The notes beneath the pieces were generated by a model. That model did not search any database, had not been told where the DNA came from, and worked only from the letters and a program-made list of their open reading frames with translations. From an uncultured Lachnospiraceae bacterium (GTDB lineage Bacteria > Bacillota > Clostridia > Lachnospirales > Lachnospiraceae), in the NCBI GenBank assembly GCA_902789665.1, contig CADAOY010000001.1, positions 62,001-126,000 of the forward strand: a stretch of 64,000 nucleotides of DNA, written 5' to 3'. Shown one piece after another: positions 1 through 64,000 of this stretch (the stretch's first letter is position 1; each line of letters opens with the position of its first letter). The position numbers were made by a program, and so were the translations under genes.

Positions 1-1601
1 ATGGAAATGGTAATACAGTAAAGAAGTATTATTCTGATGAGTTAGAGAAAGAATATGAAAAACTTTATGGTGATGAGGATGCAGAAGATGAATTCGAAGT
101 CACTAATAATCGTCTGGACTATTCATTCGTGGACGATGATTTTGCAGATCTGATTGAAATTACCAGGTTTGAAGAGCAGCAGATTAAATATCATCAGTAT
201 CTGAAAGACTTAAAGAAGTTTGAAAGACTGGAGAAGCGCCACGAGCAGAAGCATAAAGAGTGGGAAGAAGAGATAAAGAGAATCCAGCATAATAATGAAA
301 ATTATAATGCGATGTACAAGCAGTATGAAGAACATCTGAATGATCTTTACAAGAGAGCTTCTGATAATATTGATATTAAGGTTAAGGAAAACAATACTGA
401 AATTTTGAACTATCCCGATAAAGTTAAAGAGTGGGAAAGAGACAGAATTCAGTATAATCAGTCGGTATATAATGCAAAGATTGATTATAACAGCAGAACA
501 CTTAAGTGGTTCTATTACAGAGAGGAATATGAAGAGAAAGAGAAACTTCATGATTCTCAGGTAAAGAAATATGCAGTAGATCTGGAGAATTATCAGAATG
601 ATATTAAGACATATACCAAACTTCAGGAGGATTATAATCTTAAATATAACAAGTACAAAGATGATCTTAAGAAGTATAAGCAGATTGAACTTGAGAATGA
701 TGCAAACTTAAAAGAGTACAAAAATAAGAAGAAAGAATATATACAGAAAGTATGTCAGGATCCAAAACTCAAGGATTATTATGAGAACAAAGGCCAGTAT
801 TTTAATGGTGACATTAAGTGGTCACATGAACTTCAGACAGGCAAAAAAGTTTCCAACTGGAGAAGTAAGTATAGTGACGATAAGAAACTCGACAGCTACT
901 TCGACAGACATCAGAGAATAATTGCTGAATATGATAAGTTTAAGAAGAAAGCCAATTCGGTTACCAAGATTGATGACCAGCAGCAGAAGATGTATGAAGA
1001 GCATCTGGCTGAAAAGAAGAAGTATTCCAAATATACAACTGCTGCAAAGCCGTTGTTCAAACTTATCAGATTATATTATACTCAGATTAAGGATGAGATT
1101 GATAAGGTAAATACTTTTACAGAGAAGAAATATGCCGAACTTGCATCAATGATGATGTATATTGAAGTAGTGGAGAGACATATTCAGAAAGAATATGACT
1201 TATGCAACAATAAGGCTGATTTCGATCCTCATGAATATATGAAGTATTTAGAACAGGAAAATATGACCAAGTCAATCAAGGCTATTCGTGAAGATCCTGT
1301 ATTTAAGCAGGCGATAAAGAGTCATCAGGACTGGGCAACAGATCAAAGAGGCATGAATGATGAGATAGCCATTAAGCGTCAGAAACTCTTCCTTAAGGAT
1401 GAGGACTATAAGTTTAAGAAGATATTTGAAACTGCTCATGAGAAAAACAAAACTGTTGCCAAGAATCCAATCTTCCGCGGTTATTTAGGACCATTTGATA
1501 TGGCTTTAAAGAAACAGTATGAAGATTCGATTAAGAAGCAGCAGCCAAAGGTAACTAACATAAACAATAACAACAATGCTAAAAAATTAGTAAAGAAGTA
1601 A
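1..1601 (+). CDS. Coiled-coil hydrophilic protein of unknown function (5' partial)
   Basis: The reading frame is open from base 3, so the gene begins upstream of the window and the GTG at 129 is not its start. About 532 residues are visible. The protein is extremely rich in Lys, Glu, Tyr, Asp and Asn, with long heptad-like stretches over most of its length, which suggests an elongated coiled coil. No membrane segment or Cys-rich site is visible. Near the C-terminus the segment REDPVFKQ (near bases 1290-1310) resembles motifs near the C-termini of the three other large proteins in this window. It ends in a poly-Asn stretch and Lys-rich tail. The next gene starts 11 bases downstream behind AGAGGTGG, so the two are probably co-transcribed. 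Family not recognised; function unknown. Confidence 0.75.
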   Translation, partial: GNGNTVKKYYSDELEKEYEKLYGDEDAEDEFEVTNNRLDYSFVDDDFADLIEITRFEEQQIKYHQYLKDLKKFERLEKRHEQKHKEWEEEIKRIQHNNENYNAMYKQYEEHLNDLYKRASDNIDIKVKENNTEILNYPDKVKEWERDRIQYNQSVYNAKIDYNSRTLKWFYYREEYEEKEKLHDSQVKKYAVDLENYQNDIKTYTKLQEDYNLKYNKYKDDLKKYKQIELENDANLKEYKNKKKEYIQKVCQDPKLKDYYENKGQYFNGDIKWSHELQTGKKVSNWRSKYSDDKKLDSYFDRHQRIIAEYDKFKKKANSVTKIDDQQQKMYEEHLAEKKKYSKYTTAAKPLFKLIRLYYTQIKDEIDKVNTFTEKKYAELASMMMYIEVVERHIQKEYDLCNNKADFDPHEYMKYLEQENMTKSIKAIREDPVFKQAIKSHQDWATDQRGMNDEIAIKRQKLFLKDEDYKFKKIFETAHEKNKTVAKNPIFRGYLGPFDMALKKQYEDSIKKQQPKVTNINNNNNAKKLVKK

Positions 1602-1612
1602 GAGGTGGAAAA

Positions 1613-4600
1613 ATGCCATACAGTTTTAATTCAAGAGAAGAAAGAGAAGAAGCGTATAATACAATTTTTGATGATGCTGAAAGTGCCTCAAAGGAATTTA
1701 TGGAAGATAACTTAGATGGATTGTTTGATACCATTGATAATTATGTTTCAACCATGGCAACAGATGATGTTCGTTATAAGGTAGCTCTTCCTGATTTTAA
1801 GTCCAAGACAGGTGCTTTTATGGCATGGATGGTTGGCGAGAAGGGAATGAGTATTGATGAAGCATCGAAGATGTTTGATGGGGACCAGCCGGGTGCTGAA
1901 GAACTTGTCCAGGAGTTTGGTATGTTTTTGATGGAGCATTCCGTCCTTTTAGGTACTGATGGTTCATTAACTACAATGGAATATAATAAAGGCCTTGTTG
2001 CTCCGGATAGAGCCGTTAAAATCAGAGAGATGTTTATTAAGGCATCCGCCAAGTTCGAGGAGTACAAGATTCCGGATATTGATTATTCAAATCCTAAAGA
2101 AGTTAAGAAAATGGCACCTCAGATGGTTATGATTAAGGCACTTTGTAATGAGGCACTTATTCAGGTAAAAGAGTATTCAGACCTTCCATACAAATTCAAA
2201 GATGAAGATGAGAAGGTTAAGAACGCTGTTGAAAAAGCGATTACCCGTAAAAAAATGCCCAGATCCTATGATTCATTTACTAAAATAATTGGAAATGGAA
2301 AGGCTCCGAAGGATATTAAATCTGATTTAAATAAATTAACTGATAAGTATGATTATTTTTATAACAGAGTTAAAGATCCATATAGTAGTAGAGCCGATGT
2401 TGCTCCTCTTTCCACTACTCTGGCTCACCGTACTATTCTTAATGATTATAGAGGCAAAACTTTAATTCAGGCTGAACCAGGATTGAGAAATATTTCGCGT
2501 CGTTCCGAAAAAATTGGTACTCTTATGGACCTTGAGTATGAAATTACTGATAATCGAATCCTTCGTAAGTTAAAAGGTGAAGAGGATGAGATTCTTGGGG
2601 AAATTGTAAATGAGTGTAATCAGAAATTTGATTATACTCTTAAATCCAAAGCAAGGTCTTTGGCCTATGACAAAGACAGAGATGCAGAGAAAAACAGAAA
2701 GTATAAGGAAAGCCAGAAACCGGAGAATCTGGACGAAGAGTTTAAGTTAGTTGGTGAGATTAAGGCAGATATAATTCAGGCAAGGGTTAGTGAACTTATT
2801 GACAACGCCAAGAAATATGAAATTTCTGACGGTGACAAGGAACTTCTTCGTGAGCTTAAGAGTACTCTTTCCGAATATGGAAACATCATTAAGAATGCAA
2901 ATACAAAAAATGATTTAAAGATGTTCGCAGGAAAGACAGAAGAACTTAAGGATATATACAGACCTTTGAATTACGTGCATCATAATCCTGAGAATTATGA
3001 AAATGTAACTGGCTATAAGAATCTTCAGGATTCTCTTGGAAAAATAAAGCTGATTCATGATACCTTTGAAATCGGTGGAAAATTGAATGATGATGGTTCT
3101 GAAACCAGGGAAGAACCAATTCCACCGGAGATTACTGAAGTTTTAGGTCAGATTGATAAGATGTGTGAAGCAGATGCTCATTTTCTTGATGGAATCAGGG
3201 ATCTCAATGTAACGGCTATGTCACTTCCTCAGCTTAAGAAGGTTTATACCAAAAATAATCCTGATATTAAGCTTGACCGTATGAAACTCGAAGAGGCAGT
3301 TAAGAAGCAAAAGCCAAAAACAATTGCCGAGCTTGACAAAATTGACAAGGAAGTTGCTCCAAAGGTTAATGAGAAAGATTACCAGACGAGCCTTAAAATT
3401 AATAATCAGATTAACGTCTTAAAATACATAGATGGTATGAAGAAAGAAGTTGACGCTACCGGCAAGCTGACTTACAACCAGCTGGTTGATATGCTTGCAG
3501 CAAGAGCCGTTATATGTGCACAGAGAAACAAGAAGAGAGGACTTAATAAGGAAACTTCATCACTTGCAATTGCTGAAATGGCTGAGAAGATTCAGGATAT
3601 GTATCTTATCAAGAATTTCTATAACAACTGTAAGTCTGATCCAAAGATGATGAAAGAGCTGATTGATAATTTCCAGAGTGGTCATGGCGGCGCTGTAGAA
3701 GATATGATCAAGAAGCATTCCAATCTGATTACTACTAACAAACTGAATGGAGATCCGAAGGTTCTTGAGAGATTTGTTACAACTCCAAAGGAAAGAATTA
3801 AGGCCTTCCAGGAAGAGTTTAGTAAAAATGGTGGTGATAAACCTGCATTCGCCATGGAAATTATTCTTATGCGTAATGTTGCAGAAGCCGGAAGAAAAGA
3901 CAGTTCTAATTTAAAACAGCCTTTGAATGCAGAAATGCTTGCAGAGGCCAGAAGACAGGATGCTCTTTTAAGAAATGATAAAGTAATGCCGGCTATTTGC
4001 GCCGGAGTTCCTGATGCAAAATTTGGTGAATTACTTACAAGAGGTAATGGTGGCAAATTCGTCGAGCAGGTAAGACGTATTGCTGATACAAACAGATTTG
4101 GTAAGATAGAAGGCATTACTGAAGTAGTCGAGAAGAATACCATTGTAGGAAAATATAAGTCTATTAACAAAGAAATTAAAGCATGTGAGAAGGCTACACA
4201 GGATCTTTTCAAAGATGTTAAGGCTGGCAAAATCACCAGGGAGGATTTTAACAAACAGCTGAATGGTTACTTTACCGAACTGGTTGCCCAGAGTATTGTG
4301 GCATCTGATATGATAACTGCAGCCAAGGCAACAAAGACTCAGAAGGAACTGAGAGTAGATTTAAATAAAAAGGAATTTAATGAGAAGGTTAAAACCTTAA
4401 TGAATTCCGAAGATTTCAAGAAGAATTACAAGACCATGATGGAGCCTGATAATATTCCTAAGGAATTCTCACTTGACAGTGTGGCTAAGCAATATAATGT
4501 GGCCAGGGAGAAGAATGCTGAGGCAGCCAGAAAGGCAGCAGAAGCAAAGGCTCTTAAGGAAGCTCAGAATGATGTTAAGAAGAAAGTTGGCAAACAGCTT

Positions 4601-4648
4601 GCTGACAGACTTAAAGAGCAAAAACCATTAGGACCTATGGGATTTTAG
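1613..4648 (+). CDS. Large hydrophilic GHGG-module protein, unknown function (1011 aa)
   Basis: Not a family I recognise. It is soluble, highly charged and mostly helical in composition, with no signal peptide or membrane segment. It is a clear paralogue of the 1021-residue protein at 12623: both carry TGxFxAW followed by EKxMS near residues 66-82, a DLPYKFK/TMPYKLK segment, and a repeated module that starts with a hydrophobic-Arg helix and ends in a Gly-rich motif. Here the first module ends in GHGG at residues 690-693 and the second in GNGG at 811-814, 121 residues apart. A third, motif-less unit leads to LMNSEDFKKNY and MMEPDN near residues 930-945. The C-terminal tail is Ala/Lys-rich and ends LGPMGF. 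Start ATG follows AGAGGTGG. A strong terminator lies behind it. Confidence 0.85.
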   Translation: MPYSFNSREEREEAYNTIFDDAESASKEFMEDNLDGLFDTIDNYVSTMATDDVRYKVALPDFKSKTGAFMAWMVGEKGMSIDEASKMFDGDQPGAEELVQEFGMFLMEHSVLLGTDGSLTTMEYNKGLVAPDRAVKIREMFIKASAKFEEYKIPDIDYSNPKEVKKMAPQMVMIKALCNEALIQVKEYSDLPYKFKDEDEKVKNAVEKAITRKKMPRSYDSFTKIIGNGKAPKDIKSDLNKLTDKYDYFYNRVKDPYSSRADVAPLSTTLAHRTILNDYRGKTLIQAEPGLRNISRRSEKIGTLMDLEYEITDNRILRKLKGEEDEILGEIVNECNQKFDYTLKSKARSLAYDKDRDAEKNRKYKESQKPENLDEEFKLVGEIKADIIQARVSELIDNAKKYEISDGDKELLRELKSTLSEYGNIIKNANTKNDLKMFAGKTEELKDIYRPLNYVHHNPENYENVTGYKNLQDSLGKIKLIHDTFEIGGKLNDDGSETREEPIPPEITEVLGQIDKMCEADAHFLDGIRDLNVTAMSLPQLKKVYTKNNPDIKLDRMKLEEAVKKQKPKTIAELDKIDKEVAPKVNEKDYQTSLKINNQINVLKYIDGMKKEVDATGKLTYNQLVDMLAARAVICAQRNKKRGLNKETSSLAIAEMAEKIQDMYLIKNFYNNCKSDPKMMKELIDNFQSGHGGAVEDMIKKHSNLITTNKLNGDPKVLERFVTTPKERIKAFQEEFSKNGGDKPAFAMEIILMRNVAEAGRKDSSNLKQPLNAEMLAEARRQDALLRNDKVMPAICAGVPDAKFGELLTRGNGGKFVEQVRRIADTNRFGKIEGITEVVEKNTIVGKYKSINKEIKACEKATQDLFKDVKAGKITREDFNKQLNGYFTELVAQSIVASDMITAAKATKTQKELRVDLNKKEFNEKVKTLMNSEDFKKNYKTMMEPDNIPKEFSLDSVAKQYNVAREKNAEAARKAAEAKALKEAQNDVKKKVGKQLADRLKEQKPLGPMGF

Positions 4649-4673
4649 TCTGAAATAGTTAAAAATCTTTAAT

Positions 4674-4722
4674 AAAAATAAGGGACGAGCTACTTCCCAA
4701 TGTGGCACGTCCCCTTATTTTA
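4674..4722 (+). terminator. Rho-independent terminator
   Basis: An inverted repeat pairs AATAAGGGACG with CGTCCCCTTATT, followed by a short T-rich tract. It closes the large-protein gene pair before the phosphatase gene. Confidence 0.75.
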
Positions 4723-4761
4723 TGATATAATGGGACTAGTATTATAAAGGAGATTGTTTAA

Positions 4762-6303
4762 GTGGAAACAATTAGTAAAAGCAGAAGAAGACAGGCAATT
4801 TTTGTAGGATATATGTATCTCTTCCTTATGATTATTGCAGGAATACTTGTTAGATTGAAGGGCTCAGATAATATCTATCCTACTTATCTTATAAATATAG
4901 GTGTGGACTTAACAGGCATGCTTGTAGGCTATGTGCTTTATGTATGCTGTCTTGTGGATGTGGGCAAGACAGGTGCCAATCACAAGAATCTTCTGTATCT
5001 GATTAATGTTACCTTTTTCGGTCTTTTTACAGATCTTGTTGCATGGCTTGTGGATGCAGATCCTTCCTATCGCCTTGTTAATATTATCGATAATACTTTC
5101 TATTATATGTGCATGCCGGCAGGATGTTATTATTTCTATCGATATGTTTCAGGTGTGGTTAAGAGTGAAGATAAGGTAGAAAGCGTATTCAGTAAGATAA
5201 TTCATTTTGGATTTTTCGTTGCCATTGCAATGAGAATTATTAATGTGTTTACAGGCGTGTATTTTACGGTAGATGCAAATGGTGTTTATTCAAGAAGCAC
5301 TTTGTATCCTGTCTCGATGATATATCTGTTTGCTACTACAATAGCATCAATTATTCTAATTATTAATCACAGAAAACAGTTTCAGACTTATCAGATAATT
5401 GTACTGCTTCTCTATGTGTTAGCGCCAACCCTGGCGGCTGTATTCACCATTGGTGTGTATGGAATCTCCATAAGCTATGGCGTGGTTATGTGCGTGCTTT
5501 TACTGATGTACTGCCTTATTAATATTGAGCAGAGTAAGACCAAGGCCATTGCTGACAGAGACCTTGATATGGCAGCAGCAATTCAGCACAGTATGCTGCC
5601 CCATATTTTTCCGGCGTTCCCTGAAAGAGATGAATTCTCTCTTCATGCATCAATGAATCCGGCGAAGGAAGTAGGCGGTGACTTCTATGATTTCTTCCTT
5701 ATTGATGAGAACCATCTTTGTATGGTAATTGCGGATGTATCCGGTAAGGGTGTGCCGGCATCATTATTTATGATGATATCAAAGACAATCCTTCAGAGTG
5801 TTGCAATCCTTGGTGTATCTCCGGCGCAGGCCCTGGAGAGAACCAATAATGCGATTTGTGCGAACAACCAGGTGGAGATGTTTGTAACTGTATGGATAGG
5901 TGTTCTTGATATTAAGACCGGTATTATTACTGCATCCAATGCAGGACATGAGTATCCGGTAATTAAAGAGAAGGACAGCGACTGGAAGCTTCTTAAGGAT
6001 AAGCATGGAATAGCAGTTGGCGCAATTGAAGGCGCTAAATATAAAGAATATGAGATAAAGATGGAGCCTGGCTCAAAGCTCTTTGTATATACTGACGGTG
6101 TGCCGGAGGCAACCAATGAAGAGAAGAACATGTTTGGTACAGCCAATATGGTTGATGCATTAAATGCCAATAAGGACAAGGCTCCTGCAGAGATTCTTCA
6201 GGGTGTGAAGGAAGCGGTTGATGCTTTCGTTAAGTCTGCTCCTCAGTTTGATGATCTGACCATGCTTTGCATTGAATATAAGGGGGCATCAAATGTTCAG
6301 TAA
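4762..6303 (+). CDS. Membrane-anchored PP2C/SpoIIE-type serine phosphatase
   Basis: The N-terminal half (residues about 10-250) has six to eight hydrophobic membrane segments. The C-terminal half (about 265-510) is a SpoIIE/RsbU-type PP2C phosphatase, with a metal-binding GGDFYD motif at 305-310, DVSGKGVPA starting at Asp325, and a C-terminal FDDLTML motif. Such enzymes dephosphorylate anti-sigma-factor antagonists, so this is probably a signal-controlled regulator of partner switching, although no anti-sigma partner is encoded nearby. The start is GTG behind AAAGGAG. An extended -10 (TGATATAAT, TATAAT at 4726-4731) lies just upstream, after the preceding terminator. The stop overlaps the next gene by 11 bases, so the two are translationally close. 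Confidence 0.9.
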   Translation: METISKSRRRQAIFVGYMYLFLMIIAGILVRLKGSDNIYPTYLINIGVDLTGMLVGYVLYVCCLVDVGKTGANHKNLLYLINVTFFGLFTDLVAWLVDADPSYRLVNIIDNTFYYMCMPAGCYYFYRYVSGVVKSEDKVESVFSKIIHFGFFVAIAMRIINVFTGVYFTVDANGVYSRSTLYPVSMIYLFATTIASIILIINHRKQFQTYQIIVLLLYVLAPTLAAVFTIGVYGISISYGVVMCVLLLMYCLINIEQSKTKAIADRDLDMAAAIQHSMLPHIFPAFPERDEFSLHASMNPAKEVGGDFYDFFLIDENHLCMVIADVSGKGVPASLFMMISKTILQSVAILGVSPAQALERTNNAICANNQVEMFVTVWIGVLDIKTGIITASNAGHEYPVIKEKDSDWKLLKDKHGIAVGAIEGAKYKEYEIKMEPGSKLFVYTDGVPEATNEEKNMFGTANMVDALNANKDKAPAEILQGVKEAVDAFVKSAPQFDDLTMLCIEYKGASNVQ

Positions 6304-6982
6304 TACACTTGGAAGACATCTTCATGAGTATGTGAGGGATTACTGTGTCTTTGATTTAGAGACAACGGGAACAGATCCAAAGAGAAACATGATTACCGAG
6401 ATAGGTGCGATTCGTGTGCTTGGAGGAGAGATTGATGCTGAGTTTAGTCAGCTGGTGAATCCGGGAATTCCAATTCCTCCTTATATCACCGAGATTACGG
6501 GAATTAATGATGAGATGGTTGCTGATGCGCCTCCTATTGGGGAAGCTTTGGAGATGTTCATGGATTTTGCCGGAGATCTTCCACTTGTAGGACATAATAT
6601 AATTCAGTTTGATCTTAAATATATATACCGCTTTGCAAGAGAGTGCCACAATAAGACCATAGGTAATGATTATATTGATACACTGCCACTTGCCAATACC
6701 AGACTGCCTGCCTTGTCACATCACAGACTGGGTGACCTGGCAACTCATTATGGAGTACAGGTTGTTAATGCCCACAGAGCTCTTGGCGACTGCCGAATGA
6801 ATCAGGTGGTATATGAAAGATTAATGCAGGAGAATGTGCACCGTACTGATGATGTAAGGGCTGAAGAAATATGCCCGCAGTGCGGTAAGGTCATGAAGAT
6901 AAGAAACGGAAAGTTTGGTGAATTCTGGGGATGCACGGGATATCCTCTTTGTAAGTTTACCAAGAATCTGACAAGAGTATAA
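6293..6982 (+). CDS. DnaQ-like 3'-5' exonuclease with C-terminal topoisomerase-type zinc ribbon
   Basis: A DEDD-family exonuclease domain occupies residues about 17-180. FDLETTG carries the first acidic pair (Asp21, Glu23), GHNIIQFDLKY gives the second motif and HRALGDCRMN the third. The remaining part is a four-Cys zinc ribbon (CPQCGKVM ... GCTGYPLC) like those at the C-terminus of type IA topoisomerases. This fusion suggests a nuclease acting on single-stranded or damaged DNA ends. I chose ATG 6293 because AGGGGG at 6281-6286 is well spaced for it; an in-frame ATG at 6272 lies inside the upstream gene and has no such site. The last 11 bases of the phosphatase gene overlap this start. Confidence 0.88.
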   Translation: MFSNTLGRHLHEYVRDYCVFDLETTGTDPKRNMITEIGAIRVLGGEIDAEFSQLVNPGIPIPPYITEITGINDEMVADAPPIGEALEMFMDFAGDLPLVGHNIIQFDLKYIYRFARECHNKTIGNDYIDTLPLANTRLPALSHHRLGDLATHYGVQVVNAHRALGDCRMNQVVYERLMQENVHRTDDVRAEEICPQCGKVMKIRNGKFGEFWGCTGYPLCKFTKNLTRV

Positions 6983-7018
6983 AAAAAGTTTATTATCGTG
7001 TTTTAAGGGTAGCAATCG

Positions 7019-7234
7019 ATGCTGTTTAAGAAGAAAATAAAACAGGAAGAATATGATAAAGAAAGACTCATTCCCGTCATAAAGGCAAGCATCTGTAACG
7101 GAGAGAAAGTGGCAGGTTTTAAGGATATTCATACGGGAGTATTCGAAGATGTTATGCTACTTAAAACTGATGCGGACCTTGAGACATTCAGAAAACGTTT
7201 TGGAATTGATGGCGATATTGAGACTATATACTAA
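7019..7234 (+). CDS. Small conserved clostridial protein, unknown function
   Basis: A 71-residue acidic/basic protein that starts with a Lys-rich LFKKKIKQEEYD segment and contains KASICNGEKVAGF. From memory, similar short proteins occur widely in Lachnospiraceae and are sometimes mislabelled as aspartate dehydrogenase, but no dehydrogenase motif is present and the length is far too short for one. The start has only a weak site (AAGGG). It lies between the exonuclease and a Dabb-domain gene in the same direction, so it may be in the same transcript. Confidence 0.6.
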   Translation: MLFKKKIKQEEYDKERLIPVIKASICNGEKVAGFKDIHTGVFEDVMLLKTDADLETFRKRFGIDGDIETIY

Positions 7235-7255
7235 GAAATATTAAGGAGACAGGTT

Positions 7256-7558
7256 ATGGTTAAGCATGTAATACTATGGGTACTTAAAGAAGAGATACAG
7301 GGCGAAGAGAAAGACAAGATTAAGGCTGGAATTAAGGAAGGCTTGGAGGGACTTAAAGGACAGATTCCTGGACTTATTGATATCAAAGTTAATATTAATC
7401 CTCTTCCAAGTTCAAACTGTGATGTAATGCTTGATTCATCTTTTGAAGATGAAGAAGCGCTTAAAGGGTATGCTGTTAATCCAAAGCACGTAGCTGTAGC
7501 AGATGGTAAGGTCAGACCTTACATGGCAAGCAGGGTGTGTATGGACTATGAGGTATAA
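7256..7558 (+). CDS. Dabb (stress-responsive alpha/beta-barrel) domain protein
   Basis: The 100-residue sequence starts VKHVILWVLKEEI and has the family layout: an N-terminal strand with VKHVILW, an amphipathic helix with GLEGLKGQIPGL, and the central motif D(V)ML(D)SSFEDEEALKGYAVNPKHVAVA near the C-terminus. Dabb proteins are ferredoxin-like dimers of mostly unknown role; some act as small enzymes or stress proteins. It has a good AAGGAGA site and is followed after 45 bases by the SCP2 gene, with a palindromic operator candidate in between. Confidence 0.85.
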   Translation: MVKHVILWVLKEEIQGEEKDKIKAGIKEGLEGLKGQIPGLIDIKVNINPLPSSNCDVMLDSSFEDEEALKGYAVNPKHVAVADGKVRPYMASRVCMDYEV

Positions 7559-7570
7559 AAAATTTGTGTT

Positions 7571-7586
7571 TGTGGTTATAACCACG
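7571..7586. promoter_or_regulatory. CRP-like palindromic operator upstream of the SCP2/CstA genes
   Basis: TGTGGTTATAACCACG is a 14-bp perfect palindrome (7572-7585) with the TGTG-N8-CAC layout typical of Crp/Fnr-family sites. It lies just downstream of a TATAAA (7554-7559) and upstream of the ribosome binding site of the SCP2 gene. Nearly the same 16-mer, with the same GAA behind it, stands in front of the Crp/Fnr regulator gene at 52741. Confidence 0.6.
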
Positions 7587-7603
7587 AAGAAGGGAGAAAT
7601 GGT

Positions 7604-7921
7604 ATGACATTTAATGACGTTTTAGAAAAAGTAAGAGGCCTTGCAGCAAAGGCAGATGTTTCAAATGTGGATTTTCTTGCAGTGCAGGTTAATATCACAG
7701 GTAAGAGCAATGGTGTATTCTATGTAGAAGTAAAGGACCACAAAATCAGCGTTGAGCCTTACGAATACAATGACCGTAACTGTGCACTTACCATCAGCCT
7801 TGCTGATTTCAACAAGCTTATTGATGGCAAGCTTGACCCGGTAGTTGCATTTACAATGGGTAAACTTAAAGTTGACGGTGATGTTGGAAAGGCTCTGGAG
7901 TTCGCTAAATTAGTTAAATAA
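7604..7921 (+). CDS. SCP2 sterol-carrier-type lipid-binding domain protein
   Basis: A stand-alone 105-residue SCP2 domain. The pattern FYVEVKDHKISVEPYEYNDRNCALTISLADFNKLIDGKLDPVVAFTMGKLKVDGDVGKA matches the family's strand-turn-helix order, including the characteristic GKLKVDGD near the end. SCP2 domains form a hydrophobic pocket for lipids or acyl chains; the natural ligand here cannot be told. The start follows AAGGGAG. The CstA-type transporter gene starts 45 bases downstream, so the pair may be one unit controlled by the palindrome at 7571. Confidence 0.85.
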   Translation: MTFNDVLEKVRGLAAKADVSNVDFLAVQVNITGKSNGVFYVEVKDHKISVEPYEYNDRNCALTISLADFNKLIDGKLDPVVAFTMGKLKVDGDVGKALEFAKLVK

Positions 7922-7966
7922 TAATTTGGCGAAATATAATAATATGTTTCGTTCGGAGGCTTTGTT

Positions 7967-9382
7967 ATGATTTCGTTTCTTGTTGCTTTACTTGTACTTT
8001 TAGCAGGATTCTTCCTGTATGGTAAACTGACAGAAAAGGTTTTTGGACCAGATGACAGAAAAACACCTGCAATTGAAATCAATGATGGTGTTGACTGTGT
8101 TCCAATGAAGACGTGGAAGGCTGTGCTTATACAGCTGCTTAATATAGCCGGCACGGGGCCTATTTTTGGAGCGCTCATGGGAGCATGCTTTGGACCGGTA
8201 GTTTTCTTATGGATTGTTTTTGGTTCCATTTTGGGAGGCGCTGTTCATGATTATATGAGCGGCATGATATCCTGCCGAAATAAGGGTGCATCAATAGCAG
8301 AATTATCAGGTATATATTTGGGTAAGCCTGCACTGTATGTAATGAGAATATTCTCAATACTTTTACTGCTGCTTACAGGTACTGTATTCGTTACAAGTCC
8401 TGCATCACTTATAGCTAATCTTACACCTTCATTTTTATCAAACGGATTCTGGATTGTGGTAATTCTTATTTATTATGTGCTTGCCACACTGCTTCCAATT
8501 GATAAGGTGATTGGTAAATTATATCCGATATTCGGAGTAATTCTGATTGTCATGGCAGTAAGCATCGGCGGTGCAATGTTCGTAATTCCAAAGTATCACA
8601 TTCCGGAACTTGTACTTGCAGACCTTCATCCTGATAATCTTCCGATATGGCCGTTTATGTTTATTACAGTTGCGTGCGGCGCCATCTCAGGCTTTCATGC
8701 AACCCAGTCTCCAATGATTGCCAAGTGCATCACATCGGAGAAGGAAGGCCATACAGTATTCTATGGAGCAATGATAATTGAGTCCGTAATTGCACTTGTA
8801 TGGGCAGCAGCGGGAGTTGCATTCTATGGAAGCACACAGATGCTTAATGATGCCTTAACTCTTGCAGGTCAGTCAGGTGTTGTTTACGAGATCAGTAAGA
8901 CTATGCTTGGCAATGTAGGCGGTGTTCTTGCAGTTATCGGCGTAGTTGTATGTCCTATCACATCAGGTGATACAGCATTTAGAAGCGCAAGACTTATTCT
9001 TGCTGAGTGGACCAAGCTGGATCAGAAAAAGATTGTTAACAGACTGATTATTACAATACCTCTTCTTGGAATCGGAGCCGTGCTTACGCAGCTTGATTTC
9101 AATGTACTTTGGAGATATTTCTCATGGAGTAATCAGACTCTTGCGATGATATCCTTATGGGTGGCAACAGCTTATCTTATTAAAGAGGGTAAGAAGTGGA
9201 AATCACTCCTTACAGCTCTGCCGGCAACCTTCATGTCGGCGGTATCACTTACCTATATTATGATGGCACAGGAAGGACTTAAGTTATCAAAAAACATTTC
9301 ATATCCTGCCGGATTAATATTTGCTCTTACACTCTTTGTGATATATGTGGTATTGAGCATAAAGAAAGCAAAGCAAAAATAA
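7967..9382 (+). CDS. cstA: CstA-family carbon starvation / peptide or pyruvate transporter
   Basis: A 471-residue polytopic membrane protein with about 12-13 hydrophobic segments. Family marks are the N-terminal segment ending YGKLTEKVFGPDDRKTPA, the NIAGTGPIFG motif, GAVHDYMSGM and SGFHATQSP. CstA proteins carry pyruvate or peptides in enterobacteria; the shorter clostridial forms such as this one are less well studied. The start ATG follows CGGAGG. In E. coli cstA is CRP-controlled, which makes the CRP-like palindrome upstream of the preceding gene notable. A bidirectional terminator separates it from the convergent citrate synthase-like gene. Confidence 0.9.
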   Translation: MISFLVALLVLLAGFFLYGKLTEKVFGPDDRKTPAIEINDGVDCVPMKTWKAVLIQLLNIAGTGPIFGALMGACFGPVVFLWIVFGSILGGAVHDYMSGMISCRNKGASIAELSGIYLGKPALYVMRIFSILLLLLTGTVFVTSPASLIANLTPSFLSNGFWIVVILIYYVLATLLPIDKVIGKLYPIFGVILIVMAVSIGGAMFVIPKYHIPELVLADLHPDNLPIWPFMFITVACGAISGFHATQSPMIAKCITSEKEGHTVFYGAMIIESVIALVWAAAGVAFYGSTQMLNDALTLAGQSGVVYEISKTMLGNVGGVLAVIGVVVCPITSGDTAFRSARLILAEWTKLDQKKIVNRLIITIPLLGIGAVLTQLDFNVLWRYFSWSNQTLAMISLWVATAYLIKEGKKWKSLLTALPATFMSAVSLTYIMMAQEGLKLSKNISYPAGLIFALTLFVIYVVLSIKKAKQK

Positions 9383-9402
9383 AGAAAAGCATAAATAAAA
9401 AA

Positions 9403-9440
9403 GAAGGAGAGAGTTCCGACTAAGGTTCTCTCTCCATTTT
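9403..9440. terminator. Bidirectional terminator between convergent genes
   Basis: GGAGAGAG (9406-9413) pairs with CTCTCTCC (9428-9435), preceded by an A-rich run and followed by ATTTT. It can serve the transporter on the + strand and the convergent gene on the - strand. Confidence 0.75.
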
Positions 9441-9487
9441 GCGTAATATCGTCATCCCCATAACGATATGATACACACACAAATAAT

Positions 9488-10876
9488 TTAGTTTTTAAGT
9501 CCCATGACTTCTCTTGTCTTCATCTCAAGTTCAGCATCACTTATGATGGTAATACGTCCATTGTCATATTCGCTCTGAACCCATTCATAAATCTTCTGAA
9601 CCACATCTGACTTCTTATCAACAGGATTCATTCCCTTATCCTTTAAATATCCGTTAACCCAGTATGCAACGCCTGCCATACCTGATGTGGATGTAACTGA
9701 TACCTTAGGTGGTCTGTTAAGAATGGTCTCTGTATCGAAGATGTTATAAATCTCATGATCTTTTAACATACCGTCTGCATGAATACCTGCTCTTGTTAAG
9801 TTGAAGTTTGCTCCAACAAATGGTGTCATTGGAGGAATCTCATAACCTGTTTCCTTAGAGATATATTCTGCAATCTCAGTAATCTTCTGAGTATTCATTC
9901 CATTTAAGTGACCCCTTAGTGATGCATATTCAAAAATCATCGCCTCCAGAGGCACATTACCGGTTCTCTCACCGATACCAAGAAGTGAACAGTTAACTGC
10001 TGATGCGCCGTACATCCAGGCTGTGGTTGCATTAACTACTCCCTTATAGAAATCGTTATGACCATGCCACTCAAGCATCTCTGACGGTACATCGGCATAA
10101 TGCTGAAGACCATAGATAATACCGGATACGCTTCTTGGAAGTGCAGCTCCGGGATACGGTACGCCGAAGCCCATTGTGTCGCAGGCACGGATTTTGATAG
10201 GAACTCCTGACTGCTGGCTCATCTCGGTAAGAGCCTGGGCAAATGGAATTACGAATCCGTAGAAGTCTGCTCTTGTTATATCTTCGAAATGACATCTTGG
10301 CTTAAGACCGGCTTCGATGCATTCTGCAACAACGCCCAGGTATTTATCCAGCGCCTGTTGTCTGTTAAGTCCCATCTTATTAAAAATGTGATAGTCAGAG
10401 CAGCTTACTAAGATACCTGTTTCCTTAACGCCGATGGAACGAACAAGTTCGAAGTCCTTCTTGGATGCTCTTATCCAGGTGGTTATCTCCGGGAACTTAT
10501 ATCCAAGTTCCATACACTGTTCAAGAGCCTTGCGGTCTTTCTCAGAATATACGAAGAATTCTGTTTGACGAATCATACCGTTTGGGCCGCCAAGTTCGTG
10601 AAGAAGCTTATAGATGTGAACCATCTGCTCGGTAGTATACGGAGCTCTTGACTGCTGGCCGTCTCTGAAAGAAGTATCTGTAATGAAGATATCTTCCGGC
10701 ATGTTCTCAGGAACCTTACGATAGTTAAAAGCAATCTTTGGAGTCTCTACATATGGGAACATCTCGCGGAATAACTCCGGATGCTCCACATTCTGAAGCT
10801 GGTAATTATATGGATCCTGCTCCAGTTTGTAGGTCTTATTGCTTAATTTAATACCTTTATTAACATGAGTATTCAT
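9488..10876 (-). CDS. Re-citrate synthase-like enzyme (isopropylmalate/homocitrate synthase family)
   Basis: A 462-residue HMGL-like TIM-barrel acyltransferase. Visible motifs are the metal-binding TDTSFRDGQQS near residue 66, RCHFEDITRADFYGFV, IRACDTMGFGVPYPGAALPRS, WHGHNDFYKGV (His pair that binds the metal) and NCSLLGIGERTGN. Such enzymes condense acetyl-CoA with a 2-oxo acid. The overall length and the segments PKIAFNYRKVP and MLEWHGHNDFYKGVVN resemble, from memory, the clostridial Re-citrate synthases rather than LeuA, which also has a regulatory C-terminal domain that is missing here. Oxaloacetate is therefore the likeliest substrate and citrate for glutamate synthesis the product. The start follows AAGGAGAC. 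A plausible promoter lies just upstream. Confidence 0.75.
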   Translation of the reverse strand: MNTHVNKGIKLSNKTYKLEQDPYNYQLQNVEHPELFREMFPYVETPKIAFNYRKVPENMPEDIFITDTSFRDGQQSRAPYTTEQMVHIYKLLHELGGPNGMIRQTEFFVYSEKDRKALEQCMELGYKFPEITTWIRASKKDFELVRSIGVKETGILVSCSDYHIFNKMGLNRQQALDKYLGVVAECIEAGLKPRCHFEDITRADFYGFVIPFAQALTEMSQQSGVPIKIRACDTMGFGVPYPGAALPRSVSGIIYGLQHYADVPSEMLEWHGHNDFYKGVVNATTAWMYGASAVNCSLLGIGERTGNVPLEAMIFEYASLRGHLNGMNTQKITEIAEYISKETGYEIPPMTPFVGANFNLTRAGIHADGMLKDHEIYNIFDTETILNRPPKVSVTSTSGMAGVAYWVNGYLKDKGMNPVDKKSDVVQKIYEWVQSEYDNGRITIISDAELEMKTREVMGLKN

Positions 10877-10908
10877 TTGGTGTCTCCTTAAATTTCAATA
10901 ACATATCT

Positions 10909-10937
10909 ATAATATACCTATTTTAAGGCATTTGCAA
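10909..10937 (-). promoter_or_regulatory. Putative promoter of the Re-citrate synthase-like gene
   Basis: On the - strand TTGCAA (10932-10937) and TATTAT (10909-10914) are separated by 17 bases. It sits in the 135-bp divergent gap shared with the greA-like gene, for which a TATAAT (10984-10989) is seen without a convincing -35. Confidence 0.4.
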
Positions 10938-11011
10938 TTGACAATATTAATAAAGATATAATGCGTAAGGGCGCTATGTATGGTATAATTAATATTTAGT
11001 GAGGTGCTACT

Positions 11012-11515
11012 ATGGGCGAGAATTTAACCAAATCTGATATTGATAAAATAAACGAAGAGATAGAATATCGTAAATATACCTTAAGGCCGAAGCTTTTAGA
11101 GAGTCTTAAAGAAGCAAGGGCGCAGGGTGATTTATCTGAGAATTTCGAATATTATGTGGCCAAGAGGGATAATAACCGTAATAACAGCCGTATAAGATAT
11201 CTGGAGAAAATGATCACCACGGCCAATATTATCGAGGATACTTCCAAAGATGATGAGGTTGGAATTAATACTTCCGTTACTCTTTTCTTTGAAGAGGACA
11301 ATATGGAAGAGACTGTAAGGATTGTTACGGGTATAAGAAGTGACAGTTTAAACGGACTTGCAAGTATAGAGTCTCCCCTTGGCAAGGCGCTGATGGGGCA
11401 TAAAGAGGGAGACAGAGTCAGCATTAAGGTTAATGATAATTACAGTTATTATGTGGTTATTAAGAAGATAGAGAAGAATGTGGACGATTCAGGCGACCAC
11501 ATCGCATCATATTAG
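11012..11515 (+). CDS. greA: GreA-type transcript cleavage factor
   Basis: A 167-residue protein with the two GreA parts. The N-terminal coiled coil contains SLKEARAQGDLSENFEYYVAK, the hallmark hairpin tip whose two acidic residues (Asp, Glu) act in RNA polymerase backtracking rescue. The C-terminal FKBP-like domain contains IESPLGKALMGHKEGDRVSI. The protein is slightly divergent (FEYYVAKRDNNRNNSR instead of AEYxAAK), so it may be a second Gre-like paralogue rather than the main greA. The start follows GAGGTG. The glycosyltransferase gene begins 14 bases downstream. Confidence 0.85.
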   Translation: MGENLTKSDIDKINEEIEYRKYTLRPKLLESLKEARAQGDLSENFEYYVAKRDNNRNNSRIRYLEKMITTANIIEDTSKDDEVGINTSVTLFFEEDNMEETVRIVTGIRSDSLNGLASIESPLGKALMGHKEGDRVSIKVNDNYSYYVVIKKIEKNVDDSGDHIASY

Positions 11516-11529
11516 TTAAGGAAAGATTA

Positions 11530-12543
11530 ATGAAACTTAGTATTATTGTACCTGTTTATAACATGGCAGGTGATGATAAGTTACAATTTTGCATGGATTC
11601 CCTTATTAACCAGACCATCCGGGATTATGAGATTATTGCGGTGGATGACGCATCTACTGATAATTCGCTGGATATTCTTAATGAATATAAGTCAAAATAC
11701 CCGAACCTTGTCAGGGTGATTGAAGGAAAGGTTAATAAGCATCAGGGCGGAGCCAGAAATGCAGGAATGAAGGAAGCCAAAGGGGAATGGATAGGCTTTC
11801 TTGATTCTGATGACTGGGTAAGTCCGGATTATTATGAGACGCTGATTAAAAAAGGGGAAGAGACCGGGGCTGATGTCGTAGGATGTAAATATAATCTTGT
11901 TAAGGAACATACTTATGAGATCGGAGAGGTTGTTGAATGTAATTCTCCTGACCAGTGCGGAGTGATGGATAAGGAGAGGAGAAAGAATCTTCTTCGTAAT
12001 GCAGGCTCCATGGTTATTAAGGTCTACAGGGCAAGTCTTATAAGGGAGAATAATTTAAGTTTCCCGGAGGGGATTTTTTACGAGGATAACTGTGCTTCGC
12101 CTGTGTGGTGTATGCATTATAAGCATTTTGAATATGTGGACAGGCCTATGTACTATTATTACCAGCACGATGTGTCCACGGTTCATACCATAACTGAGCA
12201 AAGGTGCAGGGACAGGCTGGTGGCCGGAGAGACCATGCTTAAAGAGATGAAGGAGCGCGGTTTCTTCGAAGAATATAAAGATGAAATAGAGAATATTTTT
12301 ACGATTACCTATTATACCAACACGGTTTTCTCATATATGAGAATGAAGAAGGGGCGGAAGTATTCTTTTATTAAGCATATCAAGGAAACGATGGTAAGGG
12401 AGTTTCCGAATTTCAGGGATAATCCTTATTATGGGAAATATATGGATGAAGAGCAGAAGAAATATACGGATCTGTTTATGAAGAATTCATTTATTTTTTA
12501 CGTTAAATACATGCTTTTGTGGGCATACAGGGATATAAGATAA
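11530..12543 (+). CDS. Family 2 glycosyltransferase
   Basis: A GT-A fold transferase starting at residue 1 with LSIIVPVYNMAG and continuing with SLINQTIRDYEIIAVDDASTDNS and GGARNAGMKEAKGEWIGFLDSDDWVSPDYYE. The DSDD motif is the metal/nucleotide-sugar site. The C-terminal 150 residues are of the type seen in capsule and cell-wall polysaccharide transferases. The acceptor cannot be told. Directly downstream of the GreA-like gene with a short gap (14 bases) and a modest site (AAGGAAAG). Confidence 0.9.
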   Translation: MKLSIIVPVYNMAGDDKLQFCMDSLINQTIRDYEIIAVDDASTDNSLDILNEYKSKYPNLVRVIEGKVNKHQGGARNAGMKEAKGEWIGFLDSDDWVSPDYYETLIKKGEETGADVVGCKYNLVKEHTYEIGEVVECNSPDQCGVMDKERRKNLLRNAGSMVIKVYRASLIRENNLSFPEGIFYEDNCASPVWCMHYKHFEYVDRPMYYYYQHDVSTVHTITEQRCRDRLVAGETMLKEMKERGFFEEYKDEIENIFTITYYTNTVFSYMRMKKGRKYSFIKHIKETMVREFPNFRDNPYYGKYMDEEQKKYTDLFMKNSFIFYVKYMLLWAYRDIR

Positions 12544-12622
12544 TTTGTTATGCTTTTGTTGTACTTGTGGTGTTAAAGTTTGATTAACAATTGGGAATGT
12601 CTTAAGAAAGGAAGTAATAAAC

Positions 12623-15600
12623 ATGAGCGTTTTTAATACAGAAGAAGAAGATAAGAAATACGGAGGACGGAATTATTCAGATGTTATGTCTGAAATAAGA
12701 GACACCGGGAGTGACTTATCTGACAAAATCAAGAAAGCCGTTGAAGCAAGATTAGCTGAAGAACAGAAGAATTATCCTGATGAAGATGATCTTACAATTG
12801 CAGATCCTGAAATCATGAATCCTACAGGTATGTTTAATGCATGGCTTATTTCTGAAAAGAAGATGAGTCCTGAAGATGCTTTCAGGATTAATAAAGATAG
12901 TGAAAATTATGAAGCTTTGGCTGATGAATACGCTAAGTTTATTGCAGACAGCAGTGTTTTGGCTCACGAGTTCAATGGTGAGGTTATCAGCGCAAAGCCT
13001 GGTGCAATTGCAAAGGTAATGAAGGATGCATATGCAGCAATGAAGGATTATAAGATCCCTGTTTTTGATGTATATGATATTAATCAAGGCAAGGATGCCC
13101 TGAGGGTTGTTCATGGTGCTAAAGAGTTACTTTCAGAGATTCACGAGCAGGCTTATGCTTTCGATACCATGCCATATAAATTAAAGACTATAGACGGTGC
13201 AATAGGCAGTAAGTATTCTATGAATTATTTGCCTACTGCTGAAACAAAGGCCATTAATACTTTCTATGGAGAAATAATTCCGGATAATAAGGTTAAGGAA
13301 AAGGTAGAGGGCTTCCGTAAAGTAACAGAGGCTCAGAGAGAACAGGCACGTGAAATGTGCGCCATTATTGGTAATGCCTATGATCCGGGTTATACATATT
13401 CACCACTTCGTCTGTTGGTACTTCGTGAAAGAATTAAAGATTTCATGGGTAAAACAATGGAGGAGACCAAAGAAGTTACTGCGGATAAGGTTTATGATGA
13501 AATTAGAAAAAGGGCAGATGATATTTCTGAAACAACAGCTATGAAGAATGTTTCGGAAGCTCGTATGCTGGAAAGACTTCTTGGTAATAAAGATGATGAA
13601 ATTGATGAGATTGTTTCCGTTAAGGGCGCTGTCAAAATTTCAGTGACAAAAAATAAAATTAAATCACAAAAGCAGATTACCAAGGAGAAAAACAAAGCTG
13701 TCGAAAAAAGTGATACAGGCAAAAGTATTAGGGATATGAAAGACAGACAGGTTAAATCATCAGACCATGATTTTAAATTAAGAGCTGAGATTTATGGTGA
13801 AGATGTACAGAAAGAAATTTACAAGGTTGATCAGAATAATAAACACTATGATAATCTGAAGAAGATAGCCGATGCAATTAATGTTATCAACTTAAATATC
13901 AAAGCTCTTAATACACCTGTTAAATATAATTTTCAGGATTTTGAAGTCGATGGTGTAAAACCGTCATTTATCTTTGGAAACTATGTAAATGGAAGATATG
14001 AAGCGGAAGATTACTATGAGCAACTTGTAAATAATAATAATAGTATTAAAGCAGCCATTGATGCCATTAAGGCAGATGAGGATTATGACAAACTTCCTCA
14101 GAATATCAAGGATATCGTAGCTGTATCTGAAAATATATACAGATTTGATAATCATTTCTATGACTGGATTGAAGAGATGCCGCTTCATCTTACCAGCGTT
14201 GATGAAGCCAAGAAAAAATATAGTAATGTCTATGACTTTGTTAAGAGCGACGGTAAGAAAATTGAAGAGCAGATTAATACTGCCAAGAATGCACAGGGCA
14301 ATACTTATAACATATCAGTACTTAAGAATATTATTGATGAGAATAATGCTGTTAATAACATTGACGTGGATAATCACAAAGAAATCTTCAATAATGCTGA
14401 TTTAGTAGGTGGTTTAAATGATGATAAAGTTAATGTTAAGAACTATATTGAAGAATTACAAAATGGCATAGACTCACGTAATAATATGACATTCGATGAT
14501 TTTGCAAAGTTACTTGCATTAAGAACCATTGCAGATGCAAAGCGTAATTCATTCCGTGGAAACTCACTTAATAAGGATGTGGACAGAAATGAATTAAATA
14601 ATATGATAGATGAGTTCAAGAATGAGCCATCTGTTAAAACAGCCTTCCAGTATGCCAAGGTTAATCCTAAGAGATGGGAATCACTTAACAAGGCATTTAA
14701 GACAGGCCATGGTGGTGGAATTGAGGATTATTACAAGACAACTCTTAAGGTTGCAAACTTCGAAGATATTCCTCTGAGCGATACATTCGCAAGATTCAGA
14801 CCAACTGTAAAAGAGAAGATTGAATTTATGCAGGATCTTGTTAAGAATGGTTCAGAAAGATTAACAAGTGCAGTAACAGATATTATTGTATGCCGTAATA
14901 TTGCAGGCGCTGAAAGAGATAAAAAAGGCAAGCTTGATTTTGTAATGAGCGGTGACTTCATTAAGAAGGCTATAGAGCAGGAAAAGATTCTTAAAGAGCA
15001 TAAAGCTTTCAATAGTATGATTCGTGAGATTGATCGTAAACAGCTTAAGGATCTTATTACTGAAGGTCATGGTGGTGCCATGTCAGAACTTGTAAGACAG
15101 AAGTCTGAACAGGCATTTATGAGAGGTGAGAAGGAAGTTCATTCAGTATTATGGCATAATACTATTGATGGTATGATTGACAGAATCAATGCCCAGTTTG
15201 CTGAAATTAAAAATGATGTTAATGATATTGTGGCAAATCTGCCTAAGGTTGACGAAAATGCAGATCCACTTGAACTTGATGAAGCATATAATAATGCATT
15301 CCGTGCCGGAGATGATATTGATATTGATAATGTTGATGATCTTAAACCGGATATTAATATTGCTATGAAGAGAAATGTTGCAAGAGTAGTAGTTGTCAGC
15401 AAGATGAAGGAAGAGAAGAAGAATGCCAGCAGAGATGAATATGCTTCAGATTTTTCTGACAGTGATTTTATCAAACGTGTTGATAAACTTATGGATGACC
15501 CTGAGTTCGGAGTTGTATACGCTCAGATGATGAAGCCTGAGAATCAGGTTGAACAAATGACCGTTGAGAATATTAATAATAAGTATCATGAAGTAAGGCA

Positions 15601-15688
15601 GCAGATGGGACTTGAGAAGAAGCCTCAGAAGGCTAAACAGAACGAGCCTGAGAAGCAAGTTGAGAATAAGGCACCGGCAATGAACTAG
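12623..15688 (+). CDS. Large hydrophilic GHGG-module protein, unknown function (1021 aa)
   Basis: Paralogue of the protein at 1613 with the same layout and nearly the same length: acidic N-terminus, TGMFNAW ... EKKMS at residues 68-82, TMPYKLK, YSPLRLLVLRERIKDFMGKT, then repeated modules. Module 1 (KLLALRTIADAKRNSFRG ... FKTGHGG) ends at residues 695-698, module 2 (VCRNIAGAERD ... ITEGHGG) at 815-818, 120 residues apart. A third, incomplete unit (MKRNVARVVVVSKMKEE) leads to LMDDPEFGVVYAQMMKPEN. No signal peptide, membrane segment or known catalytic motif is visible. The tail is Lys/Glu/Pro-rich. Start ATG follows AAAGGAAG. The 608-residue gene starts 28 bases after the stop, so the two form a pair that mirrors the pair at 1-4648. 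Confidence 0.85.
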   Translation: MSVFNTEEEDKKYGGRNYSDVMSEIRDTGSDLSDKIKKAVEARLAEEQKNYPDEDDLTIADPEIMNPTGMFNAWLISEKKMSPEDAFRINKDSENYEALADEYAKFIADSSVLAHEFNGEVISAKPGAIAKVMKDAYAAMKDYKIPVFDVYDINQGKDALRVVHGAKELLSEIHEQAYAFDTMPYKLKTIDGAIGSKYSMNYLPTAETKAINTFYGEIIPDNKVKEKVEGFRKVTEAQREQAREMCAIIGNAYDPGYTYSPLRLLVLRERIKDFMGKTMEETKEVTADKVYDEIRKRADDISETTAMKNVSEARMLERLLGNKDDEIDEIVSVKGAVKISVTKNKIKSQKQITKEKNKAVEKSDTGKSIRDMKDRQVKSSDHDFKLRAEIYGEDVQKEIYKVDQNNKHYDNLKKIADAINVINLNIKALNTPVKYNFQDFEVDGVKPSFIFGNYVNGRYEAEDYYEQLVNNNNSIKAAIDAIKADEDYDKLPQNIKDIVAVSENIYRFDNHFYDWIEEMPLHLTSVDEAKKKYSNVYDFVKSDGKKIEEQINTAKNAQGNTYNISVLKNIIDENNAVNNIDVDNHKEIFNNADLVGGLNDDKVNVKNYIEELQNGIDSRNNMTFDDFAKLLALRTIADAKRNSFRGNSLNKDVDRNELNNMIDEFKNEPSVKTAFQYAKVNPKRWESLNKAFKTGHGGGIEDYYKTTLKVANFEDIPLSDTFARFRPTVKEKIEFMQDLVKNGSERLTSAVTDIIVCRNIAGAERDKKGKLDFVMSGDFIKKAIEQEKILKEHKAFNSMIREIDRKQLKDLITEGHGGAMSELVRQKSEQAFMRGEKEVHSVLWHNTIDGMIDRINAQFAEIKNDVNDIVANLPKVDENADPLELDEAYNNAFRAGDDIDIDNVDDLKPDINIAMKRNVARVVVVSKMKEEKKNASRDEYASDFSDSDFIKRVDKLMDDPEFGVVYAQMMKPENQVEQMTVENINNKYHEVRQQMGLEKKPQKAKQNEPEKQVENKAPAMN

Positions 15689-15716
15689 GTGAAGTTTAAG
15701 AAAGGGGACATGCCCT

Positions 15717-17543
15717 ATGAAAGAAGCAGATGAAAAGATTGTTGATGAAGTCATAAATTCAATTAATAATCCGGATATGGATGATGACGATGATGATGGC
15801 GATGCAAAGGACGATCCTAAAGCTGAAAGACAAAGAAAAGTTGAACAGCAGAATGCTATTTTCGCTAACGGCGTTGAACAGGAGAAGCGCCGTGTAGAGG
15901 AAGAGCAGGAAGAAGAGGAAGAAAAAAGAGAAGAGAAGGCTTATCCTAAGCTTGAAGAAGATGCAAGCGAAGAAGAGATGACCAAGTATACAAGCATGGT
16001 TTTGATTAATCAGGCTGAGTATAATCGTAGGGCCATTATTGGCGGATTTGCTTTGGCGGCTGGTTTTGAAAATGCAGCTAAGGAAGTTAAGCTTTTCTTA
16101 GAGAGATTTTCTCAGGCGCAGGTTAATAAGGATGCCAATTTCCTAAGTGGTGCTAAACCTGAAGGACCTGCTGATTATCAGAATATTATTAAGAAGGCAC
16201 AGGAGTTTAATGCACTTGTTGAAGGCAAGGATCCTAATGTCACTCTTGGACAGCTTGGTGAGAAATATGTATCTTTGATGAAGGATGTAAGGCAGTACAG
16301 AGCTGATCATAAGCCAAGACTCAGAGGACATTCATCACCTGAATCAGCTGAAAGATACCAGATAATGGGTGATCTTTATGAAAACGGAATTTACATGAAG
16401 AAGGCTCTTAATATGCTTGCCAGTTCAGCTAAAGCATCAATGAAGGCAGCAGGTCAGCAATTGCCTATTAATAACATGACTCTTGGAGAATTATCTCCTA
16501 AGTTTATAGATACTTTCAGCCGTGATGCCGATCAGAAGCCAATAACCATTGGCGGTCCGGAAATGGAAGAAATAAGTAAAACAGCATTTGAAACAGCCCA
16601 GATGCATAAGAATAACGAAGCGAAGAAGATTCTTATAAAAGGAATTATGAAACAGATGCGTGAGAAAAATTCCAAGAATCTGGATATTAATGGTTATTAT
16701 AAGGCAACTCCGGAAAACAGTGACGGATATGAGATAAGAAGAGGCGGGGATTTTGCCTCAACTTATCAGATGATAGAGGCAGCAGTTGTAAAGAGAGATC
16801 TGGACAGATGTAAAGATCCGAATGTTACACTTGATGAGCTTAAGGAAATTCATAAGAATCTTGTGACCGGCGCGCAGAAGAAAGAGATTTCTGCTTTATC
16901 AAAGAGCCGTGCGGTTGCATTTAAGTTTAAGACTGCAGCCAGGGAAGGTAAGGATCTGCAGGAGGTTGCAGATGCAATAGTTAATGCCAATACAAGTCTT
17001 AAGAAGAAGATGGCGCAGAATACTGAAATCATGAAAAATGGAACAGTATTCGAGTGGATACAGCATAATGGTATTCAGCCGGACAGAGAGCCGTCTTTCA
17101 TGACATCTTCATTTGCATATAATTATCTGCTTTCTGATCTTCTTGCGAATAATACGGAATTTGTTCAGTACAGCACAGCGTCAAGAAGTCACCTTATCAG
17201 TGATGAGACAAAGAATAAGGAAGAGCAGTTCAGAGACAGAATGTACAGGGATTTCATTAAGAAGACAGGCGTGCTTGATGATATGCTTGATAAACCGCTT
17301 AATGATGAAATGATGCGTGAGATGACAAGAAGGCTTGACGATCCGAAGATTAAGAAGACGTTCAACAGGCTGGCGATGAATGTGGAGAGGCAGATTTTTG
17401 ACAGAAATCTTTCAGAGGCGCGTGATAGTCTCAACAAGGCTGCAAATGCTCAGAGAAATGCGAACAGGAATGTTCATAAAAACAGCGTTGTAAGTAAGCC
17501 GACGCAGAAGGTGACACCGGGACCTACAGGGCCTAGGATGTAG
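15717..17543 (+). CDS. Hydrophilic companion of the GHGG-module protein, unknown function (608 aa)
   Basis: Not a recognised family. The first 90 residues are a highly acidic region (a run of Asp near residues 21-29, then a Glu-rich stretch EEEQEEEEEKREEK), followed by helical segments. The C-terminal part holds LNDEMMREMTRRLDDPKIKKTFNRL (two pieces of one segment), which aligns with LMDDPEFGVVYAQMM of the upstream protein and LMNSEDFKKNYKTMM of the 1613 protein. The tail is Asn/Arg-rich and ends TGPRM. No export signal or membrane segment. Start follows AAAGGGGAC. The stop is followed at once by a GC-rich island and then a terminator. Confidence 0.8.
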   Translation: MKEADEKIVDEVINSINNPDMDDDDDDGDAKDDPKAERQRKVEQQNAIFANGVEQEKRRVEEEQEEEEEKREEKAYPKLEEDASEEEMTKYTSMVLINQAEYNRRAIIGGFALAAGFENAAKEVKLFLERFSQAQVNKDANFLSGAKPEGPADYQNIIKKAQEFNALVEGKDPNVTLGQLGEKYVSLMKDVRQYRADHKPRLRGHSSPESAERYQIMGDLYENGIYMKKALNMLASSAKASMKAAGQQLPINNMTLGELSPKFIDTFSRDADQKPITIGGPEMEEISKTAFETAQMHKNNEAKKILIKGIMKQMREKNSKNLDINGYYKATPENSDGYEIRRGGDFASTYQMIEAAVVKRDLDRCKDPNVTLDELKEIHKNLVTGAQKKEISALSKSRAVAFKFKTAAREGKDLQEVADAIVNANTSLKKKMAQNTEIMKNGTVFEWIQHNGIQPDREPSFMTSSFAYNYLLSDLLANNTEFVQYSTASRSHLISDETKNKEEQFRDRMYRDFIKKTGVLDDMLDKPLNDEMMREMTRRLDDPKIKKTFNRLAMNVERQIFDRNLSEARDSLNKAANAQRNANRNVHKNSVVSKPTQKVTPGPTGPRM

Positions 17544-17692
17544 AGCGGCCGGGCAGCGCGGCAGGGCGCGGGCAGCCGGAAAAGCGGTGCGGTGGCCGGC
17601 AGGCGAGCGGCACGCATGGCGGCGGCACACACTGCGGCGGCACACTCCCCCGGCGCGAGTTGGCAATACGCGGGGCGGCGCGGCGAGAAGGA
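17544..17692. other. GC-rich intergenic island A
   Basis: About 150 bases made up almost entirely of G and C, directly behind a stop codon in an AT-rich chromosome. It contains repeated GGCGGCAC (twice) and GCGGC motifs. Short open frames cross it on both strands but have Ala/Arg/Pro-rich low-complexity products and no ribosome binding sites, so I see no gene in it. Confidence 0.7.
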
Positions 17693-17708
17693 TATGAAAA
17701 TAAGAATA

Positions 17709-17745
17709 GAAAAAGGACAAAACCAAAAGGTTTTGTCCTTTTTTG
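17709..17745. terminator. Strong bidirectional terminator
   Basis: AAGGACAAAACC and GGTTTTGTCCTT form a 12-bp perfect stem with an AAAA loop, flanked by A and T runs. It separates the large-protein operon from the convergent DUF4097 operon. Confidence 0.9.
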
Positions 17746-17762
17746 CATGGGTTACTATGGAG

Positions 17763-18788
17763 TTATTCATAGAAGTCTATTTTTGTACTTCCTGAATCGG
17801 CCTGAATATCGATGGTCTTATCAGCGCCATTATCCTTCTCGTAATCATCAGATTTCTTTTCATCATTAATCTTAACTGAACCTGAAGTTATATCAAATTT
17901 ATAATTATAATCTGATTCCTTGCCCTGAATATAAAGTGTTGTTGAACCGCTATCTGTTGAAGATGTAAAATTTCCAATAACACACTCGTTGTAATTTGTG
18001 CTCCCACTTGATGCTTCGGCATTAACCTCATCAATTGTGCTTCCATCCACTTTTAATGAACCACTGTCTCTCTTTGTGCCAAACTTTGTAATATCGCAAG
18101 AATCAAGTGTCTGGCTTCCGCTGCTTGAATCCAGTGATACCTCTTCTGCATTTACATTTATAAGCTTAATGCTTCCTGAATCTTTCTGAATCTTAAGGCT
18201 GTCAAAATCAGCGTCTGTAATAGTTGTTGAACCTGAATCTGAATCGATTACCACGATGCCTGAGCCTGCGCAGTCGGTGATTTTGGTAGAGCCTGATGAT
18301 GATTCGATATTTCCTTCGATTGCAATGTCTGATACTTCGATGCTTCCTGAATCTGACTTAACAACGAGGTTGAGAAAATCAGCGTCTTTAACTCTTATTT
18401 CAATATAATTCTGATATTCTTCGTTATCGCCTATGTTCATTGTGAAGAATGTGCCGTTTTCAGGATATTTTGATGAGACGGTTAATGTACTATTTTCGTT
18501 TGTAATGGTTGGCTCTAATTTTTTATCGATTTTGTAGTATACCTGGTTTGCGTCTCCCTTTTTGATAACTAGTTTTGCTGAATCAACATCAACATTAAGA
18601 GAATCAAAAGTTTCAACATCAACAGTATTTTCAATCATTTCCTTTGTTGATGAAGTGAGTTTGTTATTTATAACTTCGAATGAGAAATTATCAGTTCCGC
18701 CAAGGGCTTTGCCGATGAACAGAATGCCTACGCCGATTACAATTAATGCAGCGCATATTATTGCGGTGATTCCTAATACTTTATTCAT
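17763..18788 (-). CDS. Membrane-anchored DUF4097-type beta-helix protein
   Basis: An N-terminal hydrophobic anchor (residues 4-28) is followed by an extracytoplasmic domain built of short repeats of the SGSxxI type (SSGSTKITD, DSGSTTITD, DSGSIKLIN, SSGSQTLDS and others), which predicts a right-handed beta-helix as in DUF4097/putative adhesin proteins. Last gene of the PadR-DUF1700-DUF4097 operon and 3 bases downstream of the DUF1700 gene. These operons are linked to envelope stress sensing or membrane homeostasis in Firmicutes; the exact role is unknown. Confidence 0.85.
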   Translation of the reverse strand: MNKVLGITAIICAALIVIGVGILFIGKALGGTDNFSFEVINNKLTSSTKEMIENTVDVETFDSLNVDVDSAKLVIKKGDANQVYYKIDKKLEPTITNENSTLTVSSKYPENGTFFTMNIGDNEEYQNYIEIRVKDADFLNLVVKSDSGSIEVSDIAIEGNIESSSGSTKITDCAGSGIVVIDSDSGSTTITDADFDSLKIQKDSGSIKLINVNAEEVSLDSSSGSQTLDSCDITKFGTKRDSGSLKVDGSTIDEVNAEASSGSTNYNECVIGNFTSSTDSGSTTLYIQGKESDYNYKFDITSGSVKINDEKKSDDYEKDNGADKTIDIQADSGSTKIDFYE

Positions 18789-18791
18789 TAT

Positions 18792-19376
18792 TTAGGCCTC
18801 CTTTTTCTTTCCGATTATTGCTTTGCAAATAAGTATGATAAGTTTAATAAACAGCTCTGCTAAGAAGATGGTGATTATAAGAAGTAATGCACCAACTGCT
18901 GCAATTATAAGTCCTATGCCAAGACCCACAAGTTTTGTTCCGAATCCCGGAAGAATGAATGATAATACTGTGCATATTATTCCGGCCAGGAGAACCAGTA
19001 CTGCTGATAATCCAAGGCTTAAGAGTACAACTGTTATTGTAAAAATCAGTGTAAAGCATATTACTAAAAGTGCGATTGCGATTGGCAGTGTAACAGGTGA
19101 AGAGCAGATGATCAGTATTGTAAGCCATACGATTTTGGCTGTGCTCTTTGCACCTTTCTCTGAGTCGTGCTTGTCAACCGTCTTCTCAGCACATTCTGAA
19201 ATGATGTTCTTGGCGATGTCCTTTGGTTTGCCAAGTCTTATGCTGATGTCTTCGTTCTCAGCGAAGTTCATGTCGTCGATGTATTCTGAGTAATAGTTAA
19301 GTGCATCGTCTCTGTCTTCTTTTGGAAGGTATTTAAGTTGCTTTTCCAAAGCTTTAAGAAATTCTGTTTTATTCAT
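18792..19376 (-). CDS. DUF1700 (HAAS-type) membrane protein
   Basis: The first 70 residues form the HAAS signature helix bundle (KTEFLKALEKQLKYLPKEDRDDALNYYSEYIDD, ending with LGKPKDIAKNII; written here as two segments). It is followed by a Lys/Asp-rich linker and four hydrophobic segments. I take ATG 19376 as the start because AGGAGG lies 7 bases upstream; the in-frame GTG further upstream overlaps that site. It overlaps the end of the PadR gene by 8 bases. HAAS domains are typically regulated by and encoded with PadR repressors. Confidence 0.88.
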   Translation of the reverse strand: MNKTEFLKALEKQLKYLPKEDRDDALNYYSEYIDDMNFAENEDISIRLGKPKDIAKNIISECAEKTVDKHDSEKGAKSTAKIVWLTILIICSSPVTLPIAIALLVICFTLIFTITVVLLSLGLSAVLVLLAGIICTVLSFILPGFGTKLVGLGIGLIIAAVGALLLIITIFLAELFIKLIILICKAIIGKKKEA

Positions 19377-19686
19377 TGGATGCACCTCCTAATAATCTGT
19401 CGATGTTATTCTTGTAAACTTCCCATTCTGCTTTGTAGAAGTCTAACTGCTTTTTTCCGTCTTCAGTAATTGAGTAGTATCTTCTGTTTCGTCCTTCAAA
19501 TGGCTGATCATATGTTGTCAGTAAACCGGATTTCTGTAATCTTCTTAATACCGGGTAAAGTGTTGACTCTGAAATGTCCACAACTTCCTGAACCTTCTGC
19601 GTTAGTGTGTAACCGTATGTATCGCCGGCTGCCACAACGCCTATAACACATGCATCCAATAAAGGAGCTGTAAGCTGATAAGTCAT
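19369..19686 (-). CDS. PadR-family transcriptional repressor
   Basis: A 105-residue winged-helix protein with the PadR features: LLDACVIGVVAAGDTYGYTLTQKVQEVVDISESTLYPVLRRLQKSGLLTTYDQP (segments of one region) and YYSITEDGKKQLDFYKAEW. The recognition helix is SESTLYPVLRRLQ. Start ATG follows AGGAGGT. It leads the operon with the DUF1700 and DUF4097 genes and probably represses its own promoter through the AATATTGT-type sites upstream. Confidence 0.93.
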   Translation of the reverse strand: MTYQLTAPLLDACVIGVVAAGDTYGYTLTQKVQEVVDISESTLYPVLRRLQKSGLLTTYDQPFEGRNRRYYSITEDGKKQLDFYKAEWEVYKNNIDRLLGGASNE

Positions 19687-19704
19687 ATGTGTTACCTCCT
19701 GTGC

Positions 19705-19762
19705 AATATTGTTTTCATGATGATATTATATGGTGTATAATATTGTTTGTCAACACAATATT
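19705..19762 (-). promoter_or_regulatory. PadR operon promoter with overlapping operator
   Basis: On the - strand a consensus promoter is seen: TTGACA (19748-19753), 17 bases, TATAAT (19725-19730). The -35 lies inside an inverted repeat AATATTGT-N8-ACAATATT (19739-19762). A third AATATTGT half site (19705-19712) lies near the transcription start. The layout suits autorepression by PadR. Confidence 0.8.
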
Positions 19763-19789
19763 GTAAATTTTTTTAAAATTTGGGCAAAA

Positions 19790-19865
19790 TCCCCGTTTTT
19801 CGCGGGTTCCCGGCGCCTGAGCCCTCGCCGCCGGCGAGGACGCAAGGGATTGAGGGGGAGAAAAT
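19790..19865. other. GC-rich intergenic island B
   Basis: A GC-rich block in the divergent gap between the PadR promoter and the amidase gene. It contains GCCGCCGGCGAGG and GGTTCCCGGCGCC-type short inverted repeats. No gene is seen. It lies just upstream of the extended -10 of the amidase gene. Confidence 0.55.
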
Positions 19866-19893
19866 GGCTGGTGGAGACGGCTGCTCCGTTTGT

Positions 19894-19901
19894 GGTATAA
19901 T
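19894..19901 (+). promoter_or_regulatory. Extended -10 of the amidase gene
   Basis: TGGTATAAT (TATAAT at 19896-19901) matches an extended -10 element, 20 bases upstream of the amidase start. No clear -35 is seen in the GC-rich DNA before it. Confidence 0.5.
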
Positions 19902-19921
19902 GAGCGAAGAGGAGACGCGCT

Positions 19922-21082
19922 ATGAAAAAATCACTCATATATATAATGATAATTTTAGTTTTGACCTTAAGCTTCGCAGGCTGTAAGAAAGAGGAACCGG
20001 TGGACACCGAAGAGGATAAGGAGGTTATTGTGCTTTATCCGGGAAGTGATGAGGCCGGTGAGAACGGTGATGCGGGCGCTGGGTCTGAGGGCGTGACGGA
20101 TGGTGATGAGGCGGATGATGCTCTTGTGACCGGAAGTGTGTTAGAAGGTGATACATTAGGAACAGATGGTTTGGCGGCAGGTGGAGCGGATTCAGAAGGT
20201 GAGTCCGGTGCAGCAGATGCGAACGGAGCGGCTGTGAGCGGTGACACACTATTTGATGCCATTACATTATATGCATCCGACAGAGTAAATGTGCGTACAG
20301 GTCCCGGAACAGAATATGATAAGGTAGATGTTGTTGCAAAGAGAACAGCAGTATCTGTTATTGGAGAAAATGGAGAGTGGTATAAAGTTTCTCTTAATGG
20401 AGGAGAATATTATATAAAGAAAGAATATCTTGTGACAGAAGATAAACTTCCATCCGGATATCTTATTGTTATAGATCCGGGGCATCAGGGTAAAGGAAAC
20501 AGTGAGAAGGAGCCGATAGGTCCGGGTTCATCAGAGATGAAGCCTAAGGTATCATCCGGTACATCGGGTGCTACATCAGGCCTTGCTGAATATGAACTTA
20601 CATTAATGGTATCTCTTAAGTTACAGCAGGAACTTGAAGACAGGGGATACGAAGTAGTAATGGTTCGTACAACACATGATGTAAATATAAGTAATTCTGA
20701 AAGAGCAGCCATTGCGAATGATGCAGGAGCCGATGCTTTTATCAGAATTCATGCGAATGGCTCTGAGAATACATCAACCAATGGAGCAATGACGATATGC
20801 CAGACACCGTCCAATCCGTATAATGCGGATCTGTACAGCCAGAGTAAAGAACTCTCAACTGATGTGCTTGATGAACTTGTCGCATCCACAGGCTGCAACA
20901 GGCAGTATGTGTGGGAGACAGATACCATGAGTGGTATTAACTGGTGCCGCACTCCGGTAACAATTGTTGAGATGGGATATATGAGTAATCCAACAGAAGA
21001 TGCCAATATGGCAACAGAAGATTATCAGTGGAAAATTGCCAAGGGAATTGCAGATGGCATAGATAAGTATTTCGCAGAATAA
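19922..21082 (+). CDS. Lipoprotein N-acetylmuramoyl-L-alanine amidase with SH3 domain
   Basis: Signal peptide with lipobox LSFAGC (Cys21), so the enzyme is lipid-anchored outside the membrane. An acidic, Gly/Ala-rich linker (about 25-115) leads to a bacterial SH3 domain (about 118-170, [34 protein letters not shown]) and a type 3 amidase domain (178-386). Zinc ligands are His188 (DPGHQG), Glu223 (GLAEYEL) and His277 (RIHANG); the catalytic Glu350 is in VEMGYMSN. It cleaves the amide bond between MurNAc and the stem peptide and probably helps in cell separation or wall turnover. Start ATG follows AGAGGAGA. A strong terminator follows the stop. Confidence 0.92.
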
Positions 21083-21083
21083 G

Positions 21084-21112
21084 AAAAGGGGTTCGTGAAG
21101 AACCCCTTTTTT
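21084..21112 (+). terminator. Rho-independent terminator
   Basis: AAAAGGGGTTC and GAACCCCTTTT pair around GTGAA, followed by TT. It closes the amidase gene. Confidence 0.9.
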
Positions 21113-21225
21113 AATGGCGCTGGGCGGCACGAGGGCGCGCGAGGCTGGCGTTGCTGTGAGGCGCTCGGCGTGGCGGGCGCGAAATGGGCGCGCAGGGCAC
21201 GTGGCGGCGGGCTCGGCGCGTTATT
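21113..21225. other. GC-rich intergenic island C
   Basis: Over 100 bases of very GC-rich DNA with GGGCGGCAC, GGCGCGCGAGG and GGGCGCGAAATGGGCGCG motifs, directly behind a terminator and followed by AT-rich promoter DNA. GGCGGCAC is shared with island A, and the CGAAATG core with island D at 25666. No gene is seen. Confidence 0.7.
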
Positions 21226-21281
21226 TCATTAAATAATTTATGCGAAAATATAAAAAATTAACGATAAACGATAAAAAATTG

Positions 21282-21310
21282 TTGACAAACGTTTTTTGCT
21301 GTTGTAATAT
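21282..21310 (+). promoter_or_regulatory. Promoter of the DUF2975-like/YozG-like operon
   Basis: TTGACA (21282-21287), 17 bases, TAATAT (21305-21310; a TATAAT overlaps it 3 bases further on). The start of transcription would be near 21318, which leaves an unusually long leader of about 220 bases. Confidence 0.7.
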
Positions 21311-21317
21311 AATGACA

Positions 21318-21536
21318 TAGCAAGAGAAAAACGTCCGTGGCCAGGGCGGATTTCAAAGGCTTAGAGAACGGACCACGGCCGGGCCGGTTCTCAAATAAAA
21401 CGCAAAGCAAAAACAAAAAGCAAACGCTTAAAGCTGAAAACTGAAAGCCGAAAGCAAAAGACAAAAATAAAAAGCAAACTCCCAAAGCTAAAACACAAAG
21501 CCGAAAGCGGGGAGCGAAAACAAAAAGGAGATAATC
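21318..21536 (+). other. Long 5' leader with GC hairpin and AAAGC repeats
   Basis: The first half holds paired GC-rich segments (CCGTGG at about 21334 with CCACGG near 21373; GAGAACG 21364-21370 with GGTTCTC ending 21392) and no T run. The second half is A-rich with about nine AAAGC copies spaced roughly 10-20 bases apart and then the AAGGAGA site. It matches no riboswitch class that I know. Confidence 0.6.
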
Positions 21537-22229
21537 ATGAACGAAGAGAATATTAAATTAGCAAAAGTTAAAAAGAGTTGTAAAGCATTAAGAATCGTAA
21601 CAAGAATCGTAGCAATCGCATGTATCGTAGGTTGTGTAATGGCAATGGTCGGCGGAATTGCAATCATGTTAACTGGACAGAAATTCGACGATGCAATGAT
21701 GAAGGCAATGGAAACCGGTGATCATGTGGTTATAACCACAGAAGGTGTTACCACAGCAGATGACATCGCAAATAACGGAAAGACAGATGTAGTTGTAACA
21801 GATGCAGACCTTATCCCTACTAATATGGAAGCTAACAATGCATATGTAAAGTTTGGTGACCTGGATCCTCACAAGATTATGGACATGGAAGTTGAGTCCA
21901 GCATCCCTGCTCTTAATGACTATATGCAGACACATAAGTTCAGCATGGTATATGGCACTTACTGCACAGGCGTTGGCATCCTCATTGGTTTGCTTGCAGT
22001 AGTTATGAGCTTACTTGCATCAACATTCGCATTCATCGAGAAGGCTGACACTCCATTCGATAAGAAAGTTCAGAAGAAAGTTCTTATCTCAATGATCGTA
22101 CTTAGCGTAACATTATTCTTCACAGCAGGTACAGGTTTCGCAGTAATCTGTGGCCTCTTAACATGGGCAGTTTATACAATTCTTGACTATGGTCTTACAC
22201 TTCAGACCCAGGTTGATGAGACATTATAA
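21537..22229 (+). CDS. DUF2975-like membrane protein
   Basis: A 230-residue protein with four hydrophobic segments, at about residues 20-44, 138-162, 180-196 and 198-215, and a long hydrophilic loop between the first and second. The topology, and the adjacent small YozG-type regulator gene 11 bases downstream, match the DUF2975/YoaS-YozG gene pair of Firmicutes. The function of this pair is unknown. The loop (residues about 50-135) is rich in Asp and Thr and longer than I would expect for DUF2975. The gene has a clear promoter and a long leader. Confidence 0.65.
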   Translation: MNEENIKLAKVKKSCKALRIVTRIVAIACIVGCVMAMVGGIAIMLTGQKFDDAMMKAMETGDHVVITTEGVTTADDIANNGKTDVVVTDADLIPTNMEANNAYVKFGDLDPHKIMDMEVESSIPALNDYMQTHKFSMVYGTYCTGVGILIGLLAVVMSLLASTFAFIEKADTPFDKKVQKKVLISMIVLSVTLFFTAGTGFAVICGLLTWAVYTILDYGLTLQTQVDETL

Positions 22230-22240
22230 GGAGGTGCGCT

Positions 22241-22447
22241 ATGGGACAGATTATATTAAGACTTGACCGCGTAATGGCGGACCGCAAAATCTCACTTAAC
22301 GATTTATCGGAAGCAGTTGGAGTATCCAACGTAAACCTCTCCAAAATGAAAAATGGCAAAATCTCCGCCATCCGCTTCTCAACTTTAGAAGCCATCTGCG
22401 AGGCGCTTGACTGTCAGCCGGGTGACATTTTGGAATATGAAAAATGA
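22241..22447 (+). CDS. YozG-like XRE-family transcriptional regulator
   Basis: A 68-residue single HTH domain: LDRVMADRKISLNDLSEAVG as first helices, VSNVNLSKMKNGK as recognition helix region, then RFSTLEAICEALDCQPGDIL, the usual C-terminal helices of the HTH_26/YozG group. Start follows AAGGAGGTG. It is translationally close to the DUF2975-like gene and probably controls that operon. Confidence 0.9.
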   Translation: MGQIILRLDRVMADRKISLNDLSEAVGVSNVNLSKMKNGKISAIRFSTLEAICEALDCQPGDILEYEK

Positions 22448-22463
22448 CTAAGTAGGTAATTAT

Positions 22464-23216
22464 ATGAGTACAAAAGACAGAGTTATACAGGCTTTGGAAA
22501 AATCCAAAGGTGAATATATTTCGGGAGAAAAACTTGCCGGTGATCTTGATGTGTCCAGAAATGCAGTCTGGAAAGCTGTTAATGATTTAAAGAAGCAGGG
22601 ATATGCCATTGATTCAGTTAAGAACAGAGGCTATATGCTTTCGGAGAGTTCGGATATTATCTCTAAGGCAGGTGTTGAACTTTGCCTTCGTGATATGAAA
22701 ATGAAGACACAGGCAAAACCAATTCTTGATAATCTGTCAGTATATGACAATATTGATTCAACCAATACTCAGGCCAAAAGAGAGATAGTATTTGATGGTT
22801 TTGATGTACCACACAAAACCACAATTGTTGCAAGGGTTCAGAGTAATGGCAAAGGTCACAGTGGAAAGAATTTCGAGTCACCAAATGGTGGAATATATTT
22901 AAGCATGATTTTGACTCCATCAGACCTTGTGGTAACTGAGCCGGTAAACCAGGTTGTAACAAAGATGGTTATTGATGTGATCCTGGATAAGTGCGGAATT
23001 TTACTTGATAGGAAAGAAAATAATTCCCTGTATGCCGGAGATGAAAAGGTAGTCGGCATTCTTACAGAAGCTTTGTCTGATTTAGAGACAGGTGTATATA
23101 GCAGATTTATTGTTGGTATTGGAATAAGAACAGATATCCTTGGTAAAAAGGCAGGTGACATGCCATCTAAAAATCAGATTCTTGCAGCTCTTATTGCCAG
23201 ATTTTCTGAATTATAA
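22464..23216 (+). CDS. BirA-like biotin repressor with degenerate, shortened ligase domain
   Basis: Residues 1-62 form the BirA winged helix (RVIQALEKSKGEYISGEKLA, SRNAVWKAVNDLKKQGY). Residues about 88-250 follow the biotin protein ligase fold (NIDSTNTQAKR, SPNGGIYLSMIL, VVGILTEAL, IVGIGIRTD). Two active-site motifs are altered: GRGRRGR reads GKGHSGK (129-135) and the KWPND region reads KENNS (184-188). The C-terminal SH3-like domain is absent; the protein has 250 residues against about 320 for E. coli BirA. It therefore probably binds biotin or biotinyl-AMP and DNA but may not ligate. A BirA-type operator stands 20 bases behind its stop, in front of the symporter-bioB genes. The start has only a weak site (AAGTAGG). 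Confidence 0.85.
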   Translation: MSTKDRVIQALEKSKGEYISGEKLAGDLDVSRNAVWKAVNDLKKQGYAIDSVKNRGYMLSESSDIISKAGVELCLRDMKMKTQAKPILDNLSVYDNIDSTNTQAKREIVFDGFDVPHKTTIVARVQSNGKGHSGKNFESPNGGIYLSMILTPSDLVVTEPVNQVVTKMVIDVILDKCGILLDRKENNSLYAGDEKVVGILTEALSDLETGVYSRFIVGIGIRTDILGKKAGDMPSKNQILAALIARFSEL

Positions 23217-23235
23217 TTGGGTGACTATTTCAAAT

Positions 23236-23288
23236 AGTCAACCATAAAATGAAAACAGGTTGACAAACAAACCTCTTCATTGTATAAC
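23236..23288 (+). promoter_or_regulatory. Biotin (BirA-type) operator overlapping a consensus promoter
   Basis: GTCAACC (23237-23243), 14 bases, GGTTGAC (23258-23264) is a perfect inverted repeat of the biotin-operator type. The right arm overlaps the -35 TTGACA (23260-23265); 17 bases further is the -10 TATAAC (23283-23288). Binding would block RNA polymerase at the symporter-bioB operon. Confidence 0.88.
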
Positions 23289-23323
23289 TTTATGTGGTTA
23301 ATACAAAAGAAGAGGTTTTTTTA

Positions 23324-24697
23324 ATGAATATAATTTTTGCAGGCGCATTACTTATTTATCTTATTATCTTTATCGCAATTGGTATTCTTGATATTAAGAA
23401 TATCAAGTCTTTTACAGATTATTCCGTAGCAGGTAAAAAGCAGAATTCCTTATCAGTTGTAATGACACTTCTTGCAACTGTTGTCGGCGCATCTACCACG
23501 ATTGGTATTACAACAACAGTTTATAATATCGGTTTTCCGGGTATCTGGTGGCTGGCATTTGGTGCTGTGGGGCTGATTTTGCAATCGGTATTTTTATCTA
23601 AAAAGGTGAGAGATATCGGCGCTGATACATTGCCTGATCTGGCGGGAAGAATCGTTGGAAGACCTGCGGAAGTTATTATATCATTGATTATCGTTATATC
23701 CTGGGTTGGTGTTATTGCAGGGCAGCTGGTTGCAATGAATTCGCTCATTACCTTTGCCCTTGGCAAAAGCAGCACCCTCATCTTCGTAATCACATCCATT
23801 ATCGTAATTGCATATACTGCTATCGGCGGACAGATGTCAGTTGTTAAGACGGACAAGGTTCAGCTGGTGATTATCCTTCTTGGCGTAACAATCTGTATGG
23901 GATATCTTTATTTGACAAGAGGCGATAACAACGGCGCCATCATGCAGAATATCGAACTTCTTAATGAGAATTACAAAGTGTCAAATCTGTTTACGCAGAT
24001 TTTTGTAATCGGCGGTGTATATTTCTTAGGACCTGATATCATGTCCAGAAACTTCATTGCAAAGGACAGTAAGTCTGCGAAGAATTCAGCATGGATTGCA
24101 GGCGTGGTACTTCTTGGATTCTCTGTAATTATCACCTTAATCGGTATGTGGATTAAATATAATGTTACTCCGGAAGAAATGGGCGATATGGGAGCGCTGA
24201 TGTATGCGATTTCTATTATGCCTAAGTGGGTTGCAGTTTTGCTGATATTTGGGCTCTTGTCAGCGATCCTTTCATCAACAGATACCTGTATCATCAATGC
24301 ATCCACAATCTTTGTTAAGGATATATTAAAGAAAGAAAGCGTAAAAGGCGTAAGAATAACCGTTATTGTAATCGGCGTGATAGCGTTGCTTCTGGCGGTC
24401 CTTGGACAGGGAGACATTATGAGCCTTCTGACCGGCGCTTACAGCATATATACGCCGGGGGTTATTTTCCCACTAATGATTGCAATTTTTGCATATAAGA
24501 AAAAGGGCATTAATATGGGACTCTGGGTTACAGCTGTTATTGCAGGCGGACTCTTCGGAATTATGGGAACATATTTCGGAAATGTCCTTACAAATCTTGG
24601 TATACCGGCAGTAATCATGAATTATCTAACCCTGATTGGTATGGGCATCTCCCTTATTCTTTCGCTTATTTCAGTTAACTGGAAGGAGAAAAAATAA
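23324..24697 (+). CDS. Sodium:solute symporter (SSS family), candidate biotin or dethiobiotin importer
   Basis: A 457-residue membrane protein with about 13 hydrophobic segments and the SSS layout: FTDYSVAGKKQNSLSVVMTLLATVVGASTTIG near the N-terminus, AYTAIGGQMSVVKTDKVQ in the middle and LSAILSSTDTCIINASTIFVKDIL before the last helices (shown as pieces). I start at ATG 23324, behind AGAAGAGG, because an upstream in-frame GTG at 23294 lies at the predicted transcription start. The bioB start codon overlaps its stop (TAATG). The substrate is inferred from context only: it is under a biotin operator and co-transcribed with bioB. Mammalian SMVT (SLC5A6), an SSS member, carries biotin, so the chemistry is possible. 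Confidence 0.9.
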   Translation: MNIIFAGALLIYLIIFIAIGILDIKNIKSFTDYSVAGKKQNSLSVVMTLLATVVGASTTIGITTTVYNIGFPGIWWLAFGAVGLILQSVFLSKKVRDIGADTLPDLAGRIVGRPAEVIISLIIVISWVGVIAGQLVAMNSLITFALGKSSTLIFVITSIIVIAYTAIGGQMSVVKTDKVQLVIILLGVTICMGYLYLTRGDNNGAIMQNIELLNENYKVSNLFTQIFVIGGVYFLGPDIMSRNFIAKDSKSAKNSAWIAGVVLLGFSVIITLIGMWIKYNVTPEEMGDMGALMYAISIMPKWVAVLLIFGLLSAILSSTDTCIINASTIFVKDILKKESVKGVRITVIVIGVIALLLAVLGQGDIMSLLTGAYSIYTPGVIFPLMIAIFAYKKKGINMGLWVTAVIAGGLFGIMGTYFGNVLTNLGIPAVIMNYLTLIGMGISLILSLISVNWKEKK

Positions 24698-25665
24698 TGA
24701 CCACTGATGTGCTTAAATTAGCAGAAGAAATTATAGACGGTTACAGAATTTCAAAAGATGATGATTTAAATTTTCTTAAAAGTACAGACCTTGGCAAACT
24801 TAGCGAAGGCGCAGATAAATTAAGAAAACATTTTTCAGGAGACAGAGTTGATTTATGCTCAATAATCTCAGCGAAGAATGGTGCCTGTTCAGAAGACTGC
24901 AAGTACTGCGCTCAGTCTGCTCATAATCATACGGGATGCGAAGTTTATGATCTTCTTAAATATGATGATATATACGCACTTGCTTCTTCTAATGAGAAGG
25001 CGGGAGTGGACAGGTTCGCAATTGTTATTTCAGGGCATGGTCCTTCAGATGAAGATTTTGAAAGAATTATAGAGATATTTAAAAGATTAAGGGCTGAGCT
25101 TAAGATTAATTTTTGTGCATCTTTAGGCTTCCTTACACAGGAGCAGTTTGACAGGCTCTATGAGGCGGGCGTAAGGAATTATCATAATAATATCGAGACA
25201 TCGCCAAAGTACTTTAAGAAGATTTGTACGACTCATACTTTTGAGGACAAGAAAGCGAATATTAAGAGAGCGAAGAAGGCCGGCCTTAATGTGTGCTCAG
25301 GTGGAATCATCGGTATGGGCGAGAGTATGGATGACAGAATTGATATGGCGCTTGCGCTTTCTGAACTTGAGATTAAATCAATTCCGATTAATACCTTAAT
25401 TCCGATTCCAGGAACTCCGCTTGAGAATCTGCCGAGGCTGACAAATGATGAGATATTAAGGACGATTGCGATATTTAAATATATAAATCCTGAAGCCGAC
25501 ATTCGTCTTGCGGCTGGCAGAAAACTCATCGAGGGTAACGGTGAGGCGGCATTCAGGGGCGGCGCCAGCGCTACCATTACAGGTGATATGCTGACCACAT
25601 CGGGCTCTACAATAAGGAGCGATCGGGAGATGCTCGTCAAGATGGGAAGAGAAGTGAGAACATAG
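24697..25665 (+). CDS. bioB: Biotin synthase, anaerobe type
   Basis: Radical SAM enzyme that inserts sulfur into dethiobiotin. The [4Fe-4S] motif CSEDCKYC is at Cys64, Cys68, Cys71. Auxiliary-cluster residues known from E. coli are partly kept: Cys140 (INFCASLG), Cys200 (NVCSGGIIGMGE) and Arg270 (RLAAGR). However, the position of E. coli Cys97 (RFCMGAAW) reads RFAIVISG with Ala108, as in the second class of BioB from strict anaerobes. Extra Cys residues occur in VDLC (just before the radical SAM loop) and HTGC. The length, 322 residues, is shorter than E. coli BioB at the C-terminus. The start codon overlaps the symporter stop, so both are under the biotin operator. No other biotin biosynthesis gene is in the window. 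Confidence 0.95.
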   Translation: MTTDVLKLAEEIIDGYRISKDDDLNFLKSTDLGKLSEGADKLRKHFSGDRVDLCSIISAKNGACSEDCKYCAQSAHNHTGCEVYDLLKYDDIYALASSNEKAGVDRFAIVISGHGPSDEDFERIIEIFKRLRAELKINFCASLGFLTQEQFDRLYEAGVRNYHNNIETSPKYFKKICTTHTFEDKKANIKRAKKAGLNVCSGGIIGMGESMDDRIDMALALSELEIKSIPINTLIPIPGTPLENLPRLTNDEILRTIAIFKYINPEADIRLAAGRKLIEGNGEAAFRGGASATITGDMLTTSGSTIRSDREMLVKMGREVRT

Positions 25666-25737
25666 CCTAAGCGGCGTCAGATACGGCAGCCAGCGAGGCG
25701 ACCGGCGCAGTGAGAAGAGTGCGCCCGAAATGAGCAT
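25666..25737. other. GC-rich intergenic island D
   Basis: A short GC-rich stretch (GCGGCGTCAG, GCGAGGCGACCGGCGCAG, GCGCCCGAAATGAGC) between the bioB stop and the terminator. Its end resembles part of island C. No gene is seen. Confidence 0.5.
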
Positions 25738-25775
25738 ATAAAAAAGCCATCCAGCATTTGGATGGCTTCTTCTTG
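25738..25775. terminator. Bidirectional terminator
   Basis: AAGCCATCC and GGATGGCTT form a 9-bp stem with T runs on both strands (TTCTTCTT on +, TTTTTT on -). It closes bioB and the convergent chemoreceptor gene. Confidence 0.88.
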
Positions 25776-25793
25776 TGTTAGACAATTAATTCT

Positions 25794-27782
25794 TTAATTA
25801 AATGCATTAACCTGCTCACGAAGATTTGCAGAAATCTCTTTAAGTTCTGCAGCCTTACTCTGAAGCTCATTAATGAGAGTAACCTGTGTTGCGGTAACTT
25901 CCTTGGCACGTCCAACGTGGCTGATACAACCGTCTGTATTTTCTTCAACAACGCTGAATGCAGTTTCAACATCATGCTTACTCTGATAGAAGGTATTCAT
26001 GGTCTGACTTAAGTTGTCATTGGTTTCACCAATCTGCTCAATGCTTGACTGAATATCTTCGAATACCTGAATAATTTCATTACTGTACTGCTTGTTATCC
26101 TCGAAGTTCTTCGCTGAACTGTCGATGGCTTCAACTGTGGCTTCGATGTGCTTGTTGATATTCTCAATAAGATGAGCAATATCTGTTGTTGCCATTGCAG
26201 TCTGCTCTGAAAGAGAACGAATCTCATCAGCAACAACTGCGAATCCCTTACCGGCCTCGCCTGCTCTTGCAGCCTCGATTGAAGCATTGAGGGCCAAGAG
26301 GTTAGTCTGTGATGAAATACCATCGATGGTGGATATGATTTCATTAATCTGGTTGGCAGCCTTCTCAAGATTCTTAACATCTTCAAAAATCTGCTGAATG
26401 GAATCTGCAGATGCCTGAGCACTGTCTGCCAGTGAACCTGCAGTGGAAGAGGATGCCTGAATCTGCTCTCTTGTGTCATTAAGTTTAGAACGCATATTCT
26501 CGAATTCCTGGCCTACCATATCGATGTCCTTGCCGAAGGTATTCATTCTGTCCTTGCCACCGGCAACATTTCTTGACTGAACATCCATGTTACCAACGAT
26601 TTCTTCCATCTGATTATTAAGAGCCGTGGTACCATCAGATACATTATTGGCAAATGTCTGAAGATTATCGGAATAATTCTTAATCTGGTCAGCCGATGAA
26701 TTACTGTATTCAAGCAGCATATTCAGCTTTTCCATAAGTTCGTTAAAGCCCTGTGAAAGCTGTCTGATTTCTCTTGTACCCTTAACTGAAACCTTATTAC
26801 TGAAGTCGCCGGAAGATATTCTTCTTGAAAGCACTGTAATAGGTCTTGCTATATTGGATGCGGAAATTGCGGAAATAACTATACCTGCTATAATCGCTAT
26901 GGCAAAAGCAGCGCCGAGTCTTAATATCACCTTATTAATAGTCTTGGTAAGAATACGTGTTGATACTGCCTCAACTGCATACCAGTCGCAGATTTCAACA
27001 GGTGATATATAGAAACGTCTTGATTCATTATCGTAGTCCTTAATGGTTACAGGATTTCCGGATTCAATGTTGGCGGAAAGTTCTGCATAAGGACTGTCAG
27101 GAAGGTCTGTCAAAGCGATAGGATCTTCTTCATAACTGTAATCCTCATTAGGATGAGTGATAACACCCTGTGCAGCATCAATTAAAAAGCCGTAACTGTT
27201 TTCAGGTGTTTCTGCTTCTCCAACAATAACGCCAAGTTCATCTACGAAAATATCCATAGCAAGGCAGCCGGCGAACTTGCCGCTCTTGTCATAACAGCCT
27301 GTTGATACTGTTACAACAAGTCTGCCTGTATCGGCATCCTTGTAAGGACTTGTATAATGGATGTCTCTGTTGCCTTCGCAAATCTGATAATATCCCCTGG
27401 TTCTGAAATCATCAGACGGGTCAGGTATATAACCTGTACCGGAGCTCATTTTGTTCTCGGTACTTATAAAATACAGGTCGTAGATTTCGTCCTTGTAATT
27501 ATAATTATCAACATAATCGGTAAGGTAAGAAATAAGATAGTCCTGATCGTAATTACCTACAATATCAATGGCCTGTGACTGTGAAAGCACATCCTCGCCC
27601 TTAACATAGAGCCAGGTATTCAGCTCCTCGGCAAGATTGGATGCGGCCTTGGTATACTCTTCGTCAAACTCGGAGCGCATACTTCTTGATACCGTAAAGT
27701 AAGTAACAAAACCGGAAAGAATAATACATACCATAACAACTGCAGTAGTCATGGTGATGATTTTGCCACGAATTCCGCGCAT
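25794..27782 (-). CDS. Methyl-accepting chemotaxis protein with dCache-type sensor
   Basis: Residue numbers are from ATG 27782, which follows AAAGGAGGG; an upstream in-frame start lacks a site. One membrane segment (about 8-30) and a second (about 282-305) frame an extracytoplasmic dCache-like domain with [37 protein letters not shown] (pieces of the ligand-binding region). A HAMP domain follows ([19 protein letters not shown]), then the signalling domain with the hairpin tip [40 protein letters not shown] (family hallmark, given in parts). It senses a small external molecule and controls CheA kinase. No chemotaxis kinase genes are nearby, so it is an orphan receptor. Confidence 0.93.
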
Positions 27783-27903
27783 ATGTAACCCTCCTTTAAT
27801 ACACATTAAAGATATCTTAATAATATCAAAAATTACTTAAAAATTAAACAAAAAAATAATTATAAATATAAAGTATTTGCACTTATTCAATAACCCCATC
27901 TTA

Positions 27904-27932
27904 TTGACTAAAAATGTCTATAATTATATAAT
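27904..27932 (+). promoter_or_regulatory. Promoter of the NhaC-type antiporter gene
   Basis: TTGACT (27904-27909), 17 bases, TATAAT (27927-27932) fits the vegetative consensus. The leader to the start codon is about 30 bases. Confidence 0.8.
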
Positions 27933-27969
27933 TTTAAGTACTATTGTATTATATTGGAGGTCGGTTACA

Positions 27970-29613
27970 ATGTCGAAGTTTCTGGAGAAACATAAATTTC
28001 CGTTTTTATCTGCAATTTCCTTATTAATGATTTTAATTATTGGAACTGCTCGTTTTTTGGGCTTTACTTTTCCAGGTACAATCTGGGCTCTCGTTCCACC
28101 TTTCGTGGCAATTCTCTTAGCCCTTATTACCAAGGAAGTTTACTCGTCACTTTTTATAGGTGTTGCCCTTGGCGCAATTATGGCAGCTAACTGTAATTTC
28201 ACGGGTACCATTGATGTACTTACTGAGGACGCTTTCATCGCCGCAGTTACAGATAATGCAGGTATCCTGGTATTCCTTGTACTCCTTGGAATCGTGGTTG
28301 CCCTTGTTAATAAGTCCGGCGCATCACGTGCATTTGGTACATGGGCAGAGAAACATATTAAGACAAGAACCGGTGCGATGCTGGCGACTTTTGCCCTCGG
28401 GGTTTTTATCTTCATCGACGATTATTTTAACTGCCTTACAGTTGGTTCCGTTATGGCGCCTGTTACTGATGCCAAGAAGATTTCAAGAGTTAAACTTGCA
28501 TACTTAATCGATGCGACCGCTGCACCTGTATGTATGATTGCTCCTGTATCATCCTGGGCAGCAGCAGTTTCAGGCTGCGTTGAAAGCGAGACATATACAG
28601 GCTTCGAACTTTTCGTAAGAGCCATTCCATATAACTTTTATTCAATTCTTACTTTGGTATTTATCGTTACCATTGCAATCCTTGGATACGACTATGGCAA
28701 AATGTCCGACTTCGAGATTAAGGCTCAAACAAAAGGTGACTTAGGTATTCTTGATGTTTCCATGGAAGATGAGAAAAAGGAAAGAGAACTTGAGGAGAAT
28801 GGACCTGCAAATCCACCTAAGGGCAAAATCTACGACCTCATTATTCCTATTGTACTTTTGATTGTTATTTGTATTCTTGCACTTATCAGAAATGGTTCAA
28901 TTGCCTTAGGAGGAGGCGTTGGCATAGCTGAAGCTTTATCTGAAACAGATGCTTATGTTGGTCTTCCTTGGGGAACCTTCCTTGCTCTTGTAATAATTAT
29001 TTTTTATCTTGTATTAAGAAAGGTTGTAACTTTTGACGAAGCAATGGAGTGTATTCCAAAGGGCTTCTTCGCAATGGTTCCGGCCATTACAATTCTGGTT
29101 TTGGCTACAGCACTTAAGAACATGACAAACGGAGCACTGGATGCCAGAACTTTTGTTGAAATTACCATGAAGGGTGCAGGACATCTGCAGTGGGCACTCC
29201 CGGCGATTATTTTCTCAGTGGCAACTGTTATTGCTTTTGCAACAGGAACATCCTGGGGAACATTTGGTATCTTAATACCTATCGTATCAGTTGTATTCCC
29301 TGAGACATCAAGTCTGTATTTCGTTGGTATTTCTGCATGTCTTGCAGGTGCCATCTGTGGTGATCACTGCTCACCTATATCAGATACAACAATCATGTCA
29401 TCAGCCGGTGCGCACTGTAATCACTTAGACCATGTATCAACACAGTTACCGTATGCGGTATCGGTTGCAGGTATCTCATTTATCTGCTACTTCGTAGCGG
29501 GATTCCTGGACAGAGTTAATCTTACATGGATTTCAATTCCATTTGGCATTGCACTTACCATTGGATTCTTAATTATGATGAAATTTGTGGTTGCAAAGAA
29601 AAAGACTGAATAA
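27970..29613 (+). CDS. NhaC-family Na+/H+ antiporter
   Basis: A 547-residue transporter with about 12 hydrophobic segments. Family motifs are LVFLVLLGIVVALVNKSGA, FIDDYFNCLTVGSVMAPVTD with the conserved charged pair in a membrane segment, and ATGTSWGTFGILIPI ... GAICGDHCSPISDTTIMSSAGAHCNHLDHV (in pieces). The last motif is typical of this NhaC subgroup. It probably exchanges Na+ for H+ in pH or salt balance. I take ATG 27970, which follows TTGGAGG; an upstream open frame has no site and crosses the promoter. The K+ channel gene starts 14 bases downstream, so both probably serve ion balance from one transcript. Confidence 0.88.
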   Translation: MSKFLEKHKFPFLSAISLLMILIIGTARFLGFTFPGTIWALVPPFVAILLALITKEVYSSLFIGVALGAIMAANCNFTGTIDVLTEDAFIAAVTDNAGILVFLVLLGIVVALVNKSGASRAFGTWAEKHIKTRTGAMLATFALGVFIFIDDYFNCLTVGSVMAPVTDAKKISRVKLAYLIDATAAPVCMIAPVSSWAAAVSGCVESETYTGFELFVRAIPYNFYSILTLVFIVTIAILGYDYGKMSDFEIKAQTKGDLGILDVSMEDEKKERELEENGPANPPKGKIYDLIIPIVLLIVICILALIRNGSIALGGGVGIAEALSETDAYVGLPWGTFLALVIIIFYLVLRKVVTFDEAMECIPKGFFAMVPAITILVLATALKNMTNGALDARTFVEITMKGAGHLQWALPAIIFSVATVIAFATGTSWGTFGILIPIVSVVFPETSSLYFVGISACLAGAICGDHCSPISDTTIMSSAGAHCNHLDHVSTQLPYAVSVAGISFICYFVAGFLDRVNLTWISIPFGIALTIGFLIMMKFVVAKKKTE

Positions 29614-29627
29614 TATCAGGAGAGATT

Positions 29628-30830
29628 ATGTCTAAAAGAGACAAAATAAAACAAAGAGTATTTCAGATTATCCAGATTGGTAATACTTCAGATATTCCAA
29701 GCAGGTCTTTTGACATATTTATAGTTGTTGTAATTTTCATTAATCTTTTTGTTGTATTCTTTGAAACATTCCAGGAGTCGGCGCCTTTTCACACGCTGCT
29801 TTTTGCAACTGAGGCTGTCACCATCGGAATCTTCACAATTGAGTACATCTTAAGATTGTGGACTGCTGATGTGGCTTATCCGGATGTGCCGAAATGGAAG
29901 GCTGTCTTTAAGTTTGTATTCTCATTCTACGGAGCCGTGGATCTGCTTACGCTGCTTCCATTTTACTGTCCGTTTTTCTTCCCGGCAGGAGCAATTGCTT
30001 TCAAGATTCTAAGAGTTGTCAGAATCTTCAGGCTCTTCCAGGTTAACAGCACATCGGACGCTTTTAATGTTATTACTGAAGTATTAAAGGAGAAAAGCAG
30101 CCAGCTTTTATCTTCTTTTGTAATGATAATTATTCTTATATTTGGTGCATCACTTACCATGTACGGTGTTGAGCATCCGGCGCAGCCTGAGGCTTTTCCT
30201 AATGCCTTCTCGGGTATCTGGTGGGCAACATCCACAATCCTTACCATAGGTTATGGTGATGTTTATCCCGTAACTTTGGCAGGACGGTTTATCGGTATGC
30301 TGATCGGCTTTCTCGGCGTAGGACTTGTGGCAATACCAACAGCTATTATTTCTGCCGGATTCGTGGAAAGATATACAAGATTAAGAGAAGAAGCCTTACA
30401 GGGAGAGACAAGGGCGCTTCGCTATGTTCCATCAGTTGTGGGACACGGTCATTCTTTTATAGGTAAAAAAGTAAGCGAGATTGTGCTTCCACCTCAGCTT
30501 AAAATTATCGTCATAGTTAGAAATGGCGAGGAAATGGGAGTTACTCCGAAGACTGTCATAAAGGAAGATGATGTACTTCTTTTGGTATCAACCAACCTGG
30601 ATGAACAAAGTGGTGTGAAGATATATGAAATCATCATCAAGGCAAACCACGAGTGGAACGGCATGCGAATCGAAGATCTTGATATTTCAAGACGTGACAG
30701 CATAATTATGATAATTCGTGATGGAAAGAATCATATTCCTGACGGACAGACCATCATTAAGGAAAATGATATTCTCATCATGTATTCACAGAAAAAAGAT
30801 GACAAAAAGAATGTGCAGGATGTACACTAA
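29628..30830 (+). CDS. Voltage-gated-type K+ channel with two TrkA-C domains
   Basis: Six hydrophobic segments span residues about 25-240. The fourth has regularly spaced Arg (LRVVRIFRLFQV), as in voltage sensors, and the pore carries the K+ filter motif TIGYGD. The C-terminal part has two TrkA-C/RCK-C type domains (about 265-330 and 332-395; GKKVSEIVLPPQLKIIVIVRNG and WNGMRIEDLDISRRDSIIMIIRDG) without an N-terminal Rossmann RCK domain. Such modules bind small ligands such as c-di-AMP in Firmicutes K+ systems, so gating by c-di-AMP is possible but is inference. Start ATG follows CAGGAGAG. Downstream by 36 bases is a GMP synthase domain gene. Confidence 0.92.
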   Translation: MSKRDKIKQRVFQIIQIGNTSDIPSRSFDIFIVVVIFINLFVVFFETFQESAPFHTLLFATEAVTIGIFTIEYILRLWTADVAYPDVPKWKAVFKFVFSFYGAVDLLTLLPFYCPFFFPAGAIAFKILRVVRIFRLFQVNSTSDAFNVITEVLKEKSSQLLSSFVMIIILIFGASLTMYGVEHPAQPEAFPNAFSGIWWATSTILTIGYGDVYPVTLAGRFIGMLIGFLGVGLVAIPTAIISAGFVERYTRLREEALQGETRALRYVPSVVGHGHSFIGKKVSEIVLPPQLKIIVIVRNGEEMGVTPKTVIKEDDVLLLVSTNLDEQSGVKIYEIIIKANHEWNGMRIEDLDISRRDSIIMIIRDGKNHIPDGQTIIKENDILIMYSQKKDDKKNVQDVH

Positions 30831-30866
30831 AAGTGTATTAAATAATAAATTTTAGGAGGATTAAAA

Positions 30867-31847
30867 ATGGCAGACGTAAGACCTGAAAGTATGGAACGTA
30901 TCAGCACAAAGGAACTGGCCGATGCTTTTATCGAAGAGCAGATCGCCGCAATCAAGGCACAGGTAGGTGACAAGAAAGTTCTTCTTGCATTATCCGGTGG
31001 CGTTGACTCATCAGTAGTTGCAGCCCTTCTCATTAAGGCTATTGGCAAGCAGTTAGTATGTGTTCATGTTAATCATGGACTTCTTCGTAAGGGTGAGCCT
31101 GAGCAGGTTATTGAAGTATTCCGTAACCAGATGGATGCTAACCTTATCTACGTTGATGCAACAGATAGATTTCTTGATAAACTTGCAGGAGTTGAAGAAC
31201 CTGAAAGAAAGCGCAAAATCATCGGCGAGGAATTCATTCGTGTATTCGAAGAAGAAGCTCGTAAGTTAGATGATGTTGACTTCCTTGCACAGGGTACAAT
31301 TTATCCTGATATCTTAGAGTCAGGTCCTGTTAAGGCACATCACAATGTTGGCGGACTTCCTGAAGACATTCATTTTGAAGGTCTTGTTGAGCCAATCAAA
31401 TTATTATTCAAAGATGAAGTTCGTGTAGTAGGTGACGCACTTGGTCTTCCGGCTAATATGGTATATCGTCAGCCATTCCCAGGCCCTGGTCTTGGCGTAA
31501 GATGTACAGGCGCAATCACAAGAGAGAGACTTGCACTTGTCAGAGAGTCAGATGCAATCTTAAGAGAAGAATTTGATAAGGCAGGTCTTGCAGGAAAAGT
31601 ATGGCAGTACTTCACCATCGTTCCTGACTGCAAGTCAGTTGGTGTTAAGCACAACATGAGAGTTGTTGAGAACTTCGTGGTTATCCGCGCCGTTAATACC
31701 AAGGATGCCATGACAGCTTCCATTGAGCCTATCCCATACGAAGTACTTAACCGTATCGTAGACAGAATCATCACAGAAGTACCTGGCATTAACAGAGTAT
31801 TATATGATTTAACTCCAAAGCCATCAGGTACAATTGAGTGGGAATAA
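30867..31847 (+). CDS. guaAb: Stand-alone GMP synthase ATP-pyrophosphatase subunit
   Basis: A 326-residue protein that matches only the ATP-PPase and dimerisation parts of GMP synthase: P-loop [66 protein letters not shown] and the C-terminal KPSGTIEWE. There is no glutaminase domain here or next door. The family in archaea and some bacteria works with a separate GuaAa subunit or with free ammonia. A complete two-domain GuaA is encoded at 61233, so this is a second copy of the synthetase half. Start ATG follows TAGGAGG. Its stop codon lies in the left arm of an inverted-repeat element. Confidence 0.93.
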
Positions 31848-31984
31848 CAAGCCATGCAATCAGTAAACAATAAGAGTGCCGTGAATGCTTGCATTCAAAG
31901 GCACTTTTTTTGTGCTGATTATACGGCGCCTACGGCGACGGTTATTGATGAGCGAAGTGAATCAATAACAGAGCATGGCTTGTT
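31846..31984. repeat. 139-bp element with 12-bp perfect terminal inverted repeats
   Basis: AACAAGCCATGC (31846-31857) and GCATGGCTTGTT (31973-31984) are exact inverted copies. Inside are a terminator hairpin (31872-31910), a GGCGCC-rich piece, and a second hairpin TTATTGAT-N11-ATCAATAA (31942-31968). It has no open frame. This may be a small non-autonomous repeat element that now serves as the terminator of the GMP synthase gene. Confidence 0.6.
31872..31910 (+). terminator. Terminator inside the inverted-repeat element
   Basis: GAGTGCC pairs with GGCACT and an inner GAATGC with GCATTC, followed by a run of seven T. It ends the stand-alone GMP synthase transcript. Confidence 0.88.
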
Positions 31985-32002
31985 ACTTGATATTTATATA
32001 CG

Positions 32003-32033
32003 TTGACAAAGTATACAAGTTGATTTATACTTT
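32003..32033 (+). promoter_or_regulatory. XRE promoter with overlapping operator
   Basis: TTGACA (32003-32008), 17 bases, TATACT (32026-32031). An inverted repeat AAAGTATA-N10-TATACTTT (32008-32015, 32026-32033) covers the spacer and the -10. This is a fitting site for autorepression by the XRE protein at 32067. Confidence 0.75.
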
Positions 32034-32066
32034 AATAAAGTACAAAAATGTATTGGAGGCGATGAT

Positions 32067-32297
32067 ATGGATATTTCAGATAGAATAAAGGATTTAAGAA
32101 AGAAAACGGGATTATCGCAAAGTAAATTTTCCGCTAAATTTGAAATTCCCGTAAGAACTCTTCAGCAGTGGGAACAGGGAATAAGCGCACCTCCGGATTA
32201 TTTGGTCAGAATGATGGCATATATTATGCTGCTTGAGGAAAACGCGCAAATAAAAGATGAGGAATCTATAAGGGGAAAACACGCAGATGGCAAATGA
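32067..32297 (+). CDS. XRE-family HTH regulator
   Basis: A 76-residue protein with one HTH: IKDLRKKTGLSQSKFSAKFEIPVRTLQQWEQGISAPPDYLVRMM (helices 1-5, in one stretch of about 45 residues). The ending YIMLLEENAQIK is of the short type found beside plasmid, phage or toxin-antitoxin genes. Start follows TGGAGGCG. Its last 11 bases overlap the next gene. Confidence 0.88.
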   Translation: MDISDRIKDLRKKTGLSQSKFSAKFEIPVRTLQQWEQGISAPPDYLVRMMAYIMLLEENAQIKDEESIRGKHADGK

Positions 32298-32760
32298 TAA
32301 AGTTCAATTATTTGAAGACCAGCCGATAAGGACGGCATGGGTTGAGGATGAGGAAGAATGGTATTTTTCAATAGTGGATGTGGTTGGAGTGCTGACTGAG
32401 CAACCGGATATTGATGGTGCAAGGAATTATTGGAAAGTACTGAAAAACAGGCTTAAAGAAGAAGGAAGTCAGTTGGTTACAAATTGTAACCAACTGAAAA
32501 TGAGATCGCCGAAGGATGGAAAAAGATATAATACTGACGTAGCTAATACCGAGCAGTTGCTTCGCCTGATTCAATCAATCCCATCCAAAAAGGCAGAACC
32601 TTTCAAAATGTGGCTGGCCCAGGTAGGTCGTGAACGAATAGAGGAAGTGATAGACCCGGAACTGACTATCGAGAGGGCTCTTGAGACCTATGCGAAAAAA
32701 GGTTATTCACGAGAATGGATCAATCAGCGCCTGCAGGTAATCCGCGTGAATGCTTGTTGA
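32287..32760 (+). CDS. Bro-N (phage antirepressor-type) protein, probably truncated
   Basis: Residues about 8-115 form a Bro-N DNA-binding domain (VQLFEDQPIRTAW, WYFSIVDVVGVLTEQ, YWKVLKNRLKEEGSQLV, TEQLLRLIQSIPSKKAEPFKMWLAQVGRERI in parts) followed by IDPELTIERALETYAKKGYSREWINQRLQ. Members I recall continue for roughly another 100 residues after this point, but here the frame ends after VIRVNAC, so the C-terminal half seems to be lost. Bro-N proteins are known as phage antirepressors or in accessory islands. Within the gene, 32470-32496 is a perfect palindrome with 13-bp arms, coding QLVTNCNQL. Start follows AAGGGG. Confidence 0.8.
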   Translation: MANDKVQLFEDQPIRTAWVEDEEEWYFSIVDVVGVLTEQPDIDGARNYWKVLKNRLKEEGSQLVTNCNQLKMRSPKDGKRYNTDVANTEQLLRLIQSIPSKKAEPFKMWLAQVGRERIEEVIDPELTIERALETYAKKGYSREWINQRLQVIRVNAC

Positions 32761-32802
32761 TTTTACATAATCGGAGTGATATAATTATTTCAGACAGAGA
32801 AA

Positions 32803-32845
32803 CAAAGGCGTTTCGTCCGTAAGGATGAAGCGCCTTTTTATTTTT
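32803..32845 (+). terminator. Rho-independent terminator
   Basis: AAAGGCGTTTC pairs with GAAGCGCCTTT around a GTCCGTAAGGAT loop, followed by a T-rich run. It separates the Bro-N gene from nadE. Confidence 0.82.
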
Positions 32846-32855
32846 CGGAGGTGGT

Positions 32856-34802
32856 ATGGAAAACAAACTTTTGCAGGTTGCTGCGGCAACCCCACGATTA
32901 AAAATCGGTGATGTAAAATCCAATACAAAAGAAATAATCGGCATAATAAAAGAATGTGAAGACAGCGCTCTTTTAGTGTTTCCGGAACTATCGGTAACCG
33001 GTTATACTTCGGCAGATCTTTTTCAAAGCGATTTGCTTTTAAAAGAATCTGAAAAGGCTTTGTCGGAAATTGCAAAAACAACAAAAGAAAAATATCTGAC
33101 TGTAGTTGTGGGTATTCCTTTCAGGTATGACAACAGCATTTATAACTGTGCCGCAATTCTTTCTGACGGTAAGATAAAAGCTTTGATTCCGAAATCTTTC
33201 ATACCGAATTATTCTGAATTTTACGAAGTAAGATGGTTTGCATCGGGCAGGGATATAAAAAACGAAACGGTAAAAATAGGAAGCGAAGATGTACCTTTCG
33301 GAGTCGATATTCTGGCAGAAGATGCGTCGACCGGAGCGGTACTCGGAGTCGAAATCTGCGAGGATCTCTGGGTCCCTGATAAGCCGAGTACTCACGCAGC
33401 TCTGGCAGGTGCAAACATACTGGCAAATCTTTCCGCATCTGATGAAATAATCGGCAAACAGGATTACAGACGTGAACTTGTAAAACAGCAGAGCGGGTCC
33501 TGTTACAGTGCTTATGTATATGTATCTTCGGGCACTGACGAAAGCAGTACGGATCTTGTTTTTTCGGGACATTCGATCATAGCGCAAAACGGAAGTATTC
33601 TGAAGGAAAGTATTTTCCCCGAATATCCTCACATCGAAAGGACAATAATAGATCTGCAGGCGATTATGCACGATCGAAGACGACAGAATACATTCGAAAA
33701 TGAAAATAATATGAGATACAGAAGAGTTGAAGTCGGTTTGAAAGCCATCGGAAGCAATGAAGTAAGCATTCTTGAGTTGGGTGATATTTTAAAACAATAT
33801 GACTATCCGATAGCAAGAAATCCTTTTGTTCCCGGGGAGGATGAATTAAGGAAAACGCGATGCGAAAAAATACTTCGAATTCAGGCTAACGGACTTGCTG
33901 CAAGAGTTCGTTCGACAGGTATAAAAAATCTTGTGATAGGAATATCCGGAGGACTTGATTCGACCCTTGCCCTTTTGGTCTGTCATGAGGCGAAGAAACT
34001 GGTTAATGATATCCGTATTATTGCCTACACGATGCCTAACAGAGGAAATACAACCAAGACCACATTCGATAATGCAAACCGTTTGATGGAACTGCTTGCA
34101 GACGAATCTCACGAGATTTCCATTGAAGACGGAGTAAACTATCATCTCTCACAGCTGGGTCACAAGGAATCTTATCAGGGTGAAGGAGATATAACTTATG
34201 AAAACGCACAGGCGAGAATGCGTACCTACATCCTTATGGATGCTGCAAATATGAAAAACGGCCTGGTAGTTGGAACAGGCGATCTTTCGGAACTTGCACT
34301 CGGCTGGTGTACATACAACGGAGACCATATGTCAATGTATGCAGTTAATGCATCGATCCCCAAAACTCTTGTGCAGTATATCTCCAGAACATACGCATAT
34401 ACTTGCGGAAATGAGAAATTAAAAAATGTAATCTTATCCGTATGCGACACTCCGATTACTCCGGAACTGACTCCCAATAAGGATGGCGAGATAGCGCAAA
34501 AGACCGAAGAGAAGATTGGTAAATATGATTTAAACGATTTCTTCCTCTTTTACACATTAAGATACGGATTTGAGCCCGCGAGAAGCGTGGCGTATGCTAT
34601 CAAAGCATATCCCGAAGTTGAAGTTAATGAACTTGTTACTGCCGCCAGGAATTTCTTCAAAAGGTTCTTTACGCAACAGTTTAAGAGAAGTTGTCTTCCT
34701 GATGGTCCTAAAGTCGGCTCGGTATCACTGTCTCCGAGAGGTGATTGGCGAATGCCGTCTGATGCATCGGCAGCGCTCTGGTTAGAGGATTTGGAGGTGT
34801 AA
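32856..34802 (+). CDS. nadE: Glutamine-hydrolysing NAD+ synthetase
   Basis: A two-domain enzyme of 648 residues. The nitrilase-type glutaminase (about 5-280) has the Glu in FPELSVTGYTSADLF, the Lys in LIPKSFIPNYSEFYE and the nucleophile Cys168 in GVEICEDLWVPD. The synthetase domain has the P-loop SGGLDS at about 364, then RTYILMDAAN, GTGDLSELALGW and the C-terminal KRSCLPDGPKVGS. It turns nicotinate adenine dinucleotide into NAD+ with glutamine and ATP. Codon use differs from the neighbours: Lys is mostly AAA and Ile often ATA, with many TCG and CGN codons. With the XRE/Bro-N genes on its left, this suggests acquisition by transfer. Start follows CGGAGG. Confidence 0.95.
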   Translation: MENKLLQVAAATPRLKIGDVKSNTKEIIGIIKECEDSALLVFPELSVTGYTSADLFQSDLLLKESEKALSEIAKTTKEKYLTVVVGIPFRYDNSIYNCAAILSDGKIKALIPKSFIPNYSEFYEVRWFASGRDIKNETVKIGSEDVPFGVDILAEDASTGAVLGVEICEDLWVPDKPSTHAALAGANILANLSASDEIIGKQDYRRELVKQQSGSCYSAYVYVSSGTDESSTDLVFSGHSIIAQNGSILKESIFPEYPHIERTIIDLQAIMHDRRRQNTFENENNMRYRRVEVGLKAIGSNEVSILELGDILKQYDYPIARNPFVPGEDELRKTRCEKILRIQANGLAARVRSTGIKNLVIGISGGLDSTLALLVCHEAKKLVNDIRIIAYTMPNRGNTTKTTFDNANRLMELLADESHEISIEDGVNYHLSQLGHKESYQGEGDITYENAQARMRTYILMDAANMKNGLVVGTGDLSELALGWCTYNGDHMSMYAVNASIPKTLVQYISRTYAYTCGNEKLKNVILSVCDTPITPELTPNKDGEIAQKTEEKIGKYDLNDFFLFYTLRYGFEPARSVAYAIKAYPEVEVNELVTAARNFFKRFFTQQFKRSCLPDGPKVGSVSLSPRGDWRMPSDASAALWLEDLEV

Positions 34803-34804
34803 AA

Positions 34805-34834
34805 TGGCTGTGCCCTAAGGCATGGCCTTTTTTT
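34805..34834 (+). terminator. Terminator behind nadE
   Basis: GGCTGTGCC and GGCATGGCC can pair around CTAA, followed by seven T. The rest of the gap up to about 34990 shows only short repeats (GTGCAAGTGCAGACTTGCTTGCAAG) and no gene. Confidence 0.7.
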
Positions 34835-34991
34835 GTGCGAAGAGGGTGCAAGTGCAGACTTGCTTGCAAGTATATGTAACAGCAAAATAGACCGTGCACA
34901 CTTGTGTGCTAAGGTATAATTTGCTGTGACCCCTACTCGATTGGGAAAATGTCAACAAATTAAACGTCAAAAATAACCGATTAGACATCTT

Positions 34992-35027
34992 TTGTTGTCT
35001 TTAACTATATATATTATATATAGTTAA
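34992..35027 (+). promoter_or_regulatory. Promoter with long AT palindrome before DUF3021-LytTR
   Basis: TTGTTG (34992-34997), 17 bases, TATATA (35015-35020). The -10 lies inside a palindrome with 13-bp arms (35001-35027) that starts TTAACTATATATA. It is a likely binding site for the operon's own LytTR protein or another repressor. Confidence 0.55.
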
Positions 35028-35064
35028 TTATGAGAAAGAGTGTGTAAACCTTAGGGGAGGGTAT

Positions 35065-35505
35065 ATGAAAGACTTGAAAACCAAAACAATTATAAGGGCG
35101 CTGGTTGGTGCCATACTTGGCGTAGCAATATGCTTTTTTATGGCCGGAATTGGTGGAGGATTGGGTAAACTGGCATCTAACCCATTGGAATTAATAAGGC
35201 AGATAATAGGGTCATCGCTGCTTGGTATTGTCAGCATGGGCGGAATGACTATTTATGAAATAGAGAACTGGGGACTGCTTAGAATGACCTGCACTCATTT
35301 CATTTTATCGTTATCGGCCTTTTTATTATGCAATTCGCTGCTTGGATGGTTTGAGAAGGATATTATTCTGATAGTTCTGGTGGCCTGGATTATTACATAC
35401 TTTTTGATTTGGCTTTTCCAGTGGCTTCACTGCAAGAGTGAAATTAAAAAAATGAACAGTGACCTGGAGAAAATGCAGCGTAAAGAGGAGGATCATCATG
35501 AGTAA
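35065..35505 (+). CDS. DUF3021 membrane protein
   Basis: A 146-residue protein with four hydrophobic segments (about 11-33, 48-62, 74-95, 105-122) and a Lys/Glu-rich cytoplasmic C-terminus. The size, topology and the LytTR gene that overlaps its end by 8 bases fit the DUF3021-LytTR pair, in which the membrane protein modulates the DNA-binding partner. Start follows AGGGGAGGG. Confidence 0.88.
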   Translation: MKDLKTKTIIRALVGAILGVAICFFMAGIGGGLGKLASNPLELIRQIIGSSLLGIVSMGGMTIYEIENWGLLRMTCTHFILSLSAFLLCNSLLGWFEKDIILIVLVAWIITYFLIWLFQWLHCKSEIKKMNSDLEKMQRKEEDHHE

Positions 35506-35968
35506 AATGGTTGATATTGAAGTGATCCTCGATGAGAAATACGTTGATCCCAAAGTAACAATTTACGCAAAAGAGAGAACCGAACAGGTAGACAATATTA
35601 TAGAGGCTATTGAAAATGTTTCGGGCGCGGATTTTCCACTGGTTCCAGGTATTAATGGTAAGAATATGGAACTTCTGTCACAGCGTGACATTGTGAGAAT
35701 CTATACAAGCGGAAGAAAGCTGATTATTCAGACTGATGATAATTCTTACTTTTCGGCCAAAACTCTGTCAAATCTTGAAACTATTTTGAATAATGACAGA
35801 TTTATCAGAATTTCACAGTCAGAGATTATAAATATCCGTAAGGTGAAAAAGTTTGATATCAGTTATTCGGGAACCATTGGGGTTATTTTTGAAAATGGTG
35901 ACAGAACATGGGCGTCAAGAAGCCGTGTAAAGGATATTAAGGCGATACTGAAAAAATACAGCGAGTAA
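35498..35968 (+). CDS. LytTR-family DNA-binding protein without receiver domain
   Basis: Residues about 60-155 form a LytTR domain (IVRIYTSGRKLIIQTDDNSYFSAKTLSNLETIL in parts, RFIRISQSEIINIRKVKKF, ASRSRVKDIKAILKKY). The N-terminus (VDIEVILDEKYVDPKVTIYAKERTEQVDNII, given as one region of 31 residues) is the usual short domain of stand-alone LytTR proteins paired with DUF3021. No phospho-acceptor domain. I take ATG 35498, which follows AGAGGAGG. Only 13 bases separate it from the response regulator gene, so it may lead or join the phosphorelay operon. Confidence 0.9.
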   Translation: MSKMVDIEVILDEKYVDPKVTIYAKERTEQVDNIIEAIENVSGADFPLVPGINGKNMELLSQRDIVRIYTSGRKLIIQTDDNSYFSAKTLSNLETILNNDRFIRISQSEIINIRKVKKFDISYSGTIGVIFENGDRTWASRSRVKDIKAILKKYSE

Positions 35969-35981
35969 TCCGGAGATAAAT

Positions 35982-36791
35982 ATGAATTTTAAAGTATTGG
36001 TTACAGGAAAAAACAGAAGAATTGCTAGAGATGTATGCGAGCATCTTGAGAAGGACAGAGGCTACGAGATTATAAAATGTAATCCAAGTATGGATGCGCT
36101 TTTTGATCTGGTTCCCGTGGAAATGCCTAATGTGGTAATTATCTGTCTAGGGGATGAAACTTATGAAACAGTGAAAGTTTATGATGTACTCAAAGACTGT
36201 GTAAGAGGCCAGTGGCTGCAGGTTCTGGTAATTGCAAGTGATGACGACAGAAGAGTTTTTATGAATAATACAAAACTTCAGAAGATGTTATTCATGCCGC
36301 GTCCACTGTCCCTTATGGCTCTCTATACAAAATTAATTGAGATTGAGCATGAGGCTGAAGAGAAGGCTGTTAAGGCAAAGTCGATTTTTACTGAGTTTGT
36401 TAATGAAGAAGAGATTGAGAAGGAAAGAAGAAAGAGGGTTCTTATTGTAGATGATGATGCTGGTCAGCTTATGCAGATGAAAGAGCATCTGTCAGAATTC
36501 TATGATGCGACTGCAGTAAGAAGCGGAAGTGCAGCACTTAAGTTTTTGGAAAAACATCAGGTGGATATTATTCTTCTTGATTATATAATGCCTGAGATGG
36601 ACGGACCTGCGACTTTGATAAAGATAAGAGAAAGAAAAGAGTGTGTGAGCACGCCGGTGATTTTTCTAACGGGTGTTTCTGAACGAGAAACCGTGCTTAA
36701 AACATTACTTGAACTTAAGCCGCAGGGATATGTGGTTAAGCCTGTCAAAAAGTCAGAAATTGTTGCAAAGATAATTGATGTTCTTGGTTAG
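35982..36791 (+). CDS. Response regulator with a degenerate N-terminal and an intact C-terminal receiver
   Basis: Residues 1-120 look like a receiver domain that has lost its phospho-Asp (VVIICLGDETYETV in place of the usual DxxMP). Residues about 152-269 are a normal receiver: RVLIVDDDAGQ, phospho-acceptor Asp200 in IILLDYIMPEMDG, FLTG and the switch Lys in YVVKPVKK. There is no DNA-binding or enzymatic output domain. It is probably an intermediate or protein-interaction regulator in the phosphorelay with the Hpt protein and hybrid kinase that follow. The Hpt gene starts 12 bases downstream. Confidence 0.88.
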   Translation: MNFKVLVTGKNRRIARDVCEHLEKDRGYEIIKCNPSMDALFDLVPVEMPNVVIICLGDETYETVKVYDVLKDCVRGQWLQVLVIASDDDRRVFMNNTKLQKMLFMPRPLSLMALYTKLIEIEHEAEEKAVKAKSIFTEFVNEEEIEKERRKRVLIVDDDAGQLMQMKEHLSEFYDATAVRSGSAALKFLEKHQVDIILLDYIMPEMDGPATLIKIRERKECVSTPVIFLTGVSERETVLKTLLELKPQGYVVKPVKKSEIVAKIIDVLG

Positions 36792-36803
36792 AAGGAGGGG
36801 AAT

Positions 36804-37406
36804 ATGGCTTTTGATGTTGAACTGCTTTTGCCAATAGGAATTGATGTAAAAACCGGTTTGGAATATACAGGTGGACGGGATAAGTTTATATCTGCCATGC
36901 AGCGTTATTATAAGGCGTCTGCGGGGAACAAGGCGAAGATAAAAGAATATCTGGATAAGGGCGATATGGAGAATTTATCCATTGTTGTGCATTCCCTTAA
37001 AAGCAATTCCAGAATGATTGGTGCAACTTCTCTTGGCGCTCAGTTTGAAATTTTGGAAAATGCCAGCCGAAAAGGTGACACAGCAACTGTAAAAGAAAAA
37101 ATGGGTGATGCTCTTAAAGAATATGAGACTATTCTTATTGCGCTTGCGCCACTTGGTGAGATGGATGATTTGAAGGCTGATGGGGAACTTAACGCCGAGG
37201 AAGCGAAAGAGGTGCTTGAGAATCTTTTGAATGCGCTGGATGAATTCGATGATGATAATTCTATAGAGTATGCGAGAAAACTGATGGGATATCCTTTTAG
37301 AGTCACGCAGAAAAACAGGCTGAAGGAAGCGATAGATTTAATCAGTGATTTCATGTATGAAGAGGCAATAGAAATCATAAAAGAGATAAGTACGGAAATA
37401 GTGTAA
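36804..37406 (+). CDS. Hpt-domain phosphotransfer protein
   Basis: An Hpt four-helix bundle occupies residues about 15-115, with the phospho-accepting His63 in IVVHSLKSNSRMIGA. The remaining part (about 120-200) is an acidic helical region of unknown role. It would shuttle phosphoryl groups between the receiver of the hybrid kinase (38695) and the response regulator upstream. Start follows AAGGAGGGG. Confidence 0.9.
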   Translation: MAFDVELLLPIGIDVKTGLEYTGGRDKFISAMQRYYKASAGNKAKIKEYLDKGDMENLSIVVHSLKSNSRMIGATSLGAQFEILENASRKGDTATVKEKMGDALKEYETILIALAPLGEMDDLKADGELNAEEAKEVLENLLNALDEFDDDNSIEYARKLMGYPFRVTQKNRLKEAIDLISDFMYEEAIEIIKEISTEIV

Positions 37407-37420
37407 GTGTAGGAGGAAAT

Positions 37421-38683
37421 ATGAAGAAAAGAGTATTGGGAATTCTTCTATGCGCCGTTATGATTGCAGGGCTGACAGCCTGTAACGGTGGAACGGTGGA
37501 AGAAGTGGAAAAACTTCCAGATGTTGAAGAAGTGGAAAATGAAAATGTGGTTTCAACCACGGATGGTGCTGACGACTTCAGAATAGGAATTGTAACGGGT
37601 TCATTTTCTCAGTCCGAAGATGACAGAAGAGGAGCACAGGATTTCCTGGAGAAGTATGGGGAAGATAAAGTTACTCTCGCAATTTATCCTGATAATTTCA
37701 CTGATGAATATGATGTAACCGTTCAGACAATAGTTGGTCTTTCTGAAGATCCGAAGATTAAAGCCATTGTTGTTAACCAGGCAGTAGATGGAACTACAGA
37801 TGCATTCAGACAGATTAAGGAAACAAGACCTGACATTATATGTATTGCAGGTGAAGCATATGAAGATTTCGAAGATATAGCTTCGGTGGCTGACCTGGTT
37901 GTTAACTGTGATTTTGTCAGCCGTGGTTATCTTATGGTAAGAAGTGCGCATGAACTTGGGTGCGATACATTCGTGCATATTTCTTTTGAAAGGCATTTGT
38001 CTTATGAAACTGTAGCGAGAGAAGTTGCAGTTATGAAAGCAGCCTGTGAAGAATTCGGAATGACATTTGCTCAGGAAGAAGCACCTGATCCAACTACTGA
38101 GGTTGGTGTGCCGGGAGCGCAGGCTTATATCGAAGAGCATGTTGAAGAGTGGGTTAATAAGTATGGACAGAATGCGGCATACTTCTGCACTAATGATGCG
38201 CATACGGAACCGTTGATTGCGGGGCTGATGGAATACGGCGGGTATTTTATTGAAGCGGATTTACCTTCACCGGTTTTGGGATATCCAGGTGCGCTTGATA
38301 TTGATTTCACCGACAGCACTGCGAGCCCTGAAGAAAAATTAAGAATCGTGGAAGAGGCAGTGGTTGAGCATGGTGGAGCCGGAAGATTCGGAACCTGGAC
38401 ATCTTCCTACGGATGCACGGTTTCAGCAGGACTTGCTGAGCATGCAAGAAATGTCATTCTGGGTGAAAGTTCGATTAATGATATTGAAGATCTGGCTAAA
38501 GCTTTTGCGGTATTCTCGCCAGATGCTGAATGGAACGGCTCAACATATATTGATGTTGATACAGGAATTAAAGCAAACAATATTATTCTGATTTATCAGG
38601 ATACATATATAATGGGTAATCCGGGACGCTATATGGGTGCAACCAAGATACAGGTGCCGGAGCAGTATTTTACGATTAAGTAA
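37421..38683 (+). CDS. DUF3798 substrate-binding lipoprotein
   Basis: Signal peptide with lipobox GLTAC (Cys21), then an acidic linker and a periplasmic-binding-protein-like domain (about 50-420) that begins FRIGIVTGSFSQSEDD. DUF3798 proteins resemble BMP/sugar-binding proteins. There is no permease or ATPase gene next to it. It lies between the Hpt gene (14 bases) and the hybrid kinase gene (11 bases), so it more likely delivers a ligand signal to the kinase than feeds a transporter. Start follows TAGGAGG. Confidence 0.85.
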   Translation: MKKRVLGILLCAVMIAGLTACNGGTVEEVEKLPDVEEVENENVVSTTDGADDFRIGIVTGSFSQSEDDRRGAQDFLEKYGEDKVTLAIYPDNFTDEYDVTVQTIVGLSEDPKIKAIVVNQAVDGTTDAFRQIKETRPDIICIAGEAYEDFEDIASVADLVVNCDFVSRGYLMVRSAHELGCDTFVHISFERHLSYETVAREVAVMKAACEEFGMTFAQEEAPDPTTEVGVPGAQAYIEEHVEEWVNKYGQNAAYFCTNDAHTEPLIAGLMEYGGYFIEADLPSPVLGYPGALDIDFTDSTASPEEKLRIVEEAVVEHGGAGRFGTWTSSYGCTVSAGLAEHARNVILGESSINDIEDLAKAFAVFSPDAEWNGSTYIDVDTGIKANNIILIYQDTYIMGNPGRYMGATKIQVPEQYFTIK

Positions 38684-38694
38684 TGGAAGTTTAG

Positions 38695-41085
38695 ATGGGC
38701 AGCAAAAAAGGAAATAAAATTAAAAACAGTAAACACAGAATGCTGATACCACTTATCCTGGTATCAGTATTCATCATTGTTATGGTGGTATATACTTCAA
38801 GGCTGGTTTATAATGTGGCGATTCTTAATTCCACTTCAGTTATTGAAGACAGGGTTACCAACGTTGCAATCTTAGTGGACAACCGTATTAATACCGCAGA
38901 AAATGTACTTCAGATTACATCGGATTCGGTTCAGCACATGATGATTAGCGGCAGTACGCCATCACGTATTCATGAGTTTTTGGTGCAGGAAAGTGTTAAT
39001 GCCCAGGAGCAGTTTGGCGACGATTATAATGGTCTCTATGGCTATGTCATGAGCCGTTATATTGACGGACTTAACTGGCAGCCACCGGAAGATTACGATC
39101 CAAAGACTCGTGACTGGTATATCATCGCAAGACAGAATGATGGTAATGTGGCTCTGGTTCCGCCATATGTGGACGCAGATACAGGTGAGGTAATTATATC
39201 GGTTTGCCGTATGCTGCCGGACCGTCAGAATATCATTTCGCTTGATCTTAAACTTAATGGGATTCAGGAACTGATGGAAGAGTTAAGTTTTAATGACAAA
39301 GGCTATGGCTTCATTGTGGATGAAAATGGTTTCTTTGTATCTCATAAAGATGAGAGTAAAAAGGGCACAAATATTTCAGATATTCCGGGAGGTGAAGGCC
39401 TATTTGAAAGCTTAAAGAGCGGAGAGTCCAAATTCTCATATGATTTTGACGGGGACAGAAGTACTATATTCGCCGACCAAATATCCAACGGCTGGTATGT
39501 GGTTATGGTGGTGGAGAATAGAGAACTCTATCAGGATGTAATAAGACAGATTGTCATGAATATCTTAATCTGCTCTGTTATATTCATTATGATTGCGATT
39601 CTTTATTATGTAAGTTATCGAAATGACAAAATCCATAATAAGGAAATGGAAGAAATAAAAATCGAGGAGAAGAGACAGGAGTACGAGAAGAAGGCTCTCG
39701 AACTTGAAAAAGAAGCCGCCAATCAGGCCAACCAGGCCAAGAGTAATTTCCTTGCCAACATGTCTCACGAAATCAGAACTCCAATGAATGCCATTATCGG
39801 TATGGATGAAATGATTCTTAGAGAATCCAAAGATGCGAAGATTCGTAAGTATGCCAGCAACATTGAAAGCGCCGGCAAGACGCTGCTTTCCATTATCAAT
39901 GACATTCTCGACCTTAGCAAAATCGAAGCCGGAAGGATGGAACTTGTACCTGTAGAGTATGATTTTGCATCAGTGCTTAATGATATAGTAAATATGACGA
40001 TGAGTAAGGCCAGGGACAAGGGACTTTATTATGAACTTAATGTAGATCCGGATATTCCTTCGGTATTGTTTGGCGATGAAATCAGAATAAGACAGATTAT
40101 TCTCAATATTACAAATAATGCAATTAAATATACAGCCCAGGGTGGTGTCACAATTAATGTGGCATATCTTACCAATGAGAAGAAACTGCAGGTTAAAGTT
40201 AAGGATACTGGTATGGGTATTAAGGAAGAGGATATGGAGAAACTTTTCTCATCCTTCCAGAGACTTGATGAAACAAAGAACCGTAAAGTTGAGGGCACAG
40301 GACTTGGGCTTAATATTACCAAGGAACTTGCAGAAATGATGGGCGGTGGAATTACGGTTGAAAGTAAATATGGTGAAGGCTCCACCTTCATCGCTGAGAT
40401 GGTTCAAAAAGTAATTGACCAAACACCGATAGGTAACTATGTAGACAGACTTGCAGATGCTGAGGCGCAAAAAGAAGTTTATAAGCCAAAACTCATTGCA
40501 CCTAATGCCAGGGTTCTTATTGTGGATGATAATGATATGAACTTAGAGGTTGTGTCCGGTCTTCTTGATAAGACCAGAATCAGAATTACTACTGCAACCT
40601 CGGGACCTGAGTGTATTGAGGCTCTTAAACATGCAAGATTCGATGTTATCCTGCTTGATCAGATGATGCCTGGAATGTCAGGAACCCAGACCCTGGAAAT
40701 CATTAAGTCCAAACATCTGGCAGATAATACGCCGATAGTTATTCTGACTGCAGATGCCATTGCAGGTGCCAGGGAGAATTATATTAGGGAAGGCTTTACG
40801 GATTATCTTTCCAAGCCGGTAATGTATGATGAACTGGAGGCGATTTTGCTAAAGTATATAGGTGCGTCGCTTTTGGTTAGTGAAGATGGAGATTCTGCTT
40901 CTGAGGCGGAAATTGAAAAGAAGCTTGTACTGGTAATTAACGACTCTTCAGAAAAATTAAAGGAACTTAAAGAAGTTCTTGCAGGAAGATATAAAGGAGT
41001 TTTTGTTAAGGACGAAGCATCAGCTCAGAAGTTCCTTAAGAATCATAAAGTGGAATATATTATAAGAGGCGGCGAAAGTCTCTAA
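38695..41085 (+). CDS. Hybrid sensor histidine kinase with dCache sensor and receiver
   Basis: Membrane segments at about 17-38 and 285-305 flank an extracytoplasmic Cache-type domain ([31 protein letters not shown], in one region). A coiled coil (about 315-345) leads to HisKA with His358 in [15 protein letters not shown], HATPase with the N box ([10 protein letters not shown]), DTGMGI and GTGLGLNI, and a receiver domain with Asp655 in [13 protein letters not shown] partial second receiver-like stretch (about 740-796) has no phospho-Asp. It autophosphorylates and passes the signal to the Hpt and response regulator encoded upstream. The start ATG has a modest site (GGAAG). It closes the operon. 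Confidence 0.93.
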
Positions 41086-41191
41086 AAATGTTATTTTATG
41101 GCATGATAAAGTGATTGCATATTGGGATGGCCTAATGTAATAATAGAACCAGTAATGTAATATTATTTATTTGTAGAAAAGGGGTTATGTT

Positions 41192-41956
41192 ATGCTTAAT
41201 CTTGATATGAAGGGCAGAACGGTTCTTATTACGGGTGCTGCGGGGCAGCTTGGAAGAGTGATGGCTCTTAAGTTTGCAGAGTGTAATGCAGATGTAATTA
41301 TTCATTATCATTCTAATTCCGAGAAGGCAGCTGAGCTTGTTAAGACCATTGAGTCAATGGGAAGAAAGGCTTGTATGGTTCAGGCTGATATCACTAATGG
41401 TGAAAGCGTTGAGAAGATGAAAGAGAAGATTTCTTCTGAATTTACCATGCCTGATATCATTGTAGATAATGCGGTAATTCAGTATGAATGGAAGAATCTT
41501 CTTGAACAGGATATTAAGGATTATTACAGCCAGTTTGAATCCTGTGTTATGCAGACTGTATATATGGCGAAGGCTTTCCTTCCTCATATGAAAGAACAAA
41601 GGTGGGGAAGAGTTGTATGCATCAATACGGAATGCGCATATATGGCGGAGGAGCGTAACAGTGCCTACACTTCGGCAAAGCGAGGCCTGGATGGTATAGT
41701 CCGCGTACTTGCCAAGGAGGTTGGCGAGTATGGAATCACCGTTAATCAGGTGGCTCCGGGCTGGACTATAAGTGAGAAAGAGAGGCTTACGGGAGTAGAA
41801 TCTCATCCAGAGTATGAGGCTACGGTTCCACTTAGAAGGCGTGGTACGGATGAAGAAATAGCCCACATGGTTGTTTTCTTATCATCCGATCTGGCATCTT
41901 TTACAACAGGCGCTTATATACCTGTAAGTGGCGGAAGGGTTATGCCGGGAATCTAA
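41192..41956 (+). CDS. Short-chain dehydrogenase/reductase
   Basis: Classical SDR fold of 254 residues: cofactor motif TGAAGQLG at about 14-21, DNAVIQ (in place of NNAG), and the active pair Tyr-x-x-x-Lys in YTSAKRG. The position 13 residues before the Tyr, normally Ser, reads Thr (INTECAY), which is unusual. The end VSGGRVMPG fits the family. The closest known type is 3-oxoacyl-ACP reductase or sugar dehydrogenase, but the substrate cannot be told. Start follows AAAGGGG. It lies alone behind the kinase operon. Confidence 0.85.
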   Translation: MLNLDMKGRTVLITGAAGQLGRVMALKFAECNADVIIHYHSNSEKAAELVKTIESMGRKACMVQADITNGESVEKMKEKISSEFTMPDIIVDNAVIQYEWKNLLEQDIKDYYSQFESCVMQTVYMAKAFLPHMKEQRWGRVVCINTECAYMAEERNSAYTSAKRGLDGIVRVLAKEVGEYGITVNQVAPGWTISEKERLTGVESHPEYEATVPLRRRGTDEEIAHMVVFLSSDLASFTTGAYIPVSGGRVMPGI

Positions 41957-42036
41957 AATCTTTCTAAAAGAATTGCAATTTTGTGGAAATACATATTTTC
42001 TCCTGATATAATGAACAAAATTATGGAGGAACGAAT

Positions 42037-42309
42037 ATGGGTATTGCACCGATTAGCGGATTTGGCTACACACCATATGTATATAATACCAATACAGTCA
42101 GCAAGGCTTCGCTTGGATCAGTTAACAAGATCCCTGATGATGTATTATCATCCAAGGTTGGATATGAATCTTCTGAACAGGAGAATATTAATCCACTTAA
42201 GATGGGTGAGACCAAGAACCTTGGAGATGTTATTATGTCCCAGATGAGTATGGGATATCTTAATGCGGCAAGAGTGCTTAAGAGTCCGGAGGAGATGCTT
42301 GGGGAATAA
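42037..42309 (+). CDS. Small protein, unknown function (90 aa)
   Basis: A short protein starting GIAPISGFGYTPYVYNTNTVSKASLG and ending MSQMSMGYLNAARVLKSPEEML (parts). It lacks a signal peptide or membrane segment and is rich in Ser, Asn and Gly. I recall similar short proteins in Lachnospiraceae but know no function. It has a strong ribosome binding site (ATGGAGG), its own terminator downstream, and good codon use, which support a real gene. Confidence 0.65.
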   Translation: MGIAPISGFGYTPYVYNTNTVSKASLGSVNKIPDDVLSSKVGYESSEQENINPLKMGETKNLGDVIMSQMSMGYLNAARVLKSPEEMLGE

Positions 42310-42350
42310 GGGAATATAGTAGTTGGAAAATAAAGAATATGATAGTTTAT

Positions 42351-42388
42351 TGACACCGTTATACTATTTTGTAGCGGTGTCTTTTTTA
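42351..42388 (+). terminator. Rho-independent terminator
   Basis: GACACCG (42352-42358) pairs with CGGTGTC (42375-42381), followed by six T. Confidence 0.88.
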
Positions 42389-42419
42389 TTACAAAATAGT
42401 CGGGTTTCGTGATTTTGTG

Positions 42420-42449
42420 TTGACATAATTGTTTACATAAGTGTATGAT
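42420..42449 (+). promoter_or_regulatory. Vegetative-type promoter upstream of the surface protein
   Basis: TTGACA (42420-42425), 18 bases, TATGAT (42444-42449). It would give a leader of about 195 bases. Confidence 0.6.
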
Positions 42450-42507
42450 GTTAGTACTTATACTTGGCGAAATATTAATTTTTTCTAAAAAAAGTGAAAA
42501 ATAAGTA

Positions 42508-42535
42508 TAAAGTTCGCCTCTTAGTTAGCCGATAA
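42508..42535 (+). promoter_or_regulatory. Sigma-D/FliA (sigma-28)-type promoter of the giant surface protein
   Basis: TAAA (42508-42511), 16 bases, GCCGATAA (42528-42535) matches the motility sigma-factor consensus TAAA-N15-GCCGATAA with one extra base in the spacer. Transcription would begin near 42543, about 107 bases before the start codon. A small hairpin (CCCTT-N5-AAGGG, 42556-42570) lies in this leader. Confidence 0.7.
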
Positions 42536-42649
42536 AATCTATAAGGTTTACTATGCCCTTTTTATAAGGGTAGTTTGGTATAGGAATATAGATATTTACT
42601 GATAGATTTGTGTATTATTGTTGCTTTGTTTTATTGGAAGGAGAGAAAC

Positions 42650-45600
42650 ATGAACAAAGGATTGAAGAAGGTATTGTCTTACACATTGATCACCACAATG
42701 GTGGCTTCAATGGCGTTGACTGGTTTTGGTGGGGGTGCCAGGACTGTAAAGGCAGCAGGGGAAACTTATGACTCTGCCAGTTTGGTAAACTACAGCACAA
42801 TTTTAGGACGTGCTGTTGATTTTGGTATTCTTGCGGATACTTTGGCACAAACGGGCTCACATACAGAGACAAATATGGCAGTAAACTTATACATTGGTGG
42901 AAATCATGCAAATGACCCAGATCTTGCCGGGGAAGAACCACTTCCATTTATTATTGGCGGTATTCAATCAGGTTCAAATTTGAGTTTAAGAATTTCGGCT
43001 AATGAAAATCCGATGACTATTAATATCGAAACTAATGGATATGTAATTGATAATACAATTAAACATAGTTTCAACAAAGAAAATCTCTCTAATGATGAAA
43101 GGCAATATGGCTACATAGATTTAACGCAGGCTAATGCTGACGATAATCATAATGGCGGACATAAAGAAAATGTTCCTAATATTGATTATAATTTTGGTAA
43201 TTTTCATACTGTTTTTAAAAGATCTAGCAGCGCTGATATAAGTAATAATATTGGATTAATGATTGATCATATTTCGGATGAGTCTACATTGTTGGCCAAT
43301 GCAGGTACTAGTAGAGGACTAAGCATTGACCAGGGTACACAGGGTATTAATAATTATACTTTAGATTTGACTGATGCGAAATATGTTGGCAAAACTGTTT
43401 ATATTGACGTTGATAGAAATGGGGATTTATATAGAGCAATTAAATCGACAGGTGGTCTTAGAATAAATAAGGACACAAGCACGGTTGTTGTGTTTAATAT
43501 TAAAGGTACTGACCCTGTAATATTAAATAAGTTTTTTGTAAATTCCACTGACTCAACAACAGTAAATGCAGCAAAAGACAATACTGAAAGTGGTGATAAA
43601 AACTCTGCTGTTGACACGGAAATCTGTCAAAAAATAATATGGAATATACCAGATGCGAAAGATGTAACCTTAAATGCATCTGCGGGTCTGTTTTTAGTTC
43701 CGGATACATCGGCTGATGTTAAAATTAATGAGGGATCATCTGCGGGATGGATAGCAACTGGAGGTAAGGTTACAAATGTTAAGTCCGAGTTCCATTATAT
43801 ATATCGTGGAAGAAGTAAGACACTAAGTTCTAATGAAAATGGAGCTATGCATTTCGCGATGCATAAATCTATTTATAGTACAGTTGATAACAGTGGAGCA
43901 CCAGTAGAAAGAGATGATATTTCTGTTTCTTATAAAGAGTTTAAGTTTAAGATTTATGAAACAGATTCTAATTTTGATATCACAAATGCACCATTTCTTA
44001 CATTTGGCTCAGAGGATAAACCATTTGGCGATGAGGCAAATCCAACAACTTACTCAACACATAATGATGCTAATAGTAAGATCTTGTTTCCAGATATCAA
44101 AGTAAGTTTAGCAGATTTTACTGGAGACACTACCTCAATAACAAAATATTATGTGATTAAAGAAACAAATGATGTTGGAATTGATCCGTCTACTGGAATT
44201 GCAAATAATGATGGTAAAGTATGTATTAAACTGGTTGCTAATAAAGTAAATGAAAATGGTCAGGATGTTATTAAGTTTAATGTAACAAGCAAATATTATT
44301 TAACCGCAAACGATAATATTCCATGGAAAACTAATGGTGTTAAGGATGATAACACTGAACCTGGAATTAATATGACTGGTAATGAATTCTCGTTGGGTGG
44401 TTTTTATAATCAATATAAAGAAGGTGGAAACCTTAAGATTACAAAGGATGTAAGCGGGGATACCTATGCCGCAGATGAGAAAGATAAATTTAAAGTTACA
44501 GTTACAGCGAAAGATTCTTCCGGTAACGTTATAAGTGAAAAGGGCCCATACAATATAACCGGTGGTGCTTTTCAAAATAGTGACAAAGAAAATGAAGATG
44601 TATATACTTCCTTGACTTTTGATGCAGAAGGTAAAACTTCTTTCTATATTAGAAAAGGTGGAGAAGTAACTTTCAATAATCTTCCTGACGGTACCAAGGT
44701 TACAGTTGAAGAAACAGATTACCCTAGCACTTACGCACTGCAGACTGATTCCAGTGCGCTGACTGATATAATAATAGTATCCGGGGAAACTAAGACAATT
44801 GCATTAGATAATAAATATACGGCAGAAAAAGGTAATTTAACCATTACCAAAACTTATGTCGGTATTGAAGCATCACAAATACCAAATCCAGATAAGGTTT
44901 TATTAAAAGTTTCAGGCCCTGCTTGGCAAGATGCACAAAATTATTCTTGGTCAGGTATTTCGACTGATAATAATGCACTTACAAAGACAGTTACCATATC
45001 CAATATTCCTGTGGGTGAGTATCATGTATCGGAAGTTGTAGCAGATCAATGTATAAGCGGCTACGATATTAAGGTATCGGCGAAAGTTGGTAATGTTGCG
45101 AAAGCTCTCGATTCGAATCAGGGAGTTACTGTTAATGTAAACAAAGGTGCAACTTCCGATGTAGTATTTACCAATACTTACAAACAAACAAGCAGCGTTA
45201 CTGTAAAGAAAGTAGTGGAAGGATTAGACAGTTATGCTTCGCTTTCCAATGATTTTAAGATTAAAGCATCTTATACACCTTCTTTTGGATCAGTACCGAC
45301 AACGGTAAATCTTGTTATAGGTGGAGGAACAGGAACAGATATCAATGCAACCGGTTCCGGAACCTCGACCGATCCGTATGTTTGGACAATCCCGGGGGCT
45401 CCGGTTGGCGGAAAAGTTGATTTTGTAGAAGAAGGATATAATGTTGATAAGTTTGAAATCAGCACTATAAACGGTAAGACAAGTTCTGATAGTGATTTTG
45501 CAAAAGTGACATTAGATAGTGTTTTTGCAACATCAACAAACAATGTGATTACATACACCAACAAATATGAAAAAGAAAAAATTAATATTAGTTTAGTTAA

Positions 45601-48484
45601 GAAATGGGTTGAAACAGGAACTGCGTCCAGACCATCTACGCTGGAAGTAAAGCTGTTAGCTAATAATAGTGAGAAAGAAACAATCACATTGACAACTGAA
45701 TCGGGACAGCCGGGTACAGTTGCTGTTGGAAGTGAACAGTCATCCGTAGCGGGTACGACAATAACCACGTGGACATATAACAAAACCGGTTTGGATAAAT
45801 ATGATTCTAACGGTAATTTAATTGACTATACTTGGACGGAAACAGTGCCTAGTGATTATGCCTTGGTAAGTAATGTACCCTCTAGCAATAATACAACAAC
45901 ATTAACCAACATTTACCCTGTTCCGGAGCATGGAACAATAACAATTAATAAAGTTGTTGAAGGTACTACTGATAGCAATATAACCGGTGGAACATATTAT
46001 GTAACGTTAACAGGTGCAGATGGTAAGTGCTATAATACATCCGGAACGATCGTAGATGTCAGTCAGGCAAAAACACCCGTAACAGGTGGAAATAGTGTTA
46101 CATATAGCAATTTGCCGGTTCAGCAATATACATTAGAAGAAGATATTGATGCAGCCAAGAAAGCAGGTTATACATTAAAGTCTGTTATCAGTGGTAATGA
46201 TGTTTCTGATAATAATAAAGTGACATTGACAAGTGACGGTGATAGCAAGAGCGCTACGATCACCAATACTTATGCGCCTGTTGGGTCTTTGAAGATTACC
46301 AAAGCAAAGGCAACTGATTCAGATGCTTTTCCAACCGGTGCTGATGAATTCCCTATAGAGGTTACTTTAGGCGTGACAGGTAAGTATTTGGTTCGTATAG
46401 ATGGTACATCTACTGCAGCCACTGAAGTGGAATTTACAGCAGGCCAGTCAAAAGAACTGCCTTATGAAATAGGGGTAGGCGAAAATCTAACTATTTCAGA
46501 TATTCCTGCCAACACAACATTTTCAGTGAGTGAAAATCTTACAGATTCGAAGTATGTTAATTTTGATACAGCACTTATTTCTGATGCCGGAAATGGCACG
46601 ATAGCACAGGGAACAACAAGTGAAGTTACTGTAACTAATAAATATACTGCTCCGGCGCCACAGCCGACAACAGGATATCTTAAGGTAACAAAGGCATTTA
46701 ACGCTGAAGCACCTACAGCGGTAGCACAGTGTCAGTATACGTTTACTGTATCTGGTCCACAGGGCAATTCTTCTACTGATAGACAAATCACTATTACCGG
46801 TGCAAATACAGAAACAATAGCAGATCTTCCAATAGGTGTATATACTGTTACTGAAAATACACCGGCAGCAGACCATATTAGTGGATATACATTTACCGGT
46901 GCAGCTAATAGTGGAACAACTGTTGAGGTTAAAGCAGAACATGTTGATGCAGATCATGCAGCAACAATAACAATTACAAATAATTATACGCAGAACTCAT
47001 CCGCACCTACACCTACTCCTATTGATGTAACATGCTCTAAGAGAGAAACAGGTAAGACAGAAGAACTCTCAGGTGCAAGCATGCAGCTTATAAAAGATGG
47101 TGTAACTACTCCTGTAGCTACTTGGACAAGTGGAAGTTCTGCTCATGTTATTAATGGTTTAGGAGAAGGTACATATACTCTTAAAGAGGTTAACCCTCCG
47201 ACAGATTACGAGATTGCAGCACCAATAACATTCACAATAGTAGATGATAACGGTACACTTGTGGCTGTAGATGCTAACAATCAGCCATATCCTAACAATA
47301 CAATCGTAATGTTTGACAATAAAGCTCCAATGAAGGAAGTAAGTTTCAGCAAAGTTGATGCATATAACTCAGGTGAGATCGCTGGAGCCGAGCTTACTCT
47401 TTACAAATATGTAGGCGGAGTACAGAGTACAGTTACCAATTGGACATCATCCGAAACAGAAGTTTATAAGTTCACTATCGGAGCGGGTGATTATGGCATT
47501 GAAGAGATAGTAGCACCTAGCGGATATGAAACGGCAAGTTCATTGGTTAGATTTACGTTAACTTTTGATGCTAATGGAAATGCAGCAATTGTTGTATCCA
47601 AGGGCCCTGGTGAATATGATGCAACTAATGATGTAATTAAGATAAAGGATGATCCAATCAGAGTAACCGGTAAACTCTCAGTACATGTTGAAGAGAAGAA
47701 GACAGGAAGACCTGTACCGGGTGCAGAAGTTGAGGTTACTGGTCTGGATGGAACAACAAAAACTTATAAGACAAACGGAAATGGTGAAATTGTTGATGAA
47801 AATGGAAATACACCTATCGATGTACCGGCAGGCAAGTATAAGGTTACAGTTAAGAAAGTTCCTGCAGGATATGAAGTTGAGACAGGTCAGACTGCTGAGG
47901 TAGAGGTTCCTGAGAATAAGGAAGGAAGACATATTGCCAAGATTGTCTCATCAACCGGCGGACTTAAGATCAAAGTACTGGAAGAAGGTACCAACAGAGA
48001 AGTACCGGATGCAACAGTAGTAGTTGAGGCACCTGAAGGAGTTAAGTTCCCGGATGGTTCAACCAAGATTACTGCAATAACAGATAAGAATGGTAATATT
48101 ACAACTTATACAGGTGCTGATGGAAAGACTTATGATCTGACTTCAGGTTTAACTCCTGGTGATTATAAGATTACAGTAACCAAGGTACCTGCAGGATATA
48201 ATGTAACTGTAGGAGAGACCAAGACATGTAAGGTTGTTAAGGATGAAATTGCTGAGCATGTAGCTTTAATTGCAACATCCTCTAATGTACAGCCTGCACC
48301 GGCTCCTGCACCAGCAGCAACCCCTGCAGCAACACCTGCAACACCAACCGGCTCAATAACAAACAGTATTAACGTTAAGACCGGTGATGATATGAATGTT
48401 TATCCTGCATTAATAGCAATGGCACTTTCACTTATAACAGGTGTGTCAGTGGTAGCATTCAGAAGAAAAAGAGAAACTAAATAA
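42650..48484 (+). CDS. Giant Cna-B/SpaA-type surface protein with sortase signal
   Basis: A 1944-residue cell-wall adhesin or fibre subunit. A signal peptide (cleavage near KAAG) is followed by a Asn/Asp/Ser-rich N-terminal region of about 590 residues with no clear match. Eleven Cna-B-like beta-sandwich repeats follow, beginning near bases 44429, 44828, 45193, 45577, 45928, 46279, 46670, 47020, 47330, 47670 and 47958; most end in TNxY before the next xLxITK strand, the pattern of isopeptide-stabilised stalks. The last two repeats are close copies (TVKKVPAGYEV and TVTKVPAGYNV). A Pro/Ala linker leads to the sorting signal NVKTGDD, a hydrophobic segment and RRKRETK. I take ATG 42650 behind GGAAGGAGA. 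No sortase gene is in the window. Promoters of sigma-A and sigma-D type lie upstream. Confidence 0.92.
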   Translation: MNKGLKKVLSYTLITTMVASMALTGFGGGARTVKAAGETYDSASLVNYSTILGRAVDFGILADTLAQTGSHTETNMAVNLYIGGNHANDPDLAGEEPLPFIIGGIQSGSNLSLRISANENPMTINIETNGYVIDNTIKHSFNKENLSNDERQYGYIDLTQANADDNHNGGHKENVPNIDYNFGNFHTVFKRSSSADISNNIGLMIDHISDESTLLANAGTSRGLSIDQGTQGINNYTLDLTDAKYVGKTVYIDVDRNGDLYRAIKSTGGLRINKDTSTVVVFNIKGTDPVILNKFFVNSTDSTTVNAAKDNTESGDKNSAVDTEICQKIIWNIPDAKDVTLNASAGLFLVPDTSADVKINEGSSAGWIATGGKVTNVKSEFHYIYRGRSKTLSSNENGAMHFAMHKSIYSTVDNSGAPVERDDISVSYKEFKFKIYETDSNFDITNAPFLTFGSEDKPFGDEANPTTYSTHNDANSKILFPDIKVSLADFTGDTTSITKYYVIKETNDVGIDPSTGIANNDGKVCIKLVANKVNENGQDVIKFNVTSKYYLTANDNIPWKTNGVKDDNTEPGINMTGNEFSLGGFYNQYKEGGNLKITKDVSGDTYAADEKDKFKVTVTAKDSSGNVISEKGPYNITGGAFQNSDKENEDVYTSLTFDAEGKTSFYIRKGGEVTFNNLPDGTKVTVEETDYPSTYALQTDSSALTDIIIVSGETKTIALDNKYTAEKGNLTITKTYVGIEASQIPNPDKVLLKVSGPAWQDAQNYSWSGISTDNNALTKTVTISNIPVGEYHVSEVVADQCISGYDIKVSAKVGNVAKALDSNQGVTVNVNKGATSDVVFTNTYKQTSSVTVKKVVEGLDSYASLSNDFKIKASYTPSFGSVPTTVNLVIGGGTGTDINATGSGTSTDPYVWTIPGAPVGGKVDFVEEGYNVDKFEISTINGKTSSDSDFAKVTLDSVFATSTNNVITYTNKYEKEKINISLVKKWVETGTASRPSTLEVKLLANNSEKETITLTTESGQPGTVAVGSEQSSVAGTTITTWTYNKTGLDKYDSNGNLIDYTWTETVPSDYALVSNVPSSNNTTTLTNIYPVPEHGTITINKVVEGTTDSNITGGTYYVTLTGADGKCYNTSGTIVDVSQAKTPVTGGNSVTYSNLPVQQYTLEEDIDAAKKAGYTLKSVISGNDVSDNNKVTLTSDGDSKSATITNTYAPVGSLKITKAKATDSDAFPTGADEFPIEVTLGVTGKYLVRIDGTSTAATEVEFTAGQSKELPYEIGVGENLTISDIPANTTFSVSENLTDSKYVNFDTALISDAGNGTIAQGTTSEVTVTNKYTAPAPQPTTGYLKVTKAFNAEAPTAVAQCQYTFTVSGPQGNSSTDRQITITGANTETIADLPIGVYTVTENTPAADHISGYTFTGAANSGTTVEVKAEHVDADHAATITITNNYTQNSSAPTPTPIDVTCSKRETGKTEELSGASMQLIKDGVTTPVATWTSGSSAHVINGLGEGTYTLKEVNPPTDYEIAAPITFTIVDDNGTLVAVDANNQPYPNNTIVMFDNKAPMKEVSFSKVDAYNSGEIAGAELTLYKYVGGVQSTVTNWTSSETEVYKFTIGAGDYGIEEIVAPSGYETASSLVRFTLTFDANGNAAIVVSKGPGEYDATNDVIKIKDDPIRVTGKLSVHVEEKKTGRPVPGAEVEVTGLDGTTKTYKTNGNGEIVDENGNTPIDVPAGKYKVTVKKVPAGYEVETGQTAEVEVPENKEGRHIAKIVSSTGGLKIKVLEEGTNREVPDATVVVEAPEGVKFPDGSTKITAITDKNGNITTYTGADGKTYDLTSGLTPGDYKITVTKVPAGYNVTVGETKTCKVVKDEIAEHVALIATSSNVQPAPAPAPAATPAATPATPTGSITNSINVKTGDDMNVYPALIAMALSLITGVSVVAFRRKRETK

Positions 48485-48507
48485 TCTGCATAAAAAATTA
48501 TAGCAAC

Positions 48508-48547
48508 GAATACCGCTTGTAAGATTCAAATTACAGGCGGTATTTTG
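48508..48547 (+). terminator. Rho-independent terminator
   Basis: ATACCGCTTGTAA and TTACAGGCGGTAT form a long stem with one mismatch, followed by TTTTG. It ends the surface-protein transcript. Confidence 0.8.
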
Positions 48548-48624
48548 TTGTACATTATTTGATTTTTATATGATATTACTGATATAATAAAAGGTGTATT
48601 TTTTCTTAGGAGGAGATTGTCATA

Positions 48625-49473
48625 ATGAGTCGTGTATTAATTCTTTTTAACAACCTGGCCAACAACGGAAAGGGCGGTGAACAGGCTAAGAAAGTGGAGG
48701 AATATCTTCAGGGGGAGTATATTTACGAAGATATTACCAAGATTGAAGATGTGAAGGCATATTTGTCAGGTCTTGAGACTGATGACGAAGTAGTCGTATG
48801 TGGTGGCGATGGCACCATATCAAGATTTGCCAATGATACCAAAGATGTGGATTATAAGAATAATATTTATTTTTATCCATGTGGAAGCGGCAATGATTTT
48901 TACAGAGAGATTGGGGATCTGGAGAATCCGATTCCTGTAAGAGTTGAGCAGTATATAAAGAATCTTCCGACAGTGGAAGTTAAGGGTAAGACTTATACTT
49001 TCTTAAATGGTGTAGGTTATGGAGTTGACGGTTACTGCTGCGAGGCTGGCGACCAGTACAGGGAGAAGGGCGAGAAGGATATTAATTATACTTCGATAGC
49101 AATTAAGGGCCTTTTATTCCACTATAAGGCGACTAATGCCAAGGTTACCGTGGACGGTAAGGAATATAATTTTAAGAAGGTGTGGATTGCGCCTACCATG
49201 AATGGTAAATATTATGGCGGTGGAATGATTCCGGCTCCTAATCAGAAGAGACTATCCGATGACAAAATCATCTCCGTGATGGTCTTTGGCGGCTGGGGCA
49301 GAATCAGAACACTTATGGCTTTCCCGAGTATTTTTAAGGGCGAGCATGTAAATAAGAAATGCGTAACAGTAATTGAAGGTAAGGATATTAAGGTCGAATT
49401 TGACGGACCAAGACCTCTTCAGATTGATGGAGAGACTATACTTGGTGTAACATCTTACGAAGCTAAGGTGTAA
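48625..49473 (+). CDS. Diacylglycerol kinase-family lipid kinase
   Basis: A 282-residue soluble kinase with the catalytic motif CGGDGTISRF and the following YPCGSGNDFYRE, both hallmarks of the DagK/YegS/LCB5 fold. The C-terminal half holds the second lobe (FLNGVGYGVDGYCCE, GGGMIPAPNQKRLSDDKI). It phosphorylates a lipid such as diacylglycerol or a related compound at the membrane. Start ATG follows TAGGAGGAG. The EAL gene follows after 31 bases in the same direction. Confidence 0.9.
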   Translation: MSRVLILFNNLANNGKGGEQAKKVEEYLQGEYIYEDITKIEDVKAYLSGLETDDEVVVCGGDGTISRFANDTKDVDYKNNIYFYPCGSGNDFYREIGDLENPIPVRVEQYIKNLPTVEVKGKTYTFLNGVGYGVDGYCCEAGDQYREKGEKDINYTSIAIKGLLFHYKATNAKVTVDGKEYNFKKVWIAPTMNGKYYGGGMIPAPNQKRLSDDKIISVMVFGGWGRIRTLMAFPSIFKGEHVNKKCVTVIEGKDIKVEFDGPRPLQIDGETILGVTSYEAKV

Positions 49474-49504
49474 TGGGGATTGCTCCTTAAGTTTGGAGGC
49501 AGTA

Positions 49505-51667
49505 ATGAGTAAGGTTAAAAAACAAAATCGAAAAAGATTCAAAGCCTTTAGAAAGAACAATGGCTGGATAGGCATTATCTTTCTTGCGCTTGCATATCTG
49601 GGAATGGTAATAATTGTATTTGCTTTTACGGATATTATGTCTCAGTATGTATTGAATGCCAAAGTGGTAGCAGAGGTAGAGCGTGTCGCTGAGATAGTTG
49701 AAATATATAATAATTCTGAGATGGCACCGGAAGAAGCACTTGAACTTTTGGGACCTAATGGCGAGAGTTATGTAATAACTGATTCCAGAGGCGGAGTAAT
49801 ATATGAACATGGTGAAAACACTTTAAGTCACAAACTTCTTGCGGTTAAAGAAGCTTATGGAATTAAATACAGACTTTATGCTGATTCGAAAGAAGATTAT
49901 ATATTCTTAAATGATGATCATGAACTGGAAATAGATCCAAGGAAGGTTGCTGATAATCTTTCGAGTGGGGAATTACTGGTTAATGATATGACATTCAGGG
50001 AGTTCTCACTGACGGATGAAAGCGAGTATCTTCCGGAAGATATAGAGTCCACTTTGGATATTGATACTGCCAAGATGATCAATTTCCCTATCTGGGTGGC
50101 AATCGGAATTAATAACAACTCTCAGAGATTTGTGGCAAAATGCTATGTAAGTTATAACCTTAGGGATATGTTCCTTGCCGGGGGTTTTGCAATGGTTGTA
50201 TTACTTGGCGCTGGAATTCTTTTCATTGTACTTGTAGTCAACTTTGTAATAAGCATTCACAGACAGCACAATACCATGAAGCTTTTCTTTACGGACATCA
50301 TTACCAGAGAGAAAAACTGGATGTGGTTTTTGTATAAAGGCGAGCCGCTTGTTAAGAAAAAGTATAAGAATACTTATGCTGTTGTTAATCTTGTATTTGT
50401 AAAATATCGTACCTTTTGTGTATGTCATTCGGTAGATGAAGGCGAACTGATGCTTCGAAGAGTATATAATCTCATTGAAGCAAGTATTGGAAAGAAGGAA
50501 TTAATTTCCCACTGCACACCTTCGCATTTTGCACTTTTGTTAAATGCAGATGACAAGCAGGAACTTGATAACCGTCTTAAGGTTTTAATTAACAGACTTA
50601 AGAGTATTGATGAAGAGCATGATTTTAACTTCCAGATAGGCGTTGATTTCATCGAAGTTAAAAAGAATGACAAGGGCAAAATCACCAGGCGCAGATTCGT
50701 CGACCTTACCGCAGAATATAATAATGCGTGTGCGGCAAGAAGTTCTCTTGAGGATACTGAGGCGTCGGGAATCGCGTATTTTGACGATGAGTTAGTTCAG
50801 GAGCAGAAGTGGAAAGATCTGGTTCAGGAGAATCAGCGTCAGGCTCTTGAGAAAGAAGAATTTGTTGTTTACTATCAGCCTAAATATAATCCTAGAACCA
50901 AAAAGCTTACAGGTGCTGAGGCATTAATCAGATGGGATTCTCCTGTGCTTGGATTCATTCCTCCGGGAAGATTTATTCCGATTTTTGAAGCTAATGGTTT
51001 TATTAAGGAAATTGATCACTACATGGTAAGCCATGTGGCAAGAGATCAAAAGAGATGGAAAGATATGGGATTTGATATTGTGCCTGTATCCGTTAATATT
51101 TCAAGAGCGCATTTCATTGAAGACGACCTTGCTGAGCAGATAAGAGACATGGTTGATGCAGCAGGTGCCGACAGAAAATACATTGAGATAGAACTTACAG
51201 AGAGTGCGTTCTTTGACGATAAGAAAGCACTGATTAAGACAATTACAACTCTTAAGGAATATGGCTTTATGGTTTCCATGGATGACTTCGGTGCAGGTTA
51301 TTCATCCCTTAATTCTCTTAAGGATATGCCGCTTGATGTACTTAAGATTGATGCTGATTTCTTCAGGGGTGATCAAAGCGATGACAGAGGTAAAAAGGTT
51401 ATTACAGAGACCATTAATCTTGCCAGAAGTCTTGAAATGCTCACTGTTGCTGAAGGCGTTGAGGATGCAGAACAGGTTGAGCTCCTTGCTGGTTTGGAAT
51501 GTGACATGATACAGGGTTATTTCTTTGATGAACCTATGCCGGGCGATCAGTATGAAATCAGAATGGAACTTGGCGAGAGCATTGATAAAGAAGAACTTAA
51601 GAAGTATGAAGAGGAGCGAATGAAGAAAGCGGAACAGGCTTCACAGACAGAAGGGGAAAGTAAGTGA
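49505..51667 (+). CDS. c-di-GMP phosphodiesterase: membrane sensor, degenerate GGDEF, EAL
   Basis: Membrane segments at about 20-45 and 225-250 frame an extracytoplasmic sensor of about 180 residues. A GGDEF-like domain follows (about 255-415), in which the signature loop reads CTPSHF, so it is not a cyclase. The EAL domain (about 440-700) keeps its catalytic set: EALIR (Glu472), VSVNISRAHF, IELTESAF, DDFGAGYSS (593-601), KIDADFF, AEGVED and QGYFF. It should hydrolyse c-di-GMP. I take ATG 49505 behind GGAGG. Its stop overlaps the GTG start of the MscS gene by 4 bases, so the two are co-translated. Confidence 0.92.
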   Translation: MSKVKKQNRKRFKAFRKNNGWIGIIFLALAYLGMVIIVFAFTDIMSQYVLNAKVVAEVERVAEIVEIYNNSEMAPEEALELLGPNGESYVITDSRGGVIYEHGENTLSHKLLAVKEAYGIKYRLYADSKEDYIFLNDDHELEIDPRKVADNLSSGELLVNDMTFREFSLTDESEYLPEDIESTLDIDTAKMINFPIWVAIGINNNSQRFVAKCYVSYNLRDMFLAGGFAMVVLLGAGILFIVLVVNFVISIHRQHNTMKLFFTDIITREKNWMWFLYKGEPLVKKKYKNTYAVVNLVFVKYRTFCVCHSVDEGELMLRRVYNLIEASIGKKELISHCTPSHFALLLNADDKQELDNRLKVLINRLKSIDEEHDFNFQIGVDFIEVKKNDKGKITRRRFVDLTAEYNNACAARSSLEDTEASGIAYFDDELVQEQKWKDLVQENQRQALEKEEFVVYYQPKYNPRTKKLTGAEALIRWDSPVLGFIPPGRFIPIFEANGFIKEIDHYMVSHVARDQKRWKDMGFDIVPVSVNISRAHFIEDDLAEQIRDMVDAAGADRKYIEIELTESAFFDDKKALIKTITTLKEYGFMVSMDDFGAGYSSLNSLKDMPLDVLKIDADFFRGDQSDDRGKKVITETINLARSLEMLTVAEGVEDAEQVELLAGLECDMIQGYFFDEPMPGDQYEIRMELGESIDKEELKKYEEERMKKAEQASQTEGESK

Positions 51668-52593
51668 GCTGGGATTTAGTTAAAGATTTACTTGAAAATA
51701 AAATAATTCTGGGCATTATGTATCTGGCCATTGGTTATATTTTGATCAAAATCATCGACTTCATAGCCAAAGGCTACAAGAAGAAACGAGGCACCAATAT
51801 TAAGGCTTCTTTCACCAAGAGTGTTATTCAGGCTTTAATTATGATCGCTGTTTTGTTTAAGATAGCCAGTATGTCAGAATTCATGCAGAATTTCTCTAAT
51901 ACAATTCTCATGTCCTCTTCACTCATTGTGGTAATCCTCGGTTTTGTATTCCAGGAAGGCTTAAGTAATATTGTGCATGGTTTTATCATTACCATATTTA
52001 AGCCATTTGAAGTGGGTGACAGAATTCAGATAAATGCAGGTGGTGAGACCATTACAGGTTATGTTAAAACCATGACCTTAAGACATACCACTATAGCGAA
52101 TATTGCAGATAATGCTGAATGTATTATTCCTAACTCGGTTTTGGATAACAGTACAATCAGGAACTTAACAATGCAGGATTCTCATAACAGATATCCACTT
52201 ACTGTTTCGATTTCTTATGAGCAGGCGGCTGATGAAGAGAAACTTCTTTTGGCACAGGACCTTATCAGAGAAGAGATACTTGCAAATCCTCGTACAATAG
52301 ACAAAAGACTTGATAAGAGTAAGCCTATGTTTGTTAATGTGGCACTTAATCCAAGTACTGTTGACCTCACATGTTTCCTTGAGACCAATACTCCTGAGGA
52401 TAACTACTTTGCATGTTCAGAGGTTAGGCAGGCACTTCTTAAGAGGTTTGCCGAGAATGGAATCAGCTTTGCATACAATCATCTGGATGTTACACTGATG
52501 CAGCAGGAGAGAAAAGATGAGATTGTTGAAGAGATGATGGAAAAAGCGCAGGCTGCAGAAGAAGAAAACGAAGCGGCTGAAACTGATAAATAA
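51664..52593 (+). CDS. MscS-family mechanosensitive channel
   Basis: A 309-residue protein with three membrane segments (about 12-33, 55-75, 80-105); the last is followed by the MscS pore/beta signature LGFVFQEGLSNIVHGFIITIFKPFEVGDRI (in pieces) and then the cytoplasmic vestibule (IIPNSVLDNSTIRNLT). A acidic helical tail ends the protein. It opens on membrane tension to release solutes. Start is GTG within the GTGA overlap with the EAL gene; the site GGGGAAAG lies inside that gene. A terminator follows. Confidence 0.9.
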   Translation: MSWDLVKDLLENKIILGIMYLAIGYILIKIIDFIAKGYKKKRGTNIKASFTKSVIQALIMIAVLFKIASMSEFMQNFSNTILMSSSLIVVILGFVFQEGLSNIVHGFIITIFKPFEVGDRIQINAGGETITGYVKTMTLRHTTIANIADNAECIIPNSVLDNSTIRNLTMQDSHNRYPLTVSISYEQAADEEKLLLAQDLIREEILANPRTIDKRLDKSKPMFVNVALNPSTVDLTCFLETNTPEDNYFACSEVRQALLKRFAENGISFAYNHLDVTLMQQERKDEIVEEMMEKAQAAEEENEAAETDK

Positions 52594-52617
52594 AAATAGT
52601 TTAAAGATGTGATTATT

Positions 52618-52658
52618 AGCAGATAAATTCAGGTTGAGTTTATCTGCTTTTTCTTTTA
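52618..52658 (+). terminator. Rho-independent terminator
   Basis: AGCAGATAAA pairs with TTTATCTGCT, followed by TTTTCTTTT. It closes the EAL-MscS unit. Confidence 0.88.
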
Positions 52659-52665
52659 ATCATTC

Positions 52666-52715
52666 TTGTGAAAAGATAAGATATGAATTATAATAATTAT
52701 GTGGTTATAACAACG
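52666..52715 (+). promoter_or_regulatory. Promoter and putative autoregulatory site of the Crp/Fnr gene
   Basis: TTGTGA (52666-52671), 17 bases, TATAAT (52689-52694). TGTGGTTATAACAACG (52700-52715) sits at about the transcription start. It differs by one base from the perfect palindrome at 7571-7586, so the Crp/Fnr protein may block its own promoter and act on the SCP2-CstA genes. Confidence 0.65.
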
Positions 52716-52740
52716 AAACTTTTATTAAGGAGGTTATGTT

Positions 52741-53391
52741 ATGGATGTTAAAGAATTAAAGAAACTGGCGATTTTTGAGGAAATGACTGACAAGGAGGCA
52801 GAGGAGGCTGTAAAGGCTCTTAATATTACAAAGAAGTCAGTTAAGAAAGGCAAACTTGTTATTAAACAGGGCGCTGCTCCTAAGGAGATTTTTATTATAT
52901 TAAATGGAAGCGCTATTGTTGTAAGTACTGATGCATGGGGTAATGATCATGTATTAAGCCTTCTTTCAGAGGGCGATATCGCAGGCAGTTCATATGCTTT
53001 ATTTACAGATGAAGTGGCTCCTGCAAGTGTGGAAGCAACAACTAATGTTGATGTTATTTCAATCAATGCTGATGTACTTATGAAACCATCCAAGGCTTCA
53101 TGGCAGACCAAACTTCTTATTGCAATGCTTGGGGCTGTTGCAACAGACAGCAACAAACTTCTTACTACAAATATTCTTACATCATCAAAGAGCGCAAGAG
53201 AGCGTATCATGATTTATCTTACAATCTCTTCTGAGCAGGCTGGTGATTCTGAATTCCTGATTCCTTTTGACAGACAGGAAATGGCTGACTATCTAGACCT
53301 TGAAAGAACTGCTCTTTCCAAGGAACTTGGAAGAATGAAAGATGAAGGACTTATCGACTACAGAAAGAATTATTTCAAAATCATTAAATAA
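52741..53391 (+). CDS. Crp/Fnr-family transcriptional regulator
   Basis: A 216-residue regulator. Residues about 10-125 form a cyclic-nucleotide-binding-type beta barrel (KKGKLVIKQGAAPKEIFIILNGSAIVV in pieces, LLSEGDIAGSSYALFTDEVAPASVEATTNVDVI). Residues about 150-216 form the Crp winged helix with FDRQEMADYLDLERTALSKELGRMKDEGLI; the recognition helix begins ERTALSKEL, of the type common in clostridial members rather than the RETVGRIL of E. coli Crp. No N-terminal Cys cluster as in Fnr is visible. Start follows AAGGAGG. The LicD-type gene begins 3 bases behind its stop. Confidence 0.92.
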   Translation: MDVKELKKLAIFEEMTDKEAEEAVKALNITKKSVKKGKLVIKQGAAPKEIFIILNGSAIVVSTDAWGNDHVLSLLSEGDIAGSSYALFTDEVAPASVEATTNVDVISINADVLMKPSKASWQTKLLIAMLGAVATDSNKLLTTNILTSSKSARERIMIYLTISSEQAGDSEFLIPFDRQEMADYLDLERTALSKELGRMKDEGLIDYRKNYFKIIK

Positions 53392-53394
53392 TCT

Positions 53395-55620
53395 ATGGAT
53401 ATAAATAAATCAATATATTCAAATATGGATTTTGATCCATTATATTTAGCAGATGAAATCCGGGAAGGATTCTATATCTCAACCATGATGAAGAGATACT
53501 GGGCCTGTCAGCTTCGTGTGCTCGCGGAGATTGACAAGATATGTGTTCGCCACAATATCCCTTGGTATGCAGATAATGGAACCCTTCTTGGTGCAATCCG
53601 TCATACAGGTTATATTCCATGGGATGATGACCTTGATATCTGTATGCTTCGTGATGACTGGATCAGGTTCTTCGAAGTTGCAAAAGATGAACTTCCTGAT
53701 AAGTATTATGTTTTAAGTCTTCAAAAAGAAGAAGAATATGAGCAGATGCTTGGAAGAATTACAAATGGTAATAAGGTGTCATATGGCGAGGTGCATTTAA
53801 AAGAATTCTATAACTGCCCTTATACTGTGGGGGTGGATATTTTTCCATTGGATGCTCTTGCAGATGACGAGGAAGAGGAAGAGGCAAGGCGCTCTAAACT
53901 TCTGGATATTGCAGCGGCTATGACATATATTAACTCGGGACTTGAGAAAAGTGATGAGGCCAAGGAAGTAATCAGGAAGATAGAAAAAGACAATCATGTG
54001 TCTTTGGAATATAAGAAGAATCTTAAAAGAGAATTGCTGCTTTTAAGTGAAAAGTTATACAGTCTTTATCCGACAAAGGATGCGAAGTATGTATCTTTGA
54101 TGCCTTACTGGGTATCGCATCATAATCATAAGTACGAGAAGGCTCTGTATGATAACAGGGTACTGGTGCCTTTTGAGAATACGCAGATTTATGTGCCGGC
54201 AAGATATGAAGAGGTACTTAAGGTAGAATATGGCGATTATATGCGAATTGTTAAGGGCGGCGGTGTTCATGAGTATCCTGTTTATAAGGATCAGGAGGCC
54301 ATGCTTAAAGAGCATATAGAAACCAACCCTTACAGATATACTTTCCCGGATGCATCGGAGGTTACAGCGCCAAGGAAAGGCGATATAAAAGAGCAGATTC
54401 GTACACTTACCGGAACGCTTGATAAGACGCAGAAGTTACTTAATGTGATAATTCAAAGCGGAAATGTTGAGACACTGAGGCAGGCTTTGGAAGGCTGCCA
54501 GTCACTTGCCATAGCGCTAGGTAATCTTATTGAGAATTACATGGTGGGTACGGATATAATTCCTAAATTAGAGGATTATTGCGAGAAGATATTTATCTGT
54601 CACAGCGAGCCGTCTGTTGAGGCTTTGAGTGTGATGACCGGTCTTGGTGACTCGATTATTGGATTTATTGAAGACTTTCTCGTTAATAAGAAAGAGGACA
54701 TACTCTTTATTCTTTGCAGGCATGAGTGGTGGGATAATGCACTTAAAATGTATTATTCTTATGCGGCGGATGGAAGTAAGAATGTATATGTGATGTGTGC
54801 GCCATATAAGCTTGATGAGATTAACAGCGGAACTGTGGAAGGTGAGAGCGTAAGGTGCGACAGCGCATATCTGCCTTCTGATGTTAATGTTGTTACACTG
54901 GAAGAATATAATTATGCTGAGCGTTATCCAGAGACCATTATTGTACAAAATCCTTATGATCAGTTTAATTTAAGTTATAATATTCAGGATTATTTCTGTA
55001 CAAATAATCTTAAGAATTATACGTCGAAACTTATTTATTTATCACCGGATGGAATTGAGCCACCTGTGGATGACAAGGATAAGGCTATTGCGGCATTGGA
55101 GGTTTTAATTGAGGAGCCTGCCAATGTATATGCAGATGAGATACTGGTGGATTCTGAGGGCATGGGTAAGCTTTATGTAGATACGCTAAGTGAGCTTTCA
55201 GGATTATCAAAAGAATTCTGGGAAAATAAAGTCAGGGTATGTGAACCACTGAATAAGGGCGATGTGGTTAAGGATGGACCGAAGGTACTGCTCTTTGAGG
55301 TTAATATATCCGTATTGCTTAAAGAGGGTATGAAGGCTGTTCAGAAAATTGAGGATGCTCTTAAGGTGATGGATGGTAGCGATGGCGTAGCGTGTATATT
55401 CAGATTATCCGGTGAGGTGGATGAGCTAAAGACAATAGACAAGGGCTTATATGATTTGCTTGCCGGGGTTTTGAGTAAATATGGACTTGATGTAAATGTT
55501 GCCATAACCACGGAAATAGATTATAGATTAGTGGATGCATTTTATGGAAGTACGGGTTATTCAGCACATATGGTAAGAAGTCTGGGTAAGCCTGTTATGA
55601 TAATGAATGTAAATGTGTAA
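53395..55620 (+). CDS. LicD-family transferase fused to a C-terminal domain of unknown function
   Basis: Residues about 30-310 are a LicD domain: ADNGTLLGAIRHTGYIPWDDDLDICMLR (in parts) is the nucleotidyl/phosphotransferase site with its Asp triplet, followed by VGVDIFPLDAL and YGDYMRI. LicD enzymes transfer phosphocholine or other phospho-groups to cell-surface glycans. The second half (about 345-741) begins with a helical linker and then alternating strands and helices (ILFILCRHEWWDNALKMYYSY, YPETIIVQNPYDQFN, YTSKLIYLSPDGIEPP). It is distantly like the N-terminal part of CDP-glycerol transferases, but I cannot name it. The start ATG is only 3 bases from the crp stop and no ribosome binding site is visible, so translation is probably coupled to the Crp/Fnr gene. 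Confidence 0.82.
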   Translation: MDINKSIYSNMDFDPLYLADEIREGFYISTMMKRYWACQLRVLAEIDKICVRHNIPWYADNGTLLGAIRHTGYIPWDDDLDICMLRDDWIRFFEVAKDELPDKYYVLSLQKEEEYEQMLGRITNGNKVSYGEVHLKEFYNCPYTVGVDIFPLDALADDEEEEEARRSKLLDIAAAMTYINSGLEKSDEAKEVIRKIEKDNHVSLEYKKNLKRELLLLSEKLYSLYPTKDAKYVSLMPYWVSHHNHKYEKALYDNRVLVPFENTQIYVPARYEEVLKVEYGDYMRIVKGGGVHEYPVYKDQEAMLKEHIETNPYRYTFPDASEVTAPRKGDIKEQIRTLTGTLDKTQKLLNVIIQSGNVETLRQALEGCQSLAIALGNLIENYMVGTDIIPKLEDYCEKIFICHSEPSVEALSVMTGLGDSIIGFIEDFLVNKKEDILFILCRHEWWDNALKMYYSYAADGSKNVYVMCAPYKLDEINSGTVEGESVRCDSAYLPSDVNVVTLEEYNYAERYPETIIVQNPYDQFNLSYNIQDYFCTNNLKNYTSKLIYLSPDGIEPPVDDKDKAIAALEVLIEEPANVYADEILVDSEGMGKLYVDTLSELSGLSKEFWENKVRVCEPLNKGDVVKDGPKVLLFEVNISVLLKEGMKAVQKIEDALKVMDGSDGVACIFRLSGEVDELKTIDKGLYDLLAGVLSKYGLDVNVAITTEIDYRLVDAFYGSTGYSAHMVRSLGKPVMIMNVNV

Positions 55621-55637
55621 GTTTGTAATTATGGAAA

Positions 55638-55667
55638 ACAGCAGTTGCAAGGCTGCTGCTTTTGTTT
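55638..55667 (+). terminator. Terminator of the LicD gene
   Basis: CAGCAG (55639-55644) pairs with CTGCTG (55653-55658), followed by CTTTTGTTT. Confidence 0.65.
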
Positions 55668-55673
55668 GAACAT

Positions 55674-55702
55674 AAAAACAGAGACCGTAAGGCCTCTGTT
55701 TT
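55674..55702. terminator. Bidirectional terminator
   Basis: AAAACAGAG pairs with CTCTGTTTT around ACCGTAAGGC. On the - strand the T run suits the end of the convergent double-HTH gene. Confidence 0.75.
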
Positions 55703-55735
55703 GCGTTTTGCTCGTATCTGATTATTAGTATCTGA

Positions 55736-57178
55736 CTATTCGTAAAGAGCCAGGATTGAATCTCTTAATCTTGGATGTTTAATTACAAAGTGTACTTCAG
55801 GAGCATTGGATTTGGAAATAACTACTGTTCTGTTTCCATATCTTGTTATTGTGATGTTCGTGAAAAGATTCTTGTTATCCGGAAGGTCTTCAGGTACCTC
55901 GCCTGTTCTCTTCATGAGTTCTTCGGCTTCTTCTTTACAGAAAACGGCATATTCATTTTCTCTTTCTTCAAAATAAATGTCCACAAGTGGTAATGCTTTG
56001 GAGAAAAGTGATTTCTGGCGTTTGATGGCGCCATCCATTTCGTCTTTACTTGAACTTAAGTAGAAAAAGGCAGTGGATAAATCCCTATTGGTACATTCTC
56101 CAATTAAGCAGACATCGCCGGATACTCTGATAAGATGCTGAAAATCCGATTCCGGTTCTTCCTTAAGATAATAAGGGGTAATCAGACCTGTCATATAAAG
56201 TGGAATCCAGTTCTCCAAACCAATCATCATTTCGCTGAAAGGACGATTGAGATCGTGGATTACGTTGATTCTGATTCCCTTTTTCAAAACCATTGCCAGG
56301 CCTAACATCCAGTTCTTGGAAAATTTAGGATCGCTTGCGAGCTCATCAAACGGAAGATTGGAATATTGCCATATGTCATCTGTGGAAGAGGACAAAACAG
56401 TCTTACGAAGAAATGAAAGTTCTGCCTGTTTCATACCTTCGACACCGTGGAAGTGTTTGCTGCCTGATGGTTTAATAGGAGTTGAGATGGCTTTGATTTT
56501 GTCAAAATGGATTTTCTTTGAGTAGTCGTTTAAGTCGAATTCATCGAGTTTTGACAGGTAATTCTTAAGGGCTGTCTCATTGTCTGTCGCTCCGCCTTTT
56601 CCATCATTTGGTATTGACCGGCTGAGTAAATAACTATATATTGCATTGCTCCTTTGCTTGATATCTTCAAGTTCTGCAGTTGAAACTGAGATAAGAGTAG
56701 CAAGGGCGTCCTTTAATTCCACACTCTTACATACTTCCGCAGCATAGTCGCTTATGTTACGGGTAAATGAATCGTAATCAGCAGGAATTCTTTCAGTTGA
56801 CAATACCCTTGAGATAAATGAAGGGTCGTAACCGGTCTTTTGGGCCAGCTGAAGGTTGCTGATGTTAAGGACTTTGGCAAGAAGTGAAAGTCTTGATGCA
56901 TATAAATCCTTATTTACGCCGGAAATAGGAAGAGCCTGGGTAAATGCGGTTTTGATATCTTCGTATGTGAGAGGCTCATCTTTCCCGGATTTATTCTTGG
57001 AAAGGGTAACAAGGCCCTGAATCAGGTTCTCTAATTCCTGGCTTTCTGCATCAGGAGTACGAGCTCCTGAACGATATCTGCTAAGTGTAGCATCAGACAA
57101 CTGGCTGATTTCAGCAAGTTCTCTTGATGTGCACGGAATTCTATCCATATATTGCTTTAGTAAGTCATGAAATTTCAT
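55736..57178 (-). CDS. Large regulator with two N-terminal HTH domains and a C-terminal sensor-like region
   Basis: Two XRE-like helix-turn-helix segments are seen: residues about 15-42 (SRELAEISQLSDATLSRYRSG) and about 105-130 (LQLAQKTGYDPSFISRVLS). The remaining 340 residues have no family that I recognise; they contain HFHGVEGMKQAELSFLRKTVL, WMLGLAMVLKKGIRINVIHDLNRPFSEMM and, at the end, a strand-rich piece (FTNITITRYGNRTVVISK). The layout, DNA-binding part plus a long ligand- or protein-binding part, resembles other clostridial regulators of about 480 residues. Start follows AAGGAGAC. It is transcribed away from the surface-protein gene at 57373, which it may control. Confidence 0.75.
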   Translation of the reverse strand: MKFHDLLKQYMDRIPCTSRELAEISQLSDATLSRYRSGARTPDAESQELENLIQGLVTLSKNKSGKDEPLTYEDIKTAFTQALPISGVNKDLYASRLSLLAKVLNISNLQLAQKTGYDPSFISRVLSTERIPADYDSFTRNISDYAAEVCKSVELKDALATLISVSTAELEDIKQRSNAIYSYLLSRSIPNDGKGGATDNETALKNYLSKLDEFDLNDYSKKIHFDKIKAISTPIKPSGSKHFHGVEGMKQAELSFLRKTVLSSSTDDIWQYSNLPFDELASDPKFSKNWMLGLAMVLKKGIRINVIHDLNRPFSEMMIGLENWIPLYMTGLITPYYLKEEPESDFQHLIRVSGDVCLIGECTNRDLSTAFFYLSSSKDEMDGAIKRQKSLFSKALPLVDIYFEERENEYAVFCKEEAEELMKRTGEVPEDLPDNKNLFTNITITRYGNRTVVISKSNAPEVHFVIKHPRLRDSILALYE

Positions 57179-57372
57179 TAAAATATAGTCTCCTTTGGGG
57201 AATAACTAAGACACTTACACTAATTATATTTATTATTATATAAATAACCTGATTTTTCCCATTTAGTCAATGACAAGATGGAAAATAGGTGGGGTTAGTT
57301 GCGTGGAAAGTACTATAATTATAGGTAGTTTGTATTATATCAAGCAGATTATTGCTGCGAAAGGAGATATTG

Positions 57373-59748
57373 ATGAAAAGAAGATTAAGGAAAATCATGA
57401 GCATAGCGCTGGCAATGCTTATGACAATTGGAATGATGCCAATGACAGCGGTGGCAGAAGGTAATAATGCTCAGATTACTATTGGTGAATTTGATGGCTC
57501 TAATACTGCAGATTATTATGTTAATAATGGTCCCGTGAGAGTAACTCTAAGTGAAACTGTGGTGACTAATGGAGGAACAATTACTGCAGAGGGTGACACT
57601 AAAGAGGCAATTATGCTGGCGTTGAACAGTGCAATTGTTGAAATTGCCAACTTTGATGCTTCAGCTCATCAAGCGCAGTTAGTGGCTGGTGAATTTACTG
57701 CAGTTTTGTCTGTTGATGGCAATGAATTAGGTTATGATGGAACTTTTCCACCAGATTGCTCTGCATTAACATTTAGTATTATTAATAAACCAGCACAAGA
57801 TAATCCGGTTTATAGTGTAAAATTGGCAGCAGCTCAGGGTGCCAACTTTAATAATGCCAGTGTGGAACTTAAGTTTAATGATGCACAGAATACTAGTCAG
57901 CAGTATTCTATCTTAGCTGAGAATAATTATGCATTTGAAACAGTTGATGGAAGTATTCCGGCAGGTGCGACCAGTGTCACTGTAAAACTGACGGATGCCG
58001 ATCAGGGACTGAGTGGTGCTGGAATATTTATTGACGGCCAGGAGGTTGGTGCAGATAATAGAAAACTGGAAGACCTTAGAACGGGTAAGGTTTATGATAT
58101 AACAAATGCTGGACATTTTGATGTTGAATTCACTATTGGTTCCAATGGAAGTGACCAAGGTGGAGATCAGCCTGGACCAAGTGGACCACGTGCAGATGCT
58201 GTTATTCATTTAGCAGGATGTGGTAATGGCGCTGATGTTTGGACAGGCGTTCCTATGGTAGATGACTATAATGGTGCAACTACTTTTGATTTTAGTGAAA
58301 CATGGAAGGGCGTGCCTGAAGGTGACCGTAGAAGAGGCGGACTTAATGTTAATATTATTGGTACATCTGATTGGACTGACAGCTGGTACCAAGGTTATGG
58401 AGACCAGGAACGTCAGGGATATTTAAACTTTACTGTAGATGGTGTTGAACCTGGTCAGGGAGACAGATATATTGTTGTTGCTACTCAGTGGAGCGAAACA
58501 ATTGATGCAATCAGGGTAAACAATGTAGATTACAGCAATCAGTTAATTACTCCTGCTTCACCTATGGACCAGTACTTTGCACATTTCGGTGGACAGATGA
58601 TTTATAGTGTCATTAAGGTTCCTGCAGCAGCTTTAAGTACGGTTGATAACAGACAAGTAGAAGTTTATGAAGTTGAAGCGGCTGTGAGACCAATAACTGA
58701 AGAAGAATGTAAGGTTGGTAACTTCTTATGGTCTAATGATCCTTCAAATGCATCGGGTGATGCATATGTTGACCATGCAACTATGGGTATTTATGAAATA
58801 GAATATAATGGACAAAAGTGGAATAACTCTCAAATTAACGAATGCCCATATGTTGGTGATTATACGGTAAGTTCAGCTAATGCTGAAGGAAAACTTTATG
58901 GAAGCATGTTTGTTCCGGCAGGTGCAAAGGTAACTATGTTTATTGATCCGGAACCGGGATATCAGGTTAAGTCATTTAATCTTTCTGGCTCACAGTTCGA
59001 AGCTGTGGGTTATCTTACTGGTGCTTTTAAATTTACAGTAGGCAAGGGCAACTTCCATATCGGAGGTAAAGCTATTCAGGTAGAAAACAAAGTTTCAGCT
59101 TCAGCAACAGGCGTATCTGATGTTAAGGCAACGGTTGCAGCAGGTGGTGATTATCTATATGGTAATGCTGATTTAAGTATTTCAAATGCATCTCCTTCTG
59201 CAGATAAGAAGGCAGATTTCGTGACTGCAGCTGGTGAGGAAGAAGTAGATATTATTGGTGGCGATGATGCATACCTTGCTATTGATCTTAACCAGGTAGT
59301 TTATAAAGCAAACAGTGCTGAAGAGGCTGACAAGGAAAATGAAACCTGGACTCTGGCAATACATAGTCTTGGAGATGGTTATTCAGATGTCACAATGAAG
59401 TTCGCTGATGACGTTGATGTAAGCAGAGTAGTACTTGTACATAACATTGGCGATGGTGAGGATTTCGAGACAATCAGACCAATCAGTTATGATGAAGCTA
59501 ATCATACAGCAACATTCAGAATTAAGAGCTTTTCAACATTTGCTATTGCTCAGGCACATACAAAGACAGTTCCTGTAACACCTAGCAATACAAACACAAA
59601 TACTAATGGTGGTGCTCCTGCAGCAACAACTGTAGATACAGTTCCAAAGACTGCAGAAACATTCCCAATCGTACCGGTAATGGTAGTTGCAATTGTTTCA
59701 TTCGCTGCAATGGCTGTAGTAGTATTTGAAAGAAAAAGAAGAGCATAA
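57373..59748 (+). CDS. Sortase-type surface protein, unknown binding function
   Basis: A 791-residue exported protein. The signal peptide (MKRRLRKIMSIALAMLMTIG, cleavage near AVAEG) is followed by a beta-rich extracellular region without a clear known domain. Around residues 250-260 a Gly/Pro/Asp linker (DQGGDQPGPSGPRAD) divides two halves; the second contains VNIIGTSDWTDSWYQGYGDQ and an SFNLSGSQFEAVGYLTGAFKF stretch. A Thr/Asn-rich stem leads to the sorting-type signal VPKTAE, a hydrophobic helix and ERKRRA. I take ATG 57373 behind AAAGGAG; an upstream in-frame start lacks a site. It stands alone between the divergent HTH regulator and purA. It is likely to bind carbohydrate or host material, but that is inference. 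Confidence 0.82.
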   Translation: MKRRLRKIMSIALAMLMTIGMMPMTAVAEGNNAQITIGEFDGSNTADYYVNNGPVRVTLSETVVTNGGTITAEGDTKEAIMLALNSAIVEIANFDASAHQAQLVAGEFTAVLSVDGNELGYDGTFPPDCSALTFSIINKPAQDNPVYSVKLAAAQGANFNNASVELKFNDAQNTSQQYSILAENNYAFETVDGSIPAGATSVTVKLTDADQGLSGAGIFIDGQEVGADNRKLEDLRTGKVYDITNAGHFDVEFTIGSNGSDQGGDQPGPSGPRADAVIHLAGCGNGADVWTGVPMVDDYNGATTFDFSETWKGVPEGDRRRGGLNVNIIGTSDWTDSWYQGYGDQERQGYLNFTVDGVEPGQGDRYIVVATQWSETIDAIRVNNVDYSNQLITPASPMDQYFAHFGGQMIYSVIKVPAAALSTVDNRQVEVYEVEAAVRPITEEECKVGNFLWSNDPSNASGDAYVDHATMGIYEIEYNGQKWNNSQINECPYVGDYTVSSANAEGKLYGSMFVPAGAKVTMFIDPEPGYQVKSFNLSGSQFEAVGYLTGAFKFTVGKGNFHIGGKAIQVENKVSASATGVSDVKATVAAGGDYLYGNADLSISNASPSADKKADFVTAAGEEEVDIIGGDDAYLAIDLNQVVYKANSAEEADKENETWTLAIHSLGDGYSDVTMKFADDVDVSRVVLVHNIGDGEDFETIRPISYDEANHTATFRIKSFSTFAIAQAHTKTVPVTPSNTNTNTNGGAPAATTVDTVPKTAETFPIVPVMVVAIVSFAAMAVVVFERKRRA

Positions 59749-59770
59749 AAACTAAATTAAGTAAACATAA

Positions 59771-59801
59771 TAAGACAGCGACCTAACGGTCGCTGTTTTA
59801 T
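59771..59801 (+). terminator. Rho-independent terminator
   Basis: ACAGCGACC and GGTCGCTGT pair around TAAC, followed by TTTATT. Confidence 0.9.
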
Positions 59802-59848
59802 TGCCTAAATTTATAAAATTTTTTCTTTTCATATGACCACTTTGATAT

Positions 59849-59884
59849 TATAATAGAAAAGGTTTATAGCGCACTAGTGCGCTA
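59849..59884 (+). promoter_or_regulatory. purA -10 with an 18-bp perfect palindrome downstream
   Basis: TATAAT (59849-59854) has a weak -35 (TTTTCA, 59826-59831). Starting 12 bases downstream is TAGCGCACTAGTGCGCTA (59867-59884), a perfect palindrome at the predicted transcription start. It is placed as a repressor operator would be. Confidence 0.6.
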
Positions 59885-59945
59885 AAGTGAAATAAACAAA
59901 GGTTGGAAACAACAGATATATAGCAATAGAAACGGAGGAAGTAGT

Positions 59946-61220
59946 ATGTCTAATTGCGTAGTAGTAGGAATTAACTGGGGTGATGAAGGTAAGGGAAGAA
60001 TGGTTGACCTTCTTTCATCAGACAAAGATGTAGTTGTTCGTTACCAGGGTGGTGGTAATGCAGGACATACAGTAATTAATGAGAAGGGTAAATTTGCTCT
60101 TCATTTACTGCCGTCGGGTATTTTTCGTGATGGTGTTGTAAATATTTTAGGTAACGGTGTAGCGTTAGACCCTGAGAACCTGCTTAACGAGATTAATTCA
60201 GTAAGAGCACAGGGCGTTGATATTACTCCGGATAACTTAAAGATTAGCGACAGAGCGTCACTGCTTCTTCCTTGGCACAGAGAATTAGACGAGCTTGAGG
60301 AGTTAAGACTTGCAGATAAGAAGTTTGGTTCAACCAAGCAGGGTATTGCTCCTTTCTATTCAGATAAATATCAGAAGAAGACTATCCTTGCTGGTGAGCT
60401 TCTTCACAATCCTAAATTAAAAGAGCATATTGCAGATCTTTTAGAGTGGAAGAATCTTACAATTACCAGAGTATATGGCGCAGAGGCCATTACAATGGAA
60501 GAGATTGATAAGTGGTTAAATGATTACTGCGAGCAGATTAAGCCATTCATCTGCGATACAGGTGCTTTCCTGGCTAATGCCCAGAAGAGTGGCAAGAGCA
60601 TCATGTTTGAGGCTCAGCTTGGTTCACTTAGAGACCTTGATTATGGTATTCATCCATATACAACATCATCCAACACACTGGCTTCATATGCGCCTATCGG
60701 TTCAGGATTCCCGGGTGCCAAGTTAGATGAGATTATCGGTGTTGTTAAGGCTTATTCAACATGCGTAGGTGAAGGCCCATTCGTTGGTGAGATGGATGGA
60801 GATGAGGCTACTCAGCTTAGAGAAGCAGGCGGTGAGTATGGTGCCAAGACAGGAAGACCAAGAAGAGTTGCTCCTATCGATATCGTTGCAACAAAGTATG
60901 GAACAAGAGTGCAGGCTGCAACATGCATCGCATTAACAAAGATGGATGTTCTCTCATATATGGACAAAATCCCTGTATGCGTTAAATATGAAGTAAATGG
61001 TGTGGAAACAGAGGAGTTCCCATTCCCATCACTTCTTAATGATGCAAAGGCTGTAATCACATATATGGATGGATGGAAGACAGATATTTCAGGTTGCCGC
61101 AAGTGGGAAGATCTTCCTAAGGCAGCGCAGGATTATGTACTTTATATTGAGAAGGCTATTGAGTGCCCAATCAAGTATGTATCAGTTGGTCCTGAAAGAG
61201 ACAGCATTATTATCAGATAA
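59946..61220 (+). CDS. purA: Adenylosuccinate synthetase
   Basis: A full-length 424-residue enzyme that joins IMP and aspartate with GTP, the first step from IMP to AMP. Visible motifs are the P-loop NWGDEGKGRMVD with the catalytic Asp, the catalytic His in GGGNAGHTV, GIAPFYSDK, GSGFPG, TKMDVL and the C-terminal GPERDSII. Start follows ACGGAGG. The guaA gene starts 12 bases downstream, so both branches from IMP are made from one transcript, probably under the palindrome at 59867. Confidence 0.97.
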   Translation: MSNCVVVGINWGDEGKGRMVDLLSSDKDVVVRYQGGGNAGHTVINEKGKFALHLLPSGIFRDGVVNILGNGVALDPENLLNEINSVRAQGVDITPDNLKISDRASLLLPWHRELDELEELRLADKKFGSTKQGIAPFYSDKYQKKTILAGELLHNPKLKEHIADLLEWKNLTITRVYGAEAITMEEIDKWLNDYCEQIKPFICDTGAFLANAQKSGKSIMFEAQLGSLRDLDYGIHPYTTSSNTLASYAPIGSGFPGAKLDEIIGVVKAYSTCVGEGPFVGEMDGDEATQLREAGGEYGAKTGRPRRVAPIDIVATKYGTRVQAATCIALTKMDVLSYMDKIPVCVKYEVNGVETEEFPFPSLLNDAKAVITYMDGWKTDISGCRKWEDLPKAAQDYVLYIEKAIECPIKYVSVGPERDSIIIR

Positions 61221-61232
61221 GAGGAAAAATAC

Positions 61233-62771
61233 GTGGAAGAAAAAATATTGATTCTGAATTTTGGCGGTCAGTATGATCAGCTTATTGCCAGAAGAGTCAG
61301 AGAATGTAATGTATATTCAGAGGTTAAGCCTTATGATATGACACTTGATGAGATTAAGGCTTTTAACCCAAAGGGTATTATTTTTACCGGTGGGCCTGAG
61401 AGTGTATATGCGGAGAATTCTTATCATCCGGCGGAGGGGATTTTTGAACTTGGTATTCCAATTCTTGGTATCTGCTATGGCTGCCAGCTTATAGCATATC
61501 ATCTTGGTGGAAGCGTTGTTCCGGCAAGTGAAGATACTGCAAGAGAGTACGGAAGAACAGAGACTAATCTTAATAATAACTGTCCGCTTTTTGCAGGAAT
61601 AGAGCCTAAGCTTATTACATGGATGAGCCATGGTGATTATATGGCTAAGGTGCCACAGGGATTCGTTCTTTCAGCTTTCTCCAAGGCGTGTCCTAACGTT
61701 GCAATCAGCAATGAGCAGAAGAAAATATATGGCGTTCAGTTCCATCCTGAGGTTAATCATACAGAGCACGGAACTGAGATGATCAGGAATTTCTTATACA
61801 GAGTCTGTGGCGTGTCAGGAAACTGGACAATGTCCAATTTCATGAATGAGAGTATAGAGAAGATTCAGAATAAGGTTGGAGACGGTAAGGTGCTTCTTGC
61901 ATTATCAGGCGGTGTTGATTCGTCTGTCCTTGCAGCTCTTCTTTCGAAGGCAATCGGAAGACAGCTTACCTGTGTATTCGTAGACCACGGCCTTATGCGT
62001 CTTAATGAAGGTGACGAAGTTGAAGAAGCATTCCGTGACTGGGATATTAATCTTATAAGAATAAATGCTGAGAAGAGATTCCTGGATAAACTTGCAGGAG
62101 TATCTGATCCTGAGAAGAAGCGTCACATCATCGGCGAGGAGTTCATCAGGGTATTCGAGGAAATCGGAAAGCAGATAGGCTCTGTTGATTATCTTGCGCA
62201 GGGTACAATTTATCCTGATGTTATCGAATCAGGTAAGGGTAATGCGGATGTAATTAAGAGTCACCACAACGTTGGCGGTCTTCCTGATTTCGTTGATTTC
62301 AAGGAGATTATTGAGCCGCTTAGACTTCTCTTTAAGGATGAGGTCAGAGCGCTTGGCAGGGAACTTGGATTATCATCTGTTTTGGTTGAGAGACAGCCAT
62401 TCCCGGGACCAGGTCTTGCCATCAGAGTAATTGGTGAGATAACAAAGGAGAAACTTGATATAGTTCGTAAGGCTGATTTTATCTTCAGGGAAGAGGTTGA
62501 AAAGGCTGGAATCAGAGATACAATGAATCAGTATTTTGCAGCTCTTACAAACCTTAGAAGTGTAGGCGTTATGGGTGATGGAAGAACCTATGATTATGCT
62601 ATTGCCTTAAGAAGCGTTGTAACATCAGACTTTATGACTGCAGAATATACACATATTCCTTATGAGGTTCTCGATAAGGTTTCACTTAGAATTGTTAATG
62701 AAGTGGATGGTGTTAACAGAGTGTTCTATGATATAACAGGTAAACCGCCTGCAACGGTTGAGTACGAATAA
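61233..62771 (+). CDS. guaA: GMP synthase, glutamine-hydrolysing
   Basis: The complete two-domain enzyme of 512 residues. The class I glutaminase (about 3-190) carries the nucleophile Cys81 in GICYGCQL and the His/Glu pair in [13 protein letters not shown]. The ATP-PPase domain has [33 protein letters not shown] and HHNVGGLPD, and the dimerisation domain ends KPPATVEYE. It turns XMP into GMP. Start is GTG behind GAGGAAA. It overlaps in function with the stand-alone synthetase half at 30867, but is not the same: that copy ends SGTIEWE and differs at many positions. Confidence 0.97.
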
Positions 62772-62776
62772 TTGTA

Positions 62777-62815
62777 ATTTCCCACAACTTTTTAAAAGGT
62801 TGTGGGATTTTTTTT
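62777..62815 (+). terminator. Rho-independent terminator
   Basis: CCCACAAC pairs with GTTGTGGG around a T/A-rich loop, followed by ATTTTTTTT. It ends the purA-guaA transcript. Confidence 0.92.
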
Positions 62816-62889
62816 GGGCTGAAACAGTGAACAATTGGCGCTTTTTGTGGTAAAATATTATGGTATGATTTTTTAATTAAGGGGAATTT

Positions 62890-64000
62890 ATGGAACAGTT
62901 TCTGACTAATATAGATGATATCTTATATACATGGTGTCTGATTTATCTTCTGGCGGGTGCGGGAATCTATTTCACAATCAGAACAAGATTTGTCCAGATC
63001 CGTCTTCTTAAAGACTCAGTAAAGTGGATGTTTGAAAAAAAGGGAGGCTCCGGAATATCTTCATTCCAGGCACTGATGGTTGCTACGGCATCCCGTGTTG
63101 GAACAGGCAATATGGCAGGTGTTGCTGTGGCGATTCTTACCGGTGGACCGGGAGCAGCATTCTGGATGTGGCTTCTCGCCATTATCGGTTCTTCATCAGC
63201 TTTCATTGAGAGTACCCTGGCTCAGATTTATAAAAGAAAAGATGGTAATTCATATAAGGGCGGCCCTGCATACTATATAGAGAGGGCTCTTAATTCAAGA
63301 TGGCTTGGTATACTATTTGCCATTTCCCTAATTGCAACTTTTGCCTTTGGTTTTAACGGCCTGCAGGCATATAACATAGTGTCTTCTTTGGAATACTATT
63401 TCCCTAATATAGGCGAAACAATGGTTCCGGTAATAGTTGGATTAATATTATTTATTATTGTTCTTATTCTGTTTTTTGCAGGAACGGAAAAGATAGGATG
63501 GCTTTCATCTGTGCTGGTTCCGATTATGTCGGGGTTGTATATTCTGATGGCTGTTTTGATAATAATCATAAACTTCAGACAGGTACCTGCAACCATTGCT
63601 CTGATATTTAAATCGGCTTTTGATTTTAAAGCAATATTCGGCGGTTTGGCAGGATCATGTATGGTTCAGGGAATTAAGAGAGGATTATTCTCCAATGAAG
63701 CCGGTATGGGTTCTGCGCCTAATGCATCTGCTTCTGCTGAGGTTTCTCATCCTGCAAAGCAGGGTCTGGCTCAGATTGTTTCAGTATATCTCGACACTTT
63801 GATGATATGTACTGCTACCGTATTCATAGTACTTCTGACAGGTCAGTATAAGGGCGACATTACTGACGGAATACCACTTATACAACAGTCAGTCAGTTCA
63901 CAGTTCGGAAGTCTGGCAATTCATATAATAACGATTTCAGTATGCCTTTTTGCATTCACATCCATTTTGGGCAATTATTTTTACGCAGAGTCGAATATTT
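62890..64000 (+). CDS. Sodium:alanine (AGCS-family) symporter, 3' partial
   Basis: The frame starting ATG at 62890 (site AAGGGG) stays open to the end of the window, giving 370 residues of a protein usually about 450-480 long. The N-terminal part has FTIRTRFVQIRL and the AGCS motif ATASRVGTGNMAGVAVAI (normally VGTGNIAGVA). Further on are GGPAYYIERAL and the signature GIKRGLFSNEAGMGSAPNASA, which identify the alanine or glycine:cation symporters. It has about nine membrane segments in the visible part. It lies behind the guaA terminator and is a separate transcript. Confidence 0.92.
   Translation, partial: MEQFLTNIDDILYTWCLIYLLAGAGIYFTIRTRFVQIRLLKDSVKWMFEKKGGSGISSFQALMVATASRVGTGNMAGVAVAILTGGPGAAFWMWLLAIIGSSSAFIESTLAQIYKRKDGNSYKGGPAYYIERALNSRWLGILFAISLIATFAFGFNGLQAYNIVSSLEYYFPNIGETMVPVIVGLILFIIVLILFFAGTEKIGWLSSVLVPIMSGLYILMAVLIIIINFRQVPATIALIFKSAFDFKAIFGGLAGSCMVQGIKRGLFSNEAGMGSAPNASASAEVSHPAKQGLAQIVSVYLDTLMICTATVFIVLLTGQYKGDITDGIPLIQQSVSSQFGSLAIHIITISVCLFAFTSILGNYFYAESNI

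Follow-up and report, generated by a model that had tools for sequence, protein, structure and literature searches.

A candidate SSS-family biotin importer and a BirA-like protein at a conserved BirA-type operator in Lachnospiraceae

BirA is the textbook bifunctional repressor-enzyme. Operator binding by B. subtilis BirA is reported to require both biotin and ATP (PMC4016012), and work on L. lactis describes two BPL homologues, BirA1 and BirA2, both active ligases, only one of which has a DNA-binding domain and binds the bioY1 promoter (PMC4861984). On the side of uptake, a large survey of gut vitamins scored BioY and YigM as biotin carriers, suggested a wider vitamer specificity for both and found BioY in 78% of biotin auxotrophs (PMC6593275), which by subtraction leaves about 22% of the surveyed auxotrophs without BioY. 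In mammals, biotin is taken up with Na+ by SMVT (SLC5A6; PMC8747999). SMVT shares its superfamily with the bacterial symporter described here, which also has the SSS family in common with bacterial PutP (proline) and PanF (pantothenate). The SSS family is not known for biotin import in bacteria; the symporter gene described here (sss) points to such an importer. Our literature search, made on partly accessible sources in which an earlier mention is possible, recognised no proposal of a bacterial SSS biotin importer or of a ligase-less BirA repressor.

Here we analyse a 64,000-nucleotide stretch of DNA (the window) from the genome of an uncultured Lachnospiraceae bacterium (G000; 91.5% complete; nearest named relative, Lachnospiraceae bacterium UBA4338). 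We consider it likely that a locus within it is a biotin-salvage module, in which an SSS biotin importer stands in BioY's place and a birA-like protein serves as a biotin-sensing repressor.

Organization of the locus and its operator

The locus (window 22464–25665) carries, in order on the forward strand, a birA-like gene, a BirA-type operator, sss and bioB (Table 1). A preliminary description of this DNA had reported the perfect inverted repeat, its position over the −35 box of the sss promoter and the overlap of the bioB start with the sss stop, and all three hold: the right arm of the operator continues into TTGACA, and the A that closes the sss TAA also opens the bioB ATG, the two codons having that one base in common. 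The birA-like gene, which ends 20 bp before the operator, had been missed. The automatic promoter scan left out the TTGACA/TATAAC pair because it demands T at the last −10 base. For sss we chose the ATG at 23324, which aligns in relatives; the mechanical open reading frame is longer and runs from a GTG at 23294. The bioB product scores 396 bits against a cut-off of 225 for TIGR00433, and so belongs to that equivalog. The hairpin beyond bioB is weak evidence for a terminator, since three such hairpins were observed in the region where shuffles give a mean of 2.3.

Table 1. Features of the locus, with positions counted in the window
Feature	Position	Strand	Remarks
birA-like gene	22464..23216	+	250 aa; PF08279 HTH 53.9 bits, PF03099 38.4 bits
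BirA-type operator GTCAACC-N14-GGTTGAC	23237..23264	.	perfect inverted repeat; predicted from sequence
−35 box TTGACA	23260..23265	+	operator right arm runs into box
−10 box TATAAC	23283..23288	+	spacer to −35 of 17 bp
sss, SSS-family symporter gene	23324..24697	+	457 aa, ATG start; PF00474, TIGR00813
bioB, biotin synthase	24697..25665	+	TIGR00433, PF04055, PF06968
Terminator-like hairpin 3' of bioB	25744..25768	+	motif scan; weak

A second inverted repeat (23269–23278/23309–23318) takes in both the promoter and the ribosome-binding site of sss, with a T run after it. It folds with about −20 kcal/mol, is by eye partly kept in the closest relatives, and would form only in read-through transcripts from birA; it may be the birA terminator, or may stop read-through that bypasses the operator. 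Elsewhere the window holds two GMP synthase genes (Pfam), one without the glutaminase domain (30867–31847) and one full-length (61233–62771), as well as genes for two proteins, each about 1,000 aa long, that match no Pfam family (1613–4648 and 12623–15688). A protein with a Bro-N domain, which is frequent in phages, is encoded at 32287–32760, flanked by the shorter of the GMP synthase genes and a long NAD synthetase-like open reading frame.

Even with spacings of 12–16 allowed, the window contains no second match to the operator, and 100 shuffles of it gave none; with GTNAACC arms the operator is the only site in its genome. A scan of named genomes gave 80 symporter loci, many with ruminant-gut names and mostly from Lachnospiraceae or Eubacterium, the isolates among them including Eubacterium ruminantium, E. 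xylanophilum and Lachnospiraceae bacteria NE2001, LC2019, AC2031, AC2029 and YSB2008. NE2001 and LC2019 have the birA-like gene together with a symporter under the operator, and the E. ruminantium locus (L072) is that of strain ATCC 17233. Operators were counted in the 77 loci with at least 200 bp upstream, the three shorter loci being left out. Under a strict rule (at most one mismatch per arm, spacing 14 or 15) an operator is present in 62 of the 77, at sss in 60 and before a bioB–sss pair in two, and 46 are perfect. Seven further loci have two left-arm mismatches and bring the total to 69/77, the truncated locus L090 being counted among the 77 and left out of this relaxed recheck. Two loci have only a site of spacing 16, and at the sss of five others (L033, L048, L050, L056 and L101) no operator fits these forms; the L056 symporter has a near-match whose spacing is 12.

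Against the remainder of these loci as background (1.256 Mb in all), 47 perfect sites were found, 44 at sss, two before a bioB–sss pair and one before bioB. The arms persist while the spacers vary, the 47 perfect sites having 45 different ones, and of the 40 loci where sss has no birA or bioB beside it, 28 keep the operator. At the 44 perfect sss sites the sixth −35 base, the only one independent of the arm, is A in 37, and a −10-like hexamer (at most two mismatches to TATAAT, best of spacers 15–19) follows in 43. The right arm itself contains TTGAC, most of the −35 consensus, and could thus be held in part by the promoter alone; only the left arm is therefore fully independent evidence of an operator.

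In a sample of 299 genomes of the family, the operator adjoins the symporter in 10 of the 12 genomes that have one, the exceptions being G078 and G040, whose symporters are more distant (57% and 51% identity). We also searched these 299 genomes with a loose pattern, GTNAACC-N14-GGTTNAC, and with the reversed pattern as control. The loose pattern gave 58 sites in 52 genomes and has a real background, since its reverse gave 26. Thirty of the 58 sites were fetched and their neighbours identified by tblastn: bioY, bioB or sss lies within about 1.5 kb of 23 (bioY at 19, one of them weak and beside bioB; bioB alone at one; sss at three), and none of these genes lies near the other seven. At one bioY site (L158) the order is birA, operator, bioY, which is the arrangement of the symporter locus with BioY in the place of sss. 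A BirA-type operator is thus conserved at the sss promoter across species. The preliminary description had called for a reconstruction of the regulon in related genomes, and symporter orthologues there lie mostly under biotin operators (62/77 strict, 69/77 relaxed, 10/12 in the family sample). A chance repeat was set aside on its uniqueness in window and genome, its absence from the 100 shuffles and its retention at the relatives' loci.

The BirA-like protein

The birA-like protein falls short of BirA in length and scores below all BirA equivalog cut-offs compared. Its structural model (pLDDT 87.5) has S. aureus BPL as its best PDB matches, and it resembles BirA of E. coli, B. subtilis and S. 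aureus in its N-terminal HTH, ligase-fold core, biotin-pocket residues and type of operator. It differs from them in lacking the C-terminal domain, the second Arg of the GRGR motif and both Trp and Asp in KWxND. We compared these motifs in 37 proteins, the window's own and those of 36 named loci, 33 of which have the birA-like gene within 1 kb of sss; five duplicate BirA rows were left out. All 37 have His as the second Arg of GRGR and neither Trp nor Asp in KWxND, whose Lys is kept in 27, the window protein included. The biotin-pocket residues S99, T100, N101, Q126, G129 and G131, by contrast with these losses, are kept in 37/37. An HTH region is present in the related birA-like proteins except that of L034, which is a short open reading frame. 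The replaced Arg corresponds, counted along the alignment, to Arg122 of S. aureus BPL, which a study of that enzyme places in the biotin-binding loop and the dimer interface (PMC7235819).

Canonical ligases from the symporter genomes provide the comparison. They were picked by a pattern that presupposes a GxG-type loop, though not KWxND, and on that footing the ligase motifs are present in 25/25 of them versus 0/37 birA-like proteins. Beyond the point at which the window protein ends, the canonical ligases extend by 30–90 aa and the birA-like proteins by 0–5 aa. Four fetched loci gave no ligase sequence (two of G229, one of G129 and one a duplicate of G297). The 37 birA-like proteins form one group in the tree, with support of 100/99.

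A PF03099 search over 28 symporter genomes showed a readable canonical ligase in 25, with G000, G129 and G229 not classed. In 17 of the 25 the canonical ligase has no HTH, and all 17 of these genomes contain a further, weaker match to PF03099 (its sequence was read in 15, all but G327 and G034); in the remaining eight the one ligase carries an HTH and has its motifs intact. An intact HTH-less ligase is present as a second protein in a close relative (L026/G299) and in a 100%-complete genome of the same genus (G120). The PF03099 search of G000 found no canonical ligase, perhaps owing to the 91.5% completeness of that genome. Two BirA proteins adjacent to an operator-controlled bioY, in L158 (644–1486) and L160 (565–1326), keep GRGR but have an altered KWxND and a short or missing C-terminal domain; judged from their sequences, they may be halfway stages in the loss of the ligase among relatives that have BioY.

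Retention of the HTH and biotin pocket together with loss of the ligase parts suggests a dedicated biotin-sensing repressor. In contrast to B. subtilis BirA, the ATP-side motifs are gone, and their loss from a protein that keeps its biotin pocket suggests that repression would respond to biotin itself. The L. lactis pair is comparable in that there too a genome has two BPL homologues, only one with a DNA-binding domain; here, however, the HTH protein appears to have lost its ligase parts. It could be argued that the birA-like protein is still an active ligase, an ordinary bifunctional BirA that tolerates its altered motifs, for the PF03099 search of G000 found no other match, that genome has an MKM carrier protein, and the KWxND Lys persists in the protein as in most of the 37. 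We regard this as unlikely, given that the KWxND Trp and Asp, the second GRGR Arg and the C-terminal domain are missing throughout and that an intact, HTH-less ligase exists beside it in L026/G299 and G120.

Distribution and predicted cargo of the symporter

The symporter was found (E up to 1e-40) in 12 of the 299 family genomes, and BioY in 266 of the 299 but in none of the 12. BioY is thus absent from 12/12 genomes with the symporter versus 21/287 without it (Fisher, p about 4e-13; p 6e-12 among genomes at least 90% complete), in a test that takes genomes as unrelated, the 299 spanning 298 genera. A wider set of 62 symporter genomes was made up of these 12 and 50 named loci. The 30 of the 80 named loci left out were seven duplicates of family-sample genomes, L045 (same assembly as L042), four apparently misbinned loci (L030, L064, L078 and L090) and 18 others, mostly on short contigs. 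BioY occurs in 2/62 (L056 and L088) and in none of the eight isolates; the L088 genome has BioY in addition to a full birA–operator–sss–bioB locus. The window's own genome has no BioY, an absence that the preliminary description had singled out for checking. These absences are uncertain because most of the genomes are MAGs, and the search for rival importers covered BioY alone. A class-wide search with the same threshold found the symporter in 2/391 genomes, both already-known members of the family, and in none outside it.

BioY and the symporter thus have the same kind of operator, the same host family, a place beside birA or bioB and the same proposed job. They differ in belonging to unrelated protein families, sss implying no ECF module, and are mutually exclusive in the family sample, with the two exceptions in the wider 62.

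Some symporter loci stand apart in their binning. L042 and L045 are two birA–operator–sss loci in one assembly (UBA3850) with clearly different BirA proteins, reflecting duplication or a mixed bin. L030, L043, L064, L078, L079 and L090 are binned as Treponema, Spirochaetes or Dehalococcoidales, through horizontal transfer or misbinning; among them, the symporter contigs of L064 and L079 (both with birA) and of L043 are binned as Treponema or Treponemataceae.

bioD was found over cut-off in none of the 62 symporter genomes, with 13 weak matches below it, and G000 is among those where it was not found, in keeping with the report in the preliminary description that it is missing here. With bioD alone as the marker, these bacteria are predicted biotin auxotrophs. 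They nevertheless seem to have uses for the vitamin: the biotin/lipoyl carrier domain PF00364 is present in 17/17 symporter genomes examined, 16 of which, G000 (MKM) among them, showed an MK[ML] motif. Having carrier domains, no bioD and no BioY, they seem to need biotin without possessing the known dethiobiotin step or BioY.

The preliminary description had proposed that the symporter imports biotin, or dethiobiotin for conversion by BioB. Operator conservation, BioY exclusion and the absence of bioD support such an importer. Of the two findings by which that description would have dismissed its proposal, neither arose: G000 has no BioY and, with bioD standing for the pathway, no full biotin pathway, and orthologues elsewhere mostly carry biotin operators. 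Biotin is the favoured cargo on genomic grounds. bioB is over cut-off in 43/62 symporter genomes and not in the other 19, although a fragment of it lies at a contig end in one. Fifteen of the 19, including G160 (99% complete) and G229 (97%), still have an operator at sss, with no more than one mismatch in either arm. Dethiobiotin would be useless without bioB, which makes biotin the likelier cargo in such genomes and the better-supported one overall than dethiobiotin alone. A symporter specific for dethiobiotin, or for another precursor linked to BioB, with biotin entering by another route, would accord with bioB lying directly downstream of sss in 15 of the 80 loci and directly upstream in two, with the lack of bioD and with the presence of bioB in 8/8 isolates, where dethiobiotin is possible as the main cargo. 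Yet 60 of the 62 genomes have no BioY to bring in biotin, and this together with the 15 operator-bearing genomes that have no bioB over cut-off makes such a restriction distinctly improbable; dethiobiotin as sole cargo was set aside on the latter count. Dethiobiotin may, however, be carried besides biotin.

The symporter protein itself lies over the family cut-off (PF00474, E 1.1e-25) and has the SSS fold, its model (pLDDT 88.8) being of the CHT1/SiaT/SGLT type. Its residues A314, S317 and S318 align with A361, S364 and S365 of vSGLT, which we take to be Na2-site residues. Across 58 sequences A314 and S317 are invariant and S318 is kept in at least 90%, so that the predicted Na2 site is conserved by alignment. 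SMVT (26va) is a remote match among the solved-structure proteins compared, ranking last of 17 PDB matches with a profile of 58 sequences (E 5e-4) and 12th of 16 with one of 12 sequences (E 2.8e-5), behind CHT1, vSGLT and SGLT1 in both. It is absent from the fold-search matches listed, an absence that is uninformative. With this remote rank among PDB sequence matches and no special kinship, orthology with SMVT was rejected; by sequence, SMVT is an analogy within the superfamily rather than the closest relative. That the symporter carries some other vitamin or solute (pantothenate, lipoate, proline or choline) and is under biotin control for a metabolic reason is very improbable, for although SSS members carry many solutes, and this one has recognisable, weak similarity to the PutP and PanF models and the choline transporters CHT1 as its nearest solved structures, it falls far below the cut-offs of PanF (48.5 versus 328 bits) and PutP (63 versus 515.5 bits), both of which identities were rejected, it and BioY, lying under like operators, exclude each other across the family genomes sampled, and the predicted auxotrophs would then be left without BioY or any other importer found.

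A proposed biotin-salvage module

Gene content, operator conservation, BioY exclusion and motif loss, all observed by computation, are the basis from which we infer how transport and its cargo, Na+ coupling, repression and the repressor's ligand would fit together in a biotin-salvage module. When biotin is scarce the repressor would leave the promoter, allowing sss and bioB to be made; the SSS protein would then import biotin with Na+, and probably dethiobiotin too, which BioB would convert to biotin. When biotin is plentiful the birA-like repressor would bind GTCAACC-N14-GGTTGAC over the −35 box and shut off sss–bioB. Protein biotinylation would be left to a separate HTH-less ligase of the kind seen in relatives, and sss would hold the regulatory and functional place that BioY has in most of the family. 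As to how this came about, we lean slightly towards a history in ruminant-gut Lachnospiraceae-type bacteria in which an SSS protein displaced BioY under the same operator, a BirA paralogue became a pure repressor independent of ATP and biotinoyl-AMP, and an HTH-less ligase took over biotinylation.

A BirA poor in ligase parts would be a natural split of sensing from catalysis. If the symporter is indeed a biotin importer, it would offer a new subject for biotin recognition by Na+ symporters. A further importer, unrelated to those scored so far, could also close part of the gap of about 22% left by BioY among surveyed auxotrophs.
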